A stretch of 64,000 nt of DNA from Kribbella italica (GTDB lineage: Bacteria; Actinomycetota; Actinomycetes; Propionibacteriales; Kribbellaceae). The notes below the pieces were generated by a model. It did not search any database. It saw only the letters and a program-made list of their open reading frames with translations, and was not told where the DNA came from. Made by a program: the position numbers and the translations under genes. Below are positions 1-64,000 of this stretch, piece after piece. Position 1 is the first letter of the stretch, and every line of letters begins with the position of its first letter. Where the stretch lies: positions 3,844,001 through 3,908,000 of the forward strand of contig NZ_JACHMY010000001.1 in assembly GCF_014205135.1 (NCBI RefSeq), read 5' to 3'.

Positions 1-118
1 TGATCACGAAGATCAGGCGCATGGTGTTCGGCGTGGTGCCGAACCGGCGCGCGAGTCCGGCGCACACGCCGGCGAGCCAGCGACCGCGGGTCGGACGAAC
101 CAGAGTGGTGGAGGCCAT
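1..118 (-). CDS. PspC-domain protein, partial (5' end only)
   Basis: The reverse strand from the ATG at 118 reads MASTTLVRPTRGRWLAGVCA and continues with GLARRFG, the typical start of a PspC domain (R-x-G-x-W-L-x-G-V-C-A-G-L-A). PspC proteins are small membrane proteins linked to phage-shock/envelope-stress responses. Only about 39 codons lie in the window and the rest runs off the left edge, so membrane segments and length cannot be judged. Its promoter should lie in 119-284, upstream of the divergent tRNA gene. Confidence 0.8.
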   Translation of the reverse strand, partial: MASTTLVRPTRGRWLAGVCAGLARRFGTTPNTMRLIFVI

Positions 119-284
119 GAGGTCGGCCTGCCTTTCAGTAGGTGGCATTACGACCACTATGACGTCCGCCCGTCCCGGGAAGATCCCGCCGCGCGGAGGA
201 GCCAGGGACCACTCAGGGTCATCCCGGCCCCTGCCCGATTCGGGACCTGAGGACATCACCTGATACTGTTCTGCTCGTTCCTGA

Positions 285-356
285 GCCCCCGTAGCTCAGG
301 GGATAGAGCACCGCCCTCCGGAGGCGGGTGCGCAGGTTCGAATCCTGCCGGGGGCG
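285..356 (+). tRNA. tRNA-Arg (anticodon CCG)
   Basis: A full cloverleaf can be drawn. The acceptor stem is 285-291 with 349-355 (GCCCCCG/CGGGGGC). The D arm holds GCTC...GAGC, the anticodon stem is CCGCC/GGCGG with loop CTCCGGA, and the T arm is GCAGG-TTCGAAT-CCTGC. The anticodon CCG reads the arginine codon CGG. The 3' CCA is not encoded (the sequence after the acceptor stem is GCA), which is usual in actinobacteria. Confidence 0.96.
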
Positions 357-361
357 CAGAA

Positions 362-1651
362 TCAGTAACCGAGGGCCTGGGTTTTCACCCGGGCCTTTCG
401 TGTTTTCTGAGAGACACCGCGGGTTTTGAGGATCTCTGCGTAGTGATCCAGGATCACGTCGCCCGCCGCCTCCCAGGTGCGCGTCACCGCCGTGGCCCGC
501 GCCGCCTTACCGAACGACGCGCGCAGGTCAGGGGACGCGACCAGGGTCCGCACGGCGTCGCGTACGGCGTACTGGTCGAGCGGGGGCACCAGGTAGCCGG
601 TGCGGCCGTGGTCGACCAGGTCCAGCGGGCCTCCGGCGGCAGGGGCGACGACAGGCAGCCCGCTGGCCATCGCCTCCTGGACGGTGAGGCCGAAGGTCTC
701 GAACGGGCCGGTGTGGGCGAAGACGTCCAGGGACGCGTAGATGCTCGCCAGGTCCGCGCCGGTACGCCGGCCGAGGAACACCGCGCTCGGCAAGGCGTTC
801 CGGAGCTGCCGGCCGGTCGGGCCGTCGCCGACGACCACCACCCGGACGCCGGGCAGGTCACAGGTTGCCCTGAGCAACTGGACGTGCTTCTCCGGCGCCA
901 GGCGGCCGACGTACCCGACCAGCACCTCGCCGTTCGGCGCCAGCATCCGGCGCAGCTCCTCGTCACGGTGCCCCGGGTGGAAGCGGACGGAGTCCACGCC
1001 GTGCGGGCAGATGTGGACCCTGGGGATGCCCTGCGCTTCCAGGCTCAACTTGGATGCCGTTGACAACGCCAGGGTGCGATCGGCCGCGGCATGCACCGAC
1101 CGGAGGCGCCGCCACGCCACTGTCGGTCCACCAGGCAGTCCGCGCAGGTAGGCGTTGGAGTACGCCGCCATGTCGGTCTCGTAGACCGCCAGCGTCGGCA
1201 GGTCCCGGCGCCGGGCGGCGGTCATCGCGCGGGCGCCCAGCAGCACCGGGCTGGACAGGTGTACGACGTCCGGCCGGTGCGCGGTGATCGCCATCGACAC
1301 CTCGCGGCTCGGCAGCACCAGCCGCACCGACGGGTAGCCGGGCCAGGACACGGCGGGGATGCGGACGACCGGGCACACCTCGTCCTTGGCCCGCCCGTAC
1401 TGCGGTGGCGCGGCCGGAGCCACGACCAGCGGGCGGTGACCCCGTCGTACAAGGTGCTCGGTGACCCGGAGGGCCGTGTGGGCGACGCCGTTGACCATGG
1501 GCGGGTAGGACTCTGCGACCACGACGACCCGAAGCGGCTCGCTGATGACGACTTCTCCCTCGCTGAGGTGACCAGCAACTTGTAGTGGCCCCGCATGTCC
1601 GGAACGTGACCCACTGATGACCGCAGCCTGTCGGTGCTTGGATAGGCCCAT
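362..1651 (-). CDS. GT4 glycosyltransferase (MgtA/PimB-like, GDP-mannose type)
   Basis: A 429-residue GT-B glycosyltransferase of family GT4. The N-terminal Rossmann half starts near residue 41 (LRVVVVAESYPP) and contains NGVA. The C-terminal half has GYVGRLAPEK, VVVGDGP and the GT4 E-x7-E motif at E318/E326 in FETFGLTVQEAMASG. Relatives of this type in actinobacteria transfer mannose from GDP-mannose to glycolipids or lipomannan precursors at the cytoplasmic membrane; the acceptor here is not known. The first 40 residues are not conserved. The only in-frame ATG/GTG/TTG before the core domain is the ATG at 1651, whose CATG is shared with the start of phzF on the other strand. Confidence 0.85.
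   Translation of the reverse strand: MGLSKHRQAAVISGSRSGHAGPLQVAGHLSEGEVVISEPLRVVVVAESYPPMVNGVAHTALRVTEHLVRRGHRPLVVAPAAPPQYGRAKDEVCPVVRIPAVSWPGYPSVRLVLPSREVSMAITAHRPDVVHLSSPVLLGARAMTAARRRDLPTLAVYETDMAAYSNAYLRGLPGGPTVAWRRLRSVHAAADRTLALSTASKLSLEAQGIPRVHICPHGVDSVRFHPGHRDEELRRMLAPNGEVLVGYVGRLAPEKHVQLLRATCDLPGVRVVVVGDGPTGRQLRNALPSAVFLGRRTGADLASIYASLDVFAHTGPFETFGLTVQEAMASGLPVVAPAAGGPLDLVDHGRTGYLVPPLDQYAVRDAVRTLVASPDLRASFGKAARATAVTRTWEAAGDVILDHYAEILKTRGVSQKTRKARVKTQALGY
373..402 (+). terminator. Probable terminator of the tRNA-Arg gene
   Basis: GGCC-T-GGGT (374-382) pairs with ACCC-G-GGCC (about 387-395) and is followed by a T-rich tail, about 17 bp after the tRNA. It lies inside the last codons of the convergent glycosyltransferase gene, so that coding end also acts as terminator sequence. 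Confidence 0.55.
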
Positions 1652-2501
1652 GACTGTGCTGCGCTACACCGCCTTCACCACCGACCCGGCCGGCGGCAAT
1701 CCCGCCGGCGTCGTGCTCGACGCCGCCGACCTGAGCGACGACGCGATGCAGGCGATCGCCGCCGACCTCGGGTACTCCGAGAGCGCGTTCCTGACCCATG
1801 GACCGGAAGGCGCCGACGGCGTGGTGCCGATCCGCTACTTCTCACCGCAGGCGGAGGTGCCGTTCTGCGGGCACGCGACGGTCGCGACCGCCGTCGCGCT
1901 GGCCGAGCAGATCGGTCCCGGCGAGGTGACGTTCTCGACGCCGGCCGGGCTGGTGCCTGTGGTGGTCGAGCAGGGCGAGGACGGGCTGCGCGCGACGTTG
2001 ACGAGCGTCGAGCCGTCCGTCGAGGCCGTGGGCGATGTCGCCGACGTGCTCGACATTCTGGGCTGGAAGGACGAGGAGCTGGATCCGGAGCTTCCGCCGT
2101 ACGTCGCCTACGCGGGAGCGCGGCACCTGGTGCTGGCGGTGTCGACGCGGGAGCGGCTCGCGGACCTGGACTACGACTTCGACCGGCTGCTGGCGTACAT
2201 GCTGGAGCGCGATCTGACCACGCTGCAGCTCGTCTGGCGGGAGTCGGCGACGGTGTTCCACGTGCGCAACCCGTTCCCGGTCGGCGGGGTCGTCGAGGAC
2301 CCGGCGACCGGTGCGGCGGCCGCCGCGTTCGGGGCCTACCTGCGCGAGCTCGGGCTGGTGAAGGCGCCGGTCACGCTGCTGCTCCGCCAGGGTGACGACC
2401 TCGGCCGGCCGAGCCGGATCGAGGTCGAGCTCCGCGACGGTGACACCCGCGTGCGGGTCAGCGGCAACGCCGTGGTCATGGGGCCTCCTGGCCTGGACTG
2501 A
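1650..2501 (+). CDS. PhzF family epimerase/isomerase
   Basis: A 283-residue protein of the PhzF/diaminopimelate-epimerase fold. Visible family signatures are GYSESAFL with the catalytic-type glutamate at E44, the first-domain motif EVPFCGHATVA, and the second-domain glycine-rich DPATGAAAAAFG. PhzF itself isomerises trans-2,3-dihydro-3-hydroxyanthranilate in phenazine synthesis, but no other phenazine genes are nearby, so the substrate is open. The start at ATG 1650 puts the family's usual MxxLRYTAFT at the N-terminus; in-frame codons from 1617 upstream would only add non-conserved sequence. The gene is divergent from the GT4 gene and shares its start tetranucleotide. Confidence 0.9.
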   Translation: MTVLRYTAFTTDPAGGNPAGVVLDAADLSDDAMQAIAADLGYSESAFLTHGPEGADGVVPIRYFSPQAEVPFCGHATVATAVALAEQIGPGEVTFSTPAGLVPVVVEQGEDGLRATLTSVEPSVEAVGDVADVLDILGWKDEELDPELPPYVAYAGARHLVLAVSTRERLADLDYDFDRLLAYMLERDLTTLQLVWRESATVFHVRNPFPVGGVVEDPATGAAAAAFGAYLRELGLVKAPVTLLLRQGDDLGRPSRIEVELRDGDTRVRVSGNAVVMGPPGLD

Positions 2502-2560
2502 GGAGAGAGGGAGCGAAGCGACCGAACGACGAGGGAAGGCCAGGAGGTTCAGCCCCATGA
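2476..2560. terminator. Long two-part inverted repeat at the phzF 3' end
   Basis: The outer arms TCATGGGGC (2476-2484) and GCCCCATGA (2552-2560) are perfectly complementary. The inner arms CCTCCTGGCC (2484-2493) and GGCCAGGAGG (2538-2547) are also perfect. The left arms lie in the last phzF codons. It sits between convergent phzF and lplA and probably ends transcripts, although no T-run follows. Confidence 0.5.
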
Positions 2561-2592
2561 CCCGCCGAGCCGGAGGCGAGGCATCAGCACAG

Positions 2593-3642
2593 TCATGGGA
2601 CCTGCCTGAGCCATTCCTCGGTACCGAACTTGTCGACCACGCGCTGCTCGGCCTCGGCGACGGTCTCCGCGGAGATCTCGCCAGGCGCCAGGCCGTAGCG
2701 CCCGCGGAACGACGCGACCATCCGGTCGATCACGTCGGCGCGCTCGAGGCCGGTCTGGCTGCGCAGCGGGTCGACGCGTTTGGCCGCGCTCTTGGTGCCC
2801 TTGTCGGACAGCTTCTCGCGGCCGATCCGCAGCACCTGCAGCATCTTTCCGGCGTCCATGTCGTAGGCCATCGTCACGTGGTGCAGCACCGCGCCACCGG
2901 CGAAACGCTTCTGCGCCGCGCCCGCGATCTTGCCCGCGGGTGAGGTGATGTCGTTGATCGGCTGGTACGTCGCGTCGATGCCGAGGTCGTTGAGCGCGCC
3001 GATCACCCAGTCGTCCAGGAACGCGTACGAGTCGACGTACGACAGGCCGGAGACCAGCGACTCGGGGACGTAGAGCGAGTACGTGATCGTGTTGCCCGGC
3101 TCGACGAACATCGCGCCGCCGCCGCTGATCCGGCGGACGACGGTCACGTCGTGCTCGGCCGCGCCGTCCAGGTCGACCTCGTTGTGCAGGGACTGGAAGC
3201 TGCCGATGATCACCGCGTTCGACGCCCACTCCCAGACCCGCAGCGTCGGCGGGCGCTCCCCCGACCCGACCTGCTCGGTCAGCACCTCGTCGATCGCCAT
3301 CTGCAGCGCGGGCTCCCGCGGTACGTCGTGCACGAACTCCCACGGATGGTCGTGCCAGCCGGTCGCCCCGGTCAGCGCCCGCCGTACGGCGACCGCGACC
3401 GCCTCCGGCGAGAACCCGAGCATCTCGACACCGTCACCGAGCACCGCCTTGATCCGCGCAGCCACCTGGACCGCGGGCAGATCGGTCGGCGTACCGGCCA
3501 GCGCCGCGTTGATCCGCTGCAGCGCGTCATCGGGCTCGAGGAAGAAGTCCCCACTGATCTGCGCCCGCAGCACCGTCTCGCCGAGAACCTCGAGATCGGC
3601 CACCACGAGCTTGCCACCGGGGACCTTGTACTCACCATGCAC
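2593..3642 (-). CDS. lplA: Lipoate-protein ligase A, with N-terminal accessory domain
   Basis: A 349-residue protein. Residues 1 to about 90 match the small lipoate-ligase accessory domain (starts HGEYKVPGGKLV), and about 100-345 form the biotin/lipoate ligase catalytic fold. Visible motifs are RRISGGGAMF (lipoyl-AMP binding loop, near residue 165-175) and PAGKIAGAAQKR with the conserved lysine K238. LplA activates free lipoate with ATP and attaches it to the E2 and GcvH proteins of oxo-acid dehydrogenases. The accessory domain at the N-terminus, where E. coli LplA carries it at the C-terminus, is a circularly permuted order seen in several actinobacterial and archaeal ligases. The start ATG at 3642 gives the conserved accessory-domain beginning. 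Confidence 0.9.
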   Translation of the reverse strand: MHGEYKVPGGKLVVADLEVLGETVLRAQISGDFFLEPDDALQRINAALAGTPTDLPAVQVAARIKAVLGDGVEMLGFSPEAVAVAVRRALTGATGWHDHPWEFVHDVPREPALQMAIDEVLTEQVGSGERPPTLRVWEWASNAVIIGSFQSLHNEVDLDGAAEHDVTVVRRISGGGAMFVEPGNTITYSLYVPESLVSGLSYVDSYAFLDDWVIGALNDLGIDATYQPINDITSPAGKIAGAAQKRFAGGAVLHHVTMAYDMDAGKMLQVLRIGREKLSDKGTKSAAKRVDPLRSQTGLERADVIDRMVASFRGRYGLAPGEISAETVAEAEQRVVDKFGTEEWLRQVP

Positions 3643-3678
3643 GTCTGTGACAACTCCGCGGGCGGCGCGGTTGTTCCC

Positions 3679-4257
3679 TCAGGCGGGCAGACGCCGCCCG
3701 CTGATCCTCAGCAGCAGGTTCTCGGCGGTGTCCTCCACCACTTCCCCGGCGCCCAGGGTCCAGTCGAGGTCGGTGGCCTGGAGTTGAAGGCCGGTGAGGT
3801 CGACGCCGAAGTACTTCAGGTGTTTGGGGTTGGCGCCGGCGAGGACGATCCGGAGGCGGTCGAGGGGGACGTGGCGGTTGATGCCTAGGGCAACGGTGAG
3901 GTCGAGGCCGTGGATGACGTCGTGGGAGAGGGCGCCTTCGTAGCCGCCGCCCGGGGGTTTCCACTGGTGGTGGATGTTGGCTTCCAGGGTGTCGGTCAGC
4001 TCGGTCGGGGTGAGTTCGGCCGCGTCGGCGCGGGCTCGGCGGTCGGCCATCCGGTTGAAGTTGCCGCGGCTCTTCAGCATTTCCTTGAGGACGCGTGGGG
4101 TGGAGTAGCGGTACGGCATCACGATGTGGGCCACGAGCTCGCGGACCCGCCACCCCTCGCACAGGGTGGTTCGGTTCCAGTCGTCAGCGGACAGGTTGCG
4201 GAGTACGGCGACGAGGTCGGTGCGCTCGGCGGCGATGGCTGTCTGAACGTCGGTCAT
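3679..4257 (-). CDS. DinB-like / mycothiol-dependent maleylpyruvate isomerase N-domain protein
   Basis: A 192-residue protein with the four-helix DinB/MDMPI metal-binding fold. The N-terminus (IAAERTDLVAVLRNLSADDW, then LCEGWRVRELVAHI) is the typical first-helix and second-helix pattern with its metal-ligand histidine, and a second His-containing segment HDVIHGLDL lies near residue 128. Relatives use mycothiol or bind divalent metal; many are uncharacterised. The gene runs in the same direction as the upstream sigma factor, 24 bp away, so it may be co-transcribed. The exact reaction is unknown. Confidence 0.75.
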   Translation of the reverse strand: MTDVQTAIAAERTDLVAVLRNLSADDWNRTTLCEGWRVRELVAHIVMPYRYSTPRVLKEMLKSRGNFNRMADRRARADAAELTPTELTDTLEANIHHQWKPPGGGYEGALSHDVIHGLDLTVALGINRHVPLDRLRIVLAGANPKHLKYFGVDLTGLQLQATDLDWTLGAGEVVEDTAENLLLRISGRRLPA

Positions 4258-4281
4258 GCCCTATCGACGTACAGCCGAGGC

Positions 4282-5493
4282 CTAGACGGACACCTGGTCC
4301 AGACGGCGTTGCAGGTAGGTCTGCTCGGCCTCGGTCTTGGTCAGGTCGAGCGCGGCTCGGTAGGCGTCGGCCGCCTCGGCCTGGCGGCCCAGGCGGCGCA
4401 GGAAGTCGGCACGGGTCGCCGGGAGCAGGTAGTAGCCGTCGAGGCCTTGCAGGTCGTCCAGCAGCTTCAGTCCGACCGCTGGGCCGTCGGCCATGCCGAT
4501 GGCAACGATGCGGTTGAGCCTGACGATCGGCGTCTGCTTCAGCTGCGCGTACAGGGCGGCGATCTGCGGCCAGTCGGTGTCAGCAGCCGTCGGCGCGGTC
4601 GCGTGGCAGGCGGCGATCGCCGCCTGCACCTGGTACGGGCCTGGCTGCCGTCGATTCAGTGCCGCGTCCAGCAGGTCGGTGCCCTCGGTGATCTCGTCCA
4701 GGTGCCAGCGGCTGCGGTCCTGCTCGTCCAGCGTGACCAGTACGCCGCCCGCCGACCGTGTGTCCCGCCGGGCGTTGTGCAGCAGCATCAGGGCCAGCAG
4801 TCCGCCCGCCTCCGGCTCGTCCGGCATCAGCCGCACCAGCAGCCGTGCCAGGCGGATCGCCTCCGCGGCCAGCCCGTCCCGTACGAGCTCGGCGCCGGCA
4901 GTGGCGGCGTACCCCTCGTTGAAGAGCAGGTACAGCACAGCCAGTACGGCGGGAGTCCGCTCAGGCAGCAGGTGGTCAGGCGGCACCCGGTACGGGATGC
5001 CCGCGTGCTTGATCTTCTGCTTGGCTCGGGTCAGCCGCTTCGACATCGCCTCCTCCCCCACCAGGAACGCCCGCGCGATCTCCGCCGTTGTCAGCCCGGC
5101 CAGGGTCCGTAACGTCAGCGCGACCCGTGTCTCCATCGCCAGCGCCGGGTGGCAGCAGGTGAACATCAGCCGCAGCAGGTCGTCCTGCACGACGCTCTCC
5201 GGCTCCTCCGGCCAGTCCTCAGCACCAGCCATCACCGCCACCTCTCGCAGCTTCGCGGCCCCGACCGCCTCACGCCGCATCCAGTCGATCGCCCGCCGCC
5301 GGGCCGTCGTGGTCAACCAGGCGCCTGGCTTGTCCGGTACGCCGTCCTCCGGCCAGCGCCGCAGCGCGATCGCGAACGCCTCCTGCACACACTCCTCGGC
5401 CACCTCCCAGTCCCCGGTGACCCGGATCAGCGTGGCCAACACCTGGCCCCACTCCTCCCGGAACACCCGGTCCAGCTGGTCGGCCACGCTCAC
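4282..5493 (-). CDS. ECF RNA polymerase sigma factor with C-terminal TPR-like extension (DGPF-linked group)
   Basis: A 403-residue sigma factor. Region 2 spans about residues 10-75 (FREEWGQVLATLIRVTGDW, AFAIALRRWP) and region 4 about 130-185 (LTTAEIARAFLVGEEAMSKR). A long helical C-terminal extension carries the conserved LLFNEGYAA and TPR-like repeats up to the end. This architecture and the gene next door are those of the ECF sigma group that is always paired with a DGPF/YCII protein; such sigmas lack a classical anti-sigma factor and the C-terminal extension is thought to control activity. The GTG start at 5493 overlaps the DGPF stop by 4 bp (GTGA), showing translational coupling. Target promoters are unknown. 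Confidence 0.92.
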   Translation of the reverse strand: MSVADQLDRVFREEWGQVLATLIRVTGDWEVAEECVQEAFAIALRRWPEDGVPDKPGAWLTTTARRRAIDWMRREAVGAAKLREVAVMAGAEDWPEEPESVVQDDLLRLMFTCCHPALAMETRVALTLRTLAGLTTAEIARAFLVGEEAMSKRLTRAKQKIKHAGIPYRVPPDHLLPERTPAVLAVLYLLFNEGYAATAGAELVRDGLAAEAIRLARLLVRLMPDEPEAGGLLALMLLHNARRDTRSAGGVLVTLDEQDRSRWHLDEITEGTDLLDAALNRRQPGPYQVQAAIAACHATAPTAADTDWPQIAALYAQLKQTPIVRLNRIVAIGMADGPAVGLKLLDDLQGLDGYYLLPATRADFLRRLGRQAEAADAYRAALDLTKTEAEQTYLQRRLDQVSV

Positions 5494-5822
5494 TCGAACG
5501 GTCCCTCCAGCACCGGGCGGATCTCGATCGTCCCGTACGCCGCCGCCGGGTGCTTGCCGGCGATCTCGATCGCCTCGTCCAGGTCCGCGCACTCGATCAG
5601 CACGAACCCGCCGATCTGCTCCTTGGTCTCCGCGAACGGCCCGTCGGTCAGCAGCAGCTCGTCGTCGCGCACCCGGACGGTGGTTGCCTCCTGCGGCGGC
5701 CGCAACCCCGCGCCACCACGGACGACCCCACGGGCCTCCATCTCCTCGGACCAGCCGCCACACCCGTCCTGCGCGTGCGCCTCGGCCGACTCGTCCCCAC
5801 AGATCATCAACAGGTATTTCAT
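5490..5822 (-). CDS. DGPF/YCII-domain protein paired with the ECF sigma factor
   Basis: A 110-residue protein starting MKYLLMICGDES and carrying the family hallmark TDGPFAETKEQIGGF at about residues 70-85. It belongs to the YCII/DGPF dimeric alpha-beta barrel family. Genes of this family sit directly upstream of ECF sigma factors in many actinobacteria and probably belong to the regulatory circuit or its target; no enzymatic activity is established. The ATG at 5822 fits the family N-terminus. The stop codon overlaps the sigma start. Confidence 0.9.
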   Translation of the reverse strand: MKYLLMICGDESAEAHAQDGCGGWSEEMEARGVVRGGAGLRPPQEATTVRVRDDELLLTDGPFAETKEQIGGFVLIECADLDEAIEIAGKHPAAAYGTIEIRPVLEGPFE

Positions 5823-5987
5823 CGGACTCCTCTCCACACCCCACCGACGAACAGACCCACCCGCCCCGGACACCTCACACGGTAAGTCTTCTGAACGTCA
5901 CCTGAGCCTGCCCTGATCGGCAACCTGTGATGCCTACACTGAATCCGTTTGTGGCTGTGCCGTGAGCGTGATCCGTAGGAGGACCGA

Positions 5988-7487
5988 ATGCCCGACTCCC
6001 GTAGCCAGACGATCGCCTACCCAGCGCCCGGCGCGCGGCCGTCGCGGCGGGATCTGGAGCCGCTGGCGCCGCACGTCATCGTGCTGTTCGGGGCCACCGG
6101 CGACCTGGCCAAGCGGAAGCTGCTGCCGGGACTGGCCTACCTGCAGCAGAACCGGTTCGCGCCCGACGTACGGATCATCGGTACGGCGACCGAGGAGCTG
6201 ACCACCGAGGAGTTCCGGGCCCGCGCGCGACTGGCGATCGACACCTTCGGCACGCACAAGATCACCGAGGAGGAGTGGGAGCAGTTCTCCACCCGCCTCA
6301 CCTACGTGTCGACCACCGCCGGGCCGGCCGCGCTGGCGGCCGCGGTGAAGGAGGCCGAGACGCTGCTCGGGCCGGACGCCTGCCGCCTGCACTACCTGTC
6401 GGTGCCGCCGAAGGCCGCGCACTCGGTGATCCAGATGCTGCGCGACGCCGACCTGGTCGACCGGGCCCGGGTGGTGATGGAGAAGCCGTTCGGGGACAAC
6501 CTGCAGACCGCGATCCAGCTGAACGACTTCGTGCACGAGACCTTCGACGAGTCGCAGATCTTCCGGATCGACCACTTCCTCGGCAAGGAGGCGGCGCAGA
6601 ACATCCTGGCCTTCCGGTTCGCCAACGGGCTGTTCGAGCCGATCTGGAACCGCAACTTCATCGACCACATCCAGATCGACATCCCCGAGGAGCTCGGGCT
6701 CGACCAGCGGGCCACCTTCTACGAGCCGACCGGCGCGTTCAAGGACATGGTCGTCACACACGTGCTGCAGGTGCTCGCGTTCGTCGCGATGGAACCGCCG
6801 ACGGCGCTGGAGCCGCGGGCCATCTCGGAGGAGAAGAACAAGGTCTTCCGGTCGATGCTGCCGATCCAGCCGACGGACGTCGTCCGCGGTCAGTACGGCG
6901 GGTACCGCACCGAGGACGGCGTCGCGCCGGACTCCGACACCGAGACGTTCATCGCGATGAAGGTCGGGATCGACAACTGGCGCTGGGCCGGCGTGCCGTT
7001 CTACCTGCGGACCGGCAAGAAGATGGCCGAGGGGATGCGGATCATCTCGATCGCCTTCAAGGAGGCACCGAAGACGATGTTCCCGGCCGGCTCGGGTGTC
7101 GGGGCGCAGGGTCCGGACCACCTGACCTTCGACCTGGCCGACTCGTCGCGGGTGTCGCTGTCGTTCTACGGCAAGCGCCCCGGGCCGGGGATGCGGCTGG
7201 AGAAGCTGTCGATGCAGTTCTCGACACAGGAGACGGAGTCGGCGGCCGACGTACTGGAGGCGTACGAGCGGTTGATCCTCGACGCGATGCGCGGGGATCA
7301 CACGCTGTTCACGACCGCCGAGGGCATCGAGTCGCTGTGGGAGAACTCGACACTCCTGCTCGAGGACCCGCCGCCGGTCAAGCCGTACGCGCCGGGCACC
7401 TGGGGACCGAACGCGATCCACCAGTTGATCGCGCCGCGGGCCTGGCGGCTGCCGTTCGAGCGGGAGTGGCGCGAGCAGAAGAGCTAG
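5988..7487 (+). CDS. zwf: Glucose-6-phosphate 1-dehydrogenase
   Basis: A 499-residue enzyme of the usual length. The NADP-binding fingerprint GATGDLAKRKLLPG is near residue 34, the active-site segment RIDHFLGKE near 195, and a conserved YEPTGAFKDMV segment near 245. It oxidises glucose-6-phosphate to 6-phosphogluconolactone with NADP+ in the oxidative pentose phosphate pathway (cytosol). A strong GTAGGAGG ribosome-binding site lies 8 bp before ATG 5988. It stands alone, without the tal/tkt/opcA cluster found with the main zwf of many actinobacteria, so it may be a second isozyme. Its stop overlaps the convergent TetR gene by 4 bp. Confidence 0.95.
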   Translation: MPDSRSQTIAYPAPGARPSRRDLEPLAPHVIVLFGATGDLAKRKLLPGLAYLQQNRFAPDVRIIGTATEELTTEEFRARARLAIDTFGTHKITEEEWEQFSTRLTYVSTTAGPAALAAAVKEAETLLGPDACRLHYLSVPPKAAHSVIQMLRDADLVDRARVVMEKPFGDNLQTAIQLNDFVHETFDESQIFRIDHFLGKEAAQNILAFRFANGLFEPIWNRNFIDHIQIDIPEELGLDQRATFYEPTGAFKDMVVTHVLQVLAFVAMEPPTALEPRAISEEKNKVFRSMLPIQPTDVVRGQYGGYRTEDGVAPDSDTETFIAMKVGIDNWRWAGVPFYLRTGKKMAEGMRIISIAFKEAPKTMFPAGSGVGAQGPDHLTFDLADSSRVSLSFYGKRPGPGMRLEKLSMQFSTQETESAADVLEAYERLILDAMRGDHTLFTTAEGIESLWENSTLLLEDPPPVKPYAPGTWGPNAIHQLIAPRAWRLPFEREWREQKS

Positions 7488-8083
7488 CGCGGACGACGCA
7501 GGTCGTCGATCGCCTCGGTCAGTGCCGTCTCCAGGTAGGTGATGCGGTCGGTGGCGACCAGCATGGTGGCGCCGCCGTTGACCGCGGTGAGGATGGCGGT
7601 CGCCGCCCTCACCGGGTCGACGGACCGGTCGATCTCGCCTGACGCGCGCAGCGCCTCGACGCCGTCGACCAGGTACTCCAGCCAGCGGTCGAGCAGGTCG
7701 CCGACGATCTGACGGGTCGTCGCGTCGCCCAGACCGAGCTGCCCGACCAGGGCCGACAGCGCGCAGCCGTCGCGCTGTTCGTCGTACATCTTGAGCACGC
7801 GCCGTCGCCACGCCTGCCACTTGCGCCAGGTGGTGAGGTCGCCGAGCTGCGGCATCTGCTCCGCGATCACCTGCTCGGCCTCGCGGCGCGCGACCGCCAG
7901 CATCAGGTCGGCCTTGCCCTCGGGGAAGTAGTGGAACAACTGGCTCTTGCTCGTCGCCGTCGCGGCCCGGATGTCGTCGAGCCCGACGTTCACCACGCCC
8001 TGCTCACGGATCAGCAGTGCGGCGCCGTCGACGATCCGCTGCCGCGTCGCGGCGCCTTTCGCGGTCAGCACACGCTCCTCCAT
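7484..8083 (-). CDS. TetR-family transcriptional repressor
   Basis: A 199-residue regulator. The N-terminal helix-turn-helix spans about residues 8-55 (TRQRIVDGAALLIREQGV, then TSKSQLFHYFPEGKADL), followed by an all-helical ligand domain. It is divergent from the short-chain dehydrogenase at 8181. The 97-bp gap holds two near-identical palindromes that are very likely its operators, so it should repress the dehydrogenase and itself. The inducer is unknown. Confidence 0.92.
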   Translation of the reverse strand: MEERVLTAKGAATRQRIVDGAALLIREQGVVNVGLDDIRAATATSKSQLFHYFPEGKADLMLAVARREAEQVIAEQMPQLGDLTTWRKWQAWRRRVLKMYDEQRDGCALSALVGQLGLGDATTRQIVGDLLDRWLEYLVDGVEALRASGEIDRSVDPVRAATAILTAVNGGATMLVATDRITYLETALTEAIDDLRRPR

Positions 8084-8109
8084 ACCCTCAGCCTACTGGC
8101 GAACCCCTT

Positions 8110-8125
8110 TGGACCGATGGGTCCA
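8110..8125. promoter_or_regulatory. TetR operator 1
   Basis: The perfect palindrome TGGACC-GATG-GGTCCA lies between the divergent TetR and SDR genes. It shares the half-site TGGAC with the second operator 31 bp away, centre to centre. Confidence 0.75.
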
Positions 8126-8140
8126 TTCTGCGTGCTACTT

Positions 8141-8156
8141 TGGACTCATCAGTCCA
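8141..8156. promoter_or_regulatory. TetR operator 2
   Basis: The perfect palindrome TGGACT-CATC-AGTCCA lies 25 bp before the SDR start codon, placed to block transcription of the SDR gene. Spacing to operator 1 is about three helical turns. Confidence 0.8.
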
Positions 8157-8180
8157 TTCTTGAGCGAAGGAGCAGCTGCC

Positions 8181-8930
8181 ATGCGTCTGGCAGGCAGGAC
8201 GGCCCTGGTCACCGGGGCCACCAGCAACATCGGCAGGGCGATCGCGGTCGCGTACGGCGCCGAGGGGGCGCACGTCGTGGTCACCGGCCGCAACGCCGAG
8301 CGTGGCGAGGCGGTCGTCGCGGAGATCCGCGCGGCCGGCGGGAAGGCGGACTTCGTCGCCGCCGACCTCGACGGCTCCCCCGCGGCCGCGCAACAGCTGG
8401 CTGAGCAGGCGACCGCCGTCCTGGGCGGGCGGATCGACATCCTGGTCAACAACGCGGGCGCGCTCGACGGCGCCGGGACGACGACCATCGACGAGGCCGC
8501 GTTCGACACCGTGTACGCGGTGAACGTGAAGGCGCCGTTCTTCCTGGTCGCGACGATCGCGCCGGCGATGGCCGCCGCGGGCGGCGGGACGATCGTCAAC
8601 CTGGGGTCGTGGGTCGCGCGGCTCGGCGTCCGGGGTGGTACGGCGTACGCCGCGTCGAAGGGGGCGCTGGAGACGCTGACGCGGGCGTGGTCGGCGGAGT
8701 TCGGGGCGTCCGGCGTACGGGTCAACGCGATCTCGCCGGGGGTCGTGCACACGATGGCGGATCACCCGGCCGCGGGGATGATGGCCGGTACGCCGGGTGG
8801 TGACGTCGGGCATCCGGACGACATCGCGCGGGCGGCGGTGTTCCTGGCGAGCGACGAGGCGAAGTTCGTGCACGCCACGACGCTGGACGTCGACGGCGGA
8901 CGGATCGGCGTCGCCACCTTCGCCGCCTGA
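8181..8930 (+). CDS. Short-chain dehydrogenase/reductase (TetR-controlled)
   Basis: A 249-residue classical SDR. The coenzyme motif TGATSNIG is at residues 11-18, NNAG near 90, and the catalytic YxxxK is Y156/K160. The C-terminal part has VRVNAISPGVV. Such enzymes reduce ketones or oxidise alcohols with NAD(P); the substrate cannot be told. The ATG at 8181 follows the ribosome-binding site GAAGGAG; upstream in-frame codons would run through the operators and are rejected. Confidence 0.88.
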   Translation: MRLAGRTALVTGATSNIGRAIAVAYGAEGAHVVVTGRNAERGEAVVAEIRAAGGKADFVAADLDGSPAAAQQLAEQATAVLGGRIDILVNNAGALDGAGTTTIDEAAFDTVYAVNVKAPFFLVATIAPAMAAAGGGTIVNLGSWVARLGVRGGTAYAASKGALETLTRAWSAEFGASGVRVNAISPGVVHTMADHPAAGMMAGTPGGDVGHPDDIARAAVFLASDEAKFVHATTLDVDGGRIGVATFAA

Positions 8931-8951
8931 CCCGCGGCTGGGCCGGCCGCT

Positions 8952-9035
8952 AGCGTCCGAAGAACCCGCATGCGTCCGAAGAACCCGAGGCTATAGCGCA
9001 CTCTTCTTCGGACGCATGCGGGTTCTTCGGACGCT
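8952..9035. terminator. Very long perfect inverted repeat between convergent genes
   Basis: The 32-nt arms 8952-8983 and 9004-9035 are exactly complementary, with a 20-nt loop. Each arm is itself built of two near-copies of the unit GCGTCCGAAGAACCC. It lies between the convergent SDR and F420-type oxidoreductase genes, so a bidirectional terminator is the likely role. Arms this long and perfect are unusual for a simple terminator. Confidence 0.7.
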
Positions 9036-9055
9036 GCGGTTCGGCGTCGTACGGG

Positions 9056-9928
9056 TCAGAAGGCCGCGGCGACCGGGATGACGTCGGCGCCGATGCGCTC
9101 CAGGCCGTCCAGCTTCTGCACGTCCGGGACGAACCCGAGCGCGACCTGGATCCCCAGACCGTGCAGGCGACCGAGCTCGTCGATCAGCTCCTGGGTCTTC
9201 TCGCCCTTCTCGCCGGTGTCCAGCGGCTGGTACACCGTCTTGGTGATCTCGTCGTAGTCGCGGCCCTCGGTCTCGCAGTGCCGCTTCAGGACGTCGAGCT
9301 TGTGCTCCAGCTCGGGGGTGTTGAACAGATTGCACGCGTCGGCGTACTTCGCGACGAGCCTCAGCGTCTTCTTCTCGCCGCCGCCACCGATCATGAGCGG
9401 CGGGTGCGGCGTGCTGAGCGCCTGCGGCGAGTTGAGCAGCCGCGTGGCCTGGTAGTGCTTGCCCTCGAACGCGCTCTCGTCGTCGGACCACATCTTCAGC
9501 ACGTACTGCACGGTCTCCTCGAGCCGCTCGAACCGCTCGGCCAGCGGCGGGAACGGGAATCCGAGCCCACGCGACTCGTCCTCGTTCCAGCCCGCACCGA
9601 GTCCGAGGATCGCGCGCCCGCCGGACAGCACGTCCAGCGTCGTGACCGCCTTGGCGAGCAGCCCCGGCTCGCGGTAGTGCACGCCGGTGATGACCGTGAG
9701 CAGCTTGGCCCGCTCGGTGTTCGCGGCCAGGAACCCGAGCGCCGTGTAGGCCTCGAGCATGTCGTTCTCGACCGGCCCGACGGCGCCGATCTGGAAGAAG
9801 TGGTCCATCACGGCGAGGTAGCCGAATCCGGCCTGGTCCGCGGTGCGGGCCACGGCGGCGAGCTCCGGTCCGAGCGCGCCGGGGCCGTTCGGCCAGGTGA
9901 AGTCTGGGATCTGCAGACCGATGTCCAT
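9056..9928 (-). CDS. LLM-class F420-dependent oxidoreductase
   Basis: A 290-residue luciferase-like monooxygenase-fold protein. Visible family features are MDIGLQIPDF at the start, MDHFFQIG near 40, LTVITGVHYREPGLLAKAVTTLD near 80, GLGAGWNEDE near 110, and IGGGGEKKTLRLVAKYAD near 175. Actinobacterial members of this type (TIGR03560-like) are thought to use coenzyme F420; the substrate is unknown. The start at ATG 9928 gives the conserved N-terminus, and the ATG one codon earlier is also possible. It is divergent from the LysR gene at 10084, which may control it. Confidence 0.85.
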   Translation of the reverse strand: MDIGLQIPDFTWPNGPGALGPELAAVARTADQAGFGYLAVMDHFFQIGAVGPVENDMLEAYTALGFLAANTERAKLLTVITGVHYREPGLLAKAVTTLDVLSGGRAILGLGAGWNEDESRGLGFPFPPLAERFERLEETVQYVLKMWSDDESAFEGKHYQATRLLNSPQALSTPHPPLMIGGGGEKKTLRLVAKYADACNLFNTPELEHKLDVLKRHCETEGRDYDEITKTVYQPLDTGEKGEKTQELIDELGRLHGLGIQVALGFVPDVQKLDGLERIGADVIPVAAAF

Positions 9929-10083
9929 CAAGGTGTCCTCTCGTTGCCTTCAGTGAGCTGTCAACACCGGGCCGTCGCCGATGCTTCCTGACTTCGGGAA
10001 AAAACGGAGGGGACCGTCCGGAACGGGCGCGTCCGGCGTCCTGCCGCGCGGACTACGGTGAGGGCCGAGCGGAGGTGAGCGGC

Positions 10084-10962
10084 GTGGACGCGCGGCAGTT
10101 GGAGTACTTCCTCGCGGTGGTCGACGAGGGCGGCGTCAGCCGGGCCGCGCAGGCGTTGCGGATCGCGCAGCCGTCGCTGTCGCAGGCGATCCGGACGCTG
10201 GAGCGCGACCTCGGCAGCGACCTGTTCCACCGGGTCGGCCGGCGGGTGGTGCTGACTCCGGCCGGTCAGGCGCTGATCGAGCCGGCCCGCCAGGTGGTCC
10301 GCGGGATCGCATCGGCCCGCGCGAGCGTGGAGTCGACCGCCGGGCTGCAGGCCGGGCGGGTGGAGATCGCCGCCATGCCGTCGCAGACCGTCGAGCCGCT
10401 GAGCAGCATCATCGGCGCGTTCACCCGGGCCTATCCCGGGCTCTCGGTCGGTATCCGCGCGGCGCCGACGGCGGACGTCGTACTGGAGCTGGTGCGCTCG
10501 GGCGTGACCGAGCTCGGCCTGCTGGGGACCGCCGTGCCCGCGAAAGCGGCCGGCGTACGGCTGGAGCCGGCCGGTGTGCAGCGGTTCGTCCTGATCTCGC
10601 CGCCCGACTCACCGTTCCCCGACGGAGGCCCGGTACGCCGTGAGGCGCTGCGCGGCTGCCGCCTGATTGTCGGGCAGACGGGGACGGGGATGCGGCGGCT
10701 GGTCGACGAGATCCAGGCGGACGGGATCGACGTGACCGCCGTGGTCGAGTCCGAGCACCGCGAGGCGATCCTGCCGCTCGTGCTCGGCGGCGTCGGGTAC
10801 GCCGTCCTGACCGACTCGTGGGCGACGCTGGCCCGGCAGGCGGGCGCGATCGTGTCGTTGCTGGAGCCGGCGGCGTACCTGCACCTCTCGCTGGCGAGCC
10901 GGACCGCCGCGCTGACCCCCGCCGCCGAGGCGTTCCTCGAGGTTGCCCGGGACAACTTATAG
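10084..10962 (+). CDS. LysR-family transcriptional regulator
   Basis: A 292-residue LysR protein. The N-terminal winged helix (RQLEYFLAVVDEGGVSRAAQ, then QPSLSQAIRTLERDLGSDLF) spans residues 3-62, followed by a two-lobed co-inducer domain. The GTG at 10084 is preferred because the sequence GGAGGTGA (10071-10078) is a ribosome-binding site at proper distance; the GTG at 10075 would sit inside that site. It lies upstream of a dehydrogenase and a dehalogenase-like hydrolase in the same direction and divergent from the oxidoreductase at 9928, so either may be its target. Confidence 0.9.
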   Translation: MDARQLEYFLAVVDEGGVSRAAQALRIAQPSLSQAIRTLERDLGSDLFHRVGRRVVLTPAGQALIEPARQVVRGIASARASVESTAGLQAGRVEIAAMPSQTVEPLSSIIGAFTRAYPGLSVGIRAAPTADVVLELVRSGVTELGLLGTAVPAKAAGVRLEPAGVQRFVLISPPDSPFPDGGPVRREALRGCRLIVGQTGTGMRRLVDEIQADGIDVTAVVESEHREAILPLVLGGVGYAVLTDSWATLARQAGAIVSLLEPAAYLHLSLASRTAALTPAAEAFLEVARDNL

Positions 10963-11031
10963 GCGCGGCCTATCGGTCCGGTCGGAAACTGGTCTTGGAC
11001 CCGGCCCGCCGGGGCCTGGTCTGATCGAGGG

Positions 11032-12192
11032 ATGACGACGACACAGCGGATCGCACTCATCCCCGGCGACGGCATCGGCCGCGAGGTGGTCCCGGCCGCG
11101 CTGGCGGTCCTCGACACCGTCGGGCGGCGGCACGGGATCGCGTTCGGGTACGACGAGTTCGACTGGTCCTGCGCGCGGTACCTGGCCGAGGGCGCGATGA
11201 TGCCGGCCGACGGCCTGGACCGGATCCGCGACCACGACGCGATCTTCCTCGGCGCGGTCGGCGCTCCCGGCGTACCGGACCATGTGTCGCTGTGGGGACT
11301 GCTGATCCCGATCCGGCGGCAGTTCCAGCAGTACGTGAACCTGCGGCCGATCCGGGTCTTCGACGGCCTCGACAGCCCGGTCCGGGGCGCGGTCGCGGGT
11401 GAGGTCGACTTCGTCGTCGTCCGGGAGAACGTCGAGGGCGAGTACAGCGAGATCGGCGGGCGGATGAGCCGAGGGTTCCCGGACGAGCTCGCGGTCCAGC
11501 AGGCCGTGTTCACCCGCGCGGGGGTGACCCGGCTGGTCGACTTCGGGCTGGACCTGGCCGAGGGCCGGCGCCGGTACGGCGAGGCGGAGCCGTCGACGCG
11601 CAGCGAGCCGGCCGGAGCTTTCACCCCCAGCGAGCACGGCGGGACTGCGACCACCCGGCGCGGCGGGTACGTGACCTCGGCGACCAAGTCGAACGGGATC
11701 GTGCACACGATGCCGTTCTGGGACGAGATCGTTGCCGAGCGCACCGCCTTGCACCCCGCGCTGCGCTGGGACCAGGAGCACATCGACGCGCTGAGCGCGA
11801 AACTCGTGCTCGATCCCGCGCGCTTCGACGTGATCGTGGCCTCGAACCTGTTCGGCGACATCCTCAGCGACCTGGCCGCGGCAGTTGCCGGAGGCATCGG
11901 TATCGCACCGGCCGCGAACCTGAACCCGGCGCGCGACTTCCCGTCGATGTTCGAGCCCGTGCACGGGTCCGCGCCCGACATCGCCGGGCGCGGGATCGCG
12001 AACCCGATCGGCGCGATCTGGACCGCGGCGATGATGCTCGACCACCTCGGGCATCCGGAGGCCGCCGCGGAGGTGGAGAACGCGATCGCCGCCGTACTGG
12101 CGGCTCGGGAGGTACGGACGCCGGATCTCGGCGGGACGGCGACCACGACGACCTTCACGCAGGCCGTGCTCGACGCAGTGGGCACACGATGA
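11032..12192 (+). CDS. Tartrate/D-malate dehydrogenase-like beta-decarboxylating dehydrogenase, with an insertion
   Basis: A 386-residue member of the isocitrate/isopropylmalate dehydrogenase family. It starts with IALIPGDGIG; the substrate loop has NLRPIRVFDG, then VVVRENVEGEYSEIGGR and TSATKSNGIVHTMPFWDE, with DVIVASNLFGDILSDLAAA and MFEPVHGSAPDIAGRGIANP near the end. NLRPIR plus RENVEGEYS is the pattern of tartrate/D-malate dehydrogenases rather than LeuB. These act on 2-hydroxy acids with NAD+ and Mn2+/Mg2+. Residues about 181-213 form a proline/serine/threonine/glycine-rich insertion absent from the usual 350-360-residue enzymes. The stop overlaps the next start (ATGA). Confidence 0.85.
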   Translation: MTTTQRIALIPGDGIGREVVPAALAVLDTVGRRHGIAFGYDEFDWSCARYLAEGAMMPADGLDRIRDHDAIFLGAVGAPGVPDHVSLWGLLIPIRRQFQQYVNLRPIRVFDGLDSPVRGAVAGEVDFVVVRENVEGEYSEIGGRMSRGFPDELAVQQAVFTRAGVTRLVDFGLDLAEGRRRYGEAEPSTRSEPAGAFTPSEHGGTATTRRGGYVTSATKSNGIVHTMPFWDEIVAERTALHPALRWDQEHIDALSAKLVLDPARFDVIVASNLFGDILSDLAAAVAGGIGIAPAANLNPARDFPSMFEPVHGSAPDIAGRGIANPIGAIWTAAMMLDHLGHPEAAAEVENAIAAVLAAREVRTPDLGGTATTTTFTQAVLDAVGTR

Positions 12193-13061
12193 AGCTCGAC
12201 GGTTTCGCCTACCACCGGATCGATGCCGACGGCATCGAGATCAACTGCGCCGTCGCCGGGAGCGGGCCACCGCTGCTGCTCCTGCACGGCTATCCGCAGA
12301 CCCACCTGATCTGGCACGAGGTCGCGCCCGCGCTGACTGAGACCCACACTGTCGTCGCCACCGATCTCCGCGGCTACGGCGACAGCGCGAAGCCGGCCGG
12401 CGCTCCCGACCACGCGCCGTACAGCAAGCGCGCGATGGCCCGTGACCAGCTCCTCGTCATGCGGTCGCTCGGCTTCGACCGCTTCGCTGTCGCCGGTCAC
12501 GACCGCGGTGGTCGGGTCGGGCACCGGCTGGCCCTGGACCATCCCGAGGCCGTCGACCGTCTCGCCGTCCTCGACATCGTCCCGACCCGCTACACCTTCG
12601 AGCACGCCGACGCGACGTTTGCCCAGGGCTACTACCACTGGTTCTTCCTGACCGCGGGCAACGGCATCCCCGAGCGGCTGATCGGCGGCGATCCCGAGTT
12701 CTGGATCCGCGCCCGGATGGAGTCCCGTCACCACGGCGGCACGGCGTTCCATCCCGAGGCGATGGCCGAGTACGTCCGCTGCTTCTCCACGCCCGAGGCG
12801 ATCCATGCCAGCTGCGAGGACTACCGAGCGGCCGCCTCTATCGACCTCGTCCACGACGACGCGTCGTACGGCAGTCCGCTCAGCTGCCCGGTTCTGACGT
12901 TGTGGGGAGCCTCCAGCTTCGTCGGGCGGACGTACGACGTACTGGACGCTTGGAGCTCGTACGCCGGCGACGTCCGCGGCGCCGCTCTCCCGTCGGACCA
13001 CTACCTCCCGGAGGAGGCCCCGGCGGAGACCACCGAGGCCCTCCGGGCTTTCCTCAACTGA
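12189..13061 (+). CDS. Alpha/beta hydrolase, haloacetate dehalogenase-like
   Basis: A 290-residue alpha/beta hydrolase. The oxyanion segment LLLHGYPQTHLIWHEV is near residue 38. The nucleophile elbow GHDRGG places an aspartate at D105, and LDIVPTRYTFEHAD follows near 135; this Asp elbow plus DIVPT is the pattern of fluoroacetate/haloacetate dehalogenases and epoxide hydrolases, not of serine esterases. It is coupled by an ATGA overlap to the dehydrogenase, which suggests one catabolic unit acting on a halogenated or hydroxylated short acid (inference). Confidence 0.85.
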   Translation: MKLDGFAYHRIDADGIEINCAVAGSGPPLLLLHGYPQTHLIWHEVAPALTETHTVVATDLRGYGDSAKPAGAPDHAPYSKRAMARDQLLVMRSLGFDRFAVAGHDRGGRVGHRLALDHPEAVDRLAVLDIVPTRYTFEHADATFAQGYYHWFFLTAGNGIPERLIGGDPEFWIRARMESRHHGGTAFHPEAMAEYVRCFSTPEAIHASCEDYRAAASIDLVHDDASYGSPLSCPVLTLWGASSFVGRTYDVLDAWSSYAGDVRGAALPSDHYLPEEAPAETTEALRAFLN

Positions 13062-13093
13062 AGCCAGACATGCACCACTCGAGCGCGGAAGGT

Positions 13094-13192
13094 GGACCTG
13101 CACCACTCAGCAACTTCGGGCCGGCGTGAGGGGCATGCTGACGACAGGTGTGGGAGCCGATTCGGCGGCGGGTTGGTGAGTGGTGGGCGTCC
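13094..13192. repeat. Intergenic dyad of the GCACCACTCA family (copy A)
   Basis: The left arm 13094-13117 carries GCACCACTCA and CAAC; the right arm 13172-13192 carries its complement GTTGGTGAGTGGTG and ends CGTCC. A further half copy (TGCACCACTC) lies at about 13071-13080. It fills most of the gap between the convergent hydrolase and SnoaL-like genes. The same dyad occurs at 23169-23268. Confidence 0.6.
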
Positions 13193-13201
13193 GGCGTTGC
13201 G

Positions 13202-13582
13202 TCAGGGGGCGATCTCCAGCGAGGCGATGACGTCGCCGGCCAGGGTGAAGCGGTAGATGAGGTCGACCTCGCCGCCGGGGAAGTTGCCTTCCAGGTGGTG
13301 GGTGAGGACCCAGTGGGTGTCGTCCAGCTTCTCCGCGTGGGTGAGGTCTTGCGTGTACGTGTATTCGCTGGCGGCGGTTTCGCGCCAGTGGCGGATCTCG
13401 TCGTGGCCGGTGTAGGTGTTGCCGTCGTCGAGGACGGTCGCGTCCTCGGCGAACGCGGGAAGCAGGTCGTGGAAGTTGGCCTTGCGGCCGGGCTGCGACT
13501 CGCGCAGGTACGTGGTGATCGCGTGCGGCAGGTGTTTGACCGTTTCGGCGACGGTGGGGTCGGGCGGGGTGGGGATGGTCAT
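13202..13582 (-). CDS. SnoaL-like / NTF2-fold protein
   Basis: A 126-residue protein with the length and pattern of the SnoaL/NTF2 fold: an N-terminal helix (HAITTYLRESQPGR), then FHDLLPAFAEDATVLDDGNTY and GHDEIRHWRE, followed by beta strands (THWVLTHHLEGNF, VDLIYRFTLAGDVIASLEI). Members are small cyclases, isomerases or ligand-binding proteins; no specific activity can be assigned. It lies one base downstream of the AlkC-like gene on the same strand and is probably co-transcribed with it. Confidence 0.75.
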   Translation of the reverse strand: MTIPTPPDPTVAETVKHLPHAITTYLRESQPGRKANFHDLLPAFAEDATVLDDGNTYTGHDEIRHWRETAASEYTYTQDLTHAEKLDDTHWVLTHHLEGNFPGGEVDLIYRFTLAGDVIASLEIAP

Positions 13583-13583
13583 C

Positions 13584-14681
13584 TCAGGCCTCCGTGGTCA
13601 GGGTGAAGGTGGCGCGGCCGAAGGGGTGGCCGTTGATCTGGAGCTCCAGGGCGTGCTCGCCGTCGTAGTACCGGCGGGTGGAGATCGGTTTGAAGGAGTG
13701 GCGCTTGGCGAGGCTGACGGATTCGCCGGGGGCGAGGGTCCGCGTGGTGAGTTTGAAGACCTTCGGGGTGAGCGTGCCGTTGGCCTTCACGTGGTGCACG
13801 ACGTAGTCGATCGCCAGGCGGACCTCGTCGGGGCCTTCGTTGCGGGCGTCGAAGGTGAACTCGAGGGACTCGCCGACGGTGACTCCTGCGACGGAGAGCA
13901 GAGGGCCGTCGACGGTGATGGCAGCGGGTGGCGCGTAGCCGAGGAGGGCGAGAGCTGCGGGGTCGCCCGCCTTGATGAGAGTGCGGAGGGCGTGGCGGAC
14001 CAATTGCGGTGTGGTTTCGGCGGCGTCGGCGAGCCAGCTGGTGGCGATGTCGACGGCCAGTGCCGGGTTGGCGCGGCTGACGTCGTTGAGGTGATTGGCG
14101 ACCGAGCGACGGACGTACGCCGATTCGCCGTGGCGCAGGGCGTCGAGGATCTCGCGGGTGACCTCGGGGTGGGCGAGGATCTCGCGGACCTGCTTGGCCC
14201 ACGGGAGCCGAGGGCGAGTGCCTTCGCTGGCCAGACGGCGTACGTGCTCGTCGGGGTGCTTGGTCCAGGTGCCGACCGTCGCGAGTGTTCGCTCGAGGTC
14301 GGCGGCGAGGAAGGTCCGCAGCGCGAACTCGGCGGTGAGCCGAGGGGTCAGCAGGGCAAGGAGTTCCAGCCCTTCTTCGAACGAGCCCGCTGCGGTCGCC
14401 CGTACGGCGACTGCTTCGGTGACAGGCCAGATCATCCAGCCGCTGAAGTCGTCTCTGGCCAGCGCTGCCCGGAAGAGTTTGTCGGCGGGGGCGTAGCCGG
14501 CCGGCAGATCGGCGAGCAACGCGTCCCGCACCAGCCGGCCACGATCGCTGAACGCCATCCCGGCGAGCTCAACGGGCACTCCCCGCAGCGCGGCGAACTC
14601 GAGCCCCGGCTCCACCGCGCGCAGGATCTTCCCCAGAGCGACGACCGACTCCGTACTGAGCATTTCCTCGGCCGTCGGCAC
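13584..14681 (-). CDS. AlkC/AlkD-type DNA alkylation repair protein with C-terminal Ig-like domain
   Basis: A 365-residue protein. About residues 1-240 are HEAT-like repeats (FRAALARDDFSGWMIWPVTEAV; VRRLASEGTRPRLPWAKQV; VRRSVANHLNDVSRANP, near 195), typical of AlkC/AlkD DNA glycosylases that remove N3- or N7-alkylated bases. About residues 255-365 are beta-rich (GESLEFTFDARNEGPDEVRLAIDYVV) and resemble the Ig-like domain found at the C-terminus of some AlkC proteins. The GTG at 14681 has a GGGGGAGA site 5-6 bp upstream; ATG 14663 is the alternative. The intergenic region with cobF carries a palindrome at 14711. Confidence 0.8.
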   Translation of the reverse strand: MPTAEEMLSTESVVALGKILRAVEPGLEFAALRGVPVELAGMAFSDRGRLVRDALLADLPAGYAPADKLFRAALARDDFSGWMIWPVTEAVAVRATAAGSFEEGLELLALLTPRLTAEFALRTFLAADLERTLATVGTWTKHPDEHVRRLASEGTRPRLPWAKQVREILAHPEVTREILDALRHGESAYVRRSVANHLNDVSRANPALAVDIATSWLADAAETTPQLVRHALRTLIKAGDPAALALLGYAPPAAITVDGPLLSVAGVTVGESLEFTFDARNEGPDEVRLAIDYVVHHVKANGTLTPKVFKLTTRTLAPGESVSLAKRHSFKPISTRRYYDGEHALELQINGHPFGRATFTLTTEA

Positions 14682-14710
14682 AGGTCTCCCCCAAGCAATC
14701 GGTTCTACTG

Positions 14711-14727
14711 ACTGCTAAATTAGCAGT
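14711..14727. promoter_or_regulatory. Perfect AT-rich palindrome, candidate operator
   Basis: ACTGCTAA-A-TTAGCAGT is a 17-bp perfect palindrome in the 92-bp gap between divergent alkC-like and cobF genes. Such an AT-rich site is rare in this background and is placed to control either gene; no regulator gene lies next to it. Confidence 0.6.
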
Positions 14728-14773
14728 TAACCGTACGCCGTTCACCCGGAGGCGGGAACTAGGCTCCTGCGCC

Positions 14774-15526
14774 ATGGAGATCTTGGTGATCGGGATCGGG
14801 GCCGGGGATCCGGACCAGCTGACGATGCAGGGCGTGCGGGCGATCGAGCGGGCCGACGTGTTCTTCGTGCTCGACAAGGGGGAGGTCAAGCAGGAGCTCG
14901 TCGAGCTGCGGACCGAGATTCTCCAGCGGTACGCACCGGGGGCGAAGGTGGTCGTGGGGCGGGATCCTGAGCGGGATCGCGGCAGTGCGGCGTACGTGGA
15001 GTCGGTGGACGACTGGCGGCGCCGACGGGCTGATGTTTGTGCGGGGATGATCGAGCGGGAGTTGAGCGGCGACCAGGTCGGGGCTTTTCTGGTGTGGGGC
15101 GATCCCTCGCTCTACGACAGCACGCTGGCGATTCTCGACGACCTCCTGGCGCGCGGCGAGCTCGACTTCGGCATCGAGGTGATCCCCGGGATCAGCAGCG
15201 TGTCGGCGCTCGCCGCGAAGCACCGGATCGGGCTGAACCAGGTCGGCAAGCCGATCCAGATCACGACCGGACGGCGGCTGGCGAAGGAGTGGCCGGAAGG
15301 CGTCGACGACGTCGTGGTGATGCTCGACGCGCAGACCGCGTTCACCGCGCACACCGACCAGGACGCGGACATCTTCTGGGGCGCCTACCTCGGGACGCCG
15401 GACGAACTGCTGGTCGCCGGCAAGCTGTCCGAGGTGGCCGGCGAGATCGAGAAGATCCGTGCGGAAGCCCGTGAACGCAAGGGCTGGATCATGGACACCT
15501 ACCTGTTGCGACGCGGCCACCGGTAG
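14774..15526 (+). CDS. cobF: Precorrin-6A synthase (deacetylating)
   Basis: A 250-residue tetrapyrrole methylase. It starts MEILVIGIGAGDPDQLTMQ; the second conserved block is FLVWGDPSLYDSTL near residue 117 and the third VIPGISSVSALAA near 138. CobF methylates C1 of precorrin-5 using SAM and releases the two-carbon fragment as acetate, a step of the aerobic B12 pathway. The gene stands alone, about 4.4 kb before the cobG-H-IJ operon. No cobalamin riboswitch was recognised upstream. Confidence 0.93.
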   Translation: MEILVIGIGAGDPDQLTMQGVRAIERADVFFVLDKGEVKQELVELRTEILQRYAPGAKVVVGRDPERDRGSAAYVESVDDWRRRRADVCAGMIERELSGDQVGAFLVWGDPSLYDSTLAILDDLLARGELDFGIEVIPGISSVSALAAKHRIGLNQVGKPIQITTGRRLAKEWPEGVDDVVVMLDAQTAFTAHTDQDADIFWGAYLGTPDELLVAGKLSEVAGEIEKIRAEARERKGWIMDTYLLRRGHR

Positions 15527-15625
15527 ATATGCAGGGAGATTTCATATAGCTTCGAACCTGTCCCACCGCCCCCAACGGGCCGTGCCCCGCCCCCACCCGG
15601 CACGGTCGAGGACAGGAGAATCATC

Positions 15626-16360
15626 ATGAGAACTCCACGATTCGTGCGCGCGCTGCCGGCTCTGGTAGCGCTCGGAGCGGCGCTCTCGATGGTGCTCACC
15701 GCACCAGCGGACGCCCGCGAACAAGCCCCGGACGGCGTCCAGGCCTTCCCGGTCAGCGAGTCCCAGTTCAACCAGATGTTCCCGGGCCGGAACCCCTTCT
15801 ACACCTACTCCGGCCTGGTCGACGCACTCGGCGCCTACCCCGGCTTCGCCAACACCGGCGACGACGCCACCAAGAAACGTGAGGCCGCCGCCTTCCTCGC
15901 GAACGTCAACCACGAGACCGGCGGGCTGGTCTACATCAAGGAGATCAACGAGGCCAACTACCCGCACTACTGCGACTGGGGTCAGCCGTACGGCTGCCCG
16001 GCCGGTCAGGCGGCGTACTACGGCCGTGGCCCGATCCAGCTGAGCTGGAACTTCAACTACAAGGCCGCGGGCGACGCCCTCGGTATCGACCTGCTCGGCA
16101 ACCCCTGGCAGGTCGAGCAGAACTCCGCGATCGCCTGGAAGACCGGCCTGTGGTACTGGAACACCCAGACCGGTCCGGGCACGATGACCCCGCACAACGC
16201 GATGGTGAACGGCGCCGGCTTCGGCGAGACCATCCGCAGCATCAACGGGTCGATCGAGTGCAACGGCGGCAACCCGGGCCAGGTGCAGAGCAGGGTCGAG
16301 GCGTACCAGCGCTTCACCTCCTTGCTGGGCGCCGATCCGGGCGGCAATCTCTACTGCTAG
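15626..16360 (+). CDS. Secreted GH19 chitinase, catalytic domain only
   Basis: A 244-residue protein with a Sec signal peptide (RFVRALPALVALGAAL, cleavage near ADA-RE at residue 30). The GH19 catalytic residues are the pair E97 (NHETGG) and E106 (KEINEA), nine residues apart as in bacterial ChiG-type chitinases, followed by YCDWG and AAYYGRGPIQLSWNFNY, the family signature. It hydrolyses chitin with inversion. No chitin-binding domain is present. The 5' UTR holds a small hairpin (GCCGTGCC/GGCACGG) and an AGGACAGGAG ribosome-binding site. Confidence 0.95.
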   Translation: MRTPRFVRALPALVALGAALSMVLTAPADAREQAPDGVQAFPVSESQFNQMFPGRNPFYTYSGLVDALGAYPGFANTGDDATKKREAAAFLANVNHETGGLVYIKEINEANYPHYCDWGQPYGCPAGQAAYYGRGPIQLSWNFNYKAAGDALGIDLLGNPWQVEQNSAIAWKTGLWYWNTQTGPGTMTPHNAMVNGAGFGETIRSINGSIECNGGNPGQVQSRVEAYQRFTSLLGADPGGNLYC

Positions 16361-16434
16361 TTCGACCAAAGTCGTAGTGGGCCTGGCCGTCCGGCCGAAG
16401 CGGGTCCGGCCCGCCAGGACCGAGGCTGCTGGGC

Positions 16435-18024
16435 ATGACCAGACAACTCGGTAAGAAGAAAGTGCGGCTGGCACTGGCGCTCCTGCTGGTGCCGGCCGCG
16501 CTGCTGACCAGCAAGGTGACCGCCTCCGCCAGCGACGCGGTGGAGGTCCGCACCGACGCCGGCGTACTGCGTGGTGAGGTCTCCGGTGAGACCCGGGTCT
16601 TCAACGGCGTCCCGTACGCCGCTCCGCCGGTCAAGGACCTGCGCTGGAAGGCGCCGCAGCCGGTGAAGCCGTGGACCGGTGTCCGCGACGCCACGCAGTA
16701 CCGCAGCGCGTGCCCCCAGCAGGACAACCAGGAGGCGCCCGGTGGGTCCACCACCGAGGACTGCCTCTACCTGAACGTCACCACCCCGGCGAAGGCGTCG
16801 GCCAAGCCGCGCCCGGTCGTGGTGTGGGTACCCGGCGGCGGCTTCTTCATGGGGGCCGGCAGCAACTACGGCGCGGCCAAGCTGGCGACCCGTGGCGATG
16901 CCGTCGTGGTGACGGTCAACTACCGGCTCGGCATCTTCGGGTTCTTCGGCTACCCGGGCCTGAGCGGCTCCGGCACGTACGGGATCCAGGACCAGCAGGC
17001 CGCCCTGCGCTGGGTGCAGCGCAACGCGCGCAGCTTCGGCGGAGACCCCAGGAACGTCACGCTGGCCGGTGAGTCGGCCGGTGGGATGAGTACCTGCGCG
17101 CAGCTCACCTCACCGACGTCCGTCGGGCTGTTCTCCAAGGCGATCATGCAGAGCGGGTCCTGTGCGTTCAGCTGGGCCGCGAACAGCCAGTACCCCGGCC
17201 AGGCGGCTGACTCGTTCTGGGTCCCCGAGAGCCGCGTGCGGCAGAACGGTGTCGAGTGGGCCGCGGCGAGCAAGGACAAGCTGAAGTGCCGGCCCGGTCA
17301 GGCGATGCTGGACTGCCTGCGCGCCGCTGACCCCGCCGTACTGACCGCGGAGACGATGCAGTTCACCCAGGTCGCGTACGGCGGTACCGCGACGCTGCCG
17401 CTGAGCCCGGCGAAGGCGCTGAAGGCCGGACTGTTCCACCGGGTGCCGGTGCTGTCCGGCAACAACCACGACGAGGCCACGCCGTGGCTGACCGCGTTCA
17501 ACGGCGGCAAGATCACCGATGCGGACTACCCGCGGCTGGTGAAGGACATGGTCGGGGCGAAGCGGGCTCCCGCCGTACTGCGTGAGTACCCGCGCGCCAA
17601 GTACGCGTCCGCCGCTGAAGCCTGGGCGACGGTGACGACGGACCGGATCTGGTCGTGCACGCAGGTCGCCAGCGACCAGCAGGCGGCGCGGAAGGTACCG
17701 GTGTACGCGTACGAGTTCGCTGACAAGCACTCGCCGCTGTCGCAGGCAGGGCAGGGCGCCGCGCATGCGACGGAGCTGCCGTACCTGTTCGCGCTCGGCG
17801 GCTGGGACGCACCGCTTACCCCGGCTCAGCAGCGTCTGTCGGACCAGATGGTCGACTACTGGACGGCGTTCGCTCGTACCGGCAACCCGAACGGGCCGGA
17901 CAGTCCGCACTGGGCACCGGTCAAGCGTGGCGACGTCAACGGCCTTTCACTGGCACCCAGCGACCAGGGCGGAGTCAAGAAGGTCAACCTGACCGCCGAG
18001 CACCACTGCGACTTCTGGAACTAG
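16435..18024 (+). CDS. Secreted type-B carboxylesterase
   Basis: A 529-residue esterase of the type-B (acetylcholinesterase-like) family. After a signal peptide (LALALLLVPAALLTSKVTAS) come NGVPYAAPPV and EDCLYLNV, the oxyanion hole GGGFFMGAG, and the nucleophile S214 in GESAGG. E347 (NNHDEATPW) and H444 (GAAHATELPYLF) complete the triad. It hydrolyses carboxylic esters outside the cell; the natural substrate is unknown. It runs in the same direction as the chitinase 74 bp upstream but with its own ribosome-binding region. Confidence 0.93.
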   Translation: MTRQLGKKKVRLALALLLVPAALLTSKVTASASDAVEVRTDAGVLRGEVSGETRVFNGVPYAAPPVKDLRWKAPQPVKPWTGVRDATQYRSACPQQDNQEAPGGSTTEDCLYLNVTTPAKASAKPRPVVVWVPGGGFFMGAGSNYGAAKLATRGDAVVVTVNYRLGIFGFFGYPGLSGSGTYGIQDQQAALRWVQRNARSFGGDPRNVTLAGESAGGMSTCAQLTSPTSVGLFSKAIMQSGSCAFSWAANSQYPGQAADSFWVPESRVRQNGVEWAAASKDKLKCRPGQAMLDCLRAADPAVLTAETMQFTQVAYGGTATLPLSPAKALKAGLFHRVPVLSGNNHDEATPWLTAFNGGKITDADYPRLVKDMVGAKRAPAVLREYPRAKYASAAEAWATVTTDRIWSCTQVASDQQAARKVPVYAYEFADKHSPLSQAGQGAAHATELPYLFALGGWDAPLTPAQQRLSDQMVDYWTAFARTGNPNGPDSPHWAPVKRGDVNGLSLAPSDQGGVKKVNLTAEHHCDFWN

Positions 18025-18620
18025 CCGTACCTCCTGGCCAGCGGCCGGCTGATCACGGGGGTCAGGAACAGCAGGAACAGCGCGTAGAAGGCGACGTGCG
18101 GAACCAAGGCCGCGAGCACGAAGGCCAGCCCGAACAGGCCCGCGGTGACGATCGAGTTGATCAGTTCACCGCGGGTCACCGGGTTGTCCGGGTCCTCGAT
18201 GTCCGGGTGCCGCTGGATCATCAGCACCAGGCCGGTCTGGCAGAGGCTGAGCACCCAGATCGTGCCGATGTAGAGCCCGCTGGTGAACCGGCTGGACTCG
18301 AACGACCCGATGATCTCGGTCGGGAACGGCAGGATGACGATCAGCAGCAGCCAGCCGAGATTCAGCTGGATCAGGCGGGTGTTGTACCGGCGGACGTGCT
18401 CGAAGACGCGGTGGTGCACCAGCCAGAACCGGACGATCACCACGAAACTCAGCAGGAACGTGAAGATCTGCGGCCGGTGCTCGGTGATCACCTCGACCGC
18501 GGTCAGGCCCTCGGTCTTCGACTCCGTCACCACCTCGACCAGCGGCAGCACGAGCAGCGTGACGGCGATGGCCACGACGGCGTCGGTGAACAGCACCAGG
18601 CGGTCCGGGTTCCTCGTCAT
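18021..18620 (-). CDS. TMEM175/DUF1211-type membrane protein (putative K+ channel)
   Basis: About 199 residues with six hydrophobic segments. The first helix carries RLVLFTDAVVAIAVTLLVLPL near residues 7-27, the bacterial TMEM175 signature (R plus F-[ST]-D) that lines the pore of this potassium channel family. WLVHHRVFEHV follows near 70. One six-TM repeat per chain would assemble as a tetramer. The ATG at 18620 is used because it sits just before the signature; a GTG six bases upstream is equally possible. The 3' end overlaps the esterase stop by 4 bp. Confidence 0.8.
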   Translation of the reverse strand: MTRNPDRLVLFTDAVVAIAVTLLVLPLVEVVTESKTEGLTAVEVITEHRPQIFTFLLSFVVIVRFWLVHHRVFEHVRRYNTRLIQLNLGWLLLIVILPFPTEIIGSFESSRFTSGLYIGTIWVLSLCQTGLVLMIQRHPDIEDPDNPVTRGELINSIVTAGLFGLAFVLAALVPHVAFYALFLLFLTPVISRPLARRYG

Positions 18621-18700
18621 ACTCACGGGCGACCACGGTAGTGGATCAGGAGGGCGGAAATCCGCCAGAGTTGCCGGTAGCAACCAGGTGGACTGGTCGC

Positions 18701-19873
18701 ATGTCTGGTGCGGTGCTGGTGCGTACGCCGGTGGTCCGGTGGCTCGGAGTGGTCGCCGTGACGCTCGGGATCTTCTCGATCGTCACGGCCGAGATCCTGC
18801 CGATCGGGTTGCTGACCCCGATCGGGAACGACTTCGGGCTGTCACCCGGGCGGACAGGCTGGCTGATGACGGCGCCCGGCCTGGTCGCCGCCGTGGCAGC
18901 GCCCGTGGTGACCGTGACGACCGGGCGGGTCGACCGGCGGGTGATGCTCGGGGTGCTGATGGTCGTGCTGGCCGGTGCTGACCTGCTCGCGGCGGCGGCC
19001 GGTGCGTACTGGCTGGAGCTCGTCTCACGGGTCCTGGTCGGGCTGGTGATCGGTGGGTTCTGGTCGATCGGCGCCGGGCTCGCTGGACGCCTGGTGCCGG
19101 AGCACCAGGCGGGGCGGGCGACCGGGGTGATCTTCTCGGCGGTGCCGCTGGGGTCGGTCCTCGGCGTACCGGCCGGGACGTTCCTCGGAGAGCACGGTGG
19201 GTGGCGGTTCCCGTTCGTGCTGCTGGCCGGGCTGAGCCTGCTGGTGCTGGTGGCGCTCATCCTGTTCGTGCCGCCGCTGCCCGCTGAAGATGTGACCCGG
19301 CTGGCGGTGCTGCGGGAGGTACTGCGGCTCAGGCAGACGCGAGTGGGGTTGGTGGCGACCTGTCTGATCGTGGTGGCCCACTTCGGCACGTACACGTATG
19401 TGACGCCGTTCCTGCGTGAGGTGACCGGCGTCCGGCCTGAGCTGATCAGCAGCTTGCTGCTGGTCTACGGGGTCGCGGGGCTGGTCGGCAACGCTGTCGC
19501 CGGGCTGGCCGTCGGCCGATGGCTGCGTCTCACCTTCACCGCAGCGGCTTGTCTGCTGGCGCTGGCGACGTTGCTGCTGCCGCTGCTCGGGCGGACGACG
19601 CTGGGAGCGGCCGGCCTGCTGGTGGTGTGGGGCCTCGCGTACGGCGCGGTGCCGGTCTGCTCGATGAGCTGGTTCGCGGCGGCGGCGCCTCAGGCGCGGG
19701 AGGCGGCGACCGTGCTGTTCACCTCGTCGTTCCAGGCGACGCTGTCCGCCGGGGCGCTGGCTGGTGGACTGCTGCTGGACCGGACGTCCGTGTCGGTGGT
19801 GATGGTGTGTGGTGGGCTGACCGCTCTCGTGATGGCTGGGGTGCTGCTCCGCGGTGACGCAGAACACAGCTGA
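18701..19873 (+). CDS. MFS transporter (DHA1 drug/arabinose efflux-like)
   Basis: A 390-residue protein with about 12 membrane helices. Helix 1 is GIFSIVTAEILPIGLLTPIG, followed by the loop SPGRTGWLMTAPGLVAAV, GRVDRRVMLGVL between helices 2 and 3, and a second half starting near RQTRVGLVATC. The E-x-LPIGLL motif in helix 1 is typical of DHA1 efflux pumps such as sugar or drug exporters. The ATG at 18701 is used; upstream in-frame sequence is not conserved. Substrate unknown. Confidence 0.87.
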   Translation: MSGAVLVRTPVVRWLGVVAVTLGIFSIVTAEILPIGLLTPIGNDFGLSPGRTGWLMTAPGLVAAVAAPVVTVTTGRVDRRVMLGVLMVVLAGADLLAAAAGAYWLELVSRVLVGLVIGGFWSIGAGLAGRLVPEHQAGRATGVIFSAVPLGSVLGVPAGTFLGEHGGWRFPFVLLAGLSLLVLVALILFVPPLPAEDVTRLAVLREVLRLRQTRVGLVATCLIVVAHFGTYTYVTPFLREVTGVRPELISSLLLVYGVAGLVGNAVAGLAVGRWLRLTFTAAACLLALATLLLPLLGRTTLGAAGLLVVWGLAYGAVPVCSMSWFAAAAPQAREAATVLFTSSFQATLSAGALAGGLLLDRTSVSVVMVCGGLTALVMAGVLLRGDAEHS

Positions 19874-19897
19874 TGGGTGGGACGTAGCATCACGGCT

Positions 19898-21034
19898 GTG
19901 GCCAGCACTGGGAGGAGTCAACCGGACCGCTGTCCTGGTGTGCTCTCGGTGCACCAGGCGGCTGATGGCGGGCTGGCTCGGGTCCGGCTGCCGGGTGGGG
20001 TGCTGAGCCCGGAGCAGCTGCGGGTGCTCGCCACGGCCTCTGCTGAGCTGGGCGACGGAAATTTGGAGCTCACCTCGCGGGGGAACATCCAGATCCGGGC
20101 GCTCAAGGCTCCGGAGGAGCTGTCCGACCGCCTGTACGACGCCGGCCTGCTGCCGTCGATCACGCACGAGCGGGTCCGGAACATCCTGGCCTCTCCCCTG
20201 TCCGGGCTCGACGGGTCGTACGCCGTGCAGCCGCTGGTCGCCGAGCTGGACCGCGCGCTGTGTGCTTCGCCGCGGCTGGCTGAGCTGCCGGGGCGGTTCC
20301 TGTTCACGCTGGACGACGGGCGTGGAGACCTGGCCGCCGTCGGGGCTGATGTCGGGGTGCGGGTTGTTGGCGGCCAGCTGGCGTTGCTGCTGGCTGGTGT
20401 GGACAGCGGGGTGCGGCTGGCGCCGGCTGAGGCTCCGCAGGTGATGCTGCGGGCGGCTGAGGCGTTCCTGGAGGAGCGGGACGGCGAGTGGCGGCTGGGT
20501 GAGCTGGCGGATGGTGTGGCCAGGGTGCTGAGCAGGCTGGGGTACAGCAGGTCGGTTGGGCAGATGGCTGGGGAGCTGGCGGAAGGCCAGCCCGTGCGGG
20601 CCGGCGTCTACGGACCGGAGTTGCTGGTGGCGACCGTGCCGTTGGGGAGTCTGGGGCCGGAGCAAGCCGCCGTACTGGCTGAGGCCGAGCACCTGCGGGT
20701 GACACCGTGGCGGTCGGTGGTGGTGGTCGGTGGCGACGTCGACCGGCTGCAGCAGACCGGCCTGGTGGTGGACGGTGAGTCGCCGTGGACCAGGGTGACG
20801 GCGTGCGCCGGCAAGCCTGGCTGTGGCAAGGCGCTGGCCGACGTACGGCGGGACGCGCGGCGGGTGACGCCGACGCTTCAGCCAGGACGCAGGCCGGTGC
20901 ACTGGTCCGGATGTGAGCGGCGGTGTGGGCAGCCCGCGGGAGACTTCGTGGACGTGCTCGCGCTGACCGACGGGTACTCGGTCGACGGTTCAGAGGCCGT
21001 GACCGCCGAGCAGAGTGTGATGAGGATGCGGTGA
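19898..21034 (+). CDS. cobG: Precorrin-3B synthase (oxygen-dependent)
   Basis: A 378-residue protein of the sulfite/nitrite reductase fold. The ferredoxin-like half (GGLARVRLPGGVLSPEQL, then ELTSRGNIQIR) comes first. The 4Fe-4S/haem cysteines are C303, C309, C339 and C343 in the classic C-x5-C...C-x3-C spacing (CAGKPGC, GCERRC). CobG contracts the ring of precorrin-3A with O2, which marks the aerobic B12 route. The GTG at 19898 is a likely start; the true N-terminus may vary by a few codons. Its stop overlaps cobH (GTGA). Confidence 0.93.
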   Translation: MASTGRSQPDRCPGVLSVHQAADGGLARVRLPGGVLSPEQLRVLATASAELGDGNLELTSRGNIQIRALKAPEELSDRLYDAGLLPSITHERVRNILASPLSGLDGSYAVQPLVAELDRALCASPRLAELPGRFLFTLDDGRGDLAAVGADVGVRVVGGQLALLLAGVDSGVRLAPAEAPQVMLRAAEAFLEERDGEWRLGELADGVARVLSRLGYSRSVGQMAGELAEGQPVRAGVYGPELLVATVPLGSLGPEQAAVLAEAEHLRVTPWRSVVVVGGDVDRLQQTGLVVDGESPWTRVTACAGKPGCGKALADVRRDARRVTPTLQPGRRPVHWSGCERRCGQPAGDFVDVLALTDGYSVDGSEAVTAEQSVMRMR

Positions 21035-21663
21035 GCCAGTACGAGTACGAGACCGACGGGGCCGAGATCTACCGGCGGTCGTTCGCGACGATCCGGGCCG
21101 AGGCCGCGCTCGGTGACCTGCCGCCGGACGTCGCGCAGGTCGCCGTGCGGATGATCCACGCCTGCGGGATGACCGATCTGGTCTCGGACATCGCGTGGTC
21201 CTCCGGGGTGGTGAAGGCTGCCCGCCAAGCGCTGCAGCAGGGTGCGCCGATCTTCTGCGACGCGGCGATGGTCGCGGCGGGTGTCACGCGGCGTCGGCTC
21301 CCCAAGGACAACGAGGTCGTCTGCACGTTGAGCGACCCGTCGGTGGCGGAGCTGGCGAAGAGCTTGGGGACTACCCGGAGTGCGGCGGCGCTGGACCTCT
21401 GGGGTGACCGGCTCGAAGGGGCAGTGGTTGCCGTGGGCAACGCTCCGACGGCGCTGTTCCGGTTGCTCGAGCTGATTCGCGACGGCGCGCCCAAGCCGGC
21501 CGCCGTCCTGGGGATCCCGGTCGGGTTCATCGGGGCGGCCGAGTCCAAGGAGGCTCTGGCGGCGAACGACCTGGGGCTGGAGTACCTGGTCGTCCGCGGC
21601 CGCCGGGGCGGCAGTGCGATCACCGCCGCCGCCATCAACGCGATCGCTAGCGAGGAAGAGTGA
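21031..21663 (+). CDS. cobH: Precorrin-8X methylmutase
   Basis: A 210-residue enzyme. It contains GAEIYRRSFATIRAE near residue 10, MIHACGMTDLV with the conserved catalytic-type histidine near 46, and VGNAPTALFRLLELI and GIPVGFIGAAESKEAL further on. CobH moves the methyl group from C11 to C12 to give hydrogenobyrinate. It starts at GTG 21031, overlapping the cobG stop, and itself overlaps cobIJ by 4 bp, so the three genes are translationally coupled. Confidence 0.95.
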   Translation: MSQYEYETDGAEIYRRSFATIRAEAALGDLPPDVAQVAVRMIHACGMTDLVSDIAWSSGVVKAARQALQQGAPIFCDAAMVAAGVTRRRLPKDNEVVCTLSDPSVAELAKSLGTTRSAAALDLWGDRLEGAVVAVGNAPTALFRLLELIRDGAPKPAAVLGIPVGFIGAAESKEALAANDLGLEYLVVRGRRGGSAITAAAINAIASEEE

Positions 21664-23159
21664 CCGGACGGCTGTGGGGTGTCGGGCTCGGCCCGGGCGA
21701 CCCCGAACTGGTGACGGTGAAGGCCGCGCGACTGATCGGCGCGGCCGACGTGATCGCGTTCCACAGCGCGCGGCACGGGCGGAGCATCGCCCGCTCGGTC
21801 GCGGCGCCGTACCTGCGGGACGGTCAGGTCGAGGAGCACCTGGTCTACCCGCTGACAACGGAGACGACCGATCACCCGGGTGGGTACCAGGGTGCGATGG
21901 ACGACTTCTACGCGGAGTGCGCTCAGCGGTTGGCGGCGCATCTCGACGCCGGGCGCGACGTCGTCGTACTGGCCGAGGGGGATCCGCTGTTCTACGGGTC
22001 CTACATGCACATGCACAAGCGGCTGGCGGATCGGTACGAGTGCGAGGTTGTGCCGGGGGTGACGTCGGTGAGCGCGGCGGCCGCCGTACTGGGTCGGCCG
22101 TTGTGTGAGCGCGACGAGATCCTGACGGTGCTGCCGGGGACGCTGCCGCCGGATGTGCTCGCGCAGAAGCTGCGGGAGACCGATGCTGCGGCCGTGATGA
22201 AGCTCGGGCGGACGTTCGGGAATGTGCGCGAGGCGTTCGAACTGGCGGGGCGCGCGGACGAGGCCTGGTACGTCGAACGCGCGACCACTGACAAGCAACG
22301 CACTGCCAAGCTCGCCGACGTGGATCCGAGCGAAGTGCCGTACTTCTCGTTGGCGCTGCTGCCGAGCCCGATCAACAACACGTTCGAGAGGCCGGAACAG
22401 CAGAAACAAGACGAAGGTTCGGTGACCGTTGTCGGGCTCGGTCCGGCCGGGCCGGAGTGGATGACGCCCGAGGTTCGGGCCGCGCTCGCCTCTGCTGACG
22501 ACGTGATCGGCTACGGCCCGTACGTCGATCGCCTGCCCGACCGGGCCCGCCAGCGCAAGCACGGCTCGGACAACAAGGTCGAGTCCGAGCGGGCCGCGTT
22601 CGCGCTCGACCTCGCCCGCAAGGGGTCCCGGGTCGTCGTGGTCTCCTCCGGCGACCCCGGCGTCTTCGCGATGGCCAGCGCGGTCACCGAGGTCGCCGCC
22701 GAACCCGAGTACGCCGACCTCGCCGTCCACGTCCTGCCCGGCATGACCGCCGCGCAGGCCGTCGCCAGCCGGGCCGGCGCGCCGCTCGGCCACGACTACT
22801 GCGTGCTGTCGCTCTCGGACCGCCTCAAGCCGTGGGACGTGATCGCCGCCCGCCTGACCGCGGCGGCGACCGCGGACCTGGCGATCGCGATCTACAACCC
22901 GGCGTCCAAGTCGCGCACCTGGCAGGTCGCCGCGACCCGGGAGCTGCTGCTCGAGCACCGCGACCCGGGGACGCCGGTGGTCGTCGGCCGCGATGTCGGC
23001 GGAGCGAACGAGTCCGTCACGATCACCACGCTCGGTGAGCTCGACCCGGCGACCGTCGACATGCGCTGCCTGCTGCTGATCGGGTCCTCGCAGACCCGGT
23101 CGGTCGAGCGTCCGGGCGGGCCGCTGGTGTTCACTCCGCGTCGCTATCCGGCGGTCTGA
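21660..23159 (+). CDS. cobIJ: Fused precorrin-2 C20- / precorrin-3B C17-methyltransferase
   Basis: A 499-residue fusion of two tetrapyrrole methylases. Residues 1 to about 240 are CobI (VGLGPGDPELVTVKAARLI; VVVLAEGDPLFYGSYMHMH; VVPGVTSVSAAAA). A short linker (EQQKQDEGS, near residue 247) leads to CobJ (VVGLGPAGPEWMTPEV; VVVSSGDPGVFAMAS; VLPGMTAAQAVASRAGAPLGHDYC). Both use SAM, at C20 and C17. The fusion is common in actinobacteria. It ends the cobG-H-IJ operon. Confidence 0.96.
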   Translation: MTGRLWGVGLGPGDPELVTVKAARLIGAADVIAFHSARHGRSIARSVAAPYLRDGQVEEHLVYPLTTETTDHPGGYQGAMDDFYAECAQRLAAHLDAGRDVVVLAEGDPLFYGSYMHMHKRLADRYECEVVPGVTSVSAAAAVLGRPLCERDEILTVLPGTLPPDVLAQKLRETDAAAVMKLGRTFGNVREAFELAGRADEAWYVERATTDKQRTAKLADVDPSEVPYFSLALLPSPINNTFERPEQQKQDEGSVTVVGLGPAGPEWMTPEVRAALASADDVIGYGPYVDRLPDRARQRKHGSDNKVESERAAFALDLARKGSRVVVVSSGDPGVFAMASAVTEVAAEPEYADLAVHVLPGMTAAQAVASRAGAPLGHDYCVLSLSDRLKPWDVIAARLTAAATADLAIAIYNPASKSRTWQVAATRELLLEHRDPGTPVVVGRDVGGANESVTITTLGELDPATVDMRCLLLIGSSQTRSVERPGGPLVFTPRRYPAV

Positions 23160-23168
23160 CCAGGACGC

Positions 23169-23268
23169 GGACGCGCACCACTCACCAACCTCGCCGCTCG
23201 CCCCGACACCGCACCCCGCCGAGCGTGAGCCTGCCGGCGACCGAGAGGTTAATGAGTGGTGCACGTCC
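23169..23268. repeat. Intergenic dyad of the GCACCACTCA family (copy B)
   Basis: The 24-nt arms 23169-23192 and 23245-23268 are complementary except for three positions (GGACG-GCACCACTCA-AACCTC). The same core arms occur at 13094-13192. It lies just after cobIJ and before the membrane-protein pair; a transcript-ending hairpin or a dispersed palindromic repeat are both possible. Confidence 0.65.
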
Positions 23269-23373
23269 GCCCCGGTCTCCAAGATTTCGGACAAATCTGC
23301 CGCATCGCGTGAATGAGCCGCGCAACTCCTGGGTAGGCCCCGGCACGAGGCGCCCCCCGTGAGGAGAACTGTT

Positions 23374-24066
23374 GTGGTCCAGCCGTACGAAGATCCTGGC
23401 ACGCTGACCGAGTTGCGGCCCGACACGAGCACGCGGCGCTACGAGGAAGCGCGGGCGGCGGCTCACCGGGCGATGTCGACGGTCCGGATCGTTCCGGACC
23501 AGCCGGAGAGCGAAACCGAAGGCGTCGAGACCGAGGTGCCGGCGTACCGGGGGTTCAAGGCCGGGGCGGCCTTCTTCGGCTGGCTGATCGCGCTGTCGAT
23601 GACGGTCTTCCTGAGCCTGGTGGTCGCCGGGATCGGTGGGCTGGCCGGCTACTTCCTCGACTACACGGCGGTCGACGCCCGGCAGCGACCGACCGAGGTC
23701 GCGCTGGCCGGGGCGGTCGGCGTGACGATCGTGCTGAGCCTGGCGTACTTCTGCGGCGGGTACGTCGCCGGCCGGCTCGCGCGCTTCGACGGGAAGCGGC
23801 AGGGCTTCGGCGTCTGGCTGATCACCGTGCTGGTGGTCGTGCTCATCGCGGGGATCGGCGCCGCGCTGAACGTCTGGTACGACACGGTCAGCCGCTTCGA
23901 CCGCACGGACCTGCCGCTGCGCCTGGGCACGCTCGACTCCGACCTCCTCCTGTACGGCGGCCTGGCGACCGCGGGCGCGGCCGTGCTGCTCACGCTGCTC
24001 TTCGCCATCCTCGGCGGCCGCGCCGGCCGCCGCTTCCACGACAAGATCGACGCTGAGCTGGACTAG
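23374..24066 (+). CDS. Membrane protein, paralogue 1 of a tandem pair
   Basis: A 230-residue protein of unknown function. A charged N-terminal region of about 60 residues is followed by YRGFKAGAAFFGWLIAL and four hydrophobic segments. Between TM2 and TM3 lies CGGYVAGRLARFDGKRQGFGVWL; after the last helix comes GGRAGRRFHDKIDAELD. Both the loop and the C-terminal basic motif are shared with the next gene (24322-25005), so the two arose by duplication. The GTG at 23374 is preferred over the GTG at 23359, because it is preceded by GTGAGGAGAAC, the same leader that precedes the ATG of paralogue 2. Confidence 0.8.
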   Translation: MVQPYEDPGTLTELRPDTSTRRYEEARAAAHRAMSTVRIVPDQPESETEGVETEVPAYRGFKAGAAFFGWLIALSMTVFLSLVVAGIGGLAGYFLDYTAVDARQRPTEVALAGAVGVTIVLSLAYFCGGYVAGRLARFDGKRQGFGVWLITVLVVVLIAGIGAALNVWYDTVSRFDRTDLPLRLGTLDSDLLLYGGLATAGAAVLLTLLFAILGGRAGRRFHDKIDAELD

Positions 24067-24229
24067 GGCGTGTCTCTCGGTCCCTCGCCGTAGCGAGCAG
24101 GTGCTCGGTGCGGTAGCTCAGCGTGCTGGAGTGAAGGCCTCGATGTTTTTCCATCGTGGTCTTCGCTCCAGTGCGCTGAGGTGCCGTGCCGAGTGCCGCG
24201 CAGTAGGCGAGGGGCCGAGAGACACGCCC
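24066..24229. repeat. 164-bp long-hairpin repeat, copy 1
   Basis: The outer arms 24066-24089 and 24206-24229 are complementary except for one G-T (G-U) position. The element continues inward with CTCGG...CCGAG, CTCAGCG/CGCTGAG, CTGGAG/CTCCAG and a tip CGATG-TTTTT-C-CATCG, so nearly the whole element can fold into one hairpin. It starts on the last base of the upstream stop codon and separates the two membrane paralogues. A second copy lies at 47563-47730. The inner part is nearly identical, but the outer stem and the CTCAGCG stem differ in sequence and still pair. Confidence 0.85.
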
Positions 24230-24321
24230 GCACCACCCGGGAATCGGACGCGGTGCATGTGCGCGTGTACGGCCGGGTACGGGAGGTGAGAGACGGGGCC
24301 GTCACTGTGAGGAGAACAGCC

Positions 24322-25005
24322 ATGGTCCAGCAGTACCGCGACGATACCGACGGGCGCGTCGGTCCGCCCGAACAACGCTTCACGCCCGACCGGACGGCGA
24401 CGCAACCGGTCGTCGTCGAGGAAGGTCCGGTCGACGAGCGCAAGCCGCTGCACCGCTCGCCGGTAGCGACGTCCAGCGCGGCCGAGGTGGACCCGGCCTA
24501 CCGCGGGTTCAAGGGTGGTTCGGCGTTCTTCGGCTGGCTGATCGCGGTCGGCCTGATCGTGCTGCTGACCGGCATCGTCGGCGCCGTCGCGGCGGCGGTC
24601 GACTACGCGGTCACCATCGACCGCGGGCTGATCGACGAGCAGGCCGGCACGATCGGGATCGTGTCCGGCGCGCTGCTGGTCGTCGTCCTCGCGATCGCCT
24701 ACTACAACGGCGGGTACGTCGCCGGCCGGCTCGCGCGGTTCGACGGCGCGCGGCAGGGCTTCGGCGTCTGGGGCATCGGCGTCGCGGTGACGCTGGTCGT
24801 CGCCGGGATCGGCGCTCTGGCCGGGTCGCAGTACGACGTCCTGGACCGCGTGGACCTACCGTCGATCCCGATCGCCGACGCCGACCTCACCACCGGCGGA
24901 ATGATCCTCGGTGCTGCCGTCCTCGTCGTGACGTTGCTGGCCGCGATCATCGGCGGCAAGGCCGGCCAGCGCTACCACCACCGCATCGACCACAGCTTCG
25001 ACTGA
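24322..25005 (+). CDS. Membrane protein, paralogue 2 of a tandem pair
   Basis: A 227-residue protein of unknown function, clearly paralogous to the gene at 23374. It shares AYRGFKGGSAFFGWLIA, NGGYVAGRLARFDGARQGFGVW and the basic C-terminal GGKAGQRYHHRIDHSFD. It has a charged, disordered-looking N-terminal region of about 60 residues and four membrane helices. The start ATG at 24322 is preceded by GTGAGGAGAACAGCC, nearly the same leader as paralogue 1. It ends about 45 bp before a strong terminator. Confidence 0.8.
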   Translation: MVQQYRDDTDGRVGPPEQRFTPDRTATQPVVVEEGPVDERKPLHRSPVATSSAAEVDPAYRGFKGGSAFFGWLIAVGLIVLLTGIVGAVAAAVDYAVTIDRGLIDEQAGTIGIVSGALLVVVLAIAYYNGGYVAGRLARFDGARQGFGVWGIGVAVTLVVAGIGALAGSQYDVLDRVDLPSIPIADADLTTGGMILGAAVLVVTLLAAIIGGKAGQRYHHRIDHSFD

Positions 25006-25051
25006 CCTCCCCGGAGAGGCCGGATGCCCCCGTCCGACTCTCACCCTCCCC

Positions 25052-25100
25052 GAAGCGGGGGAAGCCCGGGCCCTCCCCCGGCTTCCCCCGCTTCTCCTTT
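25052..25100 (+). terminator. Strong intrinsic terminator
   Basis: GAAGCGGGGGAAGCC (25052-25066) pairs perfectly with GGCTTCCCCCGCTTC (25080-25094) and is followed by TCCTTT. It ends the membrane-paralogue unit. Confidence 0.8.
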
Positions 25101-25133
25101 GTGTGGCGCTGCATCCGAAGGATCATCCCCCGG

Positions 25134-25181
25134 CACCTACCAAGTACCGACCCCCGATCGGTGGCTGGTACTTACTAGGTG
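25134..25181. promoter_or_regulatory. Inverted repeat upstream of the SDR-cupin pair, candidate operator
   Basis: The arms CACCTACCAAGTACC (25134-25148) and GGTACTTACTAGGTG (25167-25181) are complementary except for two positions, with an 18-nt spacer. It lies 83 bp before the SDR start and after the terminator, where a promoter/operator is expected. No cognate regulator is adjacent apart from the distant LacI gene. Confidence 0.5.
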
Positions 25182-25263
25182 CGCGCGGGGTGAGGGCGGA
25201 TCGGACCTATCCGGCATCCGGGAATCCCTGGTCAGCCCAGCGGCAACTGCAGAGGATCGACGC

Positions 25264-25968
25264 ATGCCAGGTCGGACAGCGTTGGTGATCGGCGGGACCA
25301 GCGGGATCGGTGCCGCTGCCGCGCTGCGGCTGGCGAGCGACGGGGCGACCGTGGTCGCGGCCGGCCTCGACCCGGACGCGGCGCCGGCGGAGCTTCGTCA
25401 GGTGGCGGAGCTCCGCGCCCTCGACCTCCGCTCACCCACCGACCTCGAAGATCTCATCAAGCCGTACGACGAGCTGGACGTGCTCGTCAACGCCGCCGGG
25501 ATCATCCGCCGCGGCGCCGAGCACCGGCCGGAGGTGTTCGCCGAGGTGCTCGCGATCAACCTCACCGGCGCGATGCGCGCCGCCGAGGCCGCGCACGACG
25601 CACTGGCCGCCGCCAAGGGCTGCATCGTCAACGTGGCCTCGATGCTGAGCTACTTCGGCGGGCCGCTCGTCCCGGCGTACAGCGCCAGCAAGGGCGGCAT
25701 CGTGCAGCTGACCCGCTCGCTCGCGGTCGCCTGGGCGGCCGAGGGCATCCGCGTGAACGCCGTCGCGCCGGGCTGGATCGCGACCGACCTGACCGCCGCG
25801 CTCCAGGCGGACCCCGACGCCTCCGATCGCATCCTCGGCCGGACCCCGATGGCCCGCTGGGGGACGCCGGCCGAGGTGGCCGGCGCGATCGCGTTCCTCA
25901 CCGGCCCCGACGCGGGCTTCGTCACCGGTGCCGTCCTGCCCGTCGACGGCGGCTACCTGAGCGCCTGA
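25264..25968 (+). CDS. Short-chain dehydrogenase/reductase
   Basis: A 234-residue SDR. The coenzyme motif GGTSGIG is at about residues 9-15, NAAGI near 78, and the catalytic YxxxK is Y139/K143 (AYSASKGG). VRVNAVAPGWIATD and the C-terminal PVDGGYLSA are typical of the FabG/3-hydroxyacyl-type subfamily. Substrate unknown. The ATG at 25264 starts the Rossmann fold directly; earlier in-frame codons run through the terminator and inverted repeat. The cupin gene follows after 9 bp, so the two form an operon. Confidence 0.87.
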   Translation: MPGRTALVIGGTSGIGAAAALRLASDGATVVAAGLDPDAAPAELRQVAELRALDLRSPTDLEDLIKPYDELDVLVNAAGIIRRGAEHRPEVFAEVLAINLTGAMRAAEAAHDALAAAKGCIVNVASMLSYFGGPLVPAYSASKGGIVQLTRSLAVAWAAEGIRVNAVAPGWIATDLTAALQADPDASDRILGRTPMARWGTPAEVAGAIAFLTGPDAGFVTGAVLPVDGGYLSA

Positions 25969-25977
25969 AGGAGACCC

Positions 25978-26466
25978 GTGAGCCAGATCCCCATCTCGAC
26001 CGCCGTACCGCTGGAGATCGCGGTCCAGGCGGTGCCGGACGACGACCGCATCTGGGTCCCGCAGGCGCCCGACGTGTGGTTCCGCCCGCTGATGCTGAAC
26101 ACGATCACCGGCCAGTGGTGCAACCTGCTCAAGGTGACCCGGTCCGGCATCGTCTCGCGGCACCGGCACCCGAGTGCCGTGTTCGGGTACGTGATCAAGG
26201 GCAAGTGGCAGTACGACGAGCACGAGTGGGTCGCCGAGACCGGCTCGTTCGTCTACGAGCCGCCCGGTGAGATCCACACCCTGCGCGTCCCCGAGGACAC
26301 CGGCGAGATGATCACGTTCTTCAACATCTCGGGCGCGATGATCTACGTCGACGACGACGGCCACCAGACCGGCTACGAGGACACCTTCACCAAGATCCAG
26401 CTCTGCCGCGACCACTACGCCGCCAACGGCCTCGGCGCCGACTACGTCGACCAGTTCATCCGCTAG
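25978..26466 (+). CDS. Cupin dioxygenase, 2,4'-dihydroxyacetophenone dioxygenase-like
   Basis: A 162-residue single-domain cupin. The first cupin motif is SRHRHPSAVFGYVIKGKWQYDEHEW (two histidines and a glutamate, near residues 62-85) and the second EPPGEIHTL near 100, together giving a 3-His/1-Glu metal site. This arrangement resembles 2,4'-dihydroxyacetophenone dioxygenase and related ChrR-like cupins that cleave C-C bonds with Fe(II) and O2. It is co-transcribed with the SDR, suggesting joint breakdown of an aromatic ketone or similar compound (inference). It starts at GTG 25978 after GAAGGAGA. Its end overlaps the LacI gene by 4 bp. Confidence 0.78.
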   Translation: MSQIPISTAVPLEIAVQAVPDDDRIWVPQAPDVWFRPLMLNTITGQWCNLLKVTRSGIVSRHRHPSAVFGYVIKGKWQYDEHEWVAETGSFVYEPPGEIHTLRVPEDTGEMITFFNISGAMIYVDDDGHQTGYEDTFTKIQLCRDHYAANGLGADYVDQFIR

Positions 26467-27542
26467 GCGGACTCGCGGATGACCAGCTCCGTCGGAAGGA
26501 TGCGGGTGGCGGCTTCCTCGCCGCGGATCTGGCGGAGCAGAACGTCCACCATGTCGCGAGCGACCAGCTCGAGCGGCTGGCGGATCGTGGTGAGCGGCGG
26601 GTCGGATTCGCGCGCGATGCGGGAGTCGTCGAAGCCACCTACCGCCACGTCGTCCGGCACGCGACGCCCCGCCCGCCGCAGCTCGACCAGCGCACCCGAC
26701 GCGAGCAGATCGGAGGCAGCGAACACAGCATCCAGGTCAGGGCTCTTGGCCAGCAGCTCATGCATAGCCCGTACGCCGGCCTCGTGGCTGTAGTCGTCCA
26801 CGGACACCACCAGCCGCTTCAGCGCCTTCCGGCCGAGCACGTCCTGGTAGCCCTGCAGCCGCTCCTGCCCACCCGCGATCTGCGGCGCGCTGATCATGCC
26901 GACCCGCTGGTGCCCCTGCTCGACCAGGTACCGGGTCATCTGCCGCGCGCCCTCCCGGTCGTCGGCGGCGACGTACGGCAGCACGTCGCCAGGGACCAGC
27001 GGGCGCCCACACACCACAGCCGGTACGCCGGCCCGGGCCAGCTCGGTGATCAGCGGGTCGCCGGAGTGGGTGGAGATCAGCAGGACGCCGTCGACGTGCT
27101 CGCCGCGGACGTAGCGCAGGATCCGGTTGCGCTCCTCGTCGCTGGTCTCCAGCATCAGCACCAGGTTGATGTCCTGCTCGGCCAGCGCCTGGGTGCACGA
27201 GCGCAGCAGCACGCTGAAGTTCGGGTCCTCGAACAGGCGCTCCTGCGGCTCGGACAGCACGAAGCCGATCGCGTTGGACTGCTTGGTGACCAGGCTGCGG
27301 GCGCTCTGGTTCACCGTGTAGCCGGTCTGCTCCATCGCCTGCTGCACGGCCTCCAGCGACGCGGCGCTGACGTAGTGGCCGCCGTTCAGCACCCGGGAGA
27401 CCGTGCCCCGGGAGACTCCGGCCAGCTCGGCGACGTCGTCGATGGTCGGACCACGCCGCATCGCTCGCCGGGCCGCGCCACGGGACTTGGGATGGACCAC
27501 CGGCGGTTCCGCCTTGGTCCTGGATGACGTCCTGCCTGCCAC
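26463..27542 (-). CDS. LacI-family repressor of the sugar-uptake operon (CebR-like)
   Basis: About 359 residues. A 30-residue basic leader precedes the helix-turn-helix PTIDDVAELAGVSRGTVSRV (about residues 32-51) and hinge helix (NQSARSLV). The sugar-binding core ends near ILPTELVIRES. The GTG at 27542 is chosen because GAGGAG lies 9 bp upstream; the GTG at 27551 touches that site. It is the last gene in the direction of the ABC-transporter/beta-glucosidase operon. LacI-type operators with a central CG (TGTGAGCGATCACA) lie before the first gene of that operon, so it very likely binds them, with the transported sugar as inducer. Confidence 0.9.
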   Translation of the reverse strand: MAGRTSSRTKAEPPVVHPKSRGAARRAMRRGPTIDDVAELAGVSRGTVSRVLNGGHYVSAASLEAVQQAMEQTGYTVNQSARSLVTKQSNAIGFVLSEPQERLFEDPNFSVLLRSCTQALAEQDINLVLMLETSDEERNRILRYVRGEHVDGVLLISTHSGDPLITELARAGVPAVVCGRPLVPGDVLPYVAADDREGARQMTRYLVEQGHQRVGMISAPQIAGGQERLQGYQDVLGRKALKRLVVSVDDYSHEAGVRAMHELLAKSPDLDAVFAASDLLASGALVELRRAGRRVPDDVAVGGFDDSRIARESDPPLTTIRQPLELVARDMVDVLLRQIRGEEAATRILPTELVIRESA

Positions 27543-27606
27543 GTGTCCCACTCCTCGTTGTGCCCTGGCGCGGCCTCATCATCTCAGGCGGCCGGACTGT
27601 TGCCGC

Positions 27607-28956
27607 TCACCGCCGGGGTACGGCGTTGCCGCGGGCCACCTGGCCGAGCCAGCCGGCACTGGTCTTCGGAGTCCGCTGCTGCGTCGCGTAGTCGACGTGG
27701 ACCACACCGAAGCGCTTGGCGAACCCCTCCGCCCACTCGAAGTTGTCCAGCAGCGTCCAGACGAAGTAGCCGCGCACGTCGACGCCGTCCTGGATCGCCT
27801 GGTGCAGCGCGAGCAGGTGGCCCTGCAGGTAGTCCACCCGCAGCGGGTCGTCGACCGACCCGTCAGCAGCCGGTACGTCGTCGTACGCCGCGCCGTTCTC
27901 GGTGATGTAGAGCGGCGGCAGTCCGTCGTACGCCGCAGTGAGGTCCGCGACCACCTCACGCAGCCCGTCCGGCTGGACCGGCCAGTCGACCGCCGTGACC
28001 GGGACGCCCTCGGGCAGCACGGTCCTGGCGAACAGCGGTCCGGTCTCGGTGGCCTGGACGAGCATCCGCCGGTAGTAGTTGATGCCCAGGAAGTCGATCG
28101 GCGCGCTGATCAGCGGCAGGTCGCCGTCCTGCACCCACTCGAAGCTCCCGAGCCGCTCCAGAGCGTCCTCCGGGTAGGCGCCCCGCAGTACCGGGTCCAG
28201 GAAGAGCCGGTGGCTGTCCCCGTCCAGCCTGCGGGCCGCCGCCTGGTCGGCCTCACTCGACGTAGCTCCCTCGACCGGGCTGACGTCCAGCGTCAGCCCG
28301 ACCGACTGGCCGGCCGCATGGCGACCGTCACGCAGTACCTGCAGGCCGAGCCCGTGGGCGAGCAGCAGGTGGTGCAGAGCCCGGTTGCGCTGGTCCTGGT
28401 CCTTGATGCCCGGCGCATGGATGCCGTCGCCGTACCCGGCATGGCTGGAGACCTTCGGCTCGTTCAGCGTGATCCACTGCTTCACCACGTCACCCAGCGC
28501 GTCGTGCACCACTCCGGCGTACTCGGCGAACCTGTACGCCGTGTCCCGCGCGGCCCAGCCGCCCTTGTCCTGCAGGGCTTGTGGCAGGTCCCAGTGGTAG
28601 AGCGTCACGTACGGCGTGAGGTCGCGCGCGAGCAGCTCGTCCACCACCCGGCGGTAGTGGTCGATGCCCTTCTGGTTGAGCGCACCCGAGCCGTCCGGCT
28701 GGATCCGCGGCCAGGCGATCGAGAACCGGTACGCGCCGAGCCCGAGGTCGGCCATCAGCGCCACGTCCTCGGGGTACCGGTGGTAGTGGTCGCACGCGAC
28801 GTCCCCGGTGTCCCCGCCGGCGATGGCACCCGGGACCTTGGTGAAGGTGTCCCAGATCGACGGGCCACGCCCGTCGGCGTCCACCGCGCCCTCCACCTGG
28901 TACGCCGCGGTCGCGGCGCCCCAGACGAAACCGTCGGGAAAACGTGCGTCAGACAT
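27607..28956 (-). CDS. GH1 beta-glucosidase
   Basis: A 449-residue family-1 glycoside hydrolase. It starts FPDGFVWGAATAAYQVEGA with the N-terminal family signature; the acid/base glutamate lies in TLNEPKV near residue 168, and the nucleophile glutamate in YITENGAAY near 352. It releases glucose or related sugars from beta-linked oligosaccharides in the cytoplasm. The ATG at 28956 follows a CTGGAGGACC ribosome-binding site. It lies 29 bp after the MalG-type permease, so imported oligosaccharides (cellobiose-like, inferred) are probably its substrate. Confidence 0.93.
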   Translation of the reverse strand: MSDARFPDGFVWGAATAAYQVEGAVDADGRGPSIWDTFTKVPGAIAGGDTGDVACDHYHRYPEDVALMADLGLGAYRFSIAWPRIQPDGSGALNQKGIDHYRRVVDELLARDLTPYVTLYHWDLPQALQDKGGWAARDTAYRFAEYAGVVHDALGDVVKQWITLNEPKVSSHAGYGDGIHAPGIKDQDQRNRALHHLLLAHGLGLQVLRDGRHAAGQSVGLTLDVSPVEGATSSEADQAAARRLDGDSHRLFLDPVLRGAYPEDALERLGSFEWVQDGDLPLISAPIDFLGINYYRRMLVQATETGPLFARTVLPEGVPVTAVDWPVQPDGLREVVADLTAAYDGLPPLYITENGAAYDDVPAADGSVDDPLRVDYLQGHLLALHQAIQDGVDVRGYFVWTLLDNFEWAEGFAKRFGVVHVDYATQQRTPKTSAGWLGQVARGNAVPRR

Positions 28957-28985
28957 AGAGGTCCTCCAGAGAGTGTGCGGTGGGG

Positions 28986-29879
28986 TCAGCCCTTGACGGC
29001 GCCGCTGACCAGGTCGATGCGCCAGTAGCGCTGCAGGAACAGGAAGAGCGCGATCAGCGGCAGCACCGAGAGGAAGGCGCCCATGATCACCAGCGAGTAC
29101 AGCGCGGGCTGGCTGGCGCCCTGGTTGAGCATCGAGAACAGGCCGACCGTCATCGGGAAGTGCCGGTCGTCGGAGATCATGATGTAGGGCAGCAGGAAGT
29201 TGTTCCAGATCGCGACGAACTGCAGCAGGAACACCGTGATCATGCCCGGGATCATCGGCGGCAGGCCGATCGACCAGGCCAGCCGGTACTCCCCCGCGCC
29301 GTCGATCCGGCCCGCCTCCAGCATGTCGTCGGAGACCACGGCCGCGGCGTAGATCCTCGACAGGTAGATGCAGTACGGGCTGATGATGCTCGGCAGCAGG
29401 ACGGACCAGTACGAGTTGACCAGGCCGAGCTTGGACATCAGCAGGTACTGCGGAACGGCGAGCGTGATCTGCGGGACCAGGACGCCGGCCAGGATGCACC
29501 GGAAGATCGCCTCCCGGCCGGCGAACCGGTACTTGGCCAGCGCGTAGCCCGCGGTCACCGAGACCGCGACCGACAGCAGCGAGCCGGCGCCGGCGTACAG
29601 GAGGCTGTTGAGGGCCCACTTCCAGAAGATGCCGGAGCGGAACTCCAGCAGCGTGCGCAGGTTGTACTCGAAGCCGCCGTTGAAGCTCGGCCAGAACGAG
29701 AACGTGGTGAACAGGTCGTTCGGGCCCTTGGTCGCGGCGATCACGACCCAGGCCACCGGCATCAGGCAGTAGAGGGCCCCGAGCAACAAGATCGCGGTGG
29801 AGACGTACCGGGTCTTGCGCGGCTTGCGCGCGGTGGTCCGGACGGTGGGAGCCGAGCGCTCCAGGACGGCGGTGGTCAT
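28986..29879 (-). CDS. Sugar ABC transporter permease (MalG/CebG type)
   Basis: A 297-residue inner-membrane protein with six predicted helices. The EAA loop for contact with the ATPase is DDMLEAGRIDGAGEYRLAWSIGLP, near residue 190. The N-terminus is basic. It pairs with the upstream permease (4-bp overlap) to form the channel of a CUT1 sugar importer. No ATPase gene is present, as is usual in actinobacteria where MsiK is shared by many importers. Confidence 0.93.
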   Translation of the reverse strand: MTTAVLERSAPTVRTTARKPRKTRYVSTAILLLGALYCLMPVAWVVIAATKGPNDLFTTFSFWPSFNGGFEYNLRTLLEFRSGIFWKWALNSLLYAGAGSLLSVAVSVTAGYALAKYRFAGREAIFRCILAGVLVPQITLAVPQYLLMSKLGLVNSYWSVLLPSIISPYCIYLSRIYAAAVVSDDMLEAGRIDGAGEYRLAWSIGLPPMIPGMITVFLLQFVAIWNNFLLPYIMISDDRHFPMTVGLFSMLNQGASQPALYSLVIMGAFLSVLPLIALFLFLQRYWRIDLVSGAVKG

Positions 29880-30802
29880 CGGTCCTCCCCGAAGGCCCGC
29901 TTCTGCAGGAAGCTCAGGACGGCGAGCGAGACCGCGAGCGTGCCGGCCGCGAGCAGCACCGAGGCGGCGGCCGCGGTGTAGATGTCGTTGTTCACGAAGG
30001 CGTCACGGTAGATCGTCATCAGCGGCACCCAGGTGAACGAGATCGAGTCGGTCAGCGGTTGCAGCGTCGACGGCTCGCTGAACACCTGCAGCGACGAGAT
30101 CAGCGAGAAGATCCCGGTCATCACCAGGGCCGGCGCGATCAGCGGGACCTTGATCCGCAAGGCGATCTGGAGCTCGCTCGCGCCGTCCACCCGGGCGGCG
30201 TCCTGCAGTTCCTCGGGCAGGCCGCGCAGGGCGGTGTAGAGCACGATCATGTTGAAGCCGACGCCGCCCCAGATCCCGATGTTGGCGACCGAGAACAGGA
30301 CGGTGTCCGGCCCGAGGAAGTCGGGCGCGGGCAGCCCGATCTTCTCCAGGGTGGCCCGGATCGGGCTCACGCCCGGCAGGTAGAGGAAGCCCCACAGCAG
30401 TGAGGCGATCACGCCTGGTACGGCGTACGGAAGGAAGATGCCGAGCCGGGTGAACGACTTCAGCCGCGCGCCCTGGGAGTCGAGCAGCAGGGCGAACAGC
30501 AGCGCGAGCCCGAGCATCACCGGGACCACGATCACGCCGTACCCGAGCATCCTCACGACCGACTGCGCGTACGCCGAGTCGGTGATCGCTCCGGCGTAGT
30601 TGGCCAGGCCGACGAACGTCTCCTTGCGCAGCCCGAGCCCGCCGCCGGTGACGCGGGAGGCCCGGAGGCTGAGCCAGAGCGTGTAGCCGATCGGGACCAG
30701 CAGGAACAGCACCAGCAGGATGATGGCCGGGAGCATCAACACGTACGGCGCCGCGCCGCCCTCTCGTCGTGGGCGGCGCACCCTCAGCGGAACGGCCGAC
30801 AC
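29876..30802 (-). CDS. Sugar ABC transporter permease (MalF/CebF type)
   Basis: A 308-residue membrane protein with six or more helices. The start is basic (RVRRPRREGGAA), helix 1 is LMLPAIILLVLFLLVPIGYTL, and the EAA motif is LPEELQDAARVDGASELQIALRIKVP near residue 200. It partners with the MalG-type permease downstream. It lies one base after the binding-protein gene. Confidence 0.93.
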   Translation of the reverse strand: MSAVPLRVRRPRREGGAAPYVLMLPAIILLVLFLLVPIGYTLWLSLRASRVTGGGLGLRKETFVGLANYAGAITDSAYAQSVVRMLGYGVIVVPVMLGLALLFALLLDSQGARLKSFTRLGIFLPYAVPGVIASLLWGFLYLPGVSPIRATLEKIGLPAPDFLGPDTVLFSVANIGIWGGVGFNMIVLYTALRGLPEELQDAARVDGASELQIALRIKVPLIAPALVMTGIFSLISSLQVFSEPSTLQPLTDSISFTWVPLMTIYRDAFVNNDIYTAAAASVLLAAGTLAVSLAVLSFLQKRAFGEDR

Positions 30803-30803
30803 C

Positions 30804-32144
30804 TCAGGACTCCTTGACCTGGAAGCCCTGCTTCTTCAGGTCCGCGACCGAGGCCGCCTGCAGCTGGTCGACGGCGGCGGCGAAGTCGCCCTTGGTCTGG
30901 ACCGCCTTGGCGAACAGGTCGGAGTACTGGCTGTAGGTGACGTTGACGTTCGGCGCCCAGGTGAAGCCGCGCGCGGTCTTGGCGATCGTCGCGGCCTCGG
31001 TGAAGAAGGTGGGCTGGTTCGGCATCATCGCCGGTGCCTTGCTCAGCGCGGGCGTCGACTGGCCGGCCGTCGCGGCCGGGTAGATGCCGCCGGAGGTGAC
31101 GAAGGCCTCGAGCGCGGCCGGGTCGGTGTTCAGCCACTTGACGAACTTCTGCGCCTGCGCGGTCTGCTTCGACTTGGCCGCGATCGCGGTCGCCGAACCG
31201 CCCCAGAAGCCGGTCGCCGCAGTGGCGTCCCACTGCGGCATCGGGACCATCTTCCACTTGCCTTTGGTGGTCGGCGCGACCCCTTGCAGGACGCCTGCGC
31301 CCCAGACCGCGCTCGGCCAGGCGAGCAGGGTCCCGTCGCTCATCGCCTTGTTCCACTCCGGCGTGTACATCGGCTTGCCCTGCAGGGTTCCGGCGTTGAC
31401 CAGGTCGCCCCAGAACGAGGCCAGCTTCTTGGTCGGCTCGTCGTTGATGCCGACCGACCAGGTGCCGTTGTCGTTGGTCCACCAGTTCGCCCCGGCCTGC
31501 TCGGCCAGCCCGGCGAACCAGCCCGGGTCGCCGGAGGAGAAGGTCGCGAGGTACCGCTTGGAGTCCTTGCTGCGGACCTGCTCGGCCAGCGCGCCGAACT
31601 CGTCCCAGGTCTTCGGCACGGTCAGCCCGAACTGCTGGAACAGGTCCTCGCGGTAGTAGAGCATCATCGGCCCGACGTCCTGCGGGATCGCGTACGTCTT
31701 GCCGCCGAACGACGTCAGCGCCCAGGTGCCGTCGGTGAACGCCCCCTTCACCTCGGCGGCCAGTCCGCTCAGGTCCGCCGTCACGCCGTTGGTGATCAGC
31801 ACCGGCAGCGCCTGGTACTCCGCGTGGATCAGGTCCGGCGGGTTGCCCGCGCGGTGCGCGGTGACGATCTTGGTCAGCAGTTCCTCGCCCTGCGCCTGGG
31901 CGCTGACGGTGACCTGCTGGGTCGGGTTCTGCTGGTTCCAGATCGCGACGACCTTGTCGATCCCGGTCGTCCAGGTCCAGAACGTCAGCTTGGCCGGCGC
32001 GTCCGGGTCACCGGACGGCTGCGGTGCGGCGGCCGGGTCGTCGTCGGAGCTGGAGCACGCGGCGAGCCCACCAGGAAGCGCCGCGACCAGTCCGAGCCCA
32101 CCGACCCCGCGCAGGAACCTGCGTCGGTCGATTGAGTGAACCAT
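30804..32144 (-). CDS. Sugar ABC transporter binding lipoprotein, with twin-arginine signal
   Basis: A 446-residue family-1 extracellular solute-binding protein. The signal has a twin-arginine motif (RRRFLRG, residues 7-13) and a lipobox LAAC with the lipidated cysteine at C30, so it is probably exported by Tat and then anchored. The mature part has AKLTFWTWTTGIDKVV and MLYYREDLFQQFGL, typical of CUT1 binding proteins. It is the first gene of the operon binding protein-permease-permease-beta-glucosidase-LacI and starts 24 bp after two operators. Confidence 0.92.
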   Translation of the reverse strand: MVHSIDRRRFLRGVGGLGLVAALPGGLAACSSSDDDPAAAPQPSGDPDAPAKLTFWTWTTGIDKVVAIWNQQNPTQQVTVSAQAQGEELLTKIVTAHRAGNPPDLIHAEYQALPVLITNGVTADLSGLAAEVKGAFTDGTWALTSFGGKTYAIPQDVGPMMLYYREDLFQQFGLTVPKTWDEFGALAEQVRSKDSKRYLATFSSGDPGWFAGLAEQAGANWWTNDNGTWSVGINDEPTKKLASFWGDLVNAGTLQGKPMYTPEWNKAMSDGTLLAWPSAVWGAGVLQGVAPTTKGKWKMVPMPQWDATAATGFWGGSATAIAAKSKQTAQAQKFVKWLNTDPAALEAFVTSGGIYPAATAGQSTPALSKAPAMMPNQPTFFTEAATIAKTARGFTWAPNVNVTYSQYSDLFAKAVQTKGDFAAAVDQLQAASVADLKKQGFQVKES

Positions 32145-32168
32145 GATGCCCTCACGATCGGTCGAGTC

Positions 32169-32182
32169 TGTGAACGCTCACG
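32169..32182. promoter_or_regulatory. LacI-type operator 1
   Basis: TGTGAACGCTCACG, a 14-bp palindrome with one mismatched end pair and a central CG. It lies 25 bp before the binding-protein start codon. Confidence 0.75.
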
Positions 32183-32188
32183 GATTTC

Positions 32189-32202
32189 TGTGAGCGATCA
32201 CA
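32189..32202. promoter_or_regulatory. LacI-type operator 2
   Basis: TGTGAGCGATCACA. Half-sites TGTGA/TCACA are perfect, and the centre of the site is 20 bp from that of operator 1, i.e. about two helical turns on the same face. Confidence 0.8.
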
Positions 32203-32270
32203 GAATTGGGCGGCCGATCGCTGCTGTCAAGGCTCTGACCCGAGATTGCGTGGTTCGGGGGCAGACATTC

Positions 32271-32284
32271 TGTGAGCGGTCACG
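32271..32284. promoter_or_regulatory. LacI-type operator 3, before the VOC-SDR pair
   Basis: TGTGAGCGGTCACG, the third copy of the same site. It ends 13 bp before the VOC gene start, in the position to block it. This suggests the divergent VOC-SDR pair belongs to the same sugar regulon. Confidence 0.75.
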
Positions 32285-32297
32285 GTAGGGTCCGGGC

Positions 32298-33065
32298 ATG
32301 CTCAACGGACTGCGCCGGGTCGAGCTCGGCTGCCGTGATCTCGAACGGTCACAGGCGTTCTACGAAGGGTTGCTGGGGTTCTCCCCCACCGGGCCGGTCC
32401 GCGACGGCCGGCTGACGGTCGGTCGCGGGACGGTGCTCCTGGACCTGCTGGAGGTCGGTGCTGGTGGCAACCAAGGTGGCTGGCGCAACGAGGACCTGCA
32501 GGGCGGGATCCGGCATCTGGGGTTCAAGGTGGGGGCGGTGGACGCGGAGATCTCCCGGCTGGAGGCGGCCGGGGTGACGGTGTTGTCGCAGCCGGCCGAC
32601 GTGCTCGGGGACGTGCGGATCGCGTTCTTCCTGGATCCGGACGGTGCACGGCTGGAGTTCATCCAGGGGAACCTGAGCTACCAGCGGATCGGATCGGCCG
32701 CGCTGGCCGAAGCTGAGGCTCGGCAAGTGCCGGACGCGCAGCCGCGGTTCGACCACGTCGCGGTGACGGTGTCGGACCTGGACGCCGCGCTGGCGTTCTG
32801 GCGGGACCGGTTCGGGTTCGCGGTGATCGGCGACATCCGGCACCACGGTGATCCGCGCGGCTTCCTGATGACGTACCTGCAAGCTGGTGACGCGGTGCTC
32901 GAGGTGTTCAGCTTCGACGGACCGGTCGAGCCCAACGACCTGAGCGCCGCCGGTCGCGGCGTCCTGGGGCCGCGGCGGCTCGAGCTGCTGGTTGACGGAG
33001 CGCCGGGCGGGCAACATCTGGTCGCACCTGACGGTGTTCCGGTTCTGCTGGGAGGACAGCGATGA
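32298..33065 (+). CDS. Two-domain VOC (glyoxalase/dioxygenase-like) protein
   Basis: A 255-residue protein made of two VOC modules. The first (residues 3 to about 125) runs from LRRVELGCRDLERSQAFYEGLLGF to FFLDPDGARLEFIQ; the second (about 145-255) has FDHVAVTVSDLDAALAFWRDRFGF and DAVLEVFSF. The H/E metal-ligand positions seem present (the histidine in FDHVAV, the glutamate in VLEVF). VOC enzymes include glyoxalase I, extradiol dioxygenases and epimerases; the function is open. It overlaps the SDR start (ATGA) and is preceded by a LacI-type operator. Confidence 0.82.
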   Translation: MLNGLRRVELGCRDLERSQAFYEGLLGFSPTGPVRDGRLTVGRGTVLLDLLEVGAGGNQGGWRNEDLQGGIRHLGFKVGAVDAEISRLEAAGVTVLSQPADVLGDVRIAFFLDPDGARLEFIQGNLSYQRIGSAALAEAEARQVPDAQPRFDHVAVTVSDLDAALAFWRDRFGFAVIGDIRHHGDPRGFLMTYLQAGDAVLEVFSFDGPVEPNDLSAAGRGVLGPRRLELLVDGAPGGQHLVAPDGVPVLLGGQR

Positions 33066-33817
33066 CACGCATCTTGGTGACAGGCTCGAACGACGGGATC
33101 GGCGCGGAGATCGCCGCCGAGCTGTCGCGACGGGGGCACGACGTGATCCGGCACGCGCGGAACGCGGAGCGTGCGGCTGGGCTGCCTGGTGAGGTGGTTC
33201 TCGGGGATCTCGCGTCGCTGGAGTCGACGCGGGAGCTGGCGGCCGCCGTACGGGAACTGGGTGCGCCGGAGGTCGTGGTGCACAACGCGGGGACCGGGAC
33301 GGACGAGAAGACGCGGCCGGTCACGGGCGACGGGTTGGAGCGGTTGTTCCAGATCAACGCGCTGGCGCCGCTGCTGCTGACCGCGCTGCTGCCGGTGCCG
33401 CGGCGGTCGGTGTTCGTCAGCTCGGACTCGATCGTGCGCGGGAACATCCGGCTCGACGACCTGCAGCACGCGGAGAGCTGGACCGGCGATTCGGCGTACG
33501 CGGACTCGAAGCTGGTGATGGCGGCGCTCGCCTTCGCGCTGGCGCGGAAGTGGCCCGCGTCGCTGATCAACGCGGTGCACCCGGGGTGGGTGTCGACGAA
33601 GATGAGTGGGTACGCCGCGCCGCTGACCGTTGCCGAGGGCGCCGATACGCCGGTGTGGCTGGCGGTGTCGGAGGAGCCGGAGGCGCTGGTGTCGGGGCGG
33701 TTCTTCCAGAAGCGCGCGGTGGTCAACTTGAACGACCAGGCGTACGACACCGAGGTACAGGACAAGTTGCTGGCACAGTGTTTGGACCTTGTCGGGGAGA
33801 CTCTTCCGACGGCCTGA
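33062..33817 (+). CDS. Short-chain dehydrogenase-like protein
   Basis: A 251-residue SDR. The coenzyme motif is TGSNDGIG at residues 7-14, HNAGTG near 78, and the catalytic serine region SSDS near 119 with Y146/K150 (YADSK). The C-terminal part (NAVHPGWVSTKMSG, near 172) resembles WWOX/retinol-dehydrogenase-like SDRs more than FabG. It is translationally coupled to the VOC gene, so both probably act on one pathway. Confidence 0.85.
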   Translation: MTRILVTGSNDGIGAEIAAELSRRGHDVIRHARNAERAAGLPGEVVLGDLASLESTRELAAAVRELGAPEVVVHNAGTGTDEKTRPVTGDGLERLFQINALAPLLLTALLPVPRRSVFVSSDSIVRGNIRLDDLQHAESWTGDSAYADSKLVMAALAFALARKWPASLINAVHPGWVSTKMSGYAAPLTVAEGADTPVWLAVSEEPEALVSGRFFQKRAVVNLNDQAYDTEVQDKLLAQCLDLVGETLPTA

Positions 33818-33856
33818 TGCTCGTCGCCTACCGCACACTTGAGGCGGCGGAGTCGC

Positions 33857-33999
33857 CGCCTACCTCCCGCCCGAGGTGGGCGGGGCGTTTACTCCCACCG
33901 AGGTGGGCGGGGCGCCTACCTCACGCCCGAGGTGGGCGGGGGCGCCTACTCCCGCCCGAGGTGGGCGGGGCGCCTACCTCACGCCTGAGGTGGGTGGGT
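33857..33999. repeat. Tandem repeat, about five copies of a 28-30-bp unit
   Basis: The unit contains CCTCACGCCCGAGGTGGGCG, repeated five times with small changes (28-30 bp spacing). Each unit can fold because CTACCTC and GAGGTGG are complementary. The last unit supplies the final residues (PPTSGVR) and the stop codon of the LysR gene; the rest lies in the convergent gap behind the SDR. Confidence 0.85.
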
Positions 34000-34870
34000 C
34001 GATGGCGGTGACGGTTTCGATGACCGTGGTCAGGGCCGGTGTCCTCGGGCGGTCGCGGTGGAGGAACAGGGCGACCTGACGCTCGACGCCGGCGTCGTGG
34101 ATCGGGACCAGGCGGACGCCGTCCAGGTTCGCGGTGGTCACGGCCAGTGCGTTCGTGACGCCGGTGCCGAGGCCGTGGCGGACGAGGGACAGCAGGGTCT
34201 GCGGCTGGTTCGTGCGGTAGACGCTGGCCGGGCTCAGCCCGGCGGAGGCGAAGGCCAGGTGCGACTCGAACTGCCGCCCGCCCGAGGCCTCCCCGATGGA
34301 GATCAGCGGCAGCGCGGCCAGGTCCGCCAGGCCGACCGACGGCTGGGCGGCCAGCGGGTGGTTGGCCGCGAACACGGCGACGAGCGGCTCGCGCCAGAGC
34401 ACCCGGTGCTCCAGCGCCTCCGACACCACGAGCGGGTGGACCGGCCGGATCGCCAGATCGATCTCGCCCTGCACGAGCGCGCGTTCCAGCTCGATGCTCG
34501 GCCCCTCCACCAGCAGCAGGCGGACATCCTTCGTCCGTACGGCGACCTGCGGGAACAGCCACGCCGCCGCGCTCGGGTACGTCCCGAACCGGACCTGACC
34601 CCGCACGGTCGCCAACTCACCCAGCCGGTGCAGGATCTCCTCGGCCGCAGGCAGCAACGCCCGCCCCTCGGGCGTCAGCGCGACCGGATGCGCCGACCGG
34701 TCGAACAGCTGCACGCCGAGCGCCTTCTCCAGCTCCGCGACGTGCTCGCTGATCCGCGACTGCCCGCGGAACACCGCCTTCGCGGCCGCCGAGAACCCGC
34801 CGTACCGGGCGACGGCCACGAAGCTGACGACCCAGTCCAGCCGGTAGCCGTAGGCGGAGGTGAGGTCCAT
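33974..34870 (-). CDS. LysR-family regulator divergent from a monooxygenase
   Basis: A 298-residue LysR protein. The helix-turn-helix region LDWVVSFVAVARYGGFSAAA to LGVQLFDRS spans about residues 10-65, with the co-inducer domain following. The ATG at 34870 gives the family start (MDLTSAYGYRLDWVV). It is divergent from the flavin monooxygenase gene with a gap of about 45 bp, so it is the probable regulator of that gene. The C-terminal eight codons lie in the tandem repeat. Confidence 0.88.
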   Translation of the reverse strand: MDLTSAYGYRLDWVVSFVAVARYGGFSAAAKAVFRGQSRISEHVAELEKALGVQLFDRSAHPVALTPEGRALLPAAEEILHRLGELATVRGQVRFGTYPSAAAWLFPQVAVRTKDVRLLLVEGPSIELERALVQGEIDLAIRPVHPLVVSEALEHRVLWREPLVAVFAANHPLAAQPSVGLADLAALPLISIGEASGGRQFESHLAFASAGLSPASVYRTNQPQTLLSLVRHGLGTGVTNALAVTTANLDGVRLVPIHDAGVERQVALFLHRDRPRTPALTTVIETVTAIDPPTSGVR

Positions 34871-34913
34871 GCCCTTGAGGTTATCCGGGAAGAGCCTGCT
34901 CAGGACGGGCGTT

Positions 34914-36026
34914 GTGGTGGTTGTGGATACCCAAGTCGTGGTGATCGGAGCCGGCCAGGCCGGGCTGTCGGCGGCGTACCACCTGGTCCGGATGGGCTTC
35001 ACGCCGTACGACGAAGTCGCGGTCCTGGACCGCAACGACGCCCCCGGCGGCGCCTGGCAGCACCGCTGGGACTCGCTGACCATGGACGACGTGCACGGCA
35101 TCGCGAACCTGCCCGGCGCGGACGTCCCGCCGGCGATCGGCGCCGAGCGGGCGAACGTCTTCGTCCCGCGCTACTACGCGGACTACGAGCAGCGGTTCGG
35201 GCTGCCGGTGGTGCGGCCGGTGATCGTGGAGAGCGTGCGCGACGTCGACGGTCGCTTCGAGCTGACCACCTCCCAAGGCGAATACACGGCCGACGCGATC
35301 GTCAACGCGACCGGCACCTGGAACCGGCCGTTCATCCCGTGGTACCCGGGCATCGAGTCCTTCCAAGGACGCCAGCTGCACACCGCGGACTACAACGGCG
35401 CCGAGGAGTTCGCCGGTCAGCACGTCCTGGTCGTGGGTGGCGGCGCGTCCGCCGTCCAGTTGCTCGCCGAGATCTCCGAGGTCGCGTCGACGACCTGGGT
35501 GACACGACGCGAGCCGGAGTGGCGCACGGACGGCGAGTTCGGGCCGGAGCTCGGGCGGAAGATCATCGCGAAGGTCGAGGAACGGGTCCGCGCCGGGCTG
35601 CCGCCGCGGAGCGTGGTGAGCGTGACCGGTCTGCAGCTGCGGCAGCAGGAGCAGGCGGCGTACGAGCGGGGCGTCTACACGCGGCTGCCGATGTTCTCGC
35701 GGGTCACCGCTGATGGGGTCGTGTGGGCCGATGGGCGGGAGCAGAAGGTCGACGCGGTCCTCTGGGCGACCGGCTTCCGCGCCGACCTCGCGCACCTCGC
35801 GCCGCTGCACCTGCGCGAACCGTCCGGCGGCATCCGCATGGACGGCACGCACACCGTGCTCGACCCGCGCATCCACCTGGTCGGCTACGGCCCGTCGGCC
35901 AGCACCATCGGCGGCAACCGCGCCGGATTCCAAGCGGCCCGCGAACTACGCGACCTGCTGCACCCTAAGCAGGTACAAGGGTCTGAAGTTGCCACTGCTG
36001 GTGCCGCCGGACTGCCACGGGGATGA
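34914..36026 (+). CDS. FAD-dependent flavin-containing monooxygenase-like oxidoreductase
   Basis: About 370 residues. The FAD motif VIGAGQAGLSAAYHL is near residue 10, the second nucleotide-binding motif VVGGGASAVQLLAEI near 173, and ATGFRADL near 285. LVGYGPSASTIGGNRAG near the end binds FAD. It resembles class-B flavoprotein monooxygenases and CzcO-type reductases, which oxidise soft nucleophiles or ketones with NADPH. Several GTG codons (34914-34923) could start it; AGGACGGG just upstream favours 34914. Its 3' end overlaps the convergent MFS gene by 62 bp. Confidence 0.83.
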   Translation: MVVVDTQVVVIGAGQAGLSAAYHLVRMGFTPYDEVAVLDRNDAPGGAWQHRWDSLTMDDVHGIANLPGADVPPAIGAERANVFVPRYYADYEQRFGLPVVRPVIVESVRDVDGRFELTTSQGEYTADAIVNATGTWNRPFIPWYPGIESFQGRQLHTADYNGAEEFAGQHVLVVGGGASAVQLLAEISEVASTTWVTRREPEWRTDGEFGPELGRKIIAKVEERVRAGLPPRSVVSVTGLQLRQQEQAAYERGVYTRLPMFSRVTADGVVWADGREQKVDAVLWATGFRADLAHLAPLHLREPSGGIRMDGTHTVLDPRIHLVGYGPSASTIGGNRAGFQAARELRDLLHPKQVQGSEVATAGAAGLPRG

Positions 36027-37176
36027 GCGCACCTGCCACCAGGAAAATGGTGGCTGTGAGCAACCAACCGGGCCACCCCCAACTGACGGCCACAACGGTG
36101 AGCACCACCGGGGCCACCAGATCACCGACCTGCGTCCCCATCGCATAGGCACCTTGGTACTGGCCCTGCCCACCCGGCGGCGCCAGCTCGAAGCTGATCC
36201 CCCAGCCACCCGCCGACTGCAGCATCTCGCCGAGGACGTGCACCAGCGCGGCCACGATCAGCAGGGCGATCGTCACGGGCCCCGACGTCACGTCGGTGAT
36301 CGCCAGCACTCCGCAGGCCGCAGCGAGCAGGAGACCTGCTCGACGGCCGGCCCGCGCGGCACCGGCCAGCTGCTCGGTTCCCCGCGCGACCCGGAGCTGC
36401 AGCAGGATGACCGACGCGGCGTTGACCACCAGCAGCACCGAAATCACCCAGGTCGGCGCGTCCGTTGCCGTCGCCACCCAGAGCGGGATCGCGATCTGGG
36501 CCATCGCGTTGTGCATGCTGAGCAGGCCGTCCAGCGCGACGAAGGCGAGGAACGACCGGTCCTTCAACGCGGTCAACGCCGACGGGCCGGCCGTCGATGG
36601 CACCGGCGCGACCCGGGCCATCCCCCACTGCACGAGCCCGGCCGTCACGACGTACGTCGCTGCGTTGGCGAACAGCGCGATCAAGTACACCTCGCGCTCG
36701 TCGACTGCCAACACGATCCCTGCCAAAGCCATCCCGATGCCCATGCCGATGTTGGTGGTCACCCGCAGCAGTGCCCGCGTCCGGACCCGCTGGTCGGAAG
36801 GGACCAGTCCGGCGATCAGCGCGCCTTTCGCACCACGCTGTCCCGAGTCCGCGATCGCGGTGACCCCGACGACGGCGACGAACAGACCGAACGACCGGAC
36901 CTGCGTGAGCGCGGTCATCGTGACGGCCTGCAGCAGCAGGAAGGCGACGTACGCGCGGTTCGGTCCGAGGCGGTCGGCGACGACGCCCAGCGGCGTACTG
37001 GCGATCAGACCGACCAGCCCGGCGATGGTCAGACCGAGTCCGACCTCGTGGACGGACAGGCCCGCGGCGCGGGTCAGGTAGAGCGCGCCGACGGCGGCGT
37101 ACACGCCGTTGCCGAGGGTGTTGACCAGCGTGGCGATCACCAGCCGGCGGACCTCGGGCGGAAGGGAAGCAGTCAT
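35965..37176 (-). CDS. MFS transporter
   Basis: A 403-residue transporter with about 12 membrane helices. Helix 1 is VIATLVNTLGNGVYAAVGALYL, and the loop between helices 2 and 3 has PLGVVADRLGPNRAYV, a variant of the MFS A-motif. The second half starts near LKDRSFLAFVALDGLL. Its substrate is unknown; drug efflux is possible. It lies 54 bp downstream of the ArsR-type gene in the same direction, so it is likely controlled by that protein. Confidence 0.85.
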   Translation of the reverse strand: MTASLPPEVRRLVIATLVNTLGNGVYAAVGALYLTRAAGLSVHEVGLGLTIAGLVGLIASTPLGVVADRLGPNRAYVAFLLLQAVTMTALTQVRSFGLFVAVVGVTAIADSGQRGAKGALIAGLVPSDQRVRTRALLRVTTNIGMGIGMALAGIVLAVDEREVYLIALFANAATYVVTAGLVQWGMARVAPVPSTAGPSALTALKDRSFLAFVALDGLLSMHNAMAQIAIPLWVATATDAPTWVISVLLVVNAASVILLQLRVARGTEQLAGAARAGRRAGLLLAAACGVLAITDVTSGPVTIALLIVAALVHVLGEMLQSAGGWGISFELAPPGGQGQYQGAYAMGTQVGDLVAPVVLTVVAVSWGWPGWLLTATIFLVAGALIPVAVRRHQQWQLQTLVPA

Positions 37177-37230
37177 ACCAGCCAGCCAACAGCTCCGGCC
37201 TGCGCGAGGCCGGTGGATTGACGGGATCCG

Positions 37231-38286
37231 TCAACGCATGACGAGGTCCAGCAGATCTGTGCCGAGGGCACGCATCACCTGCTCGTCCAGCCGGTACGCG
37301 ACGAACCGGCCTTGCCGCTCGGCCGTCACCAGGCCCGCTCGGGTCAGGGCGCGCAGGTGCCGGGTGACCTGGGTGGAGTTGAGTCCCCAGAGCGCTGCGA
37401 TCTCCCCGGCCGTCCGCGGCTCGCTGGCCACCGCACGGCAGATCTGCAGGCGGTCCGGCGCGGCCAGCGCTTCCAGCCGGGCCCTGATCGCCTGAGCCGT
37501 CGGTACGCCGGTCCGCTTGGCTGCGGCCGGGTAGATGACGGTCAGCGGCTCGCCGGGTACCTCGCCGAGGAACATGTGCGGCGCGATGAAGTTGCTGGGC
37601 ACCAGCAGCAGGGACCTGCTGGCCAGGTCGATCCGCTTGTTCTGCACCTTCTGGACGACCACGCTGTCCGGGTCCCGCGGGTGCACCGCGCCGTCGAGTG
37701 ACCGGAGCATCGCCACCACACCGTCGCGAGCAGCCAGGTCCCGGTCCTGCCGCCCACGGGCGGCCAGCTGGTCGCGTGACTCGGTCCAGAGCTCGCCGAA
37801 CCACTCGTGCCAGCAGGAGTCGAGCAGAGCCAGGAAGCGCTGCACCGGCTCGGCCGGGTCGGTCAGCAGGGACTCCACCAGCGCTTCGACGGCCCGGCCG
37901 CGGCTGCGAGCCCAGCGGCGTACCGCATCGGTGTCGGTGGTCCGGGAGCTGAGCGGCCGGCCGCGGAGCGGGCGGACCAGCTCAGCGGCCAGGTCTTCCG
38001 ACGTACGGGCTCGCAGGGCGTCGAGCTCGTCCTGCCAGGTCGGCACGCCAGTCGCGGAGCTGGTGGCGAAGAAGCGGGCACGCACAGCGCGGACCGTCCA
38101 CGTCCAGGCCGCCAGCTCCTTGCGGAGCGGCTTGCTCAGCTGGATGCCTTCGGCCCACTCGGTGCGGTCGTGGTGGCGCGGCTCGGCCAGGACGTGCAGG
38201 GCGCAGCCGAGCTCGATGAGCGGTGAGGCGACGTGCCTGATGCGGTCCGGGTCCAGCGTGGTGAGGCCGGCCAGAACAGTCGGCAC
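37231..38286 (-). CDS. ArsR-type regulator with long N-terminal DUF5937-like domain
   Basis: A 351-residue protein. Residues 1 to about 250 are helical and unlike any DNA-binding fold (IRHVASPLIELGCALHVLAEPRHH, the DUF5937 start). The C-terminal part (about 262-345) is a winged helix (DRLQICRAVASEPRTAGEIAALWGLNSTQVTRHLRAL). Such long ArsR relatives are common in actinobacteria and usually regulate a neighbouring transporter. The GTG at 38286 is 3 bp after the stop of the short GyrI-like fragment. Confidence 0.82.
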   Translation of the reverse strand: MPTVLAGLTTLDPDRIRHVASPLIELGCALHVLAEPRHHDRTEWAEGIQLSKPLRKELAAWTWTVRAVRARFFATSSATGVPTWQDELDALRARTSEDLAAELVRPLRGRPLSSRTTDTDAVRRWARSRGRAVEALVESLLTDPAEPVQRFLALLDSCWHEWFGELWTESRDQLAARGRQDRDLAARDGVVAMLRSLDGAVHPRDPDSVVVQKVQNKRIDLASRSLLLVPSNFIAPHMFLGEVPGEPLTVIYPAAAKRTGVPTAQAIRARLEALAAPDRLQICRAVASEPRTAGEIAALWGLNSTQVTRHLRALTRAGLVTAERQGRFVAYRLDEQVMRALGTDLLDLVMR

Positions 38287-38289
38287 CCC

Positions 38290-38499
38290 TTAGCCTCGCA
38301 GGCGGAAGAGCAGCTCGGTCTTCCACTGGTCGTACTTGAAGAACAGTGCGTCGACCGGCGTGATGCCGCGCGCGGCCAGCCGGCCGAACACCTCTCCACC
38401 CCGCTGCGCGAAGGCCGCGATCTCGTGCATCGCCACCTTCGCCCTGATCCCGACGTACGGCTGCTCGCCCCGCTCCACGATCTCCGGCATGTCCCACAT
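38290..38499 (-). pseudogene. Truncated GyrI-like / effector-binding domain fragment
   Basis: Sixty-nine residues that match only the N-terminal part of GyrI-like (AraC-type effector-binding) domains: PEIVERGEQPYVGIRAKVAMHEI, then FAQRGGEVFGRLAARGITPVDALFFKY. Full domains are about 150 residues. Here the frame ends in LLFRLRG and a TAA directly before the ArsR gene, so the C-terminal half is missing. It may be a decayed gene or a short protein retained for translational coupling. Confidence 0.55.
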
Positions 38500-38568
38500 C
38501 CTGCCTCAGCGAAGGCATTGCTGTCTGGAGGTTTCGGGCGTGTACTTGCGGGAAGGGAGGGGTTGACA

Positions 38569-39861
38569 GTGTGGCGGCTCAAGGTGTTCGTGGCGGCTGG
38601 GGCGCTGGTGGTGGGGACGGCCGGGACAGCGGGAGCTGAGCCGGCTACTGGAGTGGCGTATCCGGCGGGGGCCGTGGCCACCCGGGTCAGCGGGTGGGCG
38701 TTCGACACCTGTACGGCGCCGACGGTGGCGCAGATGGCAGCGTGGAAGGCTTCGTCGCCGTACCGGGCGGTGGGGATCTACATCGGCGGCGGGAACCGGA
38801 GCTGCGCGCAGCCGCAGCTGACGGCGTCGTGGGTGAGCACGGTGACCAGGCAGGGCTGGCGGCTGATCCCGATCTACCTGGGGTGGCAGGCGACCTGCAC
38901 GCACCGGACGACCGCGTTGAAGATGTCGGCCTCGACGGCGACGGCGGCCGCGCAGGCTCGCGGGTCGGCGTCGGACGCGGTGACGAAGGCGCGGGCGCTC
39001 GGGCTGATCGGCGGCAGTGCGATCTACGGCGACATGGAGCACTACGACCTGGGCAACGCGAGCTGCCGGGCCGCCGTACTGAGCTATCTGTCGGCGTGGA
39101 CCAAGGAGCTGCACCGGTATGGGTATCTCTCGGCGGTGTACGCGCATCAGGACAGTGGCGCGCGGCATCTGGCGGAGGTCTACAACAGCACGGCGTACGC
39201 GCGGCCGGACGCGCTGTGGATCGCGCGCTGGGACAAGAAGACCGCTCTGACCGGCTGGCCGTTGATCTCCAACGCCTACTGGGCTTCCGGCCAGCGGGCC
39301 AAGCAGTACTGGGGCGACCACAACGAGACGTACGGCGGCGTGACGCTCAACATCGACAGCGACCGCTTCGACGCACCCGTCGCCTCGGTCGGCTTCGCCT
39401 ACTCCACGACGACCGCGTTGAGCGCCCGTAGCGGCCCGTCCACCAGCCACCCGGTCGTCGCGACGTACGGCGCGGGCGCGGGGCTGCGCGTCGTCTGCCA
39501 GACCTACGGCACCAAGGTCGGCACCACGACCGTGTGGAACAAGCTGACCTCAGGCGCCTACGTCACCGACTACTACGTCAACACCCCGTCGAACACGACG
39601 TACTCACCACTGATCCCCGGCTGCAGCCTGCCGTACCAGACGACGACCTCACTCAGCCGACGCAGCGGCCCGGGCACGTCGTACGGCGTGGTCGGCACGC
39701 TGCCCAGCGGCTCGCTCGCCTGGGTCACCTGCCAACGCGCCGGCAGCAAGGTCGGTACGACGTCCGTCTGGAACCGGCTCACCGACGGCAGCTACATCAC
39801 CGACTACTACGTGGCCACCGCCAGCAACACGACGTACTCCGCACCGCTCAGGCGTTGTTAG
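38569..39861 (+). CDS. Secreted DUF1906 (Rv2525c-like) glycoside hydrolase-like protein with two SH3 domains
   Basis: A 430-residue secreted protein. After a signal peptide (VFVAAGALVVGTAGTAGAEP) comes the DUF1906 TIM-barrel-like domain, about residues 35-265: GWAFDTCTAPTVAQMAAWK; AVGIYIGGGN; IYGDMEHYD with acidic active-site-like residues; ALWIARWD; NIDSDRF. Two SH3b-type repeats follow at about 275-345 and 360-428 (TTTALSARSGPSTSHPVVATY; TTTSLSRRSGPGTSYGVVGT). It probably acts on peptidoglycan or another wall glycan; activity of this family is not firmly established. The GTG at 38569 has a GGAAGGGAGGGG site upstream. Confidence 0.82.
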   Translation: MWRLKVFVAAGALVVGTAGTAGAEPATGVAYPAGAVATRVSGWAFDTCTAPTVAQMAAWKASSPYRAVGIYIGGGNRSCAQPQLTASWVSTVTRQGWRLIPIYLGWQATCTHRTTALKMSASTATAAAQARGSASDAVTKARALGLIGGSAIYGDMEHYDLGNASCRAAVLSYLSAWTKELHRYGYLSAVYAHQDSGARHLAEVYNSTAYARPDALWIARWDKKTALTGWPLISNAYWASGQRAKQYWGDHNETYGGVTLNIDSDRFDAPVASVGFAYSTTTALSARSGPSTSHPVVATYGAGAGLRVVCQTYGTKVGTTTVWNKLTSGAYVTDYYVNTPSNTTYSPLIPGCSLPYQTTTSLSRRSGPGTSYGVVGTLPSGSLAWVTCQRAGSKVGTTSVWNRLTDGSYITDYYVATASNTTYSAPLRRC

Positions 39862-42713
39862 GGCTCGTCGACGACCGAGGCGTAGGAGATGACCCCGCGG
39901 CGGATCTCGTCGGTGACCGCGCGGGCCGTCTTGCGCAACGGCGTCGGGCCGGCCGCGTCCGCGACCTGCTCGGTGAGGTCGATCAGCTGCTTCACCCAGC
40001 GCACGAAGTCGCCCGCGGCCAGGTCCGACTCGTAGAGGACCTCGGCCAGCGACGCTCCCGAGGCCCACCGGTACGCCGCCCAGCAGAACCCGAGATCCAT
40101 CGAGCGCAGGAAGTCGACCCGCATGTCCCGCTCCAGCGCGGACAGGTCGCGCCAGATGACGCCCATCTTCTCCAGCGCGTCCCGCACCTCACCCCGCGGC
40201 AGCCGCGGCGACGTCGGCTCGTCCTTGGAGCGCGACTCGTACACCAGCGCGGCCAGCGCCGACGCGAGCTGCGGCACGTCCAGGTCGTCGAACACGCCCT
40301 GCCGCAGGCACTCGGCCGCGACCAGGTCGAGCTCGGCGTAGATCCGCGACAGCCGGTCGCCGGCCTCGGTGGTCTTGTCGCCGTCCAGGTAGTGCAACGC
40401 GTCGAGCACCTGGCAGACCCGGTCGAACTGGCGGGCGATCGTGTTCGTCCGCTGCTCGATCTTGCGCTGGACGTCGCGGTTCTCCCGGTCGAGCCGGAAG
40501 TAGCGCTCGGCCCAGCGGGCGTGGTCCTCGCGGTCGGAGCAGCCGTGGCACGGGTGCGCGCGCAGCCGCGCCCGCATCTCCTGCAGCTCCGGGTCGTCGG
40601 CGTGCGTGACCACGTCGCCGGCCCTGCTCCGGTACGACGGAGGCCCGTCCTCGCCGTGCATGTCGGTCCGGTTGCGCAGCACCTGCGCGAGCTCACGGCG
40701 CTGCTGCGGGTTGCGCGCGTTGAACTTCTTCGGCACCCGCAGCACCCCGATCGACTCGACCGGGGTCGGGAAGTCGACCATCGACAGCTTGCGCACCTGC
40801 CGGTCGAGCGTCAGCACGGTCGGCCGCGGCCCTTCGCGCTCCGAACGCATGCCCGGGTCGATCACCAGCGCCCAGCCCGCGCTGCGGCCGGCCGGGATCC
40901 GGATGATGTCACCCATCCGGAGCTTCTCGATCGACTCCTGCGCCTCGACGCGGCGGTCGAGCTTGCGCCGCTTCGAGCCCGACGACTCGCGCTCACCGAT
41001 CCGGCGCCGCAGATCGGCGTACTCGAGGAAGTCGCCGAGGTGGCAGTCGATGGACTCCTTGTACCCCTCCAGGGCCTCGGTGTTGCGCTGCACCTGCCGG
41101 GCCAGCCCGACCACGGCCTGGTCGGACTGGAACTGCGCGAACGACAGCTCCAGCATGTCCCGCGCACGACTCCGCCCGACCTGGCGGACCAGGTTCACCG
41201 CCATGTTGTACGACGGGGAGAACGAGGACCGCAGCGGGTACGTCCGCGTCGACGCCAAGCCTGCGACGGCCCTCGGGTCGAACCCCGGCTGCCAGAGCAC
41301 GACCGCGTGCCCCTCGACGTCGATCCCGCGCCGCCCGGCCCGGCCGGTCAGCTGCGTGTACTCGCCGGGGGTGATGTCGACGTGCGCCTCACCGTTCCAC
41401 TTGCTGAGCTTCTCCAGCACCACCGTGCGGGCCGGCATGTTGATGCCCAGGGCAAGCGTTTCGGTGGCGAACACGACCTTGATCAGGCCGCGCGCGAACA
41501 ACTCCTCGACGACCTCCTTGAACGCCGCCAGCAGGCCCGCGTGGTGCGCCGCGATGCCGCGGCTGAGCGCCTCGGCGAAGTCGTGGTACCCGAGCACGCC
41601 GAGGTCCTCGTCGGGCAGGTCGACGGTCCGCTCGGCCAGCACCCGCTTGATCTCGTCGCGCTCGCTGGGTTTGGTCAGCCGCAGCCCGGACCGCAGGCAC
41701 TGCAGCATCGCGTCCTCGCAGCCCTTGCGGGAGAAGATGAAGTAGATCGCCGGCAGCAGCGCGCCCGCGTCCAGCTCCTCCACCACGTCCGACCGGTACG
41801 GCGTGAAGTGCGACTTGGCCGGCCGCCCCTTCGGCAGGTCCCGGCGGCGCCGCGGCTTGCGCGAGTCGTCGCGGAAGATCCGGTTGTCGTCGCGGGCGAT
41901 CTTGACCAGCTGCGGGTTGACCATGTCCCGCAGGTCCGGCGCCGAGCTCTGGCCGGCGGCCTTCGCGGGGTTGCCGGACCTGGACGGCCGGCCCGCCGAC
42001 GGGCCGAACTGGGCCTGCGCCGCCCCGGCGGTCGGCGTCTCGCCGGCGAACAGGTCGTGCAGCCGCTTGCCGACCATCACGTGCTGGAACAGCGGGACCG
42101 GCCGCTTCTCCTCCAGCACGACGACGGTGTTGCCGCGGACGGTCTCCAGCCAGTCGCCGAACTCCTCGGCGTTGCTCACCGTCGCCGACAGCGAGACCAC
42201 CGCGACCGAGTCCGGCAGGTGGATGATGACTTCCTCCCAGACCGCGCCGCGGGACCGGTCGGCCAGGTAGTGCACCTCGTCCATCACGACGTACGACAGG
42301 CCGAGCAGCGTCTGCGACGCGGCGTACAGCATGTTGCGCAGGACCTCGGTCGTCATCACGACGATCGGGGCCTCGGAGTTGATCGAGTTGTCACCGGTCA
42401 GCAGGCCGACGTTGTCCTGGCCGTAGCGGCGGACCAGGTCGGCGTACTTCTGGTTGCTGAGCGCCTTGATCGGGGTGGTGTAGAAGCACTTCTGCCCCCG
42501 CTGCAGCGCCAGGTGCACCGCGAACTCGCCGACCAGCGTCTTGCCGGACCCGGTCGGGGCCGCGACCAGCACCTGGTGCCCGTCCTCGAGCGCGGCGCAG
42601 GCGCGCAGCTGGAACTCGTCCAGCCGGAAGTCGTAGAGCGCCCGGAACTCCGTCACGGCCGGGTGCTCCTGGTCCGAGCGGAAACTGGCGTACTTCTCGG
42701 ACGGAGTGCTCAT
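39858..42713 (-). CDS. helY: DEAD/DEAH-box helicase HelY (Ski2/Mtr4-like)
   Basis: A 951-residue superfamily-2 helicase. Walker A (APTGSGKTL) is at residues 52-60 and the DEVH box at 145-148, with SLSATVSNAEEF (motif III) and later ALGINMPARTVV and QLTGRAGRRGIDVEG (motif VI) near 450-470. The C-terminal half is the Ski2/Mtr4-type helical extension with a DSHCT-like end. HelY is probably an RNA helicase. Its place beside tatC/tatA and pafBC is conserved in actinobacteria. The start ATG 42713 is used; earlier codons add nothing conserved. The 3' end overlaps the DUF1906 gene by 4 bp. Confidence 0.94.
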   Translation of the reverse strand: MSTPSEKYASFRSDQEHPAVTEFRALYDFRLDEFQLRACAALEDGHQVLVAAPTGSGKTLVGEFAVHLALQRGQKCFYTTPIKALSNQKYADLVRRYGQDNVGLLTGDNSINSEAPIVVMTTEVLRNMLYAASQTLLGLSYVVMDEVHYLADRSRGAVWEEVIIHLPDSVAVVSLSATVSNAEEFGDWLETVRGNTVVVLEEKRPVPLFQHVMVGKRLHDLFAGETPTAGAAQAQFGPSAGRPSRSGNPAKAAGQSSAPDLRDMVNPQLVKIARDDNRIFRDDSRKPRRRRDLPKGRPAKSHFTPYRSDVVEELDAGALLPAIYFIFSRKGCEDAMLQCLRSGLRLTKPSERDEIKRVLAERTVDLPDEDLGVLGYHDFAEALSRGIAAHHAGLLAAFKEVVEELFARGLIKVVFATETLALGINMPARTVVLEKLSKWNGEAHVDITPGEYTQLTGRAGRRGIDVEGHAVVLWQPGFDPRAVAGLASTRTYPLRSSFSPSYNMAVNLVRQVGRSRARDMLELSFAQFQSDQAVVGLARQVQRNTEALEGYKESIDCHLGDFLEYADLRRRIGERESSGSKRRKLDRRVEAQESIEKLRMGDIIRIPAGRSAGWALVIDPGMRSEREGPRPTVLTLDRQVRKLSMVDFPTPVESIGVLRVPKKFNARNPQQRRELAQVLRNRTDMHGEDGPPSYRSRAGDVVTHADDPELQEMRARLRAHPCHGCSDREDHARWAERYFRLDRENRDVQRKIEQRTNTIARQFDRVCQVLDALHYLDGDKTTEAGDRLSRIYAELDLVAAECLRQGVFDDLDVPQLASALAALVYESRSKDEPTSPRLPRGEVRDALEKMGVIWRDLSALERDMRVDFLRSMDLGFCWAAYRWASGASLAEVLYESDLAAGDFVRWVKQLIDLTEQVADAAGPTPLRKTARAVTDEIRRGVISYASVVDEP

Positions 42714-42764
42714 GGGCTCCAATCTATGCGACGCCACCCCCAGAACCACGCCCTGCCCGACCGG

Positions 42765-43643
42765 TCAGTCAGCGAGTCGGCGGGTGACGAACGCGGCGGC
42801 CCGCTCCAGCGCCTCGCCGGCCTCGCTCACCATGCCGACGAAGTACTGGAACACGTGCGGCGCCCCGGCGACCACGTCCAGGCTGACGTCGACCTCGCTC
42901 TCGGCGGCCTGGACGGCCAGCCGCAGGGAGTCGTCCAGCAGGACCTCGGCGGACCCCACCTGGATCAGCAGCGGCGGCAGGCCGGTCAGGTCCGCGAAGA
43001 GCGGGCTGGCCAGTTCGTCGCGCGGATCCTGAGCGCCGACGTACCAGTCGGCGGACTCCTTCATGTGGGCGCGGCTGAACAGCGGGTCGAACTCACCGCG
43101 CGAATCCATGCTGCCGCCGCTCAGCGAGACATCGGTCCAGGGCGAGTAGAGAACAGCCGCCACGGGCAGCGGCAGCCCGGCCCTGCGCGCGGCGACGAGC
43201 AGCGCGAGTGCGAGTCCACCACCGGCCGAATCGCCTGCGACAACAACCTTCTGGCCCGCGGCCAGCAGTTCCTCGTACGCCGCCAAAGCGTCGTCGACCG
43301 CGGCCGGGAACGGGTCCTCCGGCGCCAGCCGGTAGTCCAGCGACACAGCCGGTACGCCGGTACTGCGCGCCAGCGGCGCCGCGAGGTTGGCACCGGTCCG
43401 CGCCGAGCCGATCGAGTAGCCGCCACCGTGCAGGTAGAGGATGACGCCGTCCCGGTCGGCACCCTCGACCAGGACGTCCAGCGCTGGCCGGCCTCCCAGC
43501 GTCCGGGGCCGCAGCGTGACGTCGTCCCCCAGTGGGCGATCAGCGAACAGCTCGTCGAAGCCTGCCCGCTGCTGGGCCGGCGTCTGCCCGAGGTCGCCCT
43601 TGCTGATCAGCCCGCGGGCCTGCTCACGTTCTTGCCTGCTCAT
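42765..43643 (-). CDS. Alpha/beta hydrolase, hormone-sensitive-lipase family esterase
   Basis: A 292-residue esterase. The HSL-family oxyanion motif LHGGGYSIGS is near residue 70, the nucleophile S139 is in GDSAGGG, and the acid/His part is near residues 235-270 (GSAEVLLDD, GAPHVFQYF). It hydrolyses short acyl esters in the cytoplasm. The ATG at 43643 lies 45 bp from the divergent MarR operators, so MarR probably represses it. Confidence 0.9.
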   Translation of the reverse strand: MSRQEREQARGLISKGDLGQTPAQQRAGFDELFADRPLGDDVTLRPRTLGGRPALDVLVEGADRDGVILYLHGGGYSIGSARTGANLAAPLARSTGVPAVSLDYRLAPEDPFPAAVDDALAAYEELLAAGQKVVVAGDSAGGGLALALLVAARRAGLPLPVAAVLYSPWTDVSLSGGSMDSRGEFDPLFSRAHMKESADWYVGAQDPRDELASPLFADLTGLPPLLIQVGSAEVLLDDSLRLAVQAAESEVDVSLDVVAGAPHVFQYFVGMVSEAGEALERAAAFVTRRLAD

Positions 43644-43688
43644 CGTCGACTCCCTGGGTGCTCGCAGTGTTATGGTCGGCACAACTAC

Positions 43689-43715
43689 ATTCCCAGGAAT
43701 CTAATTCCCATGAAT
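43689..43715. promoter_or_regulatory. Two adjacent MarR-type operators overlapping the marR start
   Basis: ATTCCCAGGAAT (43689-43700) and ATTCCCATGAAT (43704-43715) are two 12-bp palindromes, 15 bp apart centre to centre. The second covers the marR start codon (ATG 43710), so binding would also block translation initiation or elongation of its own gene. They lie between divergent esterase and MarR genes. Confidence 0.7.
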
Positions 43716-44180
43716 CAGGATCTTTCGGTGACCGATCTCACGGCGTTGTTCTCCGACCTCGTCCGGCTGGAGACGCGGCTCTACAACGCGCTCGACGCCC
43801 GACTGAAGGCCGAGCACGACCTGCCGCTCGGCCAGTTCGAGTTCCTGCGGTTCATCGCCGGGCGGGCGACGACCCGGGTCTACGACATGGCCCACGAGAT
43901 GGCCATCACGGTCGGTGCCACCAGCAAGGCGGTCGACCGGCTCGAAGCGGCCGGGCGCTGCCGGCGTACGGCGAATCCTGACGATCGTCGCTCCTCGCTG
44001 GTCGAGCTCACTCCCGCCGGGTCGGCGGTGCTGGCCGCGGCGACCCCGACGGTCGAAGCCGAGCTCGGGATCTGGCTCGGCGCGGCTCTGCCCGCGGGCG
44101 CACTCGAAGGACTGGCCGCGACGCTGTCGGTACTGCGGCGGCGCGCCGAGTCGGACCGGCGTACCGACCGCGCCGGGTAG
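43710..44180 (+). CDS. MarR-family repressor
   Basis: A 156-residue MarR protein. The winged helix is AHEMAITVGATSKAVDRLEAAG, near residues 58-80, followed by the wing (PDDRRSSLVELTPAGSAVL). It starts at ATG 43710, inside the second palindrome. It is divergent from the HSL-type esterase, which it likely represses; the inducer may be an ester or aromatic acid (inference). Confidence 0.92.
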   Translation: MNQDLSVTDLTALFSDLVRLETRLYNALDARLKAEHDLPLGQFEFLRFIAGRATTRVYDMAHEMAITVGATSKAVDRLEAAGRCRRTANPDDRRSSLVELTPAGSAVLAAATPTVEAELGIWLGAALPAGALEGLAATLSVLRRRAESDRRTDRAG

Positions 44181-44186
44181 GACGCG

Positions 44187-44229
44187 AAAACCTCCGCGCC
44201 GCCGGGACATTTCGCGGCGCGGAGGCTTT
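44187..44229. terminator. Bidirectional terminator between marR and chitosanase
   Basis: CCTCCGCGCCGC (44191-44202) pairs perfectly with GCGGCGCGGAGG (44214-44225). It is preceded by AAAA and followed by CTTT, so it can end transcripts from both convergent genes. Confidence 0.8.
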
Positions 44230-44244
44230 GGTCGTCGTACGAGA

Positions 44245-45102
44245 TCAGCCGATGTGGAAGTTGTCGCCGTACACCTGCCAGTCGAGCGGGGTGTCGAGGT
44301 TGAGGTTGCCGTTGTTCAGGAAGACCCGCTGGGCGGTGTCGACCCGGCTAGTGTCGCTGTGCGCCTCCTCCTGCTTCATCGCCCAGACGCGGGCGTCCAG
44401 GAAGGCATTCAGCCAGGCGGTCTCGTCGCCGCCCTGCGCCGGCGGCGTGGCCTCGTTCAGCGCGCGGTTGCGGATGCTGCGGAAGCTGGTCGGGTCGCCA
44501 CCGTCGCCGTGCATCACGATGGCGTCGTAGTAGATGAACTGGCCGAGCACGCCGACGCCGTCGGACTTGCCCTGGTTGACCGACGGGTCGAAGTAGACGC
44601 GGTCGCGCTCGTCGTTCTGGGCGGTCTTGAACGCGTTGTCGTTCGCGGCACTCTCCCAGTCCCCGGTGAAGTTGGGGTCGAGGCCGTCGTGGGAGTCGCT
44701 GCCGTCCACCTCGCGCAGCGCCGGCAGGTACTTCTCCAGCACGTTGCCCGGTTCGCGTTGGCTGTACAGCTCGACCAGGTCGAGCATGTCGCCGGTGCCC
44801 GAGCAGAACCCGATGATGCCGGCCGTGTAGCCCCGGCCGTCGCCGATGTCCTCGATGTAGCCATACTGCGCCTTCCAGTCCAGCGAGGAGTTCTCCGCGC
44901 TGGAGACGATCTGCATCGCGATGTCCTTCTTCGCCGGGTCGTCCAGCCCGACGGCGCGCGGGGCGTCGACCCGGTCCTGGTACTGCGTCCCGCTGATCGC
45001 CGGCTGCGGCTGGAAGGGCGAGGCGAACGCCGTGGCCGGGGCGGCGGCCACGGCGAGGCCGAGCAGGACGGCGGTGAGCTGCTTCTTGGGGCGGTTGAGC
45101 AC
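44245..45102 (-). CDS. csn: Secreted GH46 chitosanase
   Basis: A 285-residue chitosanase. Signal peptide LTAVLLGLAVAAAPATAFAS is followed by the GH46 catalytic pair: E70 (SSAENSS) and D88 (EDIGDGRGYT), 18 residues apart as in the Streptomyces N174 enzyme (Glu22/Asp40). GIIGFCSGTGDML and RVYFDPSVNQG are further family blocks. It cuts chitosan outside the cell with inversion. A near-perfect palindrome 30 bp upstream resembles operators described for Streptomyces chitosanase genes (CsnR). Confidence 0.95.
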   Translation of the reverse strand: MLNRPKKQLTAVLLGLAVAAAPATAFASPFQPQPAISGTQYQDRVDAPRAVGLDDPAKKDIAMQIVSSAENSSLDWKAQYGYIEDIGDGRGYTAGIIGFCSGTGDMLDLVELYSQREPGNVLEKYLPALREVDGSDSHDGLDPNFTGDWESAANDNAFKTAQNDERDRVYFDPSVNQGKSDGVGVLGQFIYYDAIVMHGDGGDPTSFRSIRNRALNEATPPAQGGDETAWLNAFLDARVWAMKQEEAHSDTSRVDTAQRVFLNNGNLNLDTPLDWQVYGDNFHIG

Positions 45103-45131
45103 GATCTCTCCTCTGAGGGGCGTCGAGAGGT

Positions 45132-45158
45132 ATCTGTTAGGAAGCTTTCCTATCAGAT
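45132..45158. promoter_or_regulatory. Palindromic operator upstream of chitosanase (CsnR-type, inferred)
   Basis: A 27-bp palindrome, ATCTG-T-TAGGAA-GCT-TTCCTA-T-CAGAT, with only the T/T pair mismatched. It lies 30 bp before the csn start codon. Chitosanase genes of Streptomyces carry a TTTCCT-type palindrome bound by the ROK-family repressor CsnR; that regulator gene is not in this window. Confidence 0.8.
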
Positions 45159-45208
45159 GCGAGTCGTGACGACCAGAGATCGCGCGAATTCTTTTGGTGA
45201 CCGATGGA

Positions 45209-46081
45209 TCAGGCGTACACGGTGAGCGCGCCCGGCGCGATGCCGATGTCGATCGGCAGCGGACCGAGGATCTCGCCGTCGCCGTACGCCGTGACCGTCG
45301 GCGACTCCAGCCGGACCTCGCGGCCGCGCAGCGTGTGTACCGCCGGGTGCCCGAGATGGGTGGCCTTGGACAGCTTCGGGAACATCTGCAGCAGGGTCAG
45401 CCGCGACACCGGCTTGATGATCGTGACGTCGAGCAGGCCGTCGTCGATCTCGGCGCCGGCCAGGATCTGCAGGCCACCGCCGTACGTCGGGCCGGTGCCG
45501 ACGGCGACCAGCATCGCGTCGGTCTCGAACCGCTCGCCGTCCACCGTCACGACGTACGAGAGCGGCTTGAACGTCCGCAGCTCGGCCAGCGTCGCGACCG
45601 TGTAGCGGGCGTTGCCCTTCGGCCAGGTCATCGCGTTGGCGCGCTTGTTCACCAGGGAGTCGAAGCCGCCCGCGACGACGGTGGTGATGTACTCCCCTGC
45701 CGCGACGCCGAGGTCGATGTCCCGCGTCCTGCCCACGACGATCAGGTCGGCGGCGGCCACCGGGTCCTTCAGCGGTACGCCGAGGCCGCGGGCGAAGTCG
45801 TTGCCGGTGCCGGCCGGGATCACGCCGAACGGCATCCCGGACTTGGCCAGCACCTGCGCGCCCAGGTGCAGCGTGCCGTCGCCGCCGACCAGGGCGACGC
45901 CGTCCGCACCGGAGGCGACCACTTCGGCCGCGATCCGGCCGACGTCCTCCGCGCAGGTCGTCTCGTACAGGTCGACGGTCAGGCCGCCGGCTTCCAGCCG
46001 CTGCCGCACCACCGGAGCGACTCGCGCACCCAGGCCGCGGCCGCTGGTGGGGTTGACCACCAGCGCGATCCTGCGGCCCAT
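45209..46081 (-). CDS. Diacylglycerol kinase-family lipid kinase (DagK/YegS-like)
   Basis: A 290-residue lipid kinase. IALVVNPTSGRG starts the fold, VGGDGTLH near residue 70 is the nucleotide-binding GGDGT motif, and PAGTGNDFARGLG near 95 is the second signature. It phosphorylates diacylglycerol or a related lipid with ATP at the membrane. It starts at ATG 46081, overlapping the tatC stop by one base (TGATG), so it is coupled to tatC. Confidence 0.9.
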   Translation of the reverse strand: MGRRIALVVNPTSGRGLGARVAPVVRQRLEAGGLTVDLYETTCAEDVGRIAAEVVASGADGVALVGGDGTLHLGAQVLAKSGMPFGVIPAGTGNDFARGLGVPLKDPVAAADLIVVGRTRDIDLGVAAGEYITTVVAGGFDSLVNKRANAMTWPKGNARYTVATLAELRTFKPLSYVVTVDGERFETDAMLVAVGTGPTYGGGLQILAGAEIDDGLLDVTIIKPVSRLTLLQMFPKLSKATHLGHPAVHTLRGREVRLESPTVTAYGDGEILGPLPIDIGIAPGALTVYA

Positions 46082-46902
46082 CAGTCCGCCAGCAGCGCTT
46101 CGGCCTTGCGGGCCTTCCGCTTGTCGAGGATCCGGGCGATGATCTCCGAGGCGAAGAACAGCGCGCACATCGGCAGCGCCAGGAACATCAGCGAGAACGG
46201 GTCACCCGACGGCGTCGCGACCGCGCCGAAGATGAAGATCGCCAAGATGATGTACGGCCGGAACTTGGCCAGCGCCTTAGCCGGCACGATCCCGACGATG
46301 TTCAGCAGCACGACGACCAGCGGCAGCAGGAACGCGATCCCGAACACCAGCATCGTGCGCAGGACGAAGTCCAGGTACTCCGGCAGGGTGATCAGGTTCT
46401 GGGCGAAGTCCGGGGTGAAGCCGATCAGGATCGCGATGCCTTTCGGCAGCGTCCAGTAGGCCACCGCGAGGCCGGCCGCGAACAGCGGAGTCGCGATCCC
46501 GGCGAACAGGAACGCCCAGCGCCGCTCGGAGCGGTGCAGGCCGGGCGCGATGAACGCCCACAGCTCGTACAGCCAGACCGGCGCGGCCAGGATCAGGCCG
46601 AACACCAGCGAGATCTTGATCTGGAAGGTGAACGGCGAGGTCACGTTGTTGAAGGTGAGCTCGGGCACCTTGCCGCCGCTGTTGTCCGCGATCAGCTGGG
46701 CCACACCGGTTCTGAACGGCTTGACCAGGAAGTCCAGCGCCTGGTCGTAGAAGACGTACCCCACGACCGTCAGCAGCACGATCGCGAGCACCGAGATGAG
46801 CAGCCGGTTGCGCAGCTCCGCGATGTGGTCGCGCAGGGTCATCCGACCCTCTTCGTCCCTCGGACGGCGCTCTTTCCGCCGTCCGAATCTCACCATCGTC
46901 AC
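46081..46902 (-). CDS. tatC: Sec-independent translocase TatC
   Basis: A 273-residue protein with six membrane helices. The N-terminal MTLRDHIAELRNRLLIS (about residues 21-37) is the TatC cytoplasmic signal-recognition start; the conserved FTFQIKISLVFGLILAAPVWLYELWAF and FGIAFLLPLVV follow. TatC binds twin-arginine signal peptides and works with TatA. The ATG at 46902 gives a 20-residue basic leader; the ATG at residue 21 is a possible alternative. Confidence 0.95.
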   Translation of the reverse strand: MTMVRFGRRKERRPRDEEGRMTLRDHIAELRNRLLISVLAIVLLTVVGYVFYDQALDFLVKPFRTGVAQLIADNSGGKVPELTFNNVTSPFTFQIKISLVFGLILAAPVWLYELWAFIAPGLHRSERRWAFLFAGIATPLFAAGLAVAYWTLPKGIAILIGFTPDFAQNLITLPEYLDFVLRTMLVFGIAFLLPLVVVLLNIVGIVPAKALAKFRPYIILAIFIFGAVATPSGDPFSLMFLALPMCALFFASEIIARILDKRKARKAEALLAD

Positions 46903-46918
46903 AGGTGGTGCGCGCGAC

Positions 46919-47224
46919 TCAGTTGGCGGTGTGCGTCGGCGGCACGCCGTCGCCCGGGGCCTGACCGTTCGCCTGGTTCTGCTGCGGGGCCGGCTGGGCC
47001 TGCTGCACCGGCGGCTGGACGTGCTGCTGGGCCGGCGGCTGGCCGGTCTCGGTCAGCTCGGCGTCCTTCTTCTTGCCGGGGCCGACCTCTTCCTCCCAGA
47101 TCTTCTTCGACTTGCCGAGCTGCTTGACCAGGGCCGGCAGCTTGGCCGAACCGAACAGCAGCACGACGATCGCAAGAATGACGAGCCACTCTGCGCCCTG
47201 GGGCATACCGATAAGCGGGGGCAT
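46919..47224 (-). CDS. tatA: Twin-arginine translocase subunit TatA
   Basis: A 101-residue protein. One N-terminal membrane helix (AEWLVILAIVVLLFGSAKLP) is followed by the amphipathic helix with LVKQLGKSKKIWEEE, then a glutamine/proline-rich tail (QQHVQPPVQQAQPAPQQNQ). TatA forms the protein-conducting assembly with TatC. The ATG at 47224 is followed by PPLIGMPQGAEW, consistent with the family. Confidence 0.94.
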   Translation of the reverse strand: MPPLIGMPQGAEWLVILAIVVLLFGSAKLPALVKQLGKSKKIWEEEVGPGKKKDAELTETGQPPAQQHVQPPVQQAQPAPQQNQANGQAPGDGVPPTHTAN

Positions 47225-47277
47225 GAGGATCTCCCTTTCACGACTATCCGATGGCTCAACGTGAGACTGGGCCGATA

Positions 47278-47466
47278 CTACGCCCGGGACCGAGCAGATT
47301 CCCCGGCCCTGTCCGGACCTGACCTCTGCGCTGCCTCGAGCTTGGACTGGGCGGCGCCCAACTCTCGCGTCAGCGCCTTGGTCTTGCCCCACAGCTTCTT
47401 CGCGAGCAAGGCGAGGACCAGGAGCCACACCGCCACGACCGCGAGAAAGAGCAGGAACCAGAACAT
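47278..47466 (-). CDS. Small membrane protein of unknown function
   Basis: A 62-residue protein. An N-terminal helix (FWFLLFLAVVAVWLLVLALL) is followed by a charged helical tail (KKLWGKTKALTRELGAAQSKLEAAQ) likely to form a coiled coil. It runs in the tat direction 53 bp upstream of tatA. Small proteins like this are common beside tatA in actinobacteria; no function is known. Confidence 0.7.
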   Translation of the reverse strand: MFWFLLFLAVVAVWLLVLALLAKKLWGKTKALTRELGAAQSKLEAAQRSGPDRAGESARSRA

Positions 47467-47562
47467 GTCCCGACCTTATCCGGTTCGGAGCCACCGCCCA
47501 CGCGGATGGGTGTTCGTCGCGGGCAACGGTGTCGGAACGTGATGGTAAGAATTGGTGTCGGG

Positions 47563-47730
47563 CTAGGGTGTGTCTCCCAATTCCCGCCGTAGCGAGCAGG
47601 TGCTCGGCGCGGTAGCTCGGAGTGCTGGAGTGAAGCCCTCGATGTTTTTCCATCGTGGGTTTTGCTCCAGTGCTCCGAGGTGCCGTGCCGAGTGCCGCGC
47701 AGTAGGCGGGAATTGGGAGACACACCCTAG
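47563..47730. repeat. Long-hairpin repeat, copy 2 (perfect 26-nt arms)
   Basis: The arms 47563-47588 and 47705-47730 are perfectly complementary (CTAGGGTGTGTCTCCCAATT... on the left). The inner part, with GTAGCGAGCAGGTGCTCGG, CTCGGAG/CTCCGAG, CTGGAG/CTCCAG and the tip CGATG-TTTTT-C-CATCG, matches copy 1 at 24066-24229. The outer stem sequence and the CTCGGAG stem differ from copy 1 but still pair within this copy. It is flanked by CTAG at both ends and lies 24 bp before the winged-helix gene. Confidence 0.87.
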
Positions 47731-47754
47731 GGCGGGACCGTATCGAGGGGGGCT

Positions 47755-48948
47755 GTGGTGCTGCGGATCGGGATCGAGGAACGACGGCTCAGACTGGGGC
47801 GCCGGCACCGGCTGGCGACCTCCTGCCAGGCGGCCGATCCGGTGCAGGCGGCGGCTTCGGTCGTGGTGCTGCACGCGACCGACCCGGCCACGGTGCATCT
47901 GTCGGTCGCCGCGCGGGTGCCGGGCAGTGATGTCGCGCTCACCGAGCGTGCGCTGTACGACGACCGCACGCTGATCCGGATGCTCGGGATGCGGCGCACG
48001 GTGTTCGTCGTACCGACCTCGTTCGCGCCGGTCGTCCAGGCCGCGGCGAGCGACGACATCGCGGTGAAGCAGCGCAAGTTGCTGGTCAAGCACCTGGTCG
48101 AGGCCGGGATCGCCGGTGAGGCCGAGGCGGCCGGGCAGTGGCTGCGGGCGGTCGAGGAGTCGACGGCGACCGCGCTCAGCCTGCGCGGCTCGGCCACGGC
48201 GCAGGAGCTCGCCCAGGACGAGCCCCGGCTCCGCAGCCGCCTGGCGATGGCCCCGGGCAAGTCGTACGCGGCCCAGCCGTATGTCACCAGCCGCGTCCTC
48301 TTCCAGCTCGCCGCCGAGGGCCGCATCGTCCGCGGCCGCCCGCTGGGCACGTGGCTGAGCAGCCAGCACCAGTGGTCCCCCGCGGAGGACTGGCTCGCAG
48401 GCGGTCTGGCCGGCGACCTGTCCGCCGACGAAGCCCGTACGACGCTCGCCCGCAGCTACCTGGAGTCCTTCGGCCCAGCCACCCTCGCCGACCTCCAGTG
48501 GTGGACCGGCTGGACCCTGGGCCAGTCCCGCAAGGCCCTGGTCGCCGTAGAAGCCGTAGAGGTCGACCTGGACGGCGTCACCGGCTACGTCCTCCCCGGC
48601 GACGAGGCCCCCGAGATCGCCGTCGAACCCTGGGTCGCCTTCCTCCCCGCCCTGGACCCCACCCCCATGGGCTGGAAGGACCGCACCTGGTACCTCGGCG
48701 AGCACAAGACCCGCCTGTTCGACACCACCGGCAACATCGGCCCCAGCATCTGGGCCAACGGCCGCATCGTCGGCGCCTGGGGCCAACCCGAGTCAGGCGA
48801 GGTCCGCTACCAACTCCTCGAAGACGTCGGCACCGAAACCACCACCGCCATCGAATCCCACGCCGCCCGCTGGACCACCTGGCTCTCCGGCGTCCGCATC
48901 ACCCCCCGCTTCCGCACTCCCCTGGAACGAATCCTCAGCCAGGGCTGA
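47755..48948 (+). CDS. Winged-helix DNA-binding protein (HTH_42/AlkZ-like), altered active site
   Basis: A 397-residue member of the winged-helix family that includes the DNA glycosylases AlkZ and YcaQ. The N-terminal half has three winged-helix-like parts and the C-terminal half a beta-barrel region (GYVLPGDEAPEIAVEPWVAFLPALDPTPMGWKDR; IWANGRIVGAWGQ). In AlkZ-type glycosylases the catalytic Q-x-Q/Q-x-D lies in a LQAQDP-like segment near residue 40; here it reads LHATDP, so the glutamines are absent. It may have lost glycosylase activity or be a regulator. It starts just after the hairpin repeat. Confidence 0.75.
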   Translation: MVLRIGIEERRLRLGRRHRLATSCQAADPVQAAASVVVLHATDPATVHLSVAARVPGSDVALTERALYDDRTLIRMLGMRRTVFVVPTSFAPVVQAAASDDIAVKQRKLLVKHLVEAGIAGEAEAAGQWLRAVEESTATALSLRGSATAQELAQDEPRLRSRLAMAPGKSYAAQPYVTSRVLFQLAAEGRIVRGRPLGTWLSSQHQWSPAEDWLAGGLAGDLSADEARTTLARSYLESFGPATLADLQWWTGWTLGQSRKALVAVEAVEVDLDGVTGYVLPGDEAPEIAVEPWVAFLPALDPTPMGWKDRTWYLGEHKTRLFDTTGNIGPSIWANGRIVGAWGQPESGEVRYQLLEDVGTETTTAIESHAARWTTWLSGVRITPRFRTPLERILSQG

Positions 48949-48949
48949 C

Positions 48950-49600
48950 CCACGCGGCGACGCCGCCCCCGCCCCCTGCGCCCCCGGATCCACGCAGACG
49001 CCACCATCTCCTCCAGACGGCCACCGCCCCCTACCCACCCTCAGCCCCACACAGGCACCACCACCTCCTCCCCGAGCCGCCCGTCCCGACCCGGACTCCC
49101 GCAGACACCACGTCCTCCGCCCTACCCTCGGACTCCCGCAGACACCGCGGCCTCTTCCACCGGCCGCCACCCCCTGCTCCCCGACCCCACAGAGGCCACC
49201 CCGTCTTGCGCCCGGCCACCGTCCTTCCCTGCCCCGGCCCCGCAGGCGCAACCACCTCTTCCACCAGCCACCAGTCCTCCCCGCCCCAGCCCCGCGCAGA
49301 CACCACCCGGCTCCCCACAGATACCACCACTTGTTTCACCCGGCCGCCGCCACTTCCTCCCCCAGCCGCCGCCCCTTCCACCCCGGCCCCGGCAATACCA
49401 CTACCTCTTCCACCCCACCACCGTCCCTGCCCACCCACCCCACGCCGACACCACCACGTCCTCCAACCGGCGACCGCCGCTCCCCACCCCCGGCCCACCC
49501 CCGAGCCCCAGCCCCAGCTCCCGCCACCCGCAGACACCACCACCTCTTCCACCCGGCCGCTGCAACCTCAGCCCAAGGCAACCCCGCCGGCCGCATCTGC
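48950..49600. repeat. Degenerate minisatellite 1, C-rich, period about 50 bp
   Basis: About ten or more imperfect copies of a unit containing GCAGACACCACCACCTCTTC, followed by CACCCGGCCGCC-like and CCCCGGCCCC-like blocks, period roughly 37-60 bp. The plus strand is extremely C-rich and the minus strand G-rich over about 650 bp. No frame has conserved coding character; open frames on both strands merely repeat HHHLL/EEVVV-type words. Noncoding, directly after the winged-helix gene. Confidence 0.8.
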
Positions 49601-49705
49601 AGGGCGCTCGCCACACGCCGTACCGCCATCACCCGGGGAACAGGGTCGCGCCCATGCGGCCGACAAGGTGGTCTTGGGCTGAGACCGCACCGGCCGGGAA
49701 CAAGT

Positions 49706-49950
49706 GCGAGTGGTGCGTGCAACCTGGCGTGGGGGGTGGAGTGCGCGCGAGTGGTGCGTGCGACCTGGCGCGGGGGTGGAGTGGGCGCGAGTGGAGCCTG
49801 CTCCCGGAGTGGGGGTATGGGATGAGCGCGAGTAGTGCGTGCGACCTGGCCCGGGGTGGGGTGAGCGCGAGTAGTGCGTGCAACCTGGCGCGGGGGGGCG
49901 CGTGGAGCCTGCGCGGGTGGTGCCTGCGACCTGGTGTGGGATGGAGCGGG
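49706..49950. repeat. Minisatellite 2, G-rich, period about 40 bp
   Basis: About six imperfect copies of a unit starting GCGAGTGGTGCGTGCAACCT and ending in G-rich sequence (GGGGGTGGAGTG). Copies start near 49706, 49747, 49787, 49828, 49867 and 49912 (39-45 bp apart). The period is mostly not a multiple of three, so it is noncoding. Nothing else was recognised in 49601-49705 and 49951-50017. Confidence 0.85.
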
Positions 49951-50017
49951 CGGGCGGTGCTGAGTCGGCTCGGCTCGCCGGGCAGTGTGCACCGCGGCAT
50001 CAGCAAGTACTGGCGCC

Positions 50018-50995
50018 CTACAGCTGGTCGTCGTACGCGGACAATGCCTCTCGGGCCGTGTTGGCGATCTGGGCGCCCAGGTCGGCTGGTTCCAGGACTG
50101 TGGCGGAGCCGCCGAGGCGGAGGACCAGGCGTTGGAGCCAGGAGGTGTCGGCTACGCGGAGCTGGATGATGAGGGAACCGTCGGGGCCCTCTTCGACCGA
50201 CTCGGTGGGGTAGTACTCGGCGACCCACCGCGCAGGGGGTGCGAGTGACACGGTGGCCAGGAGGTCGCACTCCGACGGCTGGAACATGCCGTTGGAGAGG
50301 TCTCGTGGCGTCGCCTCAGGCGGGGGCTCGCTGGGGAGGTCGAGGAGCTTGACGCCGGCGATGCGGTCGAGGCGGAAGAGGCGGACGTCCTCGGCGAGGC
50401 GGCACCAGGCTTCCAGGTACGTGCGGCCCTCCGAGACGACCAGGCGCATCGGGTCGACGTCGCGCTCGGTGGTCTCGTCGCGGGACGGTACGTCGTACGT
50501 GAGGTGCAGGCGGCGCTTGCCGGCCAGGCCGCGGTTGACGGTCTCGGCGATCTCGGGTGCGGCGGGCTCGACGTGCACGTGCGCGGCCGCGCCCTCGACG
50601 GCAGCGGCGCCCGCGCCGGCGGCCGTCTCCAGCTTGGCGATCGCGCGGTCGACGGCGTCGCGGTCCGCGCCGGCGGTGACCTCGCGCAGGGTCCGCAGCG
50701 CGGTCAGCAGCGCCAGCGCCTCGTCCGCGGCCAGGCGCAGCGGCCGCGCCAGATAGTCGGCGTTGTTCAGGTGGATGACGCCTTCGCCCTCGGCGGCGTC
50801 GATGTCGATCTCGATCAGGTCGCCCATCTGCGCGCCCGGCAGCCCGCAGAACCACAGCACCTTCAGGTCCGCGATGATCTGCTTAGGCCGTACGCCGAAG
50901 TCCGCCGCGACGTCGTCGACCCGCGCCCCGTCGTTCTCCCGCAGGTACGGCACCAGCGCCAGCAACCGCTGCACCTGATCACGCGCGTTGCTCAT
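50018..50995 (-). CDS. pafC: PafC, WYL-domain transcriptional regulator
   Basis: A 325-residue protein. An N-terminal winged helix (RDQVQRLLALVPYLRENDGA, then FGVRPKQIIADLKVLWFCGL) spans about residues 4-55. The WYL sensor part (RLHLTYDVPSRDETTERDVD; RTYLEAWCRLAEDVRLFRLDRI) lies about 165-245, with a C-terminal WCX-like region. PafB and PafC act together as activator of the mycobacterial LexA-independent DNA-damage response. The ATG at 50995 overlaps the pafB stop (ATGA). Confidence 0.93.
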   Translation of the reverse strand: MSNARDQVQRLLALVPYLRENDGARVDDVAADFGVRPKQIIADLKVLWFCGLPGAQMGDLIEIDIDAAEGEGVIHLNNADYLARPLRLAADEALALLTALRTLREVTAGADRDAVDRAIAKLETAAGAGAAAVEGAAAHVHVEPAAPEIAETVNRGLAGKRRLHLTYDVPSRDETTERDVDPMRLVVSEGRTYLEAWCRLAEDVRLFRLDRIAGVKLLDLPSEPPPEATPRDLSNGMFQPSECDLLATVSLAPPARWVAEYYPTESVEEGPDGSLIIQLRVADTSWLQRLVLRLGGSATVLEPADLGAQIANTAREALSAYDDQL

Positions 50996-51951
50996 CCGAC
51001 CCCCGCCACCGTGCGCAGCCTGCGCAGTACGCCGTCCAGCACGTCGCCCGGGCCCTCGACCACGGCATCCGGCCCGTACGACGCGATCTCCTCGGCCAGC
51101 ACGCCCGAGTCGGCGTACGGAACATGCAGCAGGTCCCAGCCCTCCTCGTACGGCTCGATCGCGTTCGCGCGGCGGCGCAGGCTGACGCACGAGCCGGTGC
51201 GCGCCCGGACCTTCGCCTCGGACGTCGGCCGCGGCGGCGCCAGCTCGGAGACGAGCGAGCGCAGATCGGTCCCCTCCGGCACCGTGAACGCCCCGGCCGA
51301 GCCGACGGTCCTCACGTTCCCGCCGATCCGCGACATCCGGAACATCCGCGTCGCCTCCCGGTCGCGGTCGCGGCCGACGACGTACCAGCGGCCGTGCCAC
51401 GACACGATCCCCCACGGCTCCAGCGTCCGCAGCGTCGCCTCGGACGCGCCGGAACGCCGGTGCTCGAAGCGGACCGCCGTCCGGCTGACCACCGCGGACC
51501 ACAGCGGGTCGAAGGCCGGCTCGGACGCGCCGACGTGCGGCTCGATCGCGCTCAGCGCGGACTGGTCGGTCTGGATCCCGGCCGCCTTCAGCTTCAGCAC
51601 CGCCGAGGTGGTCGCCTCGGCCAGGCTGGCGTGCTGCCAGACCCGCGCGGCGACACCGAGTACGGCGGCCTCGTCGGGCTCCAGATGCACCTCGGGCAGC
51701 TCGAAGACGTCGCGGCGGATCCGGTAGCCGACGTCGTCGGAGAAGAACTTGTCGATGGTGCCCATCTCGATCGGGATGCCGAGGTCGCGCAACTCGTCCT
51801 TGTCGCGCTCGAACATCTTCTCGAAGGCGTCGTCGGTCTGCCCGGCGTAGCCCTCGACCACCTCGCGGATCCGCTCCTTGGTCACGTACGTGCGCGCGAC
51901 CAGCAGGCAGATCACCAGGTTGAGCAGCCGCTCACTCTTCCGCGCCGACAC
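50992..51951 (-). CDS. pafB: PafB, WYL-domain transcriptional regulator
   Basis: A 319-residue protein. The N-terminal winged helix is KSERLLNLVICLLVARTYVT, then DAFEKMFERDKDELRDLGIPIE (about residues 5-65). The WYL segment is near residues 190-235 (GRWYVVGRDRDREATRMFRMSRI). It forms the DNA-damage-response activator with PafC. A LexA-box-like site lies 46 bp upstream of its start. ATG 51951 gives the conserved start. Confidence 0.93.
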   Translation of the reverse strand: MSARKSERLLNLVICLLVARTYVTKERIREVVEGYAGQTDDAFEKMFERDKDELRDLGIPIEMGTIDKFFSDDVGYRIRRDVFELPEVHLEPDEAAVLGVAARVWQHASLAEATTSAVLKLKAAGIQTDQSALSAIEPHVGASEPAFDPLWSAVVSRTAVRFEHRRSGASEATLRTLEPWGIVSWHGRWYVVGRDRDREATRMFRMSRIGGNVRTVGSAGAFTVPEGTDLRSLVSELAPPRPTSEAKVRARTGSCVSLRRRANAIEPYEEGWDLLHVPYADSGVLAEEIASYGPDAVVEGPGDVLDGVLRRLRTVAGVG

Positions 51952-51996
51952 CCGACCACCTTACGGGTTCAGGAGGCCGAATCACGCAGTGCACGC

Positions 51997-52010
51997 CGAA
52001 CAGGTGTTCT
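51997..52010. promoter_or_regulatory. SOS (LexA) box-like site between pafB and DUF3866 gene
   Basis: CGAACAGGTGTTCT matches the Gram-positive LexA consensus CGAACRNRYGTTYC except for the last base. It lies 46 bp before pafB (minus strand) and 55 bp before the DUF3866 gene (plus strand), in promoter position for both. Confidence 0.55.
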
Positions 52011-52064
52011 AATCGCCGATGGGTTCAGCGAGGTCAACTTACTTAACCCCGCTAAAGTCGGCGC

Positions 52065-53165
52065 GTGATCCGTTGGCGTGAAGGTGTGGTGACCGAACTC
52101 GGCCGCGCGTGGACCGGCGCCCAGGAGCTGAAAGTAGCCGTAGAAGAGCAGACAGTTAAGGCTCTGGCCTATCCAAACCTCGTCGGCCAACCACAACAGG
52201 GCGACCGCGTGCTGCTCAACGTCGGCGCCCTCGACCGCGGCCTCGGTACCGGCGGCTACGCGCTCGTCGTCGCGATCCCCGACCGCCTCCCCGCCGATCC
52301 GCCCGAGAGCGGCCATCTGGTCAAGGCCCGCTACACCCCACTCCAGGCGATGGTCCTCGGCGCGGACGAGCAGGACTCCCCCGACCACGACGTCCTGCGC
52401 GACGCCGACGACTTGTTCGGTACGCCGGTAGTCGTGGCCGACCTCCACTCCGCCCTCCCCGCCGTCCTCGCCGGCGTCTACGAGACGCGCCCGACCACCC
52501 GAGTCGTCTACGTGATGACCGACGGCGGCGCCCTCCCGCTCGCGTTCTCGCGCACGGTCGCCTCGCTGCGCGACAGCGGCTGGCTGGCCGGGACGGTGAC
52601 CGTCGGCCAGGCGTACGGCGGCGACCGCGAGGCCGTCACCGTCCACACCGGCCTGCTCACGGCGGCCCACGTCCTCGCCGCCGAGCTGATCGTCATCACC
52701 CAGGGCCCGGGCAACCTCGGCACCGGGACGCGCTGGGGTTTCTCCGGCGTCCAGTCCGGCGAGGCCGTCAACGCGGTCGGCACGCTCGGCGGCCGCGCGG
52801 TCGCGTCGCTGCGGATCTCCGAGGCCGACCCGCGCCCGCGCCACCGCGGGATCTCGCACCACAGCCTCACGGCGTACGGGCGGGTGGCGCTGCAGCCGGC
52901 CGACGTCGTCGTACCGGATCTCGAGGGCGACTTCGGCGACGCCGTCCGAGACGCCGCCGAGCCGCTGAAGGCGCGGCACCGCGTCGTACGGGTCGGTGTC
53001 GAGGGCCTGTACGACGCCCTGCGGGCCGCGCCGGTCAAGCTGTCGACGATGGGCCGGGACCTGGACGGCGACCGCGCGTACTTCGAGGCGGCGGCCGCGT
53101 CGGGCCGGCACGCGGCCCGGCTGGTGGATGTACCACCACCCGTTTCGGGGTCCCAGTACTCCTGA
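52065..53165 (+). CDS. DUF3866 family protein
   Basis: A 366-residue protein of unknown function. It has GDRVLLNVGALDRGLGTGGYALVVAIP near residues 46-70, then VVVADLHSALPAVL and VYVMTDGGALPLAFSR near 120-160, and ITQGPGNLGTGTRWGFSG near 210. The glycine-rich blocks suggest a nucleotide- or cofactor-binding fold, but nothing is proven. The gene is commonly found beside pafBC in actinobacteria. It starts at GTG 52065. The upstream gap contains the LexA-like box. Confidence 0.8.
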   Translation: MIRWREGVVTELGRAWTGAQELKVAVEEQTVKALAYPNLVGQPQQGDRVLLNVGALDRGLGTGGYALVVAIPDRLPADPPESGHLVKARYTPLQAMVLGADEQDSPDHDVLRDADDLFGTPVVVADLHSALPAVLAGVYETRPTTRVVYVMTDGGALPLAFSRTVASLRDSGWLAGTVTVGQAYGGDREAVTVHTGLLTAAHVLAAELIVITQGPGNLGTGTRWGFSGVQSGEAVNAVGTLGGRAVASLRISEADPRPRHRGISHHSLTAYGRVALQPADVVVPDLEGDFGDAVRDAAEPLKARHRVVRVGVEGLYDALRAAPVKLSTMGRDLDGDRAYFEAAAASGRHAARLVDVPPPVSGSQYS

Positions 53166-53196
53166 TTCCGGCGCCGCCGAGGCGGATCCTCGGAGT

Positions 53197-53697
53197 ATGG
53201 AAACTCGTGTCGCACCCTCACCGCTGACCGCACGCGCCGCGACCGGCGCCTGGCTGCTGGCCGTCGGCGCCGGCGTCGCCGAGTCGGTCCTCGGCCTGAC
53301 CCTCGCGATCCACGACGGCGCCTCCGTGCTCGGCCTGGTCGCCCAGGTCGCCTTGCGCACAATTCTGTACGGCGGCCTGTTCGTCGTCATCGACGGCTAC
53401 TTCCGCCACGGCGTCGCGTGGTCCCGCTGGGTGCTCGCCGGCCTGCTCGGCACGATCGGCACGGCCAGCCTCCTGATCGGACCGATCACTTGGCTGACCG
53501 GCCACTCCCTCGGCGACCTCTCCCTCACCCCGGTCCTCTTCCTCGAAGCCGCTCTGCGGACGGTCCACGTCCTCGCGGTGATCGCGGCGCTCGGCCTCAC
53601 CTTCCACCCCGACACGAACCAGTGGTTCCGCCGCCGGGCCGGACACCAGGCGGGCATGACAAAGGGCCGGCCCCGAACCTCGGAGCCGGCCCTCTGA
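53197..53697 (+). CDS. Small membrane protein of unknown function
   Basis: A 166-residue protein with four hydrophobic segments: AATGAWLLAVGAGVAESVLGLTLAI, VALRTILYGGLFVVIDGYF, WVLAGLLGTIGTASLLI and LRTVHVLAVIAALGLTF. It ends in a short basic tail. No family recognised. It starts at ATG 53197 after TCGGAG, 31 bp downstream of the DUF3866 gene. A terminator hairpin overlaps its last codons. Confidence 0.7.
   Translation: METRVAPSPLTARAATGAWLLAVGAGVAESVLGLTLAIHDGASVLGLVAQVALRTILYGGLFVVIDGYFRHGVAWSRWVLAGLLGTIGTASLLIGPITWLTGHSLGDLSLTPVLFLEAALRTVHVLAVIAALGLTFHPDTNQWFRRRAGHQAGMTKGRPRTSEPAL
53663..53693. terminator. Hairpin at the convergent gene ends
   Basis: AGGGCCGGC (53663-53671) pairs with GCCGGCCCT (53685-53693), with an inner CCG/CGG. 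It sits inside the last codons of the membrane-protein gene and 14 bp from the end of the convergent FKBP gene. Confidence 0.7.
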
Positions 53698-53706
53698 CGG
53701 GGGTTC

Positions 53707-54660
53707 CTACTGCTGCTTGCCCGCCGGGAAGTTGTTCATCAGGTCGATCACGGCGAACGCGTTGACGGTCTTGCCCTTGTCGTCCTTCGACGGCGGGAGC
53801 TCGACGAGCACGCGGCTGCCGATCGGGATACCGGCCAGGGCGTCGAGCGCGCCGGCCTGACCTGTCGGGCCGGGGCCGACCTGAAGCTCGGCCGGAGCGC
53901 CGGCCTGGCCCTGCTGGCCGTCCCAGGTGCTCGCCTGCTTCTTGCCGGTGTAGTCGAAGATCGCGTACCGCGCGACGACCGTGCTGGCCTTGTCGACCGG
54001 CTTGCCCTTGCCCGTCGCGATCACGACCGGCTTGCCGGGCTTGGCCGGCGGCTTCGACCCGGCCGGGACGGTCACCTTCGGCTCGGCGTTCAGCTCACCG
54101 GTGACCTTGAACTTGGTGACCGGAGCCGCGACCGGCTCGGCGTCCAGCTTGGTGTCGTTGGCGGCCACGGCGACCAGGTCGACGACGAAGATCAGCGTGT
54201 CGTCGCCCTTGATGCCGGCCTGCTCGTTGCCCTGCTCCTTGTAGCCCTTGTCCGCGGGGATCGACATCATCACGCGGCTGCCGAGCTTCTTGCCGACCAG
54301 GCCCTCGTCCCAGCCGGCGATGACGCCGCCGACCCCGATCGGGAACGACGACGGCGCGCCGCGGTCGTAGGAGTTGTCGAAGACCTTGCCGTCGCGCCAG
54401 ATCTGGCCGAGGTAGTTCGCGGTGAGCAGTTCACCCTTCTTGACCTCGGCGCCGTCGCCCTCCTTGAGGACCTCGGTGACGAGAGTCTTGTCCGGCTCAC
54501 CGTCGCGGTGGGTGACGGTCGGCTTCTTGCCGAACTCCGACTCCACCTTGACTCCGGCGGCGCCGAAGTCCTTGCTCCCGCCGGACTCCGAGCCGCAGGC
54601 GGCCAGGGAGGACCCCAGCGCGATCACCGCGACGACACTCAGCAGCTTGCGCACGAACAA
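53707..54660 (-). CDS. FKBP-type peptidyl-prolyl isomerase lipoprotein
   Basis: A 317-residue secreted lipoprotein (lipobox LAAC, C22). The first FKBP domain (about residues 55-160) has GELLTANYLGQIWRDGKVFDNSYDRG, GVIAGWDEGLVGKKLGSRVMM and IPADKGY, with the conserved catalytic-pocket aromatic residues. A second, degenerate FKBP-like domain follows (about 205-310: VVARYAIFDYTGK, IPIGSRVLVELPP). It acts as a folding helper at the outer face of the membrane. Its position near pafA and pafBC is conserved in actinobacteria. Divergent from the binding-protein gene at 54963. Confidence 0.92.
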   Translation of the reverse strand: MFVRKLLSVVAVIALGSSLAACGSESGGSKDFGAAGVKVESEFGKKPTVTHRDGEPDKTLVTEVLKEGDGAEVKKGELLTANYLGQIWRDGKVFDNSYDRGAPSSFPIGVGGVIAGWDEGLVGKKLGSRVMMSIPADKGYKEQGNEQAGIKGDDTLIFVVDLVAVAANDTKLDAEPVAAPVTKFKVTGELNAEPKVTVPAGSKPPAKPGKPVVIATGKGKPVDKASTVVARYAIFDYTGKKQASTWDGQQGQAGAPAELQVGPGPTGQAGALDALAGIPIGSRVLVELPPSKDDKGKTVNAFAVIDLMNNFPAGKQQ

Positions 54661-54962
54661 AGCACCTCAAAATATCCCGGCGCGGACCCCGCGCCTGCTG
54701 GACGGCCATGAACGGGCCCACACTAGCGGGCACGACCAAGCCGCGGATCAGCCGCCTGCGTCACTGTTCGATCACGTCACGCAACGTCGATCGGTGTGGT
54801 CCGGCCACCGGCACCAGCGTCACGATCAGCGATCGGGCATGGCCGCTTCGCGAACAAGTGTGGCCGTTTTGTGAACAGATTACTTTCCCCATCCTCTTTA
54901 CTAACTACCTTTGTCCCGACAAGATCGGGTCCCGACGCTCCGCCCCGTCGAGAGGATCAACG
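54661..54962. promoter_or_regulatory. Divergent intergenic region with a 17-bp direct repeat
   Basis: The 302-bp gap between the FKBP gene (minus) and the family-5 binding protein (plus) holds no gene. TGGCCG-TT-G-GAACA occurs at 54840-54856 and again at 54861-54877, 21 bp apart (two helical turns on the same face). The position upstream of the binding-protein gene fits a dimeric activator or repressor site. No regulator gene is next to it. Confidence 0.55.
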
Positions 54963-56849
54963 ATGAAGTTGCCGCGCGTAGTCAGTGGCGCCAGAAGGCG
55001 CCTGGTTGCCCTGGTCTCGGCCTGCCTGGTGGTCACGCTGGTGGCAGCCTGCACCGCGGGCACGGCCGGCGGGGGAAGCAGTACCGGGAACTCCGGCGGG
55101 AACTCCGGCGGCACCGCGGCCGGCGACTCCAGCAAGTTCCTCACGTTCTTCCCGTGCTGCAGCTGGGGCACGACGTGGTCCTACAACCCGTACAACGTGA
55201 ACCAGCTCGGTATCCAGAACGACTTCATCTCGATGCGGCTGGCGATCGTGAAGTCACCGAGCCTCACCGAGTTCATCCCGCAGCTGGCCGACAAGTGGGC
55301 GGTCGAGAACGGCAAGCTCAACGTCCACCTGCGCGACGACGCGAAGTGGCAGGACGGCACCGCGGTGACGAGCAAGGACCTGCACGACACCGCCATCCTG
55401 AACGGGCTCCGCGGTGACGGGTTCTGGAGCGACATCACCGACGTCGCCGTCGTCGACGACAAGACGGTCGCCTTCACTCTCAAGAAAGGCCAGCCGGAGT
55501 CACTGGCGAAGCTGGACATCCTGAACTCGATCCGCCCCTTTCCGTCCAGCGTGTACGGCAAGCTCGTCACCGACCAGCTGAAGCAGGACGTGATCAAGTA
55601 CTTCCGCACGCTGCAGCAGAGTCCGGAGCAGGCCACGAAGCTGCCCGAGTCCAAGCGGATGGGTGACGCGTTCAAGGACCTGGCCGCGATGAAGGTCGAC
55701 AAGTTGATCGGCAACGGGCCGTTCCAGCTGGAGAACATCACCACCAAGGAAGCCAAGCTGGTCAAGTGGAACGACTTCTGGGACGCGGACAAGATCAAGT
55801 TCGCCGGCATCCGGTACCTGAACGGGTCCACGCAGACCGTCTACCCGCAGTTGTTCAGCGGCAACGTGCACCTGTCCAACGTGTACATGCCGCCGCCGAT
55901 CCTCAACCGCTGGAAGACGACCCCCGACTCCAACACGGCGCTCCCGCTCGGGTTCGGGTTCGCCATCGCCTTCAACAGCAACCAGAAGCCGCTCGACTCC
56001 AAGGCGGTCCGCCAGGCCCTCGCGTACGCGATTCCGCGCCAGCAGATCAGCGAGGCGGCCTACGGCACCGACGATGCGGCCGGTGGGACCTGGAAGGAGG
56101 TCAACACCGGCATCTCGCCGACGCTCGAGGAGATCTACCTCAAGCCTGAGCAGGTCGCGAAGCTGAACAAGTATCCGCTCGACCTGGCCAAGGCGACCGC
56201 ACTGCTGCAGGGCGAGGGCTTCACCAAGAAGGGCGACCAGTGGATCAAGCCGGACGGCAAACCGTTCACGCTCACGTTCACGGCCAACGCCGAGACCACC
56301 GACATCGTCACGTCGTTCAACTCCGCGGCCAAGGCGCTGACCGCGTTCGGGATCAAGTCCGAGGTGAACGCGACCTCGGGGGCGCAGCAGGACGCCGATC
56401 AGCACAACGGTGACTTCCAGGCCGGCATGGCGTTCGTCGGTGGTGGCAACCCGCTCCAGATGTACAACTTCCTGCTCGGCCCGGGCTACAACTTCACCCG
56501 TCAGGGCAACTACGCCGGAAAGCGCGGGATCGGGTTCGGCCCGGCCAAGAACGTTCCCGGTCTCGGTCAGGTCGACGTGGCCAGCACCATCGACCGGCAG
56601 CTCCGCACCGTCGAACCGGGCGAGGAGATGAACAAGCAGGTGTGGAACTGGGCTCAGCTGGTCAATGAGGAGGTGCCCTACATCTGGTACGCGACCAAGG
56701 TCTACCAGTTCCCGTTCTCCACCAAGGAGTTCACGAACTGGCCGCCCCTGGGCGAGAACAAGACCAGTGAACTCTGGGACATCATCAGCGCGGACATGAA
56801 CGGCGGCCTCTCGCTGGCGATGCAGCAGGGCTACATCACGCCCAAGTAG
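54963..56849 (+). CDS. ABC transporter family-5 substrate-binding lipoprotein
   Basis: A 628-residue family-5 (DppA/OppA-like) binding protein. The signal peptide ends in the lipobox LVAAC (C30), followed by a glycine/serine-rich linker. The mature part contains ADKWAVENGKLNVHLRDDAKWQDG (typical of family 5) near residue 110, ALAYAIPRQQISEAAYG near 355, and GEEMNKQVWNWAQLVNEEVPYIW near 555. It captures oligopeptides, or in some actinobacteria oligosaccharides. ATG 54963 lies after GAGAGGATCA. First gene of a five-gene importer operon. Confidence 0.93.
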   Translation: MKLPRVVSGARRRLVALVSACLVVTLVAACTAGTAGGGSSTGNSGGNSGGTAAGDSSKFLTFFPCCSWGTTWSYNPYNVNQLGIQNDFISMRLAIVKSPSLTEFIPQLADKWAVENGKLNVHLRDDAKWQDGTAVTSKDLHDTAILNGLRGDGFWSDITDVAVVDDKTVAFTLKKGQPESLAKLDILNSIRPFPSSVYGKLVTDQLKQDVIKYFRTLQQSPEQATKLPESKRMGDAFKDLAAMKVDKLIGNGPFQLENITTKEAKLVKWNDFWDADKIKFAGIRYLNGSTQTVYPQLFSGNVHLSNVYMPPPILNRWKTTPDSNTALPLGFGFAIAFNSNQKPLDSKAVRQALAYAIPRQQISEAAYGTDDAAGGTWKEVNTGISPTLEEIYLKPEQVAKLNKYPLDLAKATALLQGEGFTKKGDQWIKPDGKPFTLTFTANAETTDIVTSFNSAAKALTAFGIKSEVNATSGAQQDADQHNGDFQAGMAFVGGGNPLQMYNFLLGPGYNFTRQGNYAGKRGIGFGPAKNVPGLGQVDVASTIDRQLRTVEPGEEMNKQVWNWAQLVNEEVPYIWYATKVYQFPFSTKEFTNWPPLGENKTSELWDIISADMNGGLSLAMQQGYITPK

Positions 56850-56919
56850 TACCTGCACCGTCCGGTCGGCACCTTCCCCCCGGTGCCGACCGGTACCGCC
56901 CCGACCCCGGAAGGCGCTG

Positions 56920-57987
56920 ATGGTTTCCTACATCCTGAAACGACTGGCGATGTCGTTGCTGATCATCTACATCGTCATCTCCCTGTCGTTCTTCATGATC
57001 CGGCTGATGCCCGGCAGCCCGATGGCGGCTCTGGAGGCCCAGTTGCGGATGCAGGGCGGCCTGAGCGAGGTCGAGATCCAGCAACGGATCAGCGCGGTCT
57101 ACAGCGTGACGCCGGACGCTCCGGTCTGGGAGCAGTACCTGCGGTACGTGTGGGGCGCGGTCCGCGGCGACCTCGGCCGCCCGATCACCAACCCGGGCAC
57201 GACCGTGGTGGCGGTGATCGCCGAGGCCCTGCCCTGGACGATCATGGTGGTGGCGGTGTCGCTGATCATCAGCTTCGTCATCGGGATCGCGGTCGGGGCG
57301 ATGATGGCCGCCTTCCAGAACAGCCGGTTCTCCCAGGCGATGACCTTCGTCGTCTCCTTTCTGAGCGCCGTTCCGAGCTACCTGGTGGCGATCGCGCTGC
57401 TCTACGTCCTCACCAGCGTCTATCAGGTGTTTCCGTCCGGTGGCGCCTACGGGATCGACGTCACGCCAGGGTTCAACGGCCCGTACGTGATCAGCGTGCT
57501 CTACCACGCCATCCTGCCGATCGCCGCGTCGGTGATCACGTCGTTCGGTGGCTGGGCCCTCGGCATGAAGGGCAGCGCCGTCTCGGTGCTCGGCGCCGAG
57601 TACGTCCGGGCGGCCGAGTCCCGCGGCCTGAGCGATCGGCGGATCACCCAGTCCTACGTCGGGCGCAACTCGATGCTGCCGATGGTGACGCAGCTGGCCC
57701 TGTCCGTGGGCTTCATGTTCGGCGGCTCGGTGTTCATCGAGACCTACTTCCAGTACCCGGGGATCGGGTTCTACATGATCCAGTCGGTCGGCCAGCGCGA
57801 CTACTCGCTGATGATGGGCTGCTTCCTGCTGATCACCGTCTCGGTGATCATCACCAATCTCCTGGTCGACCTGCTCTACCCGTTGGTCGACCCGCGGATC
57901 GCCAATCCGGCCGCCCGCGCCCGCGCGGCCGACCAGCCCGCCGACCCCGATCAGGAAGTGCTGCCGGCAGGAGGTTCGATGGCATGA
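56920..57987 (+). CDS. Peptide/oligosaccharide ABC transporter permease (DppB type)
   Basis: A 355-residue permease with six helices. It starts MVSYILKRLAMSLLIIYIVI, the DppB/OppB N-terminus. The EAA loop is LGAEYVRAAESRGLSDRRITQSYVGRN near residue 230; PGIGFYMIQSVGQRDY follows. The C-terminal tail is extended. It ends overlapping the next gene (ATGA). Confidence 0.93.
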   Translation: MVSYILKRLAMSLLIIYIVISLSFFMIRLMPGSPMAALEAQLRMQGGLSEVEIQQRISAVYSVTPDAPVWEQYLRYVWGAVRGDLGRPITNPGTTVVAVIAEALPWTIMVVAVSLIISFVIGIAVGAMMAAFQNSRFSQAMTFVVSFLSAVPSYLVAIALLYVLTSVYQVFPSGGAYGIDVTPGFNGPYVISVLYHAILPIAASVITSFGGWALGMKGSAVSVLGAEYVRAAESRGLSDRRITQSYVGRNSMLPMVTQLALSVGFMFGGSVFIETYFQYPGIGFYMIQSVGQRDYSLMMGCFLLITVSVIITNLLVDLLYPLVDPRIANPAARARAADQPADPDQEVLPAGGSMA

Positions 57988-58835
57988 GATTCCTCAGCGA
58001 CCTGTGGCGGATCCTGCGCCACGACAAGGGGGCCCTGATCGGCGGAGCGATCGTGCTGATCTACTGCCTGGCGGCGGTCTTCGGCCCGATCTTCGTCGAG
58101 GTGGGCAACGAGCAGGACGCGAGCCAGGCGTACCTGGCTCCGTCACTGCAGCATCCACTCGGCACCGACGCCCTCGGACAGGGTGTCCTGTCCCAGATCA
58201 TCGTGGGCACCCGGCCGATCATGATCGTCGGCGTACTGTCCGCGGTGGTCACGGTCTTCGTCGGCGTGGCGATCGGCCTGCTGACCGGGTACGTCGGCGG
58301 AGTGGCCGACACGGTCATCATGCGGATCACCGACATCTTCCTCACCATTCCCGGCCTGCCGCTGATCATCGTCCTGGCCAGCGTGATCAACACCACCAAC
58401 CCGGTCGTACTGGCCCTCATCCTGTCGATCACCGCCTGGGCGGGCCTGGCCCGGGCGATCCGGTCCCAAGCCATGAGTCTGCGGAGCAGAGAGTTCGTCG
58501 AAGCGGCCAAACTCCAGGGCGTCTCGCTCAGCAACATGGTCGGACGGCAACTGCTGCCGAACGTCGGGCCGTACGTCGCGATCCACTTCCTGCTGGCCAT
58601 CACCGGCGCCATCTACGCGTCCGTGGGCCTGTTCCTGCTCGGCATCGCTCCGATCAGCGGCAACAACTGGGGCATCATGATCAACCTGGCGATGGCGCAA
58701 GGAGCGTTGTACACCACCGACAGCGCGTTCTACCTGTTCTCCCCGATGGCCGCGATCGTCATCCTGCAGGTGGCGTTCGTGTTCTTCTCCCGCGCGCTCG
58801 ACAGCGTGTTCAACCCGAGGCTGCGTGTCCAGTGA
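57984..58835 (+). CDS. Peptide/oligosaccharide ABC transporter permease (DppC type)
   Basis: A 283-residue permease. It has helix 1 GALIGGAIVLIYCLAAVFGP, HPLGTDALGQGVLSQIIVG (DppC family motif) near residue 55, and the EAA loop SREFVEAAKLQGVSLSNMVGR near 172. It starts at ATG 57984 overlapping dppB-like; its stop overlaps the next GTG. Confidence 0.92.
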   Translation: MRFLSDLWRILRHDKGALIGGAIVLIYCLAAVFGPIFVEVGNEQDASQAYLAPSLQHPLGTDALGQGVLSQIIVGTRPIMIVGVLSAVVTVFVGVAIGLLTGYVGGVADTVIMRITDIFLTIPGLPLIIVLASVINTTNPVVLALILSITAWAGLARAIRSQAMSLRSREFVEAAKLQGVSLSNMVGRQLLPNVGPYVAIHFLLAITGAIYASVGLFLLGIAPISGNNWGIMINLAMAQGALYTTDSAFYLFSPMAAIVILQVAFVFFSRALDSVFNPRLRVQ

Positions 58836-59857
58836 ACAGCGCGAACAACGTGAACGACGAGACGCTGCTGGAGATCGACGACCTGACGGTCGCCTTCGGC
58901 GACGGCGCCGGCTCGGTGCGCGCCGTCGAGAACGTCAGCCTCTCGGTCGCCGCCGGTGAGATCTACGCCCTGGTCGGCGAGTCGGGCTGTGGCAAGTCCA
59001 CCCTGGCGTACTCGATGTTGCAGATCGTGCCGCCGCCGGGCCGGGTGGCCGGCGGCGACGTCAGGTTCCGGGGACGTGGCCTGACCGCGATGTCCAAGCG
59101 CGACCTCAACGCCTTGCGTGGTGCCGAGCTGGCAATGGTCTTCCAGGGCGCGATGAACGCGTTCAACCCGGTCGTGACCATCGGCGCCCAGGTGGACCAC
59201 ATCCTGCAGGCGCATCCGGAGGTGTTCCCCGATCCGAAGGACGGCCGCAAACACTTCGAGCACCTGCTCGAGCTGGTTCAGCTCCCGCCGCAGCGGATCT
59301 GGAAGGCGTACGAGAGCCAGCTGTCCGGCGGGATGAAGCAGCGGGTGGCGATCGCCGTCGCCTTGCTGCTGAAGCCGTCCGTGGTGATCCTGGACGAGCC
59401 GACCACGGCGCTGGACGTGCTCAACCAGCGGCTGGTGATCGACATCCTCAAGGATCTTCACCGCGACCTCGGGGTGACGATCGTCTTCGTCACGCACGAC
59501 CTCGCGGTCGTCGCCGAGGTGGCCACCCGCGTCGCGGTGATGTACGCGGGGCGTCTGGTCGAGTCCGGGACGGTCGAGGAGATCTTCAAGGCCGAACGCC
59601 GGCACCCGTACGTCGAGGCGCTGATCAACGCGATTCCGAGCGTGCTGGACGCCGGCCTCACGGTCCGGCCGATCGGCGGCTCGGTGCCGAACCTCGCCGA
59701 ACTGCCGGACGGCTGCCGGTTCGCTCCGAGGTGCCGCTTGGCGGAGGACCTCTGCCGGCACACCGAGCCCCCACTGCTCGGCGACGGCGGTGGGCACCTC
59801 GTGGCCTGCCACGTCGTGAATCGCGAACTCCTACCGATGGAGGTGTCGAAGGCATGA
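58832..59857 (+). CDS. Peptide/oligosaccharide ABC transporter ATPase (DppD type)
   Basis: A 341-residue ATPase. Walker A GESGCGKST at about residues 49-57, signature LSGGMKQRV near 167, Walker B VVILDEPT near 188, and the H-loop VTHD near 223. The C-terminal oligopeptide-transporter domain carries cysteines (CRFAPRCRLAEDLC) typical of DppD/OppD. It starts at GTG 58832, overlapping the permease stop (GTGA). Confidence 0.94.
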   Translation: MNSANNVNDETLLEIDDLTVAFGDGAGSVRAVENVSLSVAAGEIYALVGESGCGKSTLAYSMLQIVPPPGRVAGGDVRFRGRGLTAMSKRDLNALRGAELAMVFQGAMNAFNPVVTIGAQVDHILQAHPEVFPDPKDGRKHFEHLLELVQLPPQRIWKAYESQLSGGMKQRVAIAVALLLKPSVVILDEPTTALDVLNQRLVIDILKDLHRDLGVTIVFVTHDLAVVAEVATRVAVMYAGRLVESGTVEEIFKAERRHPYVEALINAIPSVLDAGLTVRPIGGSVPNLAELPDGCRFAPRCRLAEDLCRHTEPPLLGDGGGHLVACHVVNRELLPMEVSKA

Positions 59858-60870
59858 GCCTGCTCGACGTGCGGAACGTGACGCACACCTACGACACGGG
59901 CACCGGCAGGCCGGTCCTGCACAACGTCGACCTGTCCACCCAGGAGGGCGAGATCGTGGCCCTGGTGGGCGAGTCCGGCTGTGGCAAGACCACGTTGGGC
60001 CGGCTGATCGCCGGATTGCACGAACCCAGTACCGGCAGCATTTCCTTCGAGGGCAGCGATATCGCGGACCTGAGGGGCACGCAGCGCAGGGACTGGCGGC
60101 GCCGCGTCCAGATGGTGCATCAGGACCCGTACGGTTCGCTGAATCCGGGCCTGACGATCGGCAGTACGTTGGCGCCGGGCCTCCTGCGGCACAAGCTGGC
60201 AACCCGGCGTACCGTCCAGGAGGAGATGATCGAGCTGCTGCGGCAGGTCGGGCTGGACGCCACGCCGGCGTTCCTGCAGCGTTACCCCCACCAGTTGTCC
60301 GGCGGCCAGCGCCAGCGGGTGTCGATCGCCCGGGCCATCGGCCTGCAGCCGAAGCTGATCGTCGCCGACGAGGTGACCAGCATGCTGGACGTGTCGATGC
60401 GGGTCGCGATCCTCGACCTGTTGCTCTCGTTCCAGCGCGACCGTGGCATCGGATTCGTGTTCATCAGCCACGACTTCGGGGTGGTCCGGTACTTCGCGCA
60501 GGGCGGGCGGATCGCCGTGATGTTCTACGGCTACATCGTCGAGGAAGGCCCGGTCGAGGAACTGATCAAGACCCCCAGCCACCCGTACACGCACATGCTG
60601 CTCCAGGCGATTCCCGTCCCGGACCCGGTGCTGGTGCGCAAGCGAGACGCGGAGGGCGGCGGCTCCGAGCGGCTGACCGGCGAGCCCGCGACGAAGGGAT
60701 GCGTGTTCTCCAACCGCTGTCCGCTGGTCCAGGACGTCTGCCGCAAGGAGGCTCCGCCGCTGGTCGACCTCGGCTCGGGACACCGGACCGCCTGCTTCTT
60801 CTCCGACGAGATCCCACCGCTGAAGCACCTCGCCGCCGACGAGGCGAGCCCTCAACCGACGCGATCGTAG
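59854..60870 (+). CDS. Peptide/oligosaccharide ABC transporter ATPase (DppF type)
   Basis: A 338-residue ATPase. Walker A GESGCGKTT at about residues 39-47, the Q-loop VHQDPYGSLNPG near 88, signature LSGGQRQRV, Walker B LIVADEVTSMLD, and H-loop ISHDFG. In Walker B the usual Glu-Pro is Glu-Val. The C-terminal CVFSNRCPLVQDVCRKE motif is again oligopeptide type. It overlaps the upstream ATPase (ATGA). Confidence 0.94.
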   Translation: MSLLDVRNVTHTYDTGTGRPVLHNVDLSTQEGEIVALVGESGCGKTTLGRLIAGLHEPSTGSISFEGSDIADLRGTQRRDWRRRVQMVHQDPYGSLNPGLTIGSTLAPGLLRHKLATRRTVQEEMIELLRQVGLDATPAFLQRYPHQLSGGQRQRVSIARAIGLQPKLIVADEVTSMLDVSMRVAILDLLLSFQRDRGIGFVFISHDFGVVRYFAQGGRIAVMFYGYIVEEGPVEELIKTPSHPYTHMLLQAIPVPDPVLVRKRDAEGGGSERLTGEPATKGCVFSNRCPLVQDVCRKEAPPLVDLGSGHRTACFFSDEIPPLKHLAADEASPQPTRS

Positions 60871-60878
60871 GTTCGACC

Positions 60879-61085
60879 ATGATGAAGATGGCGGCCCGGG
60901 TGCTGCTGCGGATCGGCATCGGTCTGCTGATCATGTCCCTGCTGATCCGGCCGGCGATCAAGACCCCGCACGGGATGATGGGTGACAACTTCGCCATCGC
61001 CGCCTGCCTGGCCCTGATCCTCACCGCCGCGCTCGGGCTGAGGTTCGCGCCCGACGACCAGGCCGGCAAGAAGCGCGACGACTGA
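60879..61085 (+). CDS. Small two-helix membrane protein
   Basis: A 68-residue protein. Two hydrophobic segments (VLLRIGIGLLIMSLLI and FAIAACLALILTAALGL) are separated by the loop RPAIKTPHGMMGDN; the C-terminus is charged. It begins 8 bp after the DppF-type gene, so it is likely translated from the same transcript. Function unknown. Confidence 0.65.
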   Translation: MMKMAARVLLRIGIGLLIMSLLIRPAIKTPHGMMGDNFAIAACLALILTAALGLRFAPDDQAGKKRDD

Positions 61086-61091
61086 GCAGCC

Positions 61092-61475
61092 TCAGGATCC
61101 CGACGGAGCCCGGCTCAGATCGACCACACAGAACACGTTCCCGTCCGGATCGGCCAGTACGACGAAGTCCGGGTCGGGTGGGTAGCTGTCCCAGTCCACC
61201 CGCTGCGCGCCCAGCCCGATCAGTCGTTCGACCTCGGTCTCCTGCTCGGCGGTCGTGTCGACCAGCAGGTCGAGGTGGATCCGCGGGTACTGCTCGGGCG
61301 CCGAGTCGCTGAGCATCAGACCGAGCACCCGTTCGCCGTCGGTCTGTCGTACCAGCGTCCGCCAGCTGTCACGCGCCCACTCGGGGCTCTCGGCCAGATC
61401 CAGCGCAGCCGTCCAGAACGCAGCAGCAACCGTCAGGTCGGCCACGCCGACCACGGGATATCCAAGCCTGATCAC
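61092..61475 (-). CDS. VOC family protein (glyoxalase/bleomycin-resistance-like)
   Basis: A 127-residue single-module VOC protein. It starts IRLGYPVVGVADLTVAAAFW, followed by RIHLDLLVD near residue 70, with DFVVLADPDGNVFCVVDLS at the C-terminus. The DPDGNVFC block and HLD metal ligand match glyoxalase-like proteins. No substrate known. Confidence 0.85.
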   Translation of the reverse strand: MIRLGYPVVGVADLTVAAAFWTAALDLAESPEWARDSWRTLVRQTDGERVLGLMLSDSAPEQYPRIHLDLLVDTTAEQETEVERLIGLGAQRVDWDSYPPDPDFVVLADPDGNVFCVVDLSRAPSGS

Positions 61476-61501
61476 CGCCCCAACCTACCCCGGCGCGGCG
61501 G

Positions 61502-61533
61502 GCGCCCGGCCGGCTTTTCGCCGTACCGGGCGC
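61502..61533. terminator. Possible terminator hairpin after pafA
   Basis: GCGCCCGG (61502-61509) pairs with CCGGGCGC (61526-61533) in the gap between pafA and the VOC gene (both minus strand). No clear T-run follows, so this is a weak call. Confidence 0.4.
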
Positions 61534-61538
61534 ACAGC

Positions 61539-62900
61539 TCACATGCTGGCGATGAGCTTCTCGACCCGCTCGTCGTGGGACTTGAACGGGTCCTTGCACA
61601 GCACGGTCCGCTGGGCCTGGTCGTTGAGCTTCAGGTGCACCCAGTCGACGGTGAAGTCGCGGCGGCGTTCCTGCGCGCGCTTGATGAACTCGCCGCGCAG
61701 CCGCGCGCGGGTCGTCTGCGGCGGCACCGACTTGGCCTCGAAGACCCGCAGGTCGTCGACGACGCGGGTGACGGCGCCCTTGCGCTCGAGCAGGTAGTAC
61801 AGACCGCGGGGGCGGTGGATATCGTGGTAGGCCAGGTCGAGCTGGGCGACCCGCGGGCTGGCCAGGCCGAGGTTGTTCTGCGCGCGGTAGCGCTCGATCA
61901 GGCGGTACTTGATCACCCAGTCGATCTCGCGCTCGATCCCGGACAGGTCGCCGGACTCGATCGCCTTGAGGCAGCGCTCCCACAGGTTCAGCGCCCGCTC
62001 GACGGCCGGCGTCCCGAGCTCGCGGCGGTCGACGAAGTCGCGGGCCTTGTTCAGGTACTCGCCCTGGATGTCCAGCGCACTGGCCTCGCGGCCGTTGGCC
62101 AGCCGGACCTCGCGGCGGCCGGTCATGTCGTGGCTGATCTCGCGGATCGCGCGGATCGGGTTGTCGAGCGTGAGGTCGCGCATCACGATGCCGGCCTCGA
62201 TCATCCGCAGTACCAGGTCCGTGCTGGCCACCTTCAGCAGCATGGTGGTCTCGGACATGTTCGAGTCGCCGACGATCACGTGCAGCCGGCGGAACCGCTC
62301 GGCGTCCGCGTGCGGCTCGTCGCGGGTGTTGATGATCGGGCGGGACCGCGTCGTCGCGCTGGAGACGCCCTCCCAGATGTGCTCGGCGCGCTGGGACACC
62401 GAGTAGACCGCGCCGCGCGGCGTCTGCAGCACCTTGCCCGCGCCGCAGATCAGCTGCCGGGTGACCAGGAACGGGATCAGCACGTCGGCGAGCTTCGCGA
62501 AGTCGCCGTGCCGGCTGACCAGGTAGTTCTCGTGGCAGCCGTAGCTGTTGCCGGCCGAGTCGGTGTTGTTCTTGAACAGGTAGACGTCGCCGAAGATGCC
62601 CTCGTCGTGCAGCCGCTTCTGGGCGTCGACCAGCAGGCCTTCGAGAATCCGCTCACCGGCCTTGTCGTGCGCGATCAGGTCGGTGACCGAGTCGCACTCG
62701 CCGGTCGCGTACTCCGGATGGGAGCCCACGTCGAGGTAGAGCCGGGCCCCGTTGCGGAGGAAGACGTTGCTGCTCCGCCCCCAGGACACGACGCGCCGAA
62801 ACAGGTACCTCGCCACCTCATCGGGGGTCAGTCGGCGCTGACCTCGAAAAGTGCAGGTGACTCCGTACTCGTTCTCCAGACCGAAGATTCGCCGGTTCAC
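61539..62900 (-). CDS. pafA: Pup-protein ligase
   Basis: A 453-residue enzyme, the usual length of about 452. It starts [20 protein letters not shown], followed by [36 protein letters not shown] (nucleotide/Mg site and catalytic region), and [17 protein letters not shown] near 120. PafA links the C-terminal glutamate of Pup to lysines of target proteins for proteasomal breakdown. The GTG at 62900 is chosen because it aligns with the mycobacterial PafA start; the ATG ten codons upstream would add [10 protein letters not shown]. Confidence 0.96.
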
Positions 62901-63084
62901 ATCACCCACACTACGGCGCAGCTCCGACATCCGTGCCCTGTCTCAGGCGCGGCGTTTCGGGGCGTTACCCCTTTGATGTCAACCATCCCTGGTTCGAGAG
63001 CGCTTTCCGGCGGCCGGTGGATCGTCGGTGGAGTTCCGCCCGACAGCAGTGACCACGATGGTTGCGGCTGCCAACGTCGTACCC

Positions 63085-63728
63085 ATGAGGAGACGAACCT
63101 TCATCGCCGCCGTCGCGTCCACCACCGTCGCCGGGGCCTTGCCTGCCGCGGCATCGACCACGCCGCCGACCCTTCGGTTGCCCCCGCCAACCGGTCCGCA
63201 CCGCACCGGTACGACGACCTTGCACCTGGTCGACTCAACCCGCCGTGACCCGTGGAACAACGCCCCCACGCGCGAACTCATGGTGACGATCTACTACCCA
63301 GCGTCGACCACCCGGGGCTACCAACGCGCCCCACACCTGTCCCCCACGGCCGCCGCCGTCTTCGGCAGCCTCGACGCCGGCGTACTGCACCCCGAACTCC
63401 CTTCCACCGGCGTCGACTGGGCCGCCACCCGCACCCACGCAACCTCCACCGCGCCCTAGACCTTCGCCGAGTCGGCACCTACGGCTACACCAACCCCCGC
63501 TTCGACCGCACCTGGAACGCCGTCCAGTCCCACGGAGGCCCAGTACGCCGTACGCAACTCCACCAAGCCAACCACTGGGCCTTCACCGACTACGCCGCCT
63601 TCGCCCCGCAACTGGTAGCCGCCGGCCTGATGACCTCAGCCGAACGCACGACCCTCCTCGGCAACAACCCGCACACGACCGCTGCCGTACGCGGGCTCCT
63701 GCGCGGCTTCTTCGCGCGAACGCTCTAG
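63085..63728 (+). pseudogene. Deleted and frameshifted secreted lipase/PAF-acetylhydrolase-like gene
   Basis: The N-terminal part (63085-63459) has a twin-arginine-like signal (MRRRTFIAAVASTTVAGALP) and the family start TRELMVTIYYPAS, then FGSLDAGVLHPELPSTGVDW, before a TAG. The C-terminal part resumes in another frame at about 63450-63728 (GTYGYTNPRFDRTWNAVQSH; HWAFTDYAAFAPQL). Functional relatives have about 180-200 residues between these blocks, with the GxSxG nucleophile. Here those are gone, so the gene is non-functional: an internal deletion plus frameshift near 63440-63480. Confidence 0.75.
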
Positions 63729-63773
63729 CCTCGCCCCACCGGGCGCTCGGCATTGAGCCGCCGGCGCCGTGCT

Positions 63774-64000
63774 TCAGCCGGGCGGCTCGGGCGACGTAGT
63801 CGGCGGATGGTGCTGCCCCGCGCGATCCGTCCAGCCGGACGCGTCGGACTCGGCGCCGACCTCGGCGACGGCCCAGACGACGTTGCGGACACCGGGTGGT
63901 TCGACGGCACCCTGGTCGATCATCGCCTGGTGGTAGCGGCGGGCGTCGGCCTCGTCGGCGTACACCTGGATCATGTGGCCGTCGCGGGTCCAGGTGCCGT
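63774..64000 (-). CDS. Hypothetical protein, 5' end uncertain at window edge
   Basis: The minus strand reads through the window edge: GTWTRDGHMIQVYADEADAR, then HQAMIDQGAVEPPGVRNVVWAVAEVG, and ends PPTTSPEPPG. The ATG at 63974 could start a 66-residue protein, but open frame continues upstream of it, so the gene may begin outside the window. No family recognised. Confidence 0.5.
   Translation of the reverse strand, partial: GTWTRDGHMIQVYADEADARRYHQAMIDQGAVEPPGVRNVVWAVAEVGAESDASGWTDRAGQHHPPTTSPEPPG

What the first reader, a model, noticed from the sequence alone, without database searches (positions are those of the whole stretch)
48950..49600. About 650 bp of strongly C-rich degenerate 50-bp minisatellite
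At least ten imperfect copies of a unit with GCAGACACCACCACCTCTTC follow the winged-helix gene. The strand asymmetry is extreme (plus C-rich, minus G-rich), so the minus strand can form G-rich structures and the region may form R-loops. No protein constraint is visible.
Basis: seen in the sequence. Interest (0 to 1): 0.6.

Follow-up and report, generated by a model that had tools for sequence, protein, structure and literature searches.

The report
Strand-polar C-rich repeats beside dispersed element
The C-rich repeats after a DNA-repair-like gene in a soil bacterium (Kribbella) end at a short DNA element scattered more than 80 times through this genome, and DNA just ahead of most copies, genes included, is skewed towards C and A on one strand, which hints at an unusual one-sided mutation or transcription-ending process.

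Summary
The C-rich tract is real: 48949-49536 has C-G skew 0.54, with imperfect repeats above shuffle level. It is less regular than reported (seven 55-nt copies, 60-76% alike, irregular spacing; TRF calls no 50-bp array) and is half of a mirror-image structure. Between convergent AlkZ-like and pafC genes, a C-rich tract, two head-to-head copies of a ~70-nt element (49537-49603 +, 49642-49713 -) and a G-rich array (49706-49897) fill 1.07 kb that is 3-269 nt in 16 other Kribbella.

The element is a dispersed family: 83 copies at E<=1e-5 in this genome, 8 in the nearest sampled relative, 0-4 in 36 other Kribbella, none in 245 other genomes drawn from the class. Two CGGCCG blocks are intact in 84 of 87 copies; the rest of the core is 69% identical. 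On its 5' side lie tandem repeats (61 of 87 copies) and C>G, A>T skew fading over about 1 kb, including third codon positions; on average the skew follows the element's strand in genes of either orientation.

Best reading (0.4): a cis-acting element marking a strand-polar mutation zone. Main rival (0.3): Rho-dependent terminators. Element-free skew islands and downstream skew weaken strict causation.

The parts
47755..48948 (+). AlkZ-like winged-helix gene; its last ~180 codons carry a strong C-over-G bias at third positions (44/7, 47/12, 38/16 per 60 codons)
   Evidence: Pfam PF06224 E 7.6e-66; codon counts
48949..49536 (+). C-rich, G-poor degenerate minisatellite with about 7 irregular copies of a ~55-nt unit (the last runs on into the element); minus strand G-rich with canonical G4 motifs
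49537..49603 (+). copy of the dispersed ~70-nt element, forward, at the 3' edge of the C-rich tract
   Evidence: R1 match 51.1 bits; genome search E 9.4e-13
49642..49713 (-). second copy of the element, inverted (head to head with the first)
   Evidence: R1 match 55.2 bits; genome search E 4.4e-14; inverted repeat I1
49706..49897 (-). tandem array, 41/81-bp period, G-rich on + and C-rich on the strand of the second element: mirror image of the first tract
   Evidence: TRF scores 210 and 254; 49714-49960 C-G skew -0.41
50018..51010 (-). pafC, convergent with the AlkZ-like gene; its 3' end also has C3>G3 (37/14 in the last 60 codons)
   Evidence: Pfam HTH_PafC/WYL/WCX

Best explanation
The region is a head-to-head pair of units of a dispersed Kribbella repeat family. 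Each unit is a ~70-nt conserved element with a C/A-rich, G/T-poor zone on its 5' side that is strongest next to the element and fades over about 1 kb. Shown: the element family, its two nearly invariant CGGCCG blocks, the average polarity of the skew, its spread into third codon positions of neighbouring genes, its tendency to follow the element's strand rather than the gene's sense, and the excess of tandem arrays. Inferred: the element is a cis-acting site at which one strand (the G-rich one) is repeatedly exposed or re-synthesised on the 5' side, for example in R-loops of leftward transcripts or after a nick, so that strand-biased substitution and slippage build C-rich minisatellites there. 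The protein or RNA that acts at the element is unknown.
For: 83 copies at E<=1e-5 in the own genome, 86 at E<=6e-5 and 101 at E<=0.1; 87 at E<=0.001 in 51 fetched stretches, the weakest 18.9 bits. Mean C-G skew 0.34 in the 50 nt upstream, 0.08-0.14 from 100 nt downstream on; paired 400-nt comparison: upstream mean 0.29, downstream 0.12, p 2e-11; one copy per locus, n=59, p 3e-7. Third positions of same-strand upstream genes 0-200 nt away: A .17 C .64 G .18 T .01; C .50 G .43 at 1.4-1.6 kb. In genes of opposite orientation the third-position skew is shifted towards the element strand (upstream n=13, mean 0.10, A/T 159/73, p 0.011; downstream n=23, mean 0.07, A/T 334/165, p 9e-5). Of 36 skew islands with an element within 300 nt, 35 are strand-concordant, 1 mixed, 0 discordant. 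At loci scored as lacking the element in the nearest sampled relative, that relative's upstream 4-fold sites (0-400 nt, 179 sites, 5 genes) are C .46 G .43 against C .79 G .11 here. TRF arrays within 600 nt upstream of 61 of 87 copies, against 12 of 127 control spacers (spacers are shorter than 600 nt on the whole, median 228). At one orthologous element (L187/L250) the upstream repeat units look wholly different in the two species (by eye). Both CGGCCG blocks intact in 84 of 87 (55 of 58 not used for the model) while the rest of the core is 69% identical.
Against: Skew islands also occur without an element: 6 in 600 kb of control and 6 in 395 kb of the relative (no R1 match under E 0.05 there). 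34 of 70 islands in the element regions, window included, have no element within 300 nt; of the 32 in the 50 regions without the window, 29 are concordant with the nearest element but 25 of those lie downstream of it, so the domain is wider than the polar model says. Genes downstream are shifted too. 5 of the 13 opposed upstream genes have skew against the element strand. Downstream same-strand genes are already C-skewed in the relative at loci scored as lacking the element (C .64-.70, G .20-.26; 2-4 genes per bin). The AddA-like gene is skewed on both sides of its element, and four relatives without the element have a milder C bias there. 13 of 18 other Kribbella show C3>=1.5xG3 in the last 60 AlkZ codons, though no element is seen in the gap of the 12 of them in which it could be read (by eye). 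No RVT_1 or Y1_Tnp gene was found as a partner. No RNA or repair data.
Confidence: 0.4

Rival explanations
1. Bidirectional Rho-dependent terminator zone: each convergent transcript runs into a long C-rich, G-poor, unstructured stretch (rut) followed by a conserved hairpin-prone pause/3'-end element; selection for Rho loading made and kept the C-richness.
For: C>G, A>T composition suits an unstructured rut (general knowledge). Upstream neighbour on the element's strand in 61 of 84 intergenic copies; counted once per spacer and strand: convergent 18, co-directional same strand 27, co-directional opposite 11, divergent 5, inside genes 3; control spacers >=150 nt: 18 convergent, 39 divergent, 70 co-directional. 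At the AlkZ/pafC junction most relatives show the C bias mainly in the last ~60 codons of both genes, and it is absent in L038 where other coding sequence separates them.
Against: The skew leans to the element strand even in genes of opposite sense and runs ~1 kb into translated sequence, where a rut would be covered by ribosomes. Control convergent ends show little of it (C3 skew 0.13-0.20 here, -0.04 to 0.07 in the relative). L050 and L053 are close convergent pairs without it. Elements sit inside the AddA-like and sucB reading frames.
Confidence: 0.3
2. Passive mobile or duplicating repeat: the element is a non-autonomous repeat that spreads into, and is kept in, C-skewed zones that arise for another reason; the minisatellites are ordinary slippage in low-complexity C-rich DNA.
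For: Copy number jump in one species (83 copies versus 8 and 0-4); several copies within a few hundred bases at some loci; element-free skew islands exist; same spacer in two species with opposite element orientation (L195/L249).
Against: Copies are diverged (mean core identity 0.79) yet keep both blocks, which drifting insertions would not; upstream sequence is not skewed in the relative at loci scored as lacking the element; strict strand concordance of islands that hold an element.
Confidence: 0.22
3. Mutagenic retrohoming of the DGR type, with the element as initiation site and an error-prone reverse transcriptase rewriting the 5' side.
For: Polar, distance-limited, strand-biased change next to a conserved element resembles the layout of a DGR variable repeat and IMH (recalled).
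Against: No RVT_1 domain in this genome (0 matches; 6 of 35 genomes searched have one); no template repeat noticed (not searched for); substitutions are not restricted to one base.
Confidence: 0.02

Closest known systems
Rho utilisation (rut) sites / Rho-dependent terminators
   Same: Long C-rich, G-poor stretch after a gene, followed by a hairpin-prone segment; mostly at gene 3' ends.
   Different: Tied to a 70-nt sequence-conserved element; skew reaches ~1 kb into coding sequence and leans to the element strand in genes of either sense; termination untested.
Bacterial dispersed intergenic repeats (REP/BIME, MITE-like families; recalled)
   Same: Short, intergenic, many copies in one species, some in tandem, lineage-specific expansion.
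   Different: No terminal inverted repeats recognised; two self-complementary CGGCCG blocks 33-35 nt apart; no Y1 transposase found; most copies adjoin a C-rich, often tandem-repeated stretch on one side.
R-loop-prone G-skewed regions (immunoglobulin switch regions, CpG-island GC-skew zones; recalled)
   Same: G-rich non-template strand with tandem repeats and strand-asymmetric composition starting at a fixed point.
   Different: Bacterial; no promoter motif recognised in the element by eye; no evidence of transcription, deaminase or recombination.
DGR variable repeat with IMH (recalled)
   Same: Conserved element at the 3' edge of a changing region.
   Different: No RVT_1 reverse transcriptase found; changes are not adenine-only.

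Membership tests
Rho-dependent terminator | C-rich, G-poor stretch of roughly 80 nt or more in the transcript | tested here: met
   48949-49536: C 0.58, G 0.17; mirrored on the pafC side
Rho-dependent terminator | lies downstream of genes in the sense of transcription | tested here: inconclusive
   True for both window genes; 61 of 84 intergenic copies genome-wide, 23 of 84 have an opposed upstream neighbour
Rho-dependent terminator | RNA 3' ends that depend on Rho | not testable with these tools
   no RNA data
MITE-like element | terminal inverted repeats with target-site duplication | tested here: inconclusive
   No terminal inverted repeats recognised by eye in the 87-copy alignment; spacers without the element in the relative are too diverged to show duplications
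REP/RAYT | Y1_Tnp (RAYT) transposase in the genome | tested here: not met
   PF01797: 0 matches in the own genome, 0 of 13 genomes; 5 of 14 controls ring
DGR | reverse transcriptase | tested here: not met
   PF00078: 0 matches in the own genome; 3 of 14 controls ring
Known structured RNA (Rfam) | match at gathering score | tested here: not met
   window 46000-52000: one hit, 20.8 bits against a gathering score of 70, inside AlkZ
Protein-coding repeat | conserved frame or family match | tested here: not met
   no Pfam match; 84 of 87 copies intergenic; block spacing 33, 34 or 35 nt in 86 of 87

The most novel reading that the evidence does not exclude
A dispersed bacterial cis-element that directs strand-polar sequence change: on its 5' side one DNA strand is repeatedly exposed or re-copied, driving C/A enrichment at third codon positions of neighbouring genes and the birth of locus-specific minisatellites.
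Probability: 0.3. Interest if true: 0.85.

Novelty: new variant of a known kind. Interest (0 to 1): 0.6.

Why it matters
If the polarity is mutational, this Kribbella genome offers a natural series of more than 80 copies at which a defined sequence seems to bend the substitution pattern of adjacent genes and seed tandem repeats, a directly testable model for how minisatellites and local strand asymmetry arise in bacteria. If it is Rho termination, it would be an unusually recognisable, sequence-conserved class of Rho terminator. Either way, codon-bias and selection analyses of genes next to these elements could be misled.

Tried and rejected
Generic 3'-end effect: control gene ends show only weak C bias (last 25 codons 0.17 at convergent ends against 0.09 where the next gene follows within 40 nt; p 0.051 for the last 50 codons), so it is not a feature of all convergent genes. 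Coding origin: variation in the 87-copy alignment did not look like third-position variation (by eye) and block spacing varies by single bases; copies inside called genes are 3 of 87: sucB, an AddA-like gene and a secreted-protein-like gene (names by eye). RNA structure: the only RNAalifold stem is the invariant CGGCCG/CGGCCG pair, so there is no covariation to test. Replication-strand effect: orientations by position show no obvious replichore bias (by eye; origin not located). Viral or plasmid origin: no exact match to one pattern in viral contigs, none in plasmids. Literature: five full-text searches (listings and abstract starts only, no paper opened): 0 papers hold Kribbella + tandem repeat + intergenic; the 10 listed of 7,745 were about eukaryotic repeats and none held the word Kribbella; nothing on this element seen. 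Limits: gene calls are from my own codon-score finder, not curated; of 32 pattern hits I used 27 as seeds and left 5 out; that pattern demands the left block exactly and the right one with at most one change, so block conservation is best judged on the 58 non-seed copies; genome searches score a limited number of candidates per genome (83, 127, 19), which could miss weak copies; the loci scored as 'both species' are the seven, the others were taken as own-genome only, checked by eye for seven of them and the window; copies are clustered, so p-values over 87 copies are optimistic.

Full report
CONTEXT. The window lies in an 8.89-Mb single-contig genome; the closest relatives of the AlkZ-like protein in species genomes are Kribbella (77-90% identity). 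The finding lies between an AlkZ-like winged-helix gene (47755-48948, +) and pafC (50018-51010, -), which converge. Among 18 other Kribbella loci, pafC was found near AlkZ in 17 (in L042 it was not; that locus ends early); the gap is 3-269 nt in 16, while L038, the closest relative, has 1.8 kb there with other coding sequence. The window's gap is 1.07 kb.

THE OBSERVATION. 48949-49536 is C 0.58, G 0.17, A 0.15, T 0.10. TRF does not call a 50-bp array. The tract is mirrored: 49706-49897 is a 41/81-bp array, G-rich on + and therefore C-rich on the pafC sense strand.

A DISPERSED ELEMENT. Searching the own genome with the tract returned 27 further places; most matched only its last part or the inverted part after it. 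Reading nine of those loci showed a shared ~70-nt element. From 27 of 32 pattern hits a sequence-only model R1 was built. It finds 83 copies at E<=1e-5 in this genome, 86 at E<=6e-5 and 101 at E<=0.1. Over 51 stretches it found 87 at E<=0.001, the weakest at 18.9 bits. The consensus is roughly YYTCYTTYC-CGGCCG-CnGCGRCCTCAGCC-CCCGnCRACCTCC-CGGCCGCAT-CnCCRCCnACCTC. Both CGGCCG blocks are intact in 84 of 87 copies (55 of 58 non-seed copies), starting 33-35 nt apart in 86 of 87, while the remaining core is 69% identical on average. The window holds two copies head to head (49537-49603 + and 49642-49713 -), together foldable into a long imperfect hairpin.

DISTRIBUTION. At E<=1e-5, 7 of 38 Kribbella genomes have matches: 83 here, 8 in G006, 4 in G028, 2 in G034, 1 each in G035, G015 and G020. 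None of 245 other genomes drawn from the class had a match at 1e-6, with 19 candidates scored in each genome listed. Seven of the eight G006 stretches fetched around its matches align with own-genome stretches around elements, as do the G035 and G034 stretches; the eighth (L251) aligned with none of the own-genome stretches I held. At seven element loci read in G006 no element was seen (L168/L283, L189/L273, L189/L274, L186/L268, L173/L279, L185/L267, L188/L272; R1 over L265-L284 gives nothing under E 0.05). The window locus in L038 shows none either (by eye). So many copies are specific to this lineage among sampled genomes, by gain here or loss there; gain is more likely because other Kribbella have 0-4.

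POLAR SKEW. Averaged over 87 copies, C-G skew climbs over about 1 kb to 0.34 in the last 50 nt before the element and falls to 0.08-0.14 from 100 nt after it. 63 of 87 copies have skew >0.2 in the 400 nt upstream and 29 of 87 downstream; 6 of 127 control spacers reach 0.2 on their gene side in gene sense. In upstream genes on the same strand, third positions within 200 nt of the element are A .17, C .64, G .18, T .01 and C .50, G .43 by 1.4-1.6 kb (controls A .04 C .50 G .42 T .05). In genes of opposite orientation third positions are shifted towards the element strand (upstream n=13, p 0.011, though 5 of 13 lean the other way; downstream n=23, p 9e-5), which argues against selection on the gene's own message or codons. 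At loci scored as lacking the element in G006 its upstream 4-fold sites are balanced (C .46, G .43) while this genome has C .79, G .11; G>C differences outnumber C>G 57 to 7 (179 sites, 5 genes). In the window, AlkZ has 44/7, 47/12 and 38/16 C3/G3 in its last three 60-codon bins against 23/32, 29/29 and 27/29 in L038.

TANDEM REPEATS. TRF arrays (period >=9, covering over 3% of the stretch) lie within 600 nt upstream of 61 of 87 copies and downstream of 36, against 12 of 127 control spacers of 150 nt or more (stretch lengths differ). The units differ between the loci read and, at L187/L250, between species with the element conserved in place (by eye).

EVIDENCE AGAINST A SIMPLE CAUSAL STORY. 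Skew islands also exist without elements (6 in 600 kb of control, 6 in 395 kb of G006). In element regions 34 of 70 islands have no element within 300 nt; of the 32 in the 50 regions without the window, 29 share the nearest element's strand and 25 of those lie downstream of it. Same-strand genes downstream of elements are shifted as well (n=32, mean 0.32, p 7e-7) and are C-skewed in G006 too at loci scored as lacking the element. The AddA-like gene is skewed on both sides of its element here and in G006, and four relatives read without it have a weaker C bias there (three further loci came in the other orientation and gave no profile). 13 of 18 other Kribbella have C3>=1.5xG3 at the AlkZ 3' end, so part of the bias at this junction probably predates the element.

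MECHANISM. Three readings remain. (1) A strand-polar mutation zone set by the element: it explains strand-following across gene sense, spread into third positions, near-loss of T, and repeat birth; the agent is unknown, and an R-loop with leftward G-rich RNA or nick-primed strand displacement would both expose the right strand (inference). (2) Rho-dependent termination: it explains composition and the preference for gene ends and convergent spacers, but not opposed genes, kilobase reach into translated DNA, or copies inside reading frames. (3) A passive repeat in C-skewed zones: it explains expansion, not concordance and block conservation. I put 0.4, 0.3 and 0.22 on these. A DGR-type process is nearly excluded, since no RVT_1 domain is found here; a RAYT-type one is disfavoured, since no Y1_Tnp is found.

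The G-rich-structure idea holds as a possibility (5 of the window's 9 canonical G4 motifs are on the minus strand of this tract). The R-loop idea needs antisense transcription. The minisatellite is best seen as one half of a two-element, mirror-image locus.

Noticed in passing
window 47563-47730: Inverted repeat with 26-nt perfect ends (CTAGGGTGTGTCTCCCAATTCCCGCC and its complement, 168 bp overall), MITE-like, between the tat-side genes and AlkZ; copies elsewhere not searched.
   Followed up: no
window 33857-33998: 29-bp tandem array, 5 copies (58-bp period at 90% matches).
   Followed up: no
L038 5135-6963 (between AlkZ and pafC): The closest relative carries other coding sequence here (by eye a sigma-factor-like and a glyoxalase-like gene), so the AlkZ/pafC convergence is lost and both 3' ends lack the C bias.
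   Followed up: partly
L040, L043, L048, L054 AlkZ-pafC gaps: Gaps of 124-269 nt in four other Kribbella hold inverted repeats of their own (by eye), different from the element.
   Followed up: no
L009 about 1566-1780 (G000 about 2966.4 kb): A long array of a 12-bp GGCATGGGCGGT unit, nearly perfect, lies directly beside an element copy.
   Followed up: no
L172 (sucB), L184 (AddA-like), L205 (secreted-protein-like): In-frame element copies in Ala/Pro/Thr-rich linkers; sucB linkers of several Kribbella hold element-like sequence, a possible source or sink of the element.
   Followed up: partly
AlkZ and pafC 3' ends in other Kribbella: C3>>G3 strongest in the last 60 codons of both convergent genes in most relatives, absent in L038, L050 and L053.
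   Followed up: partly
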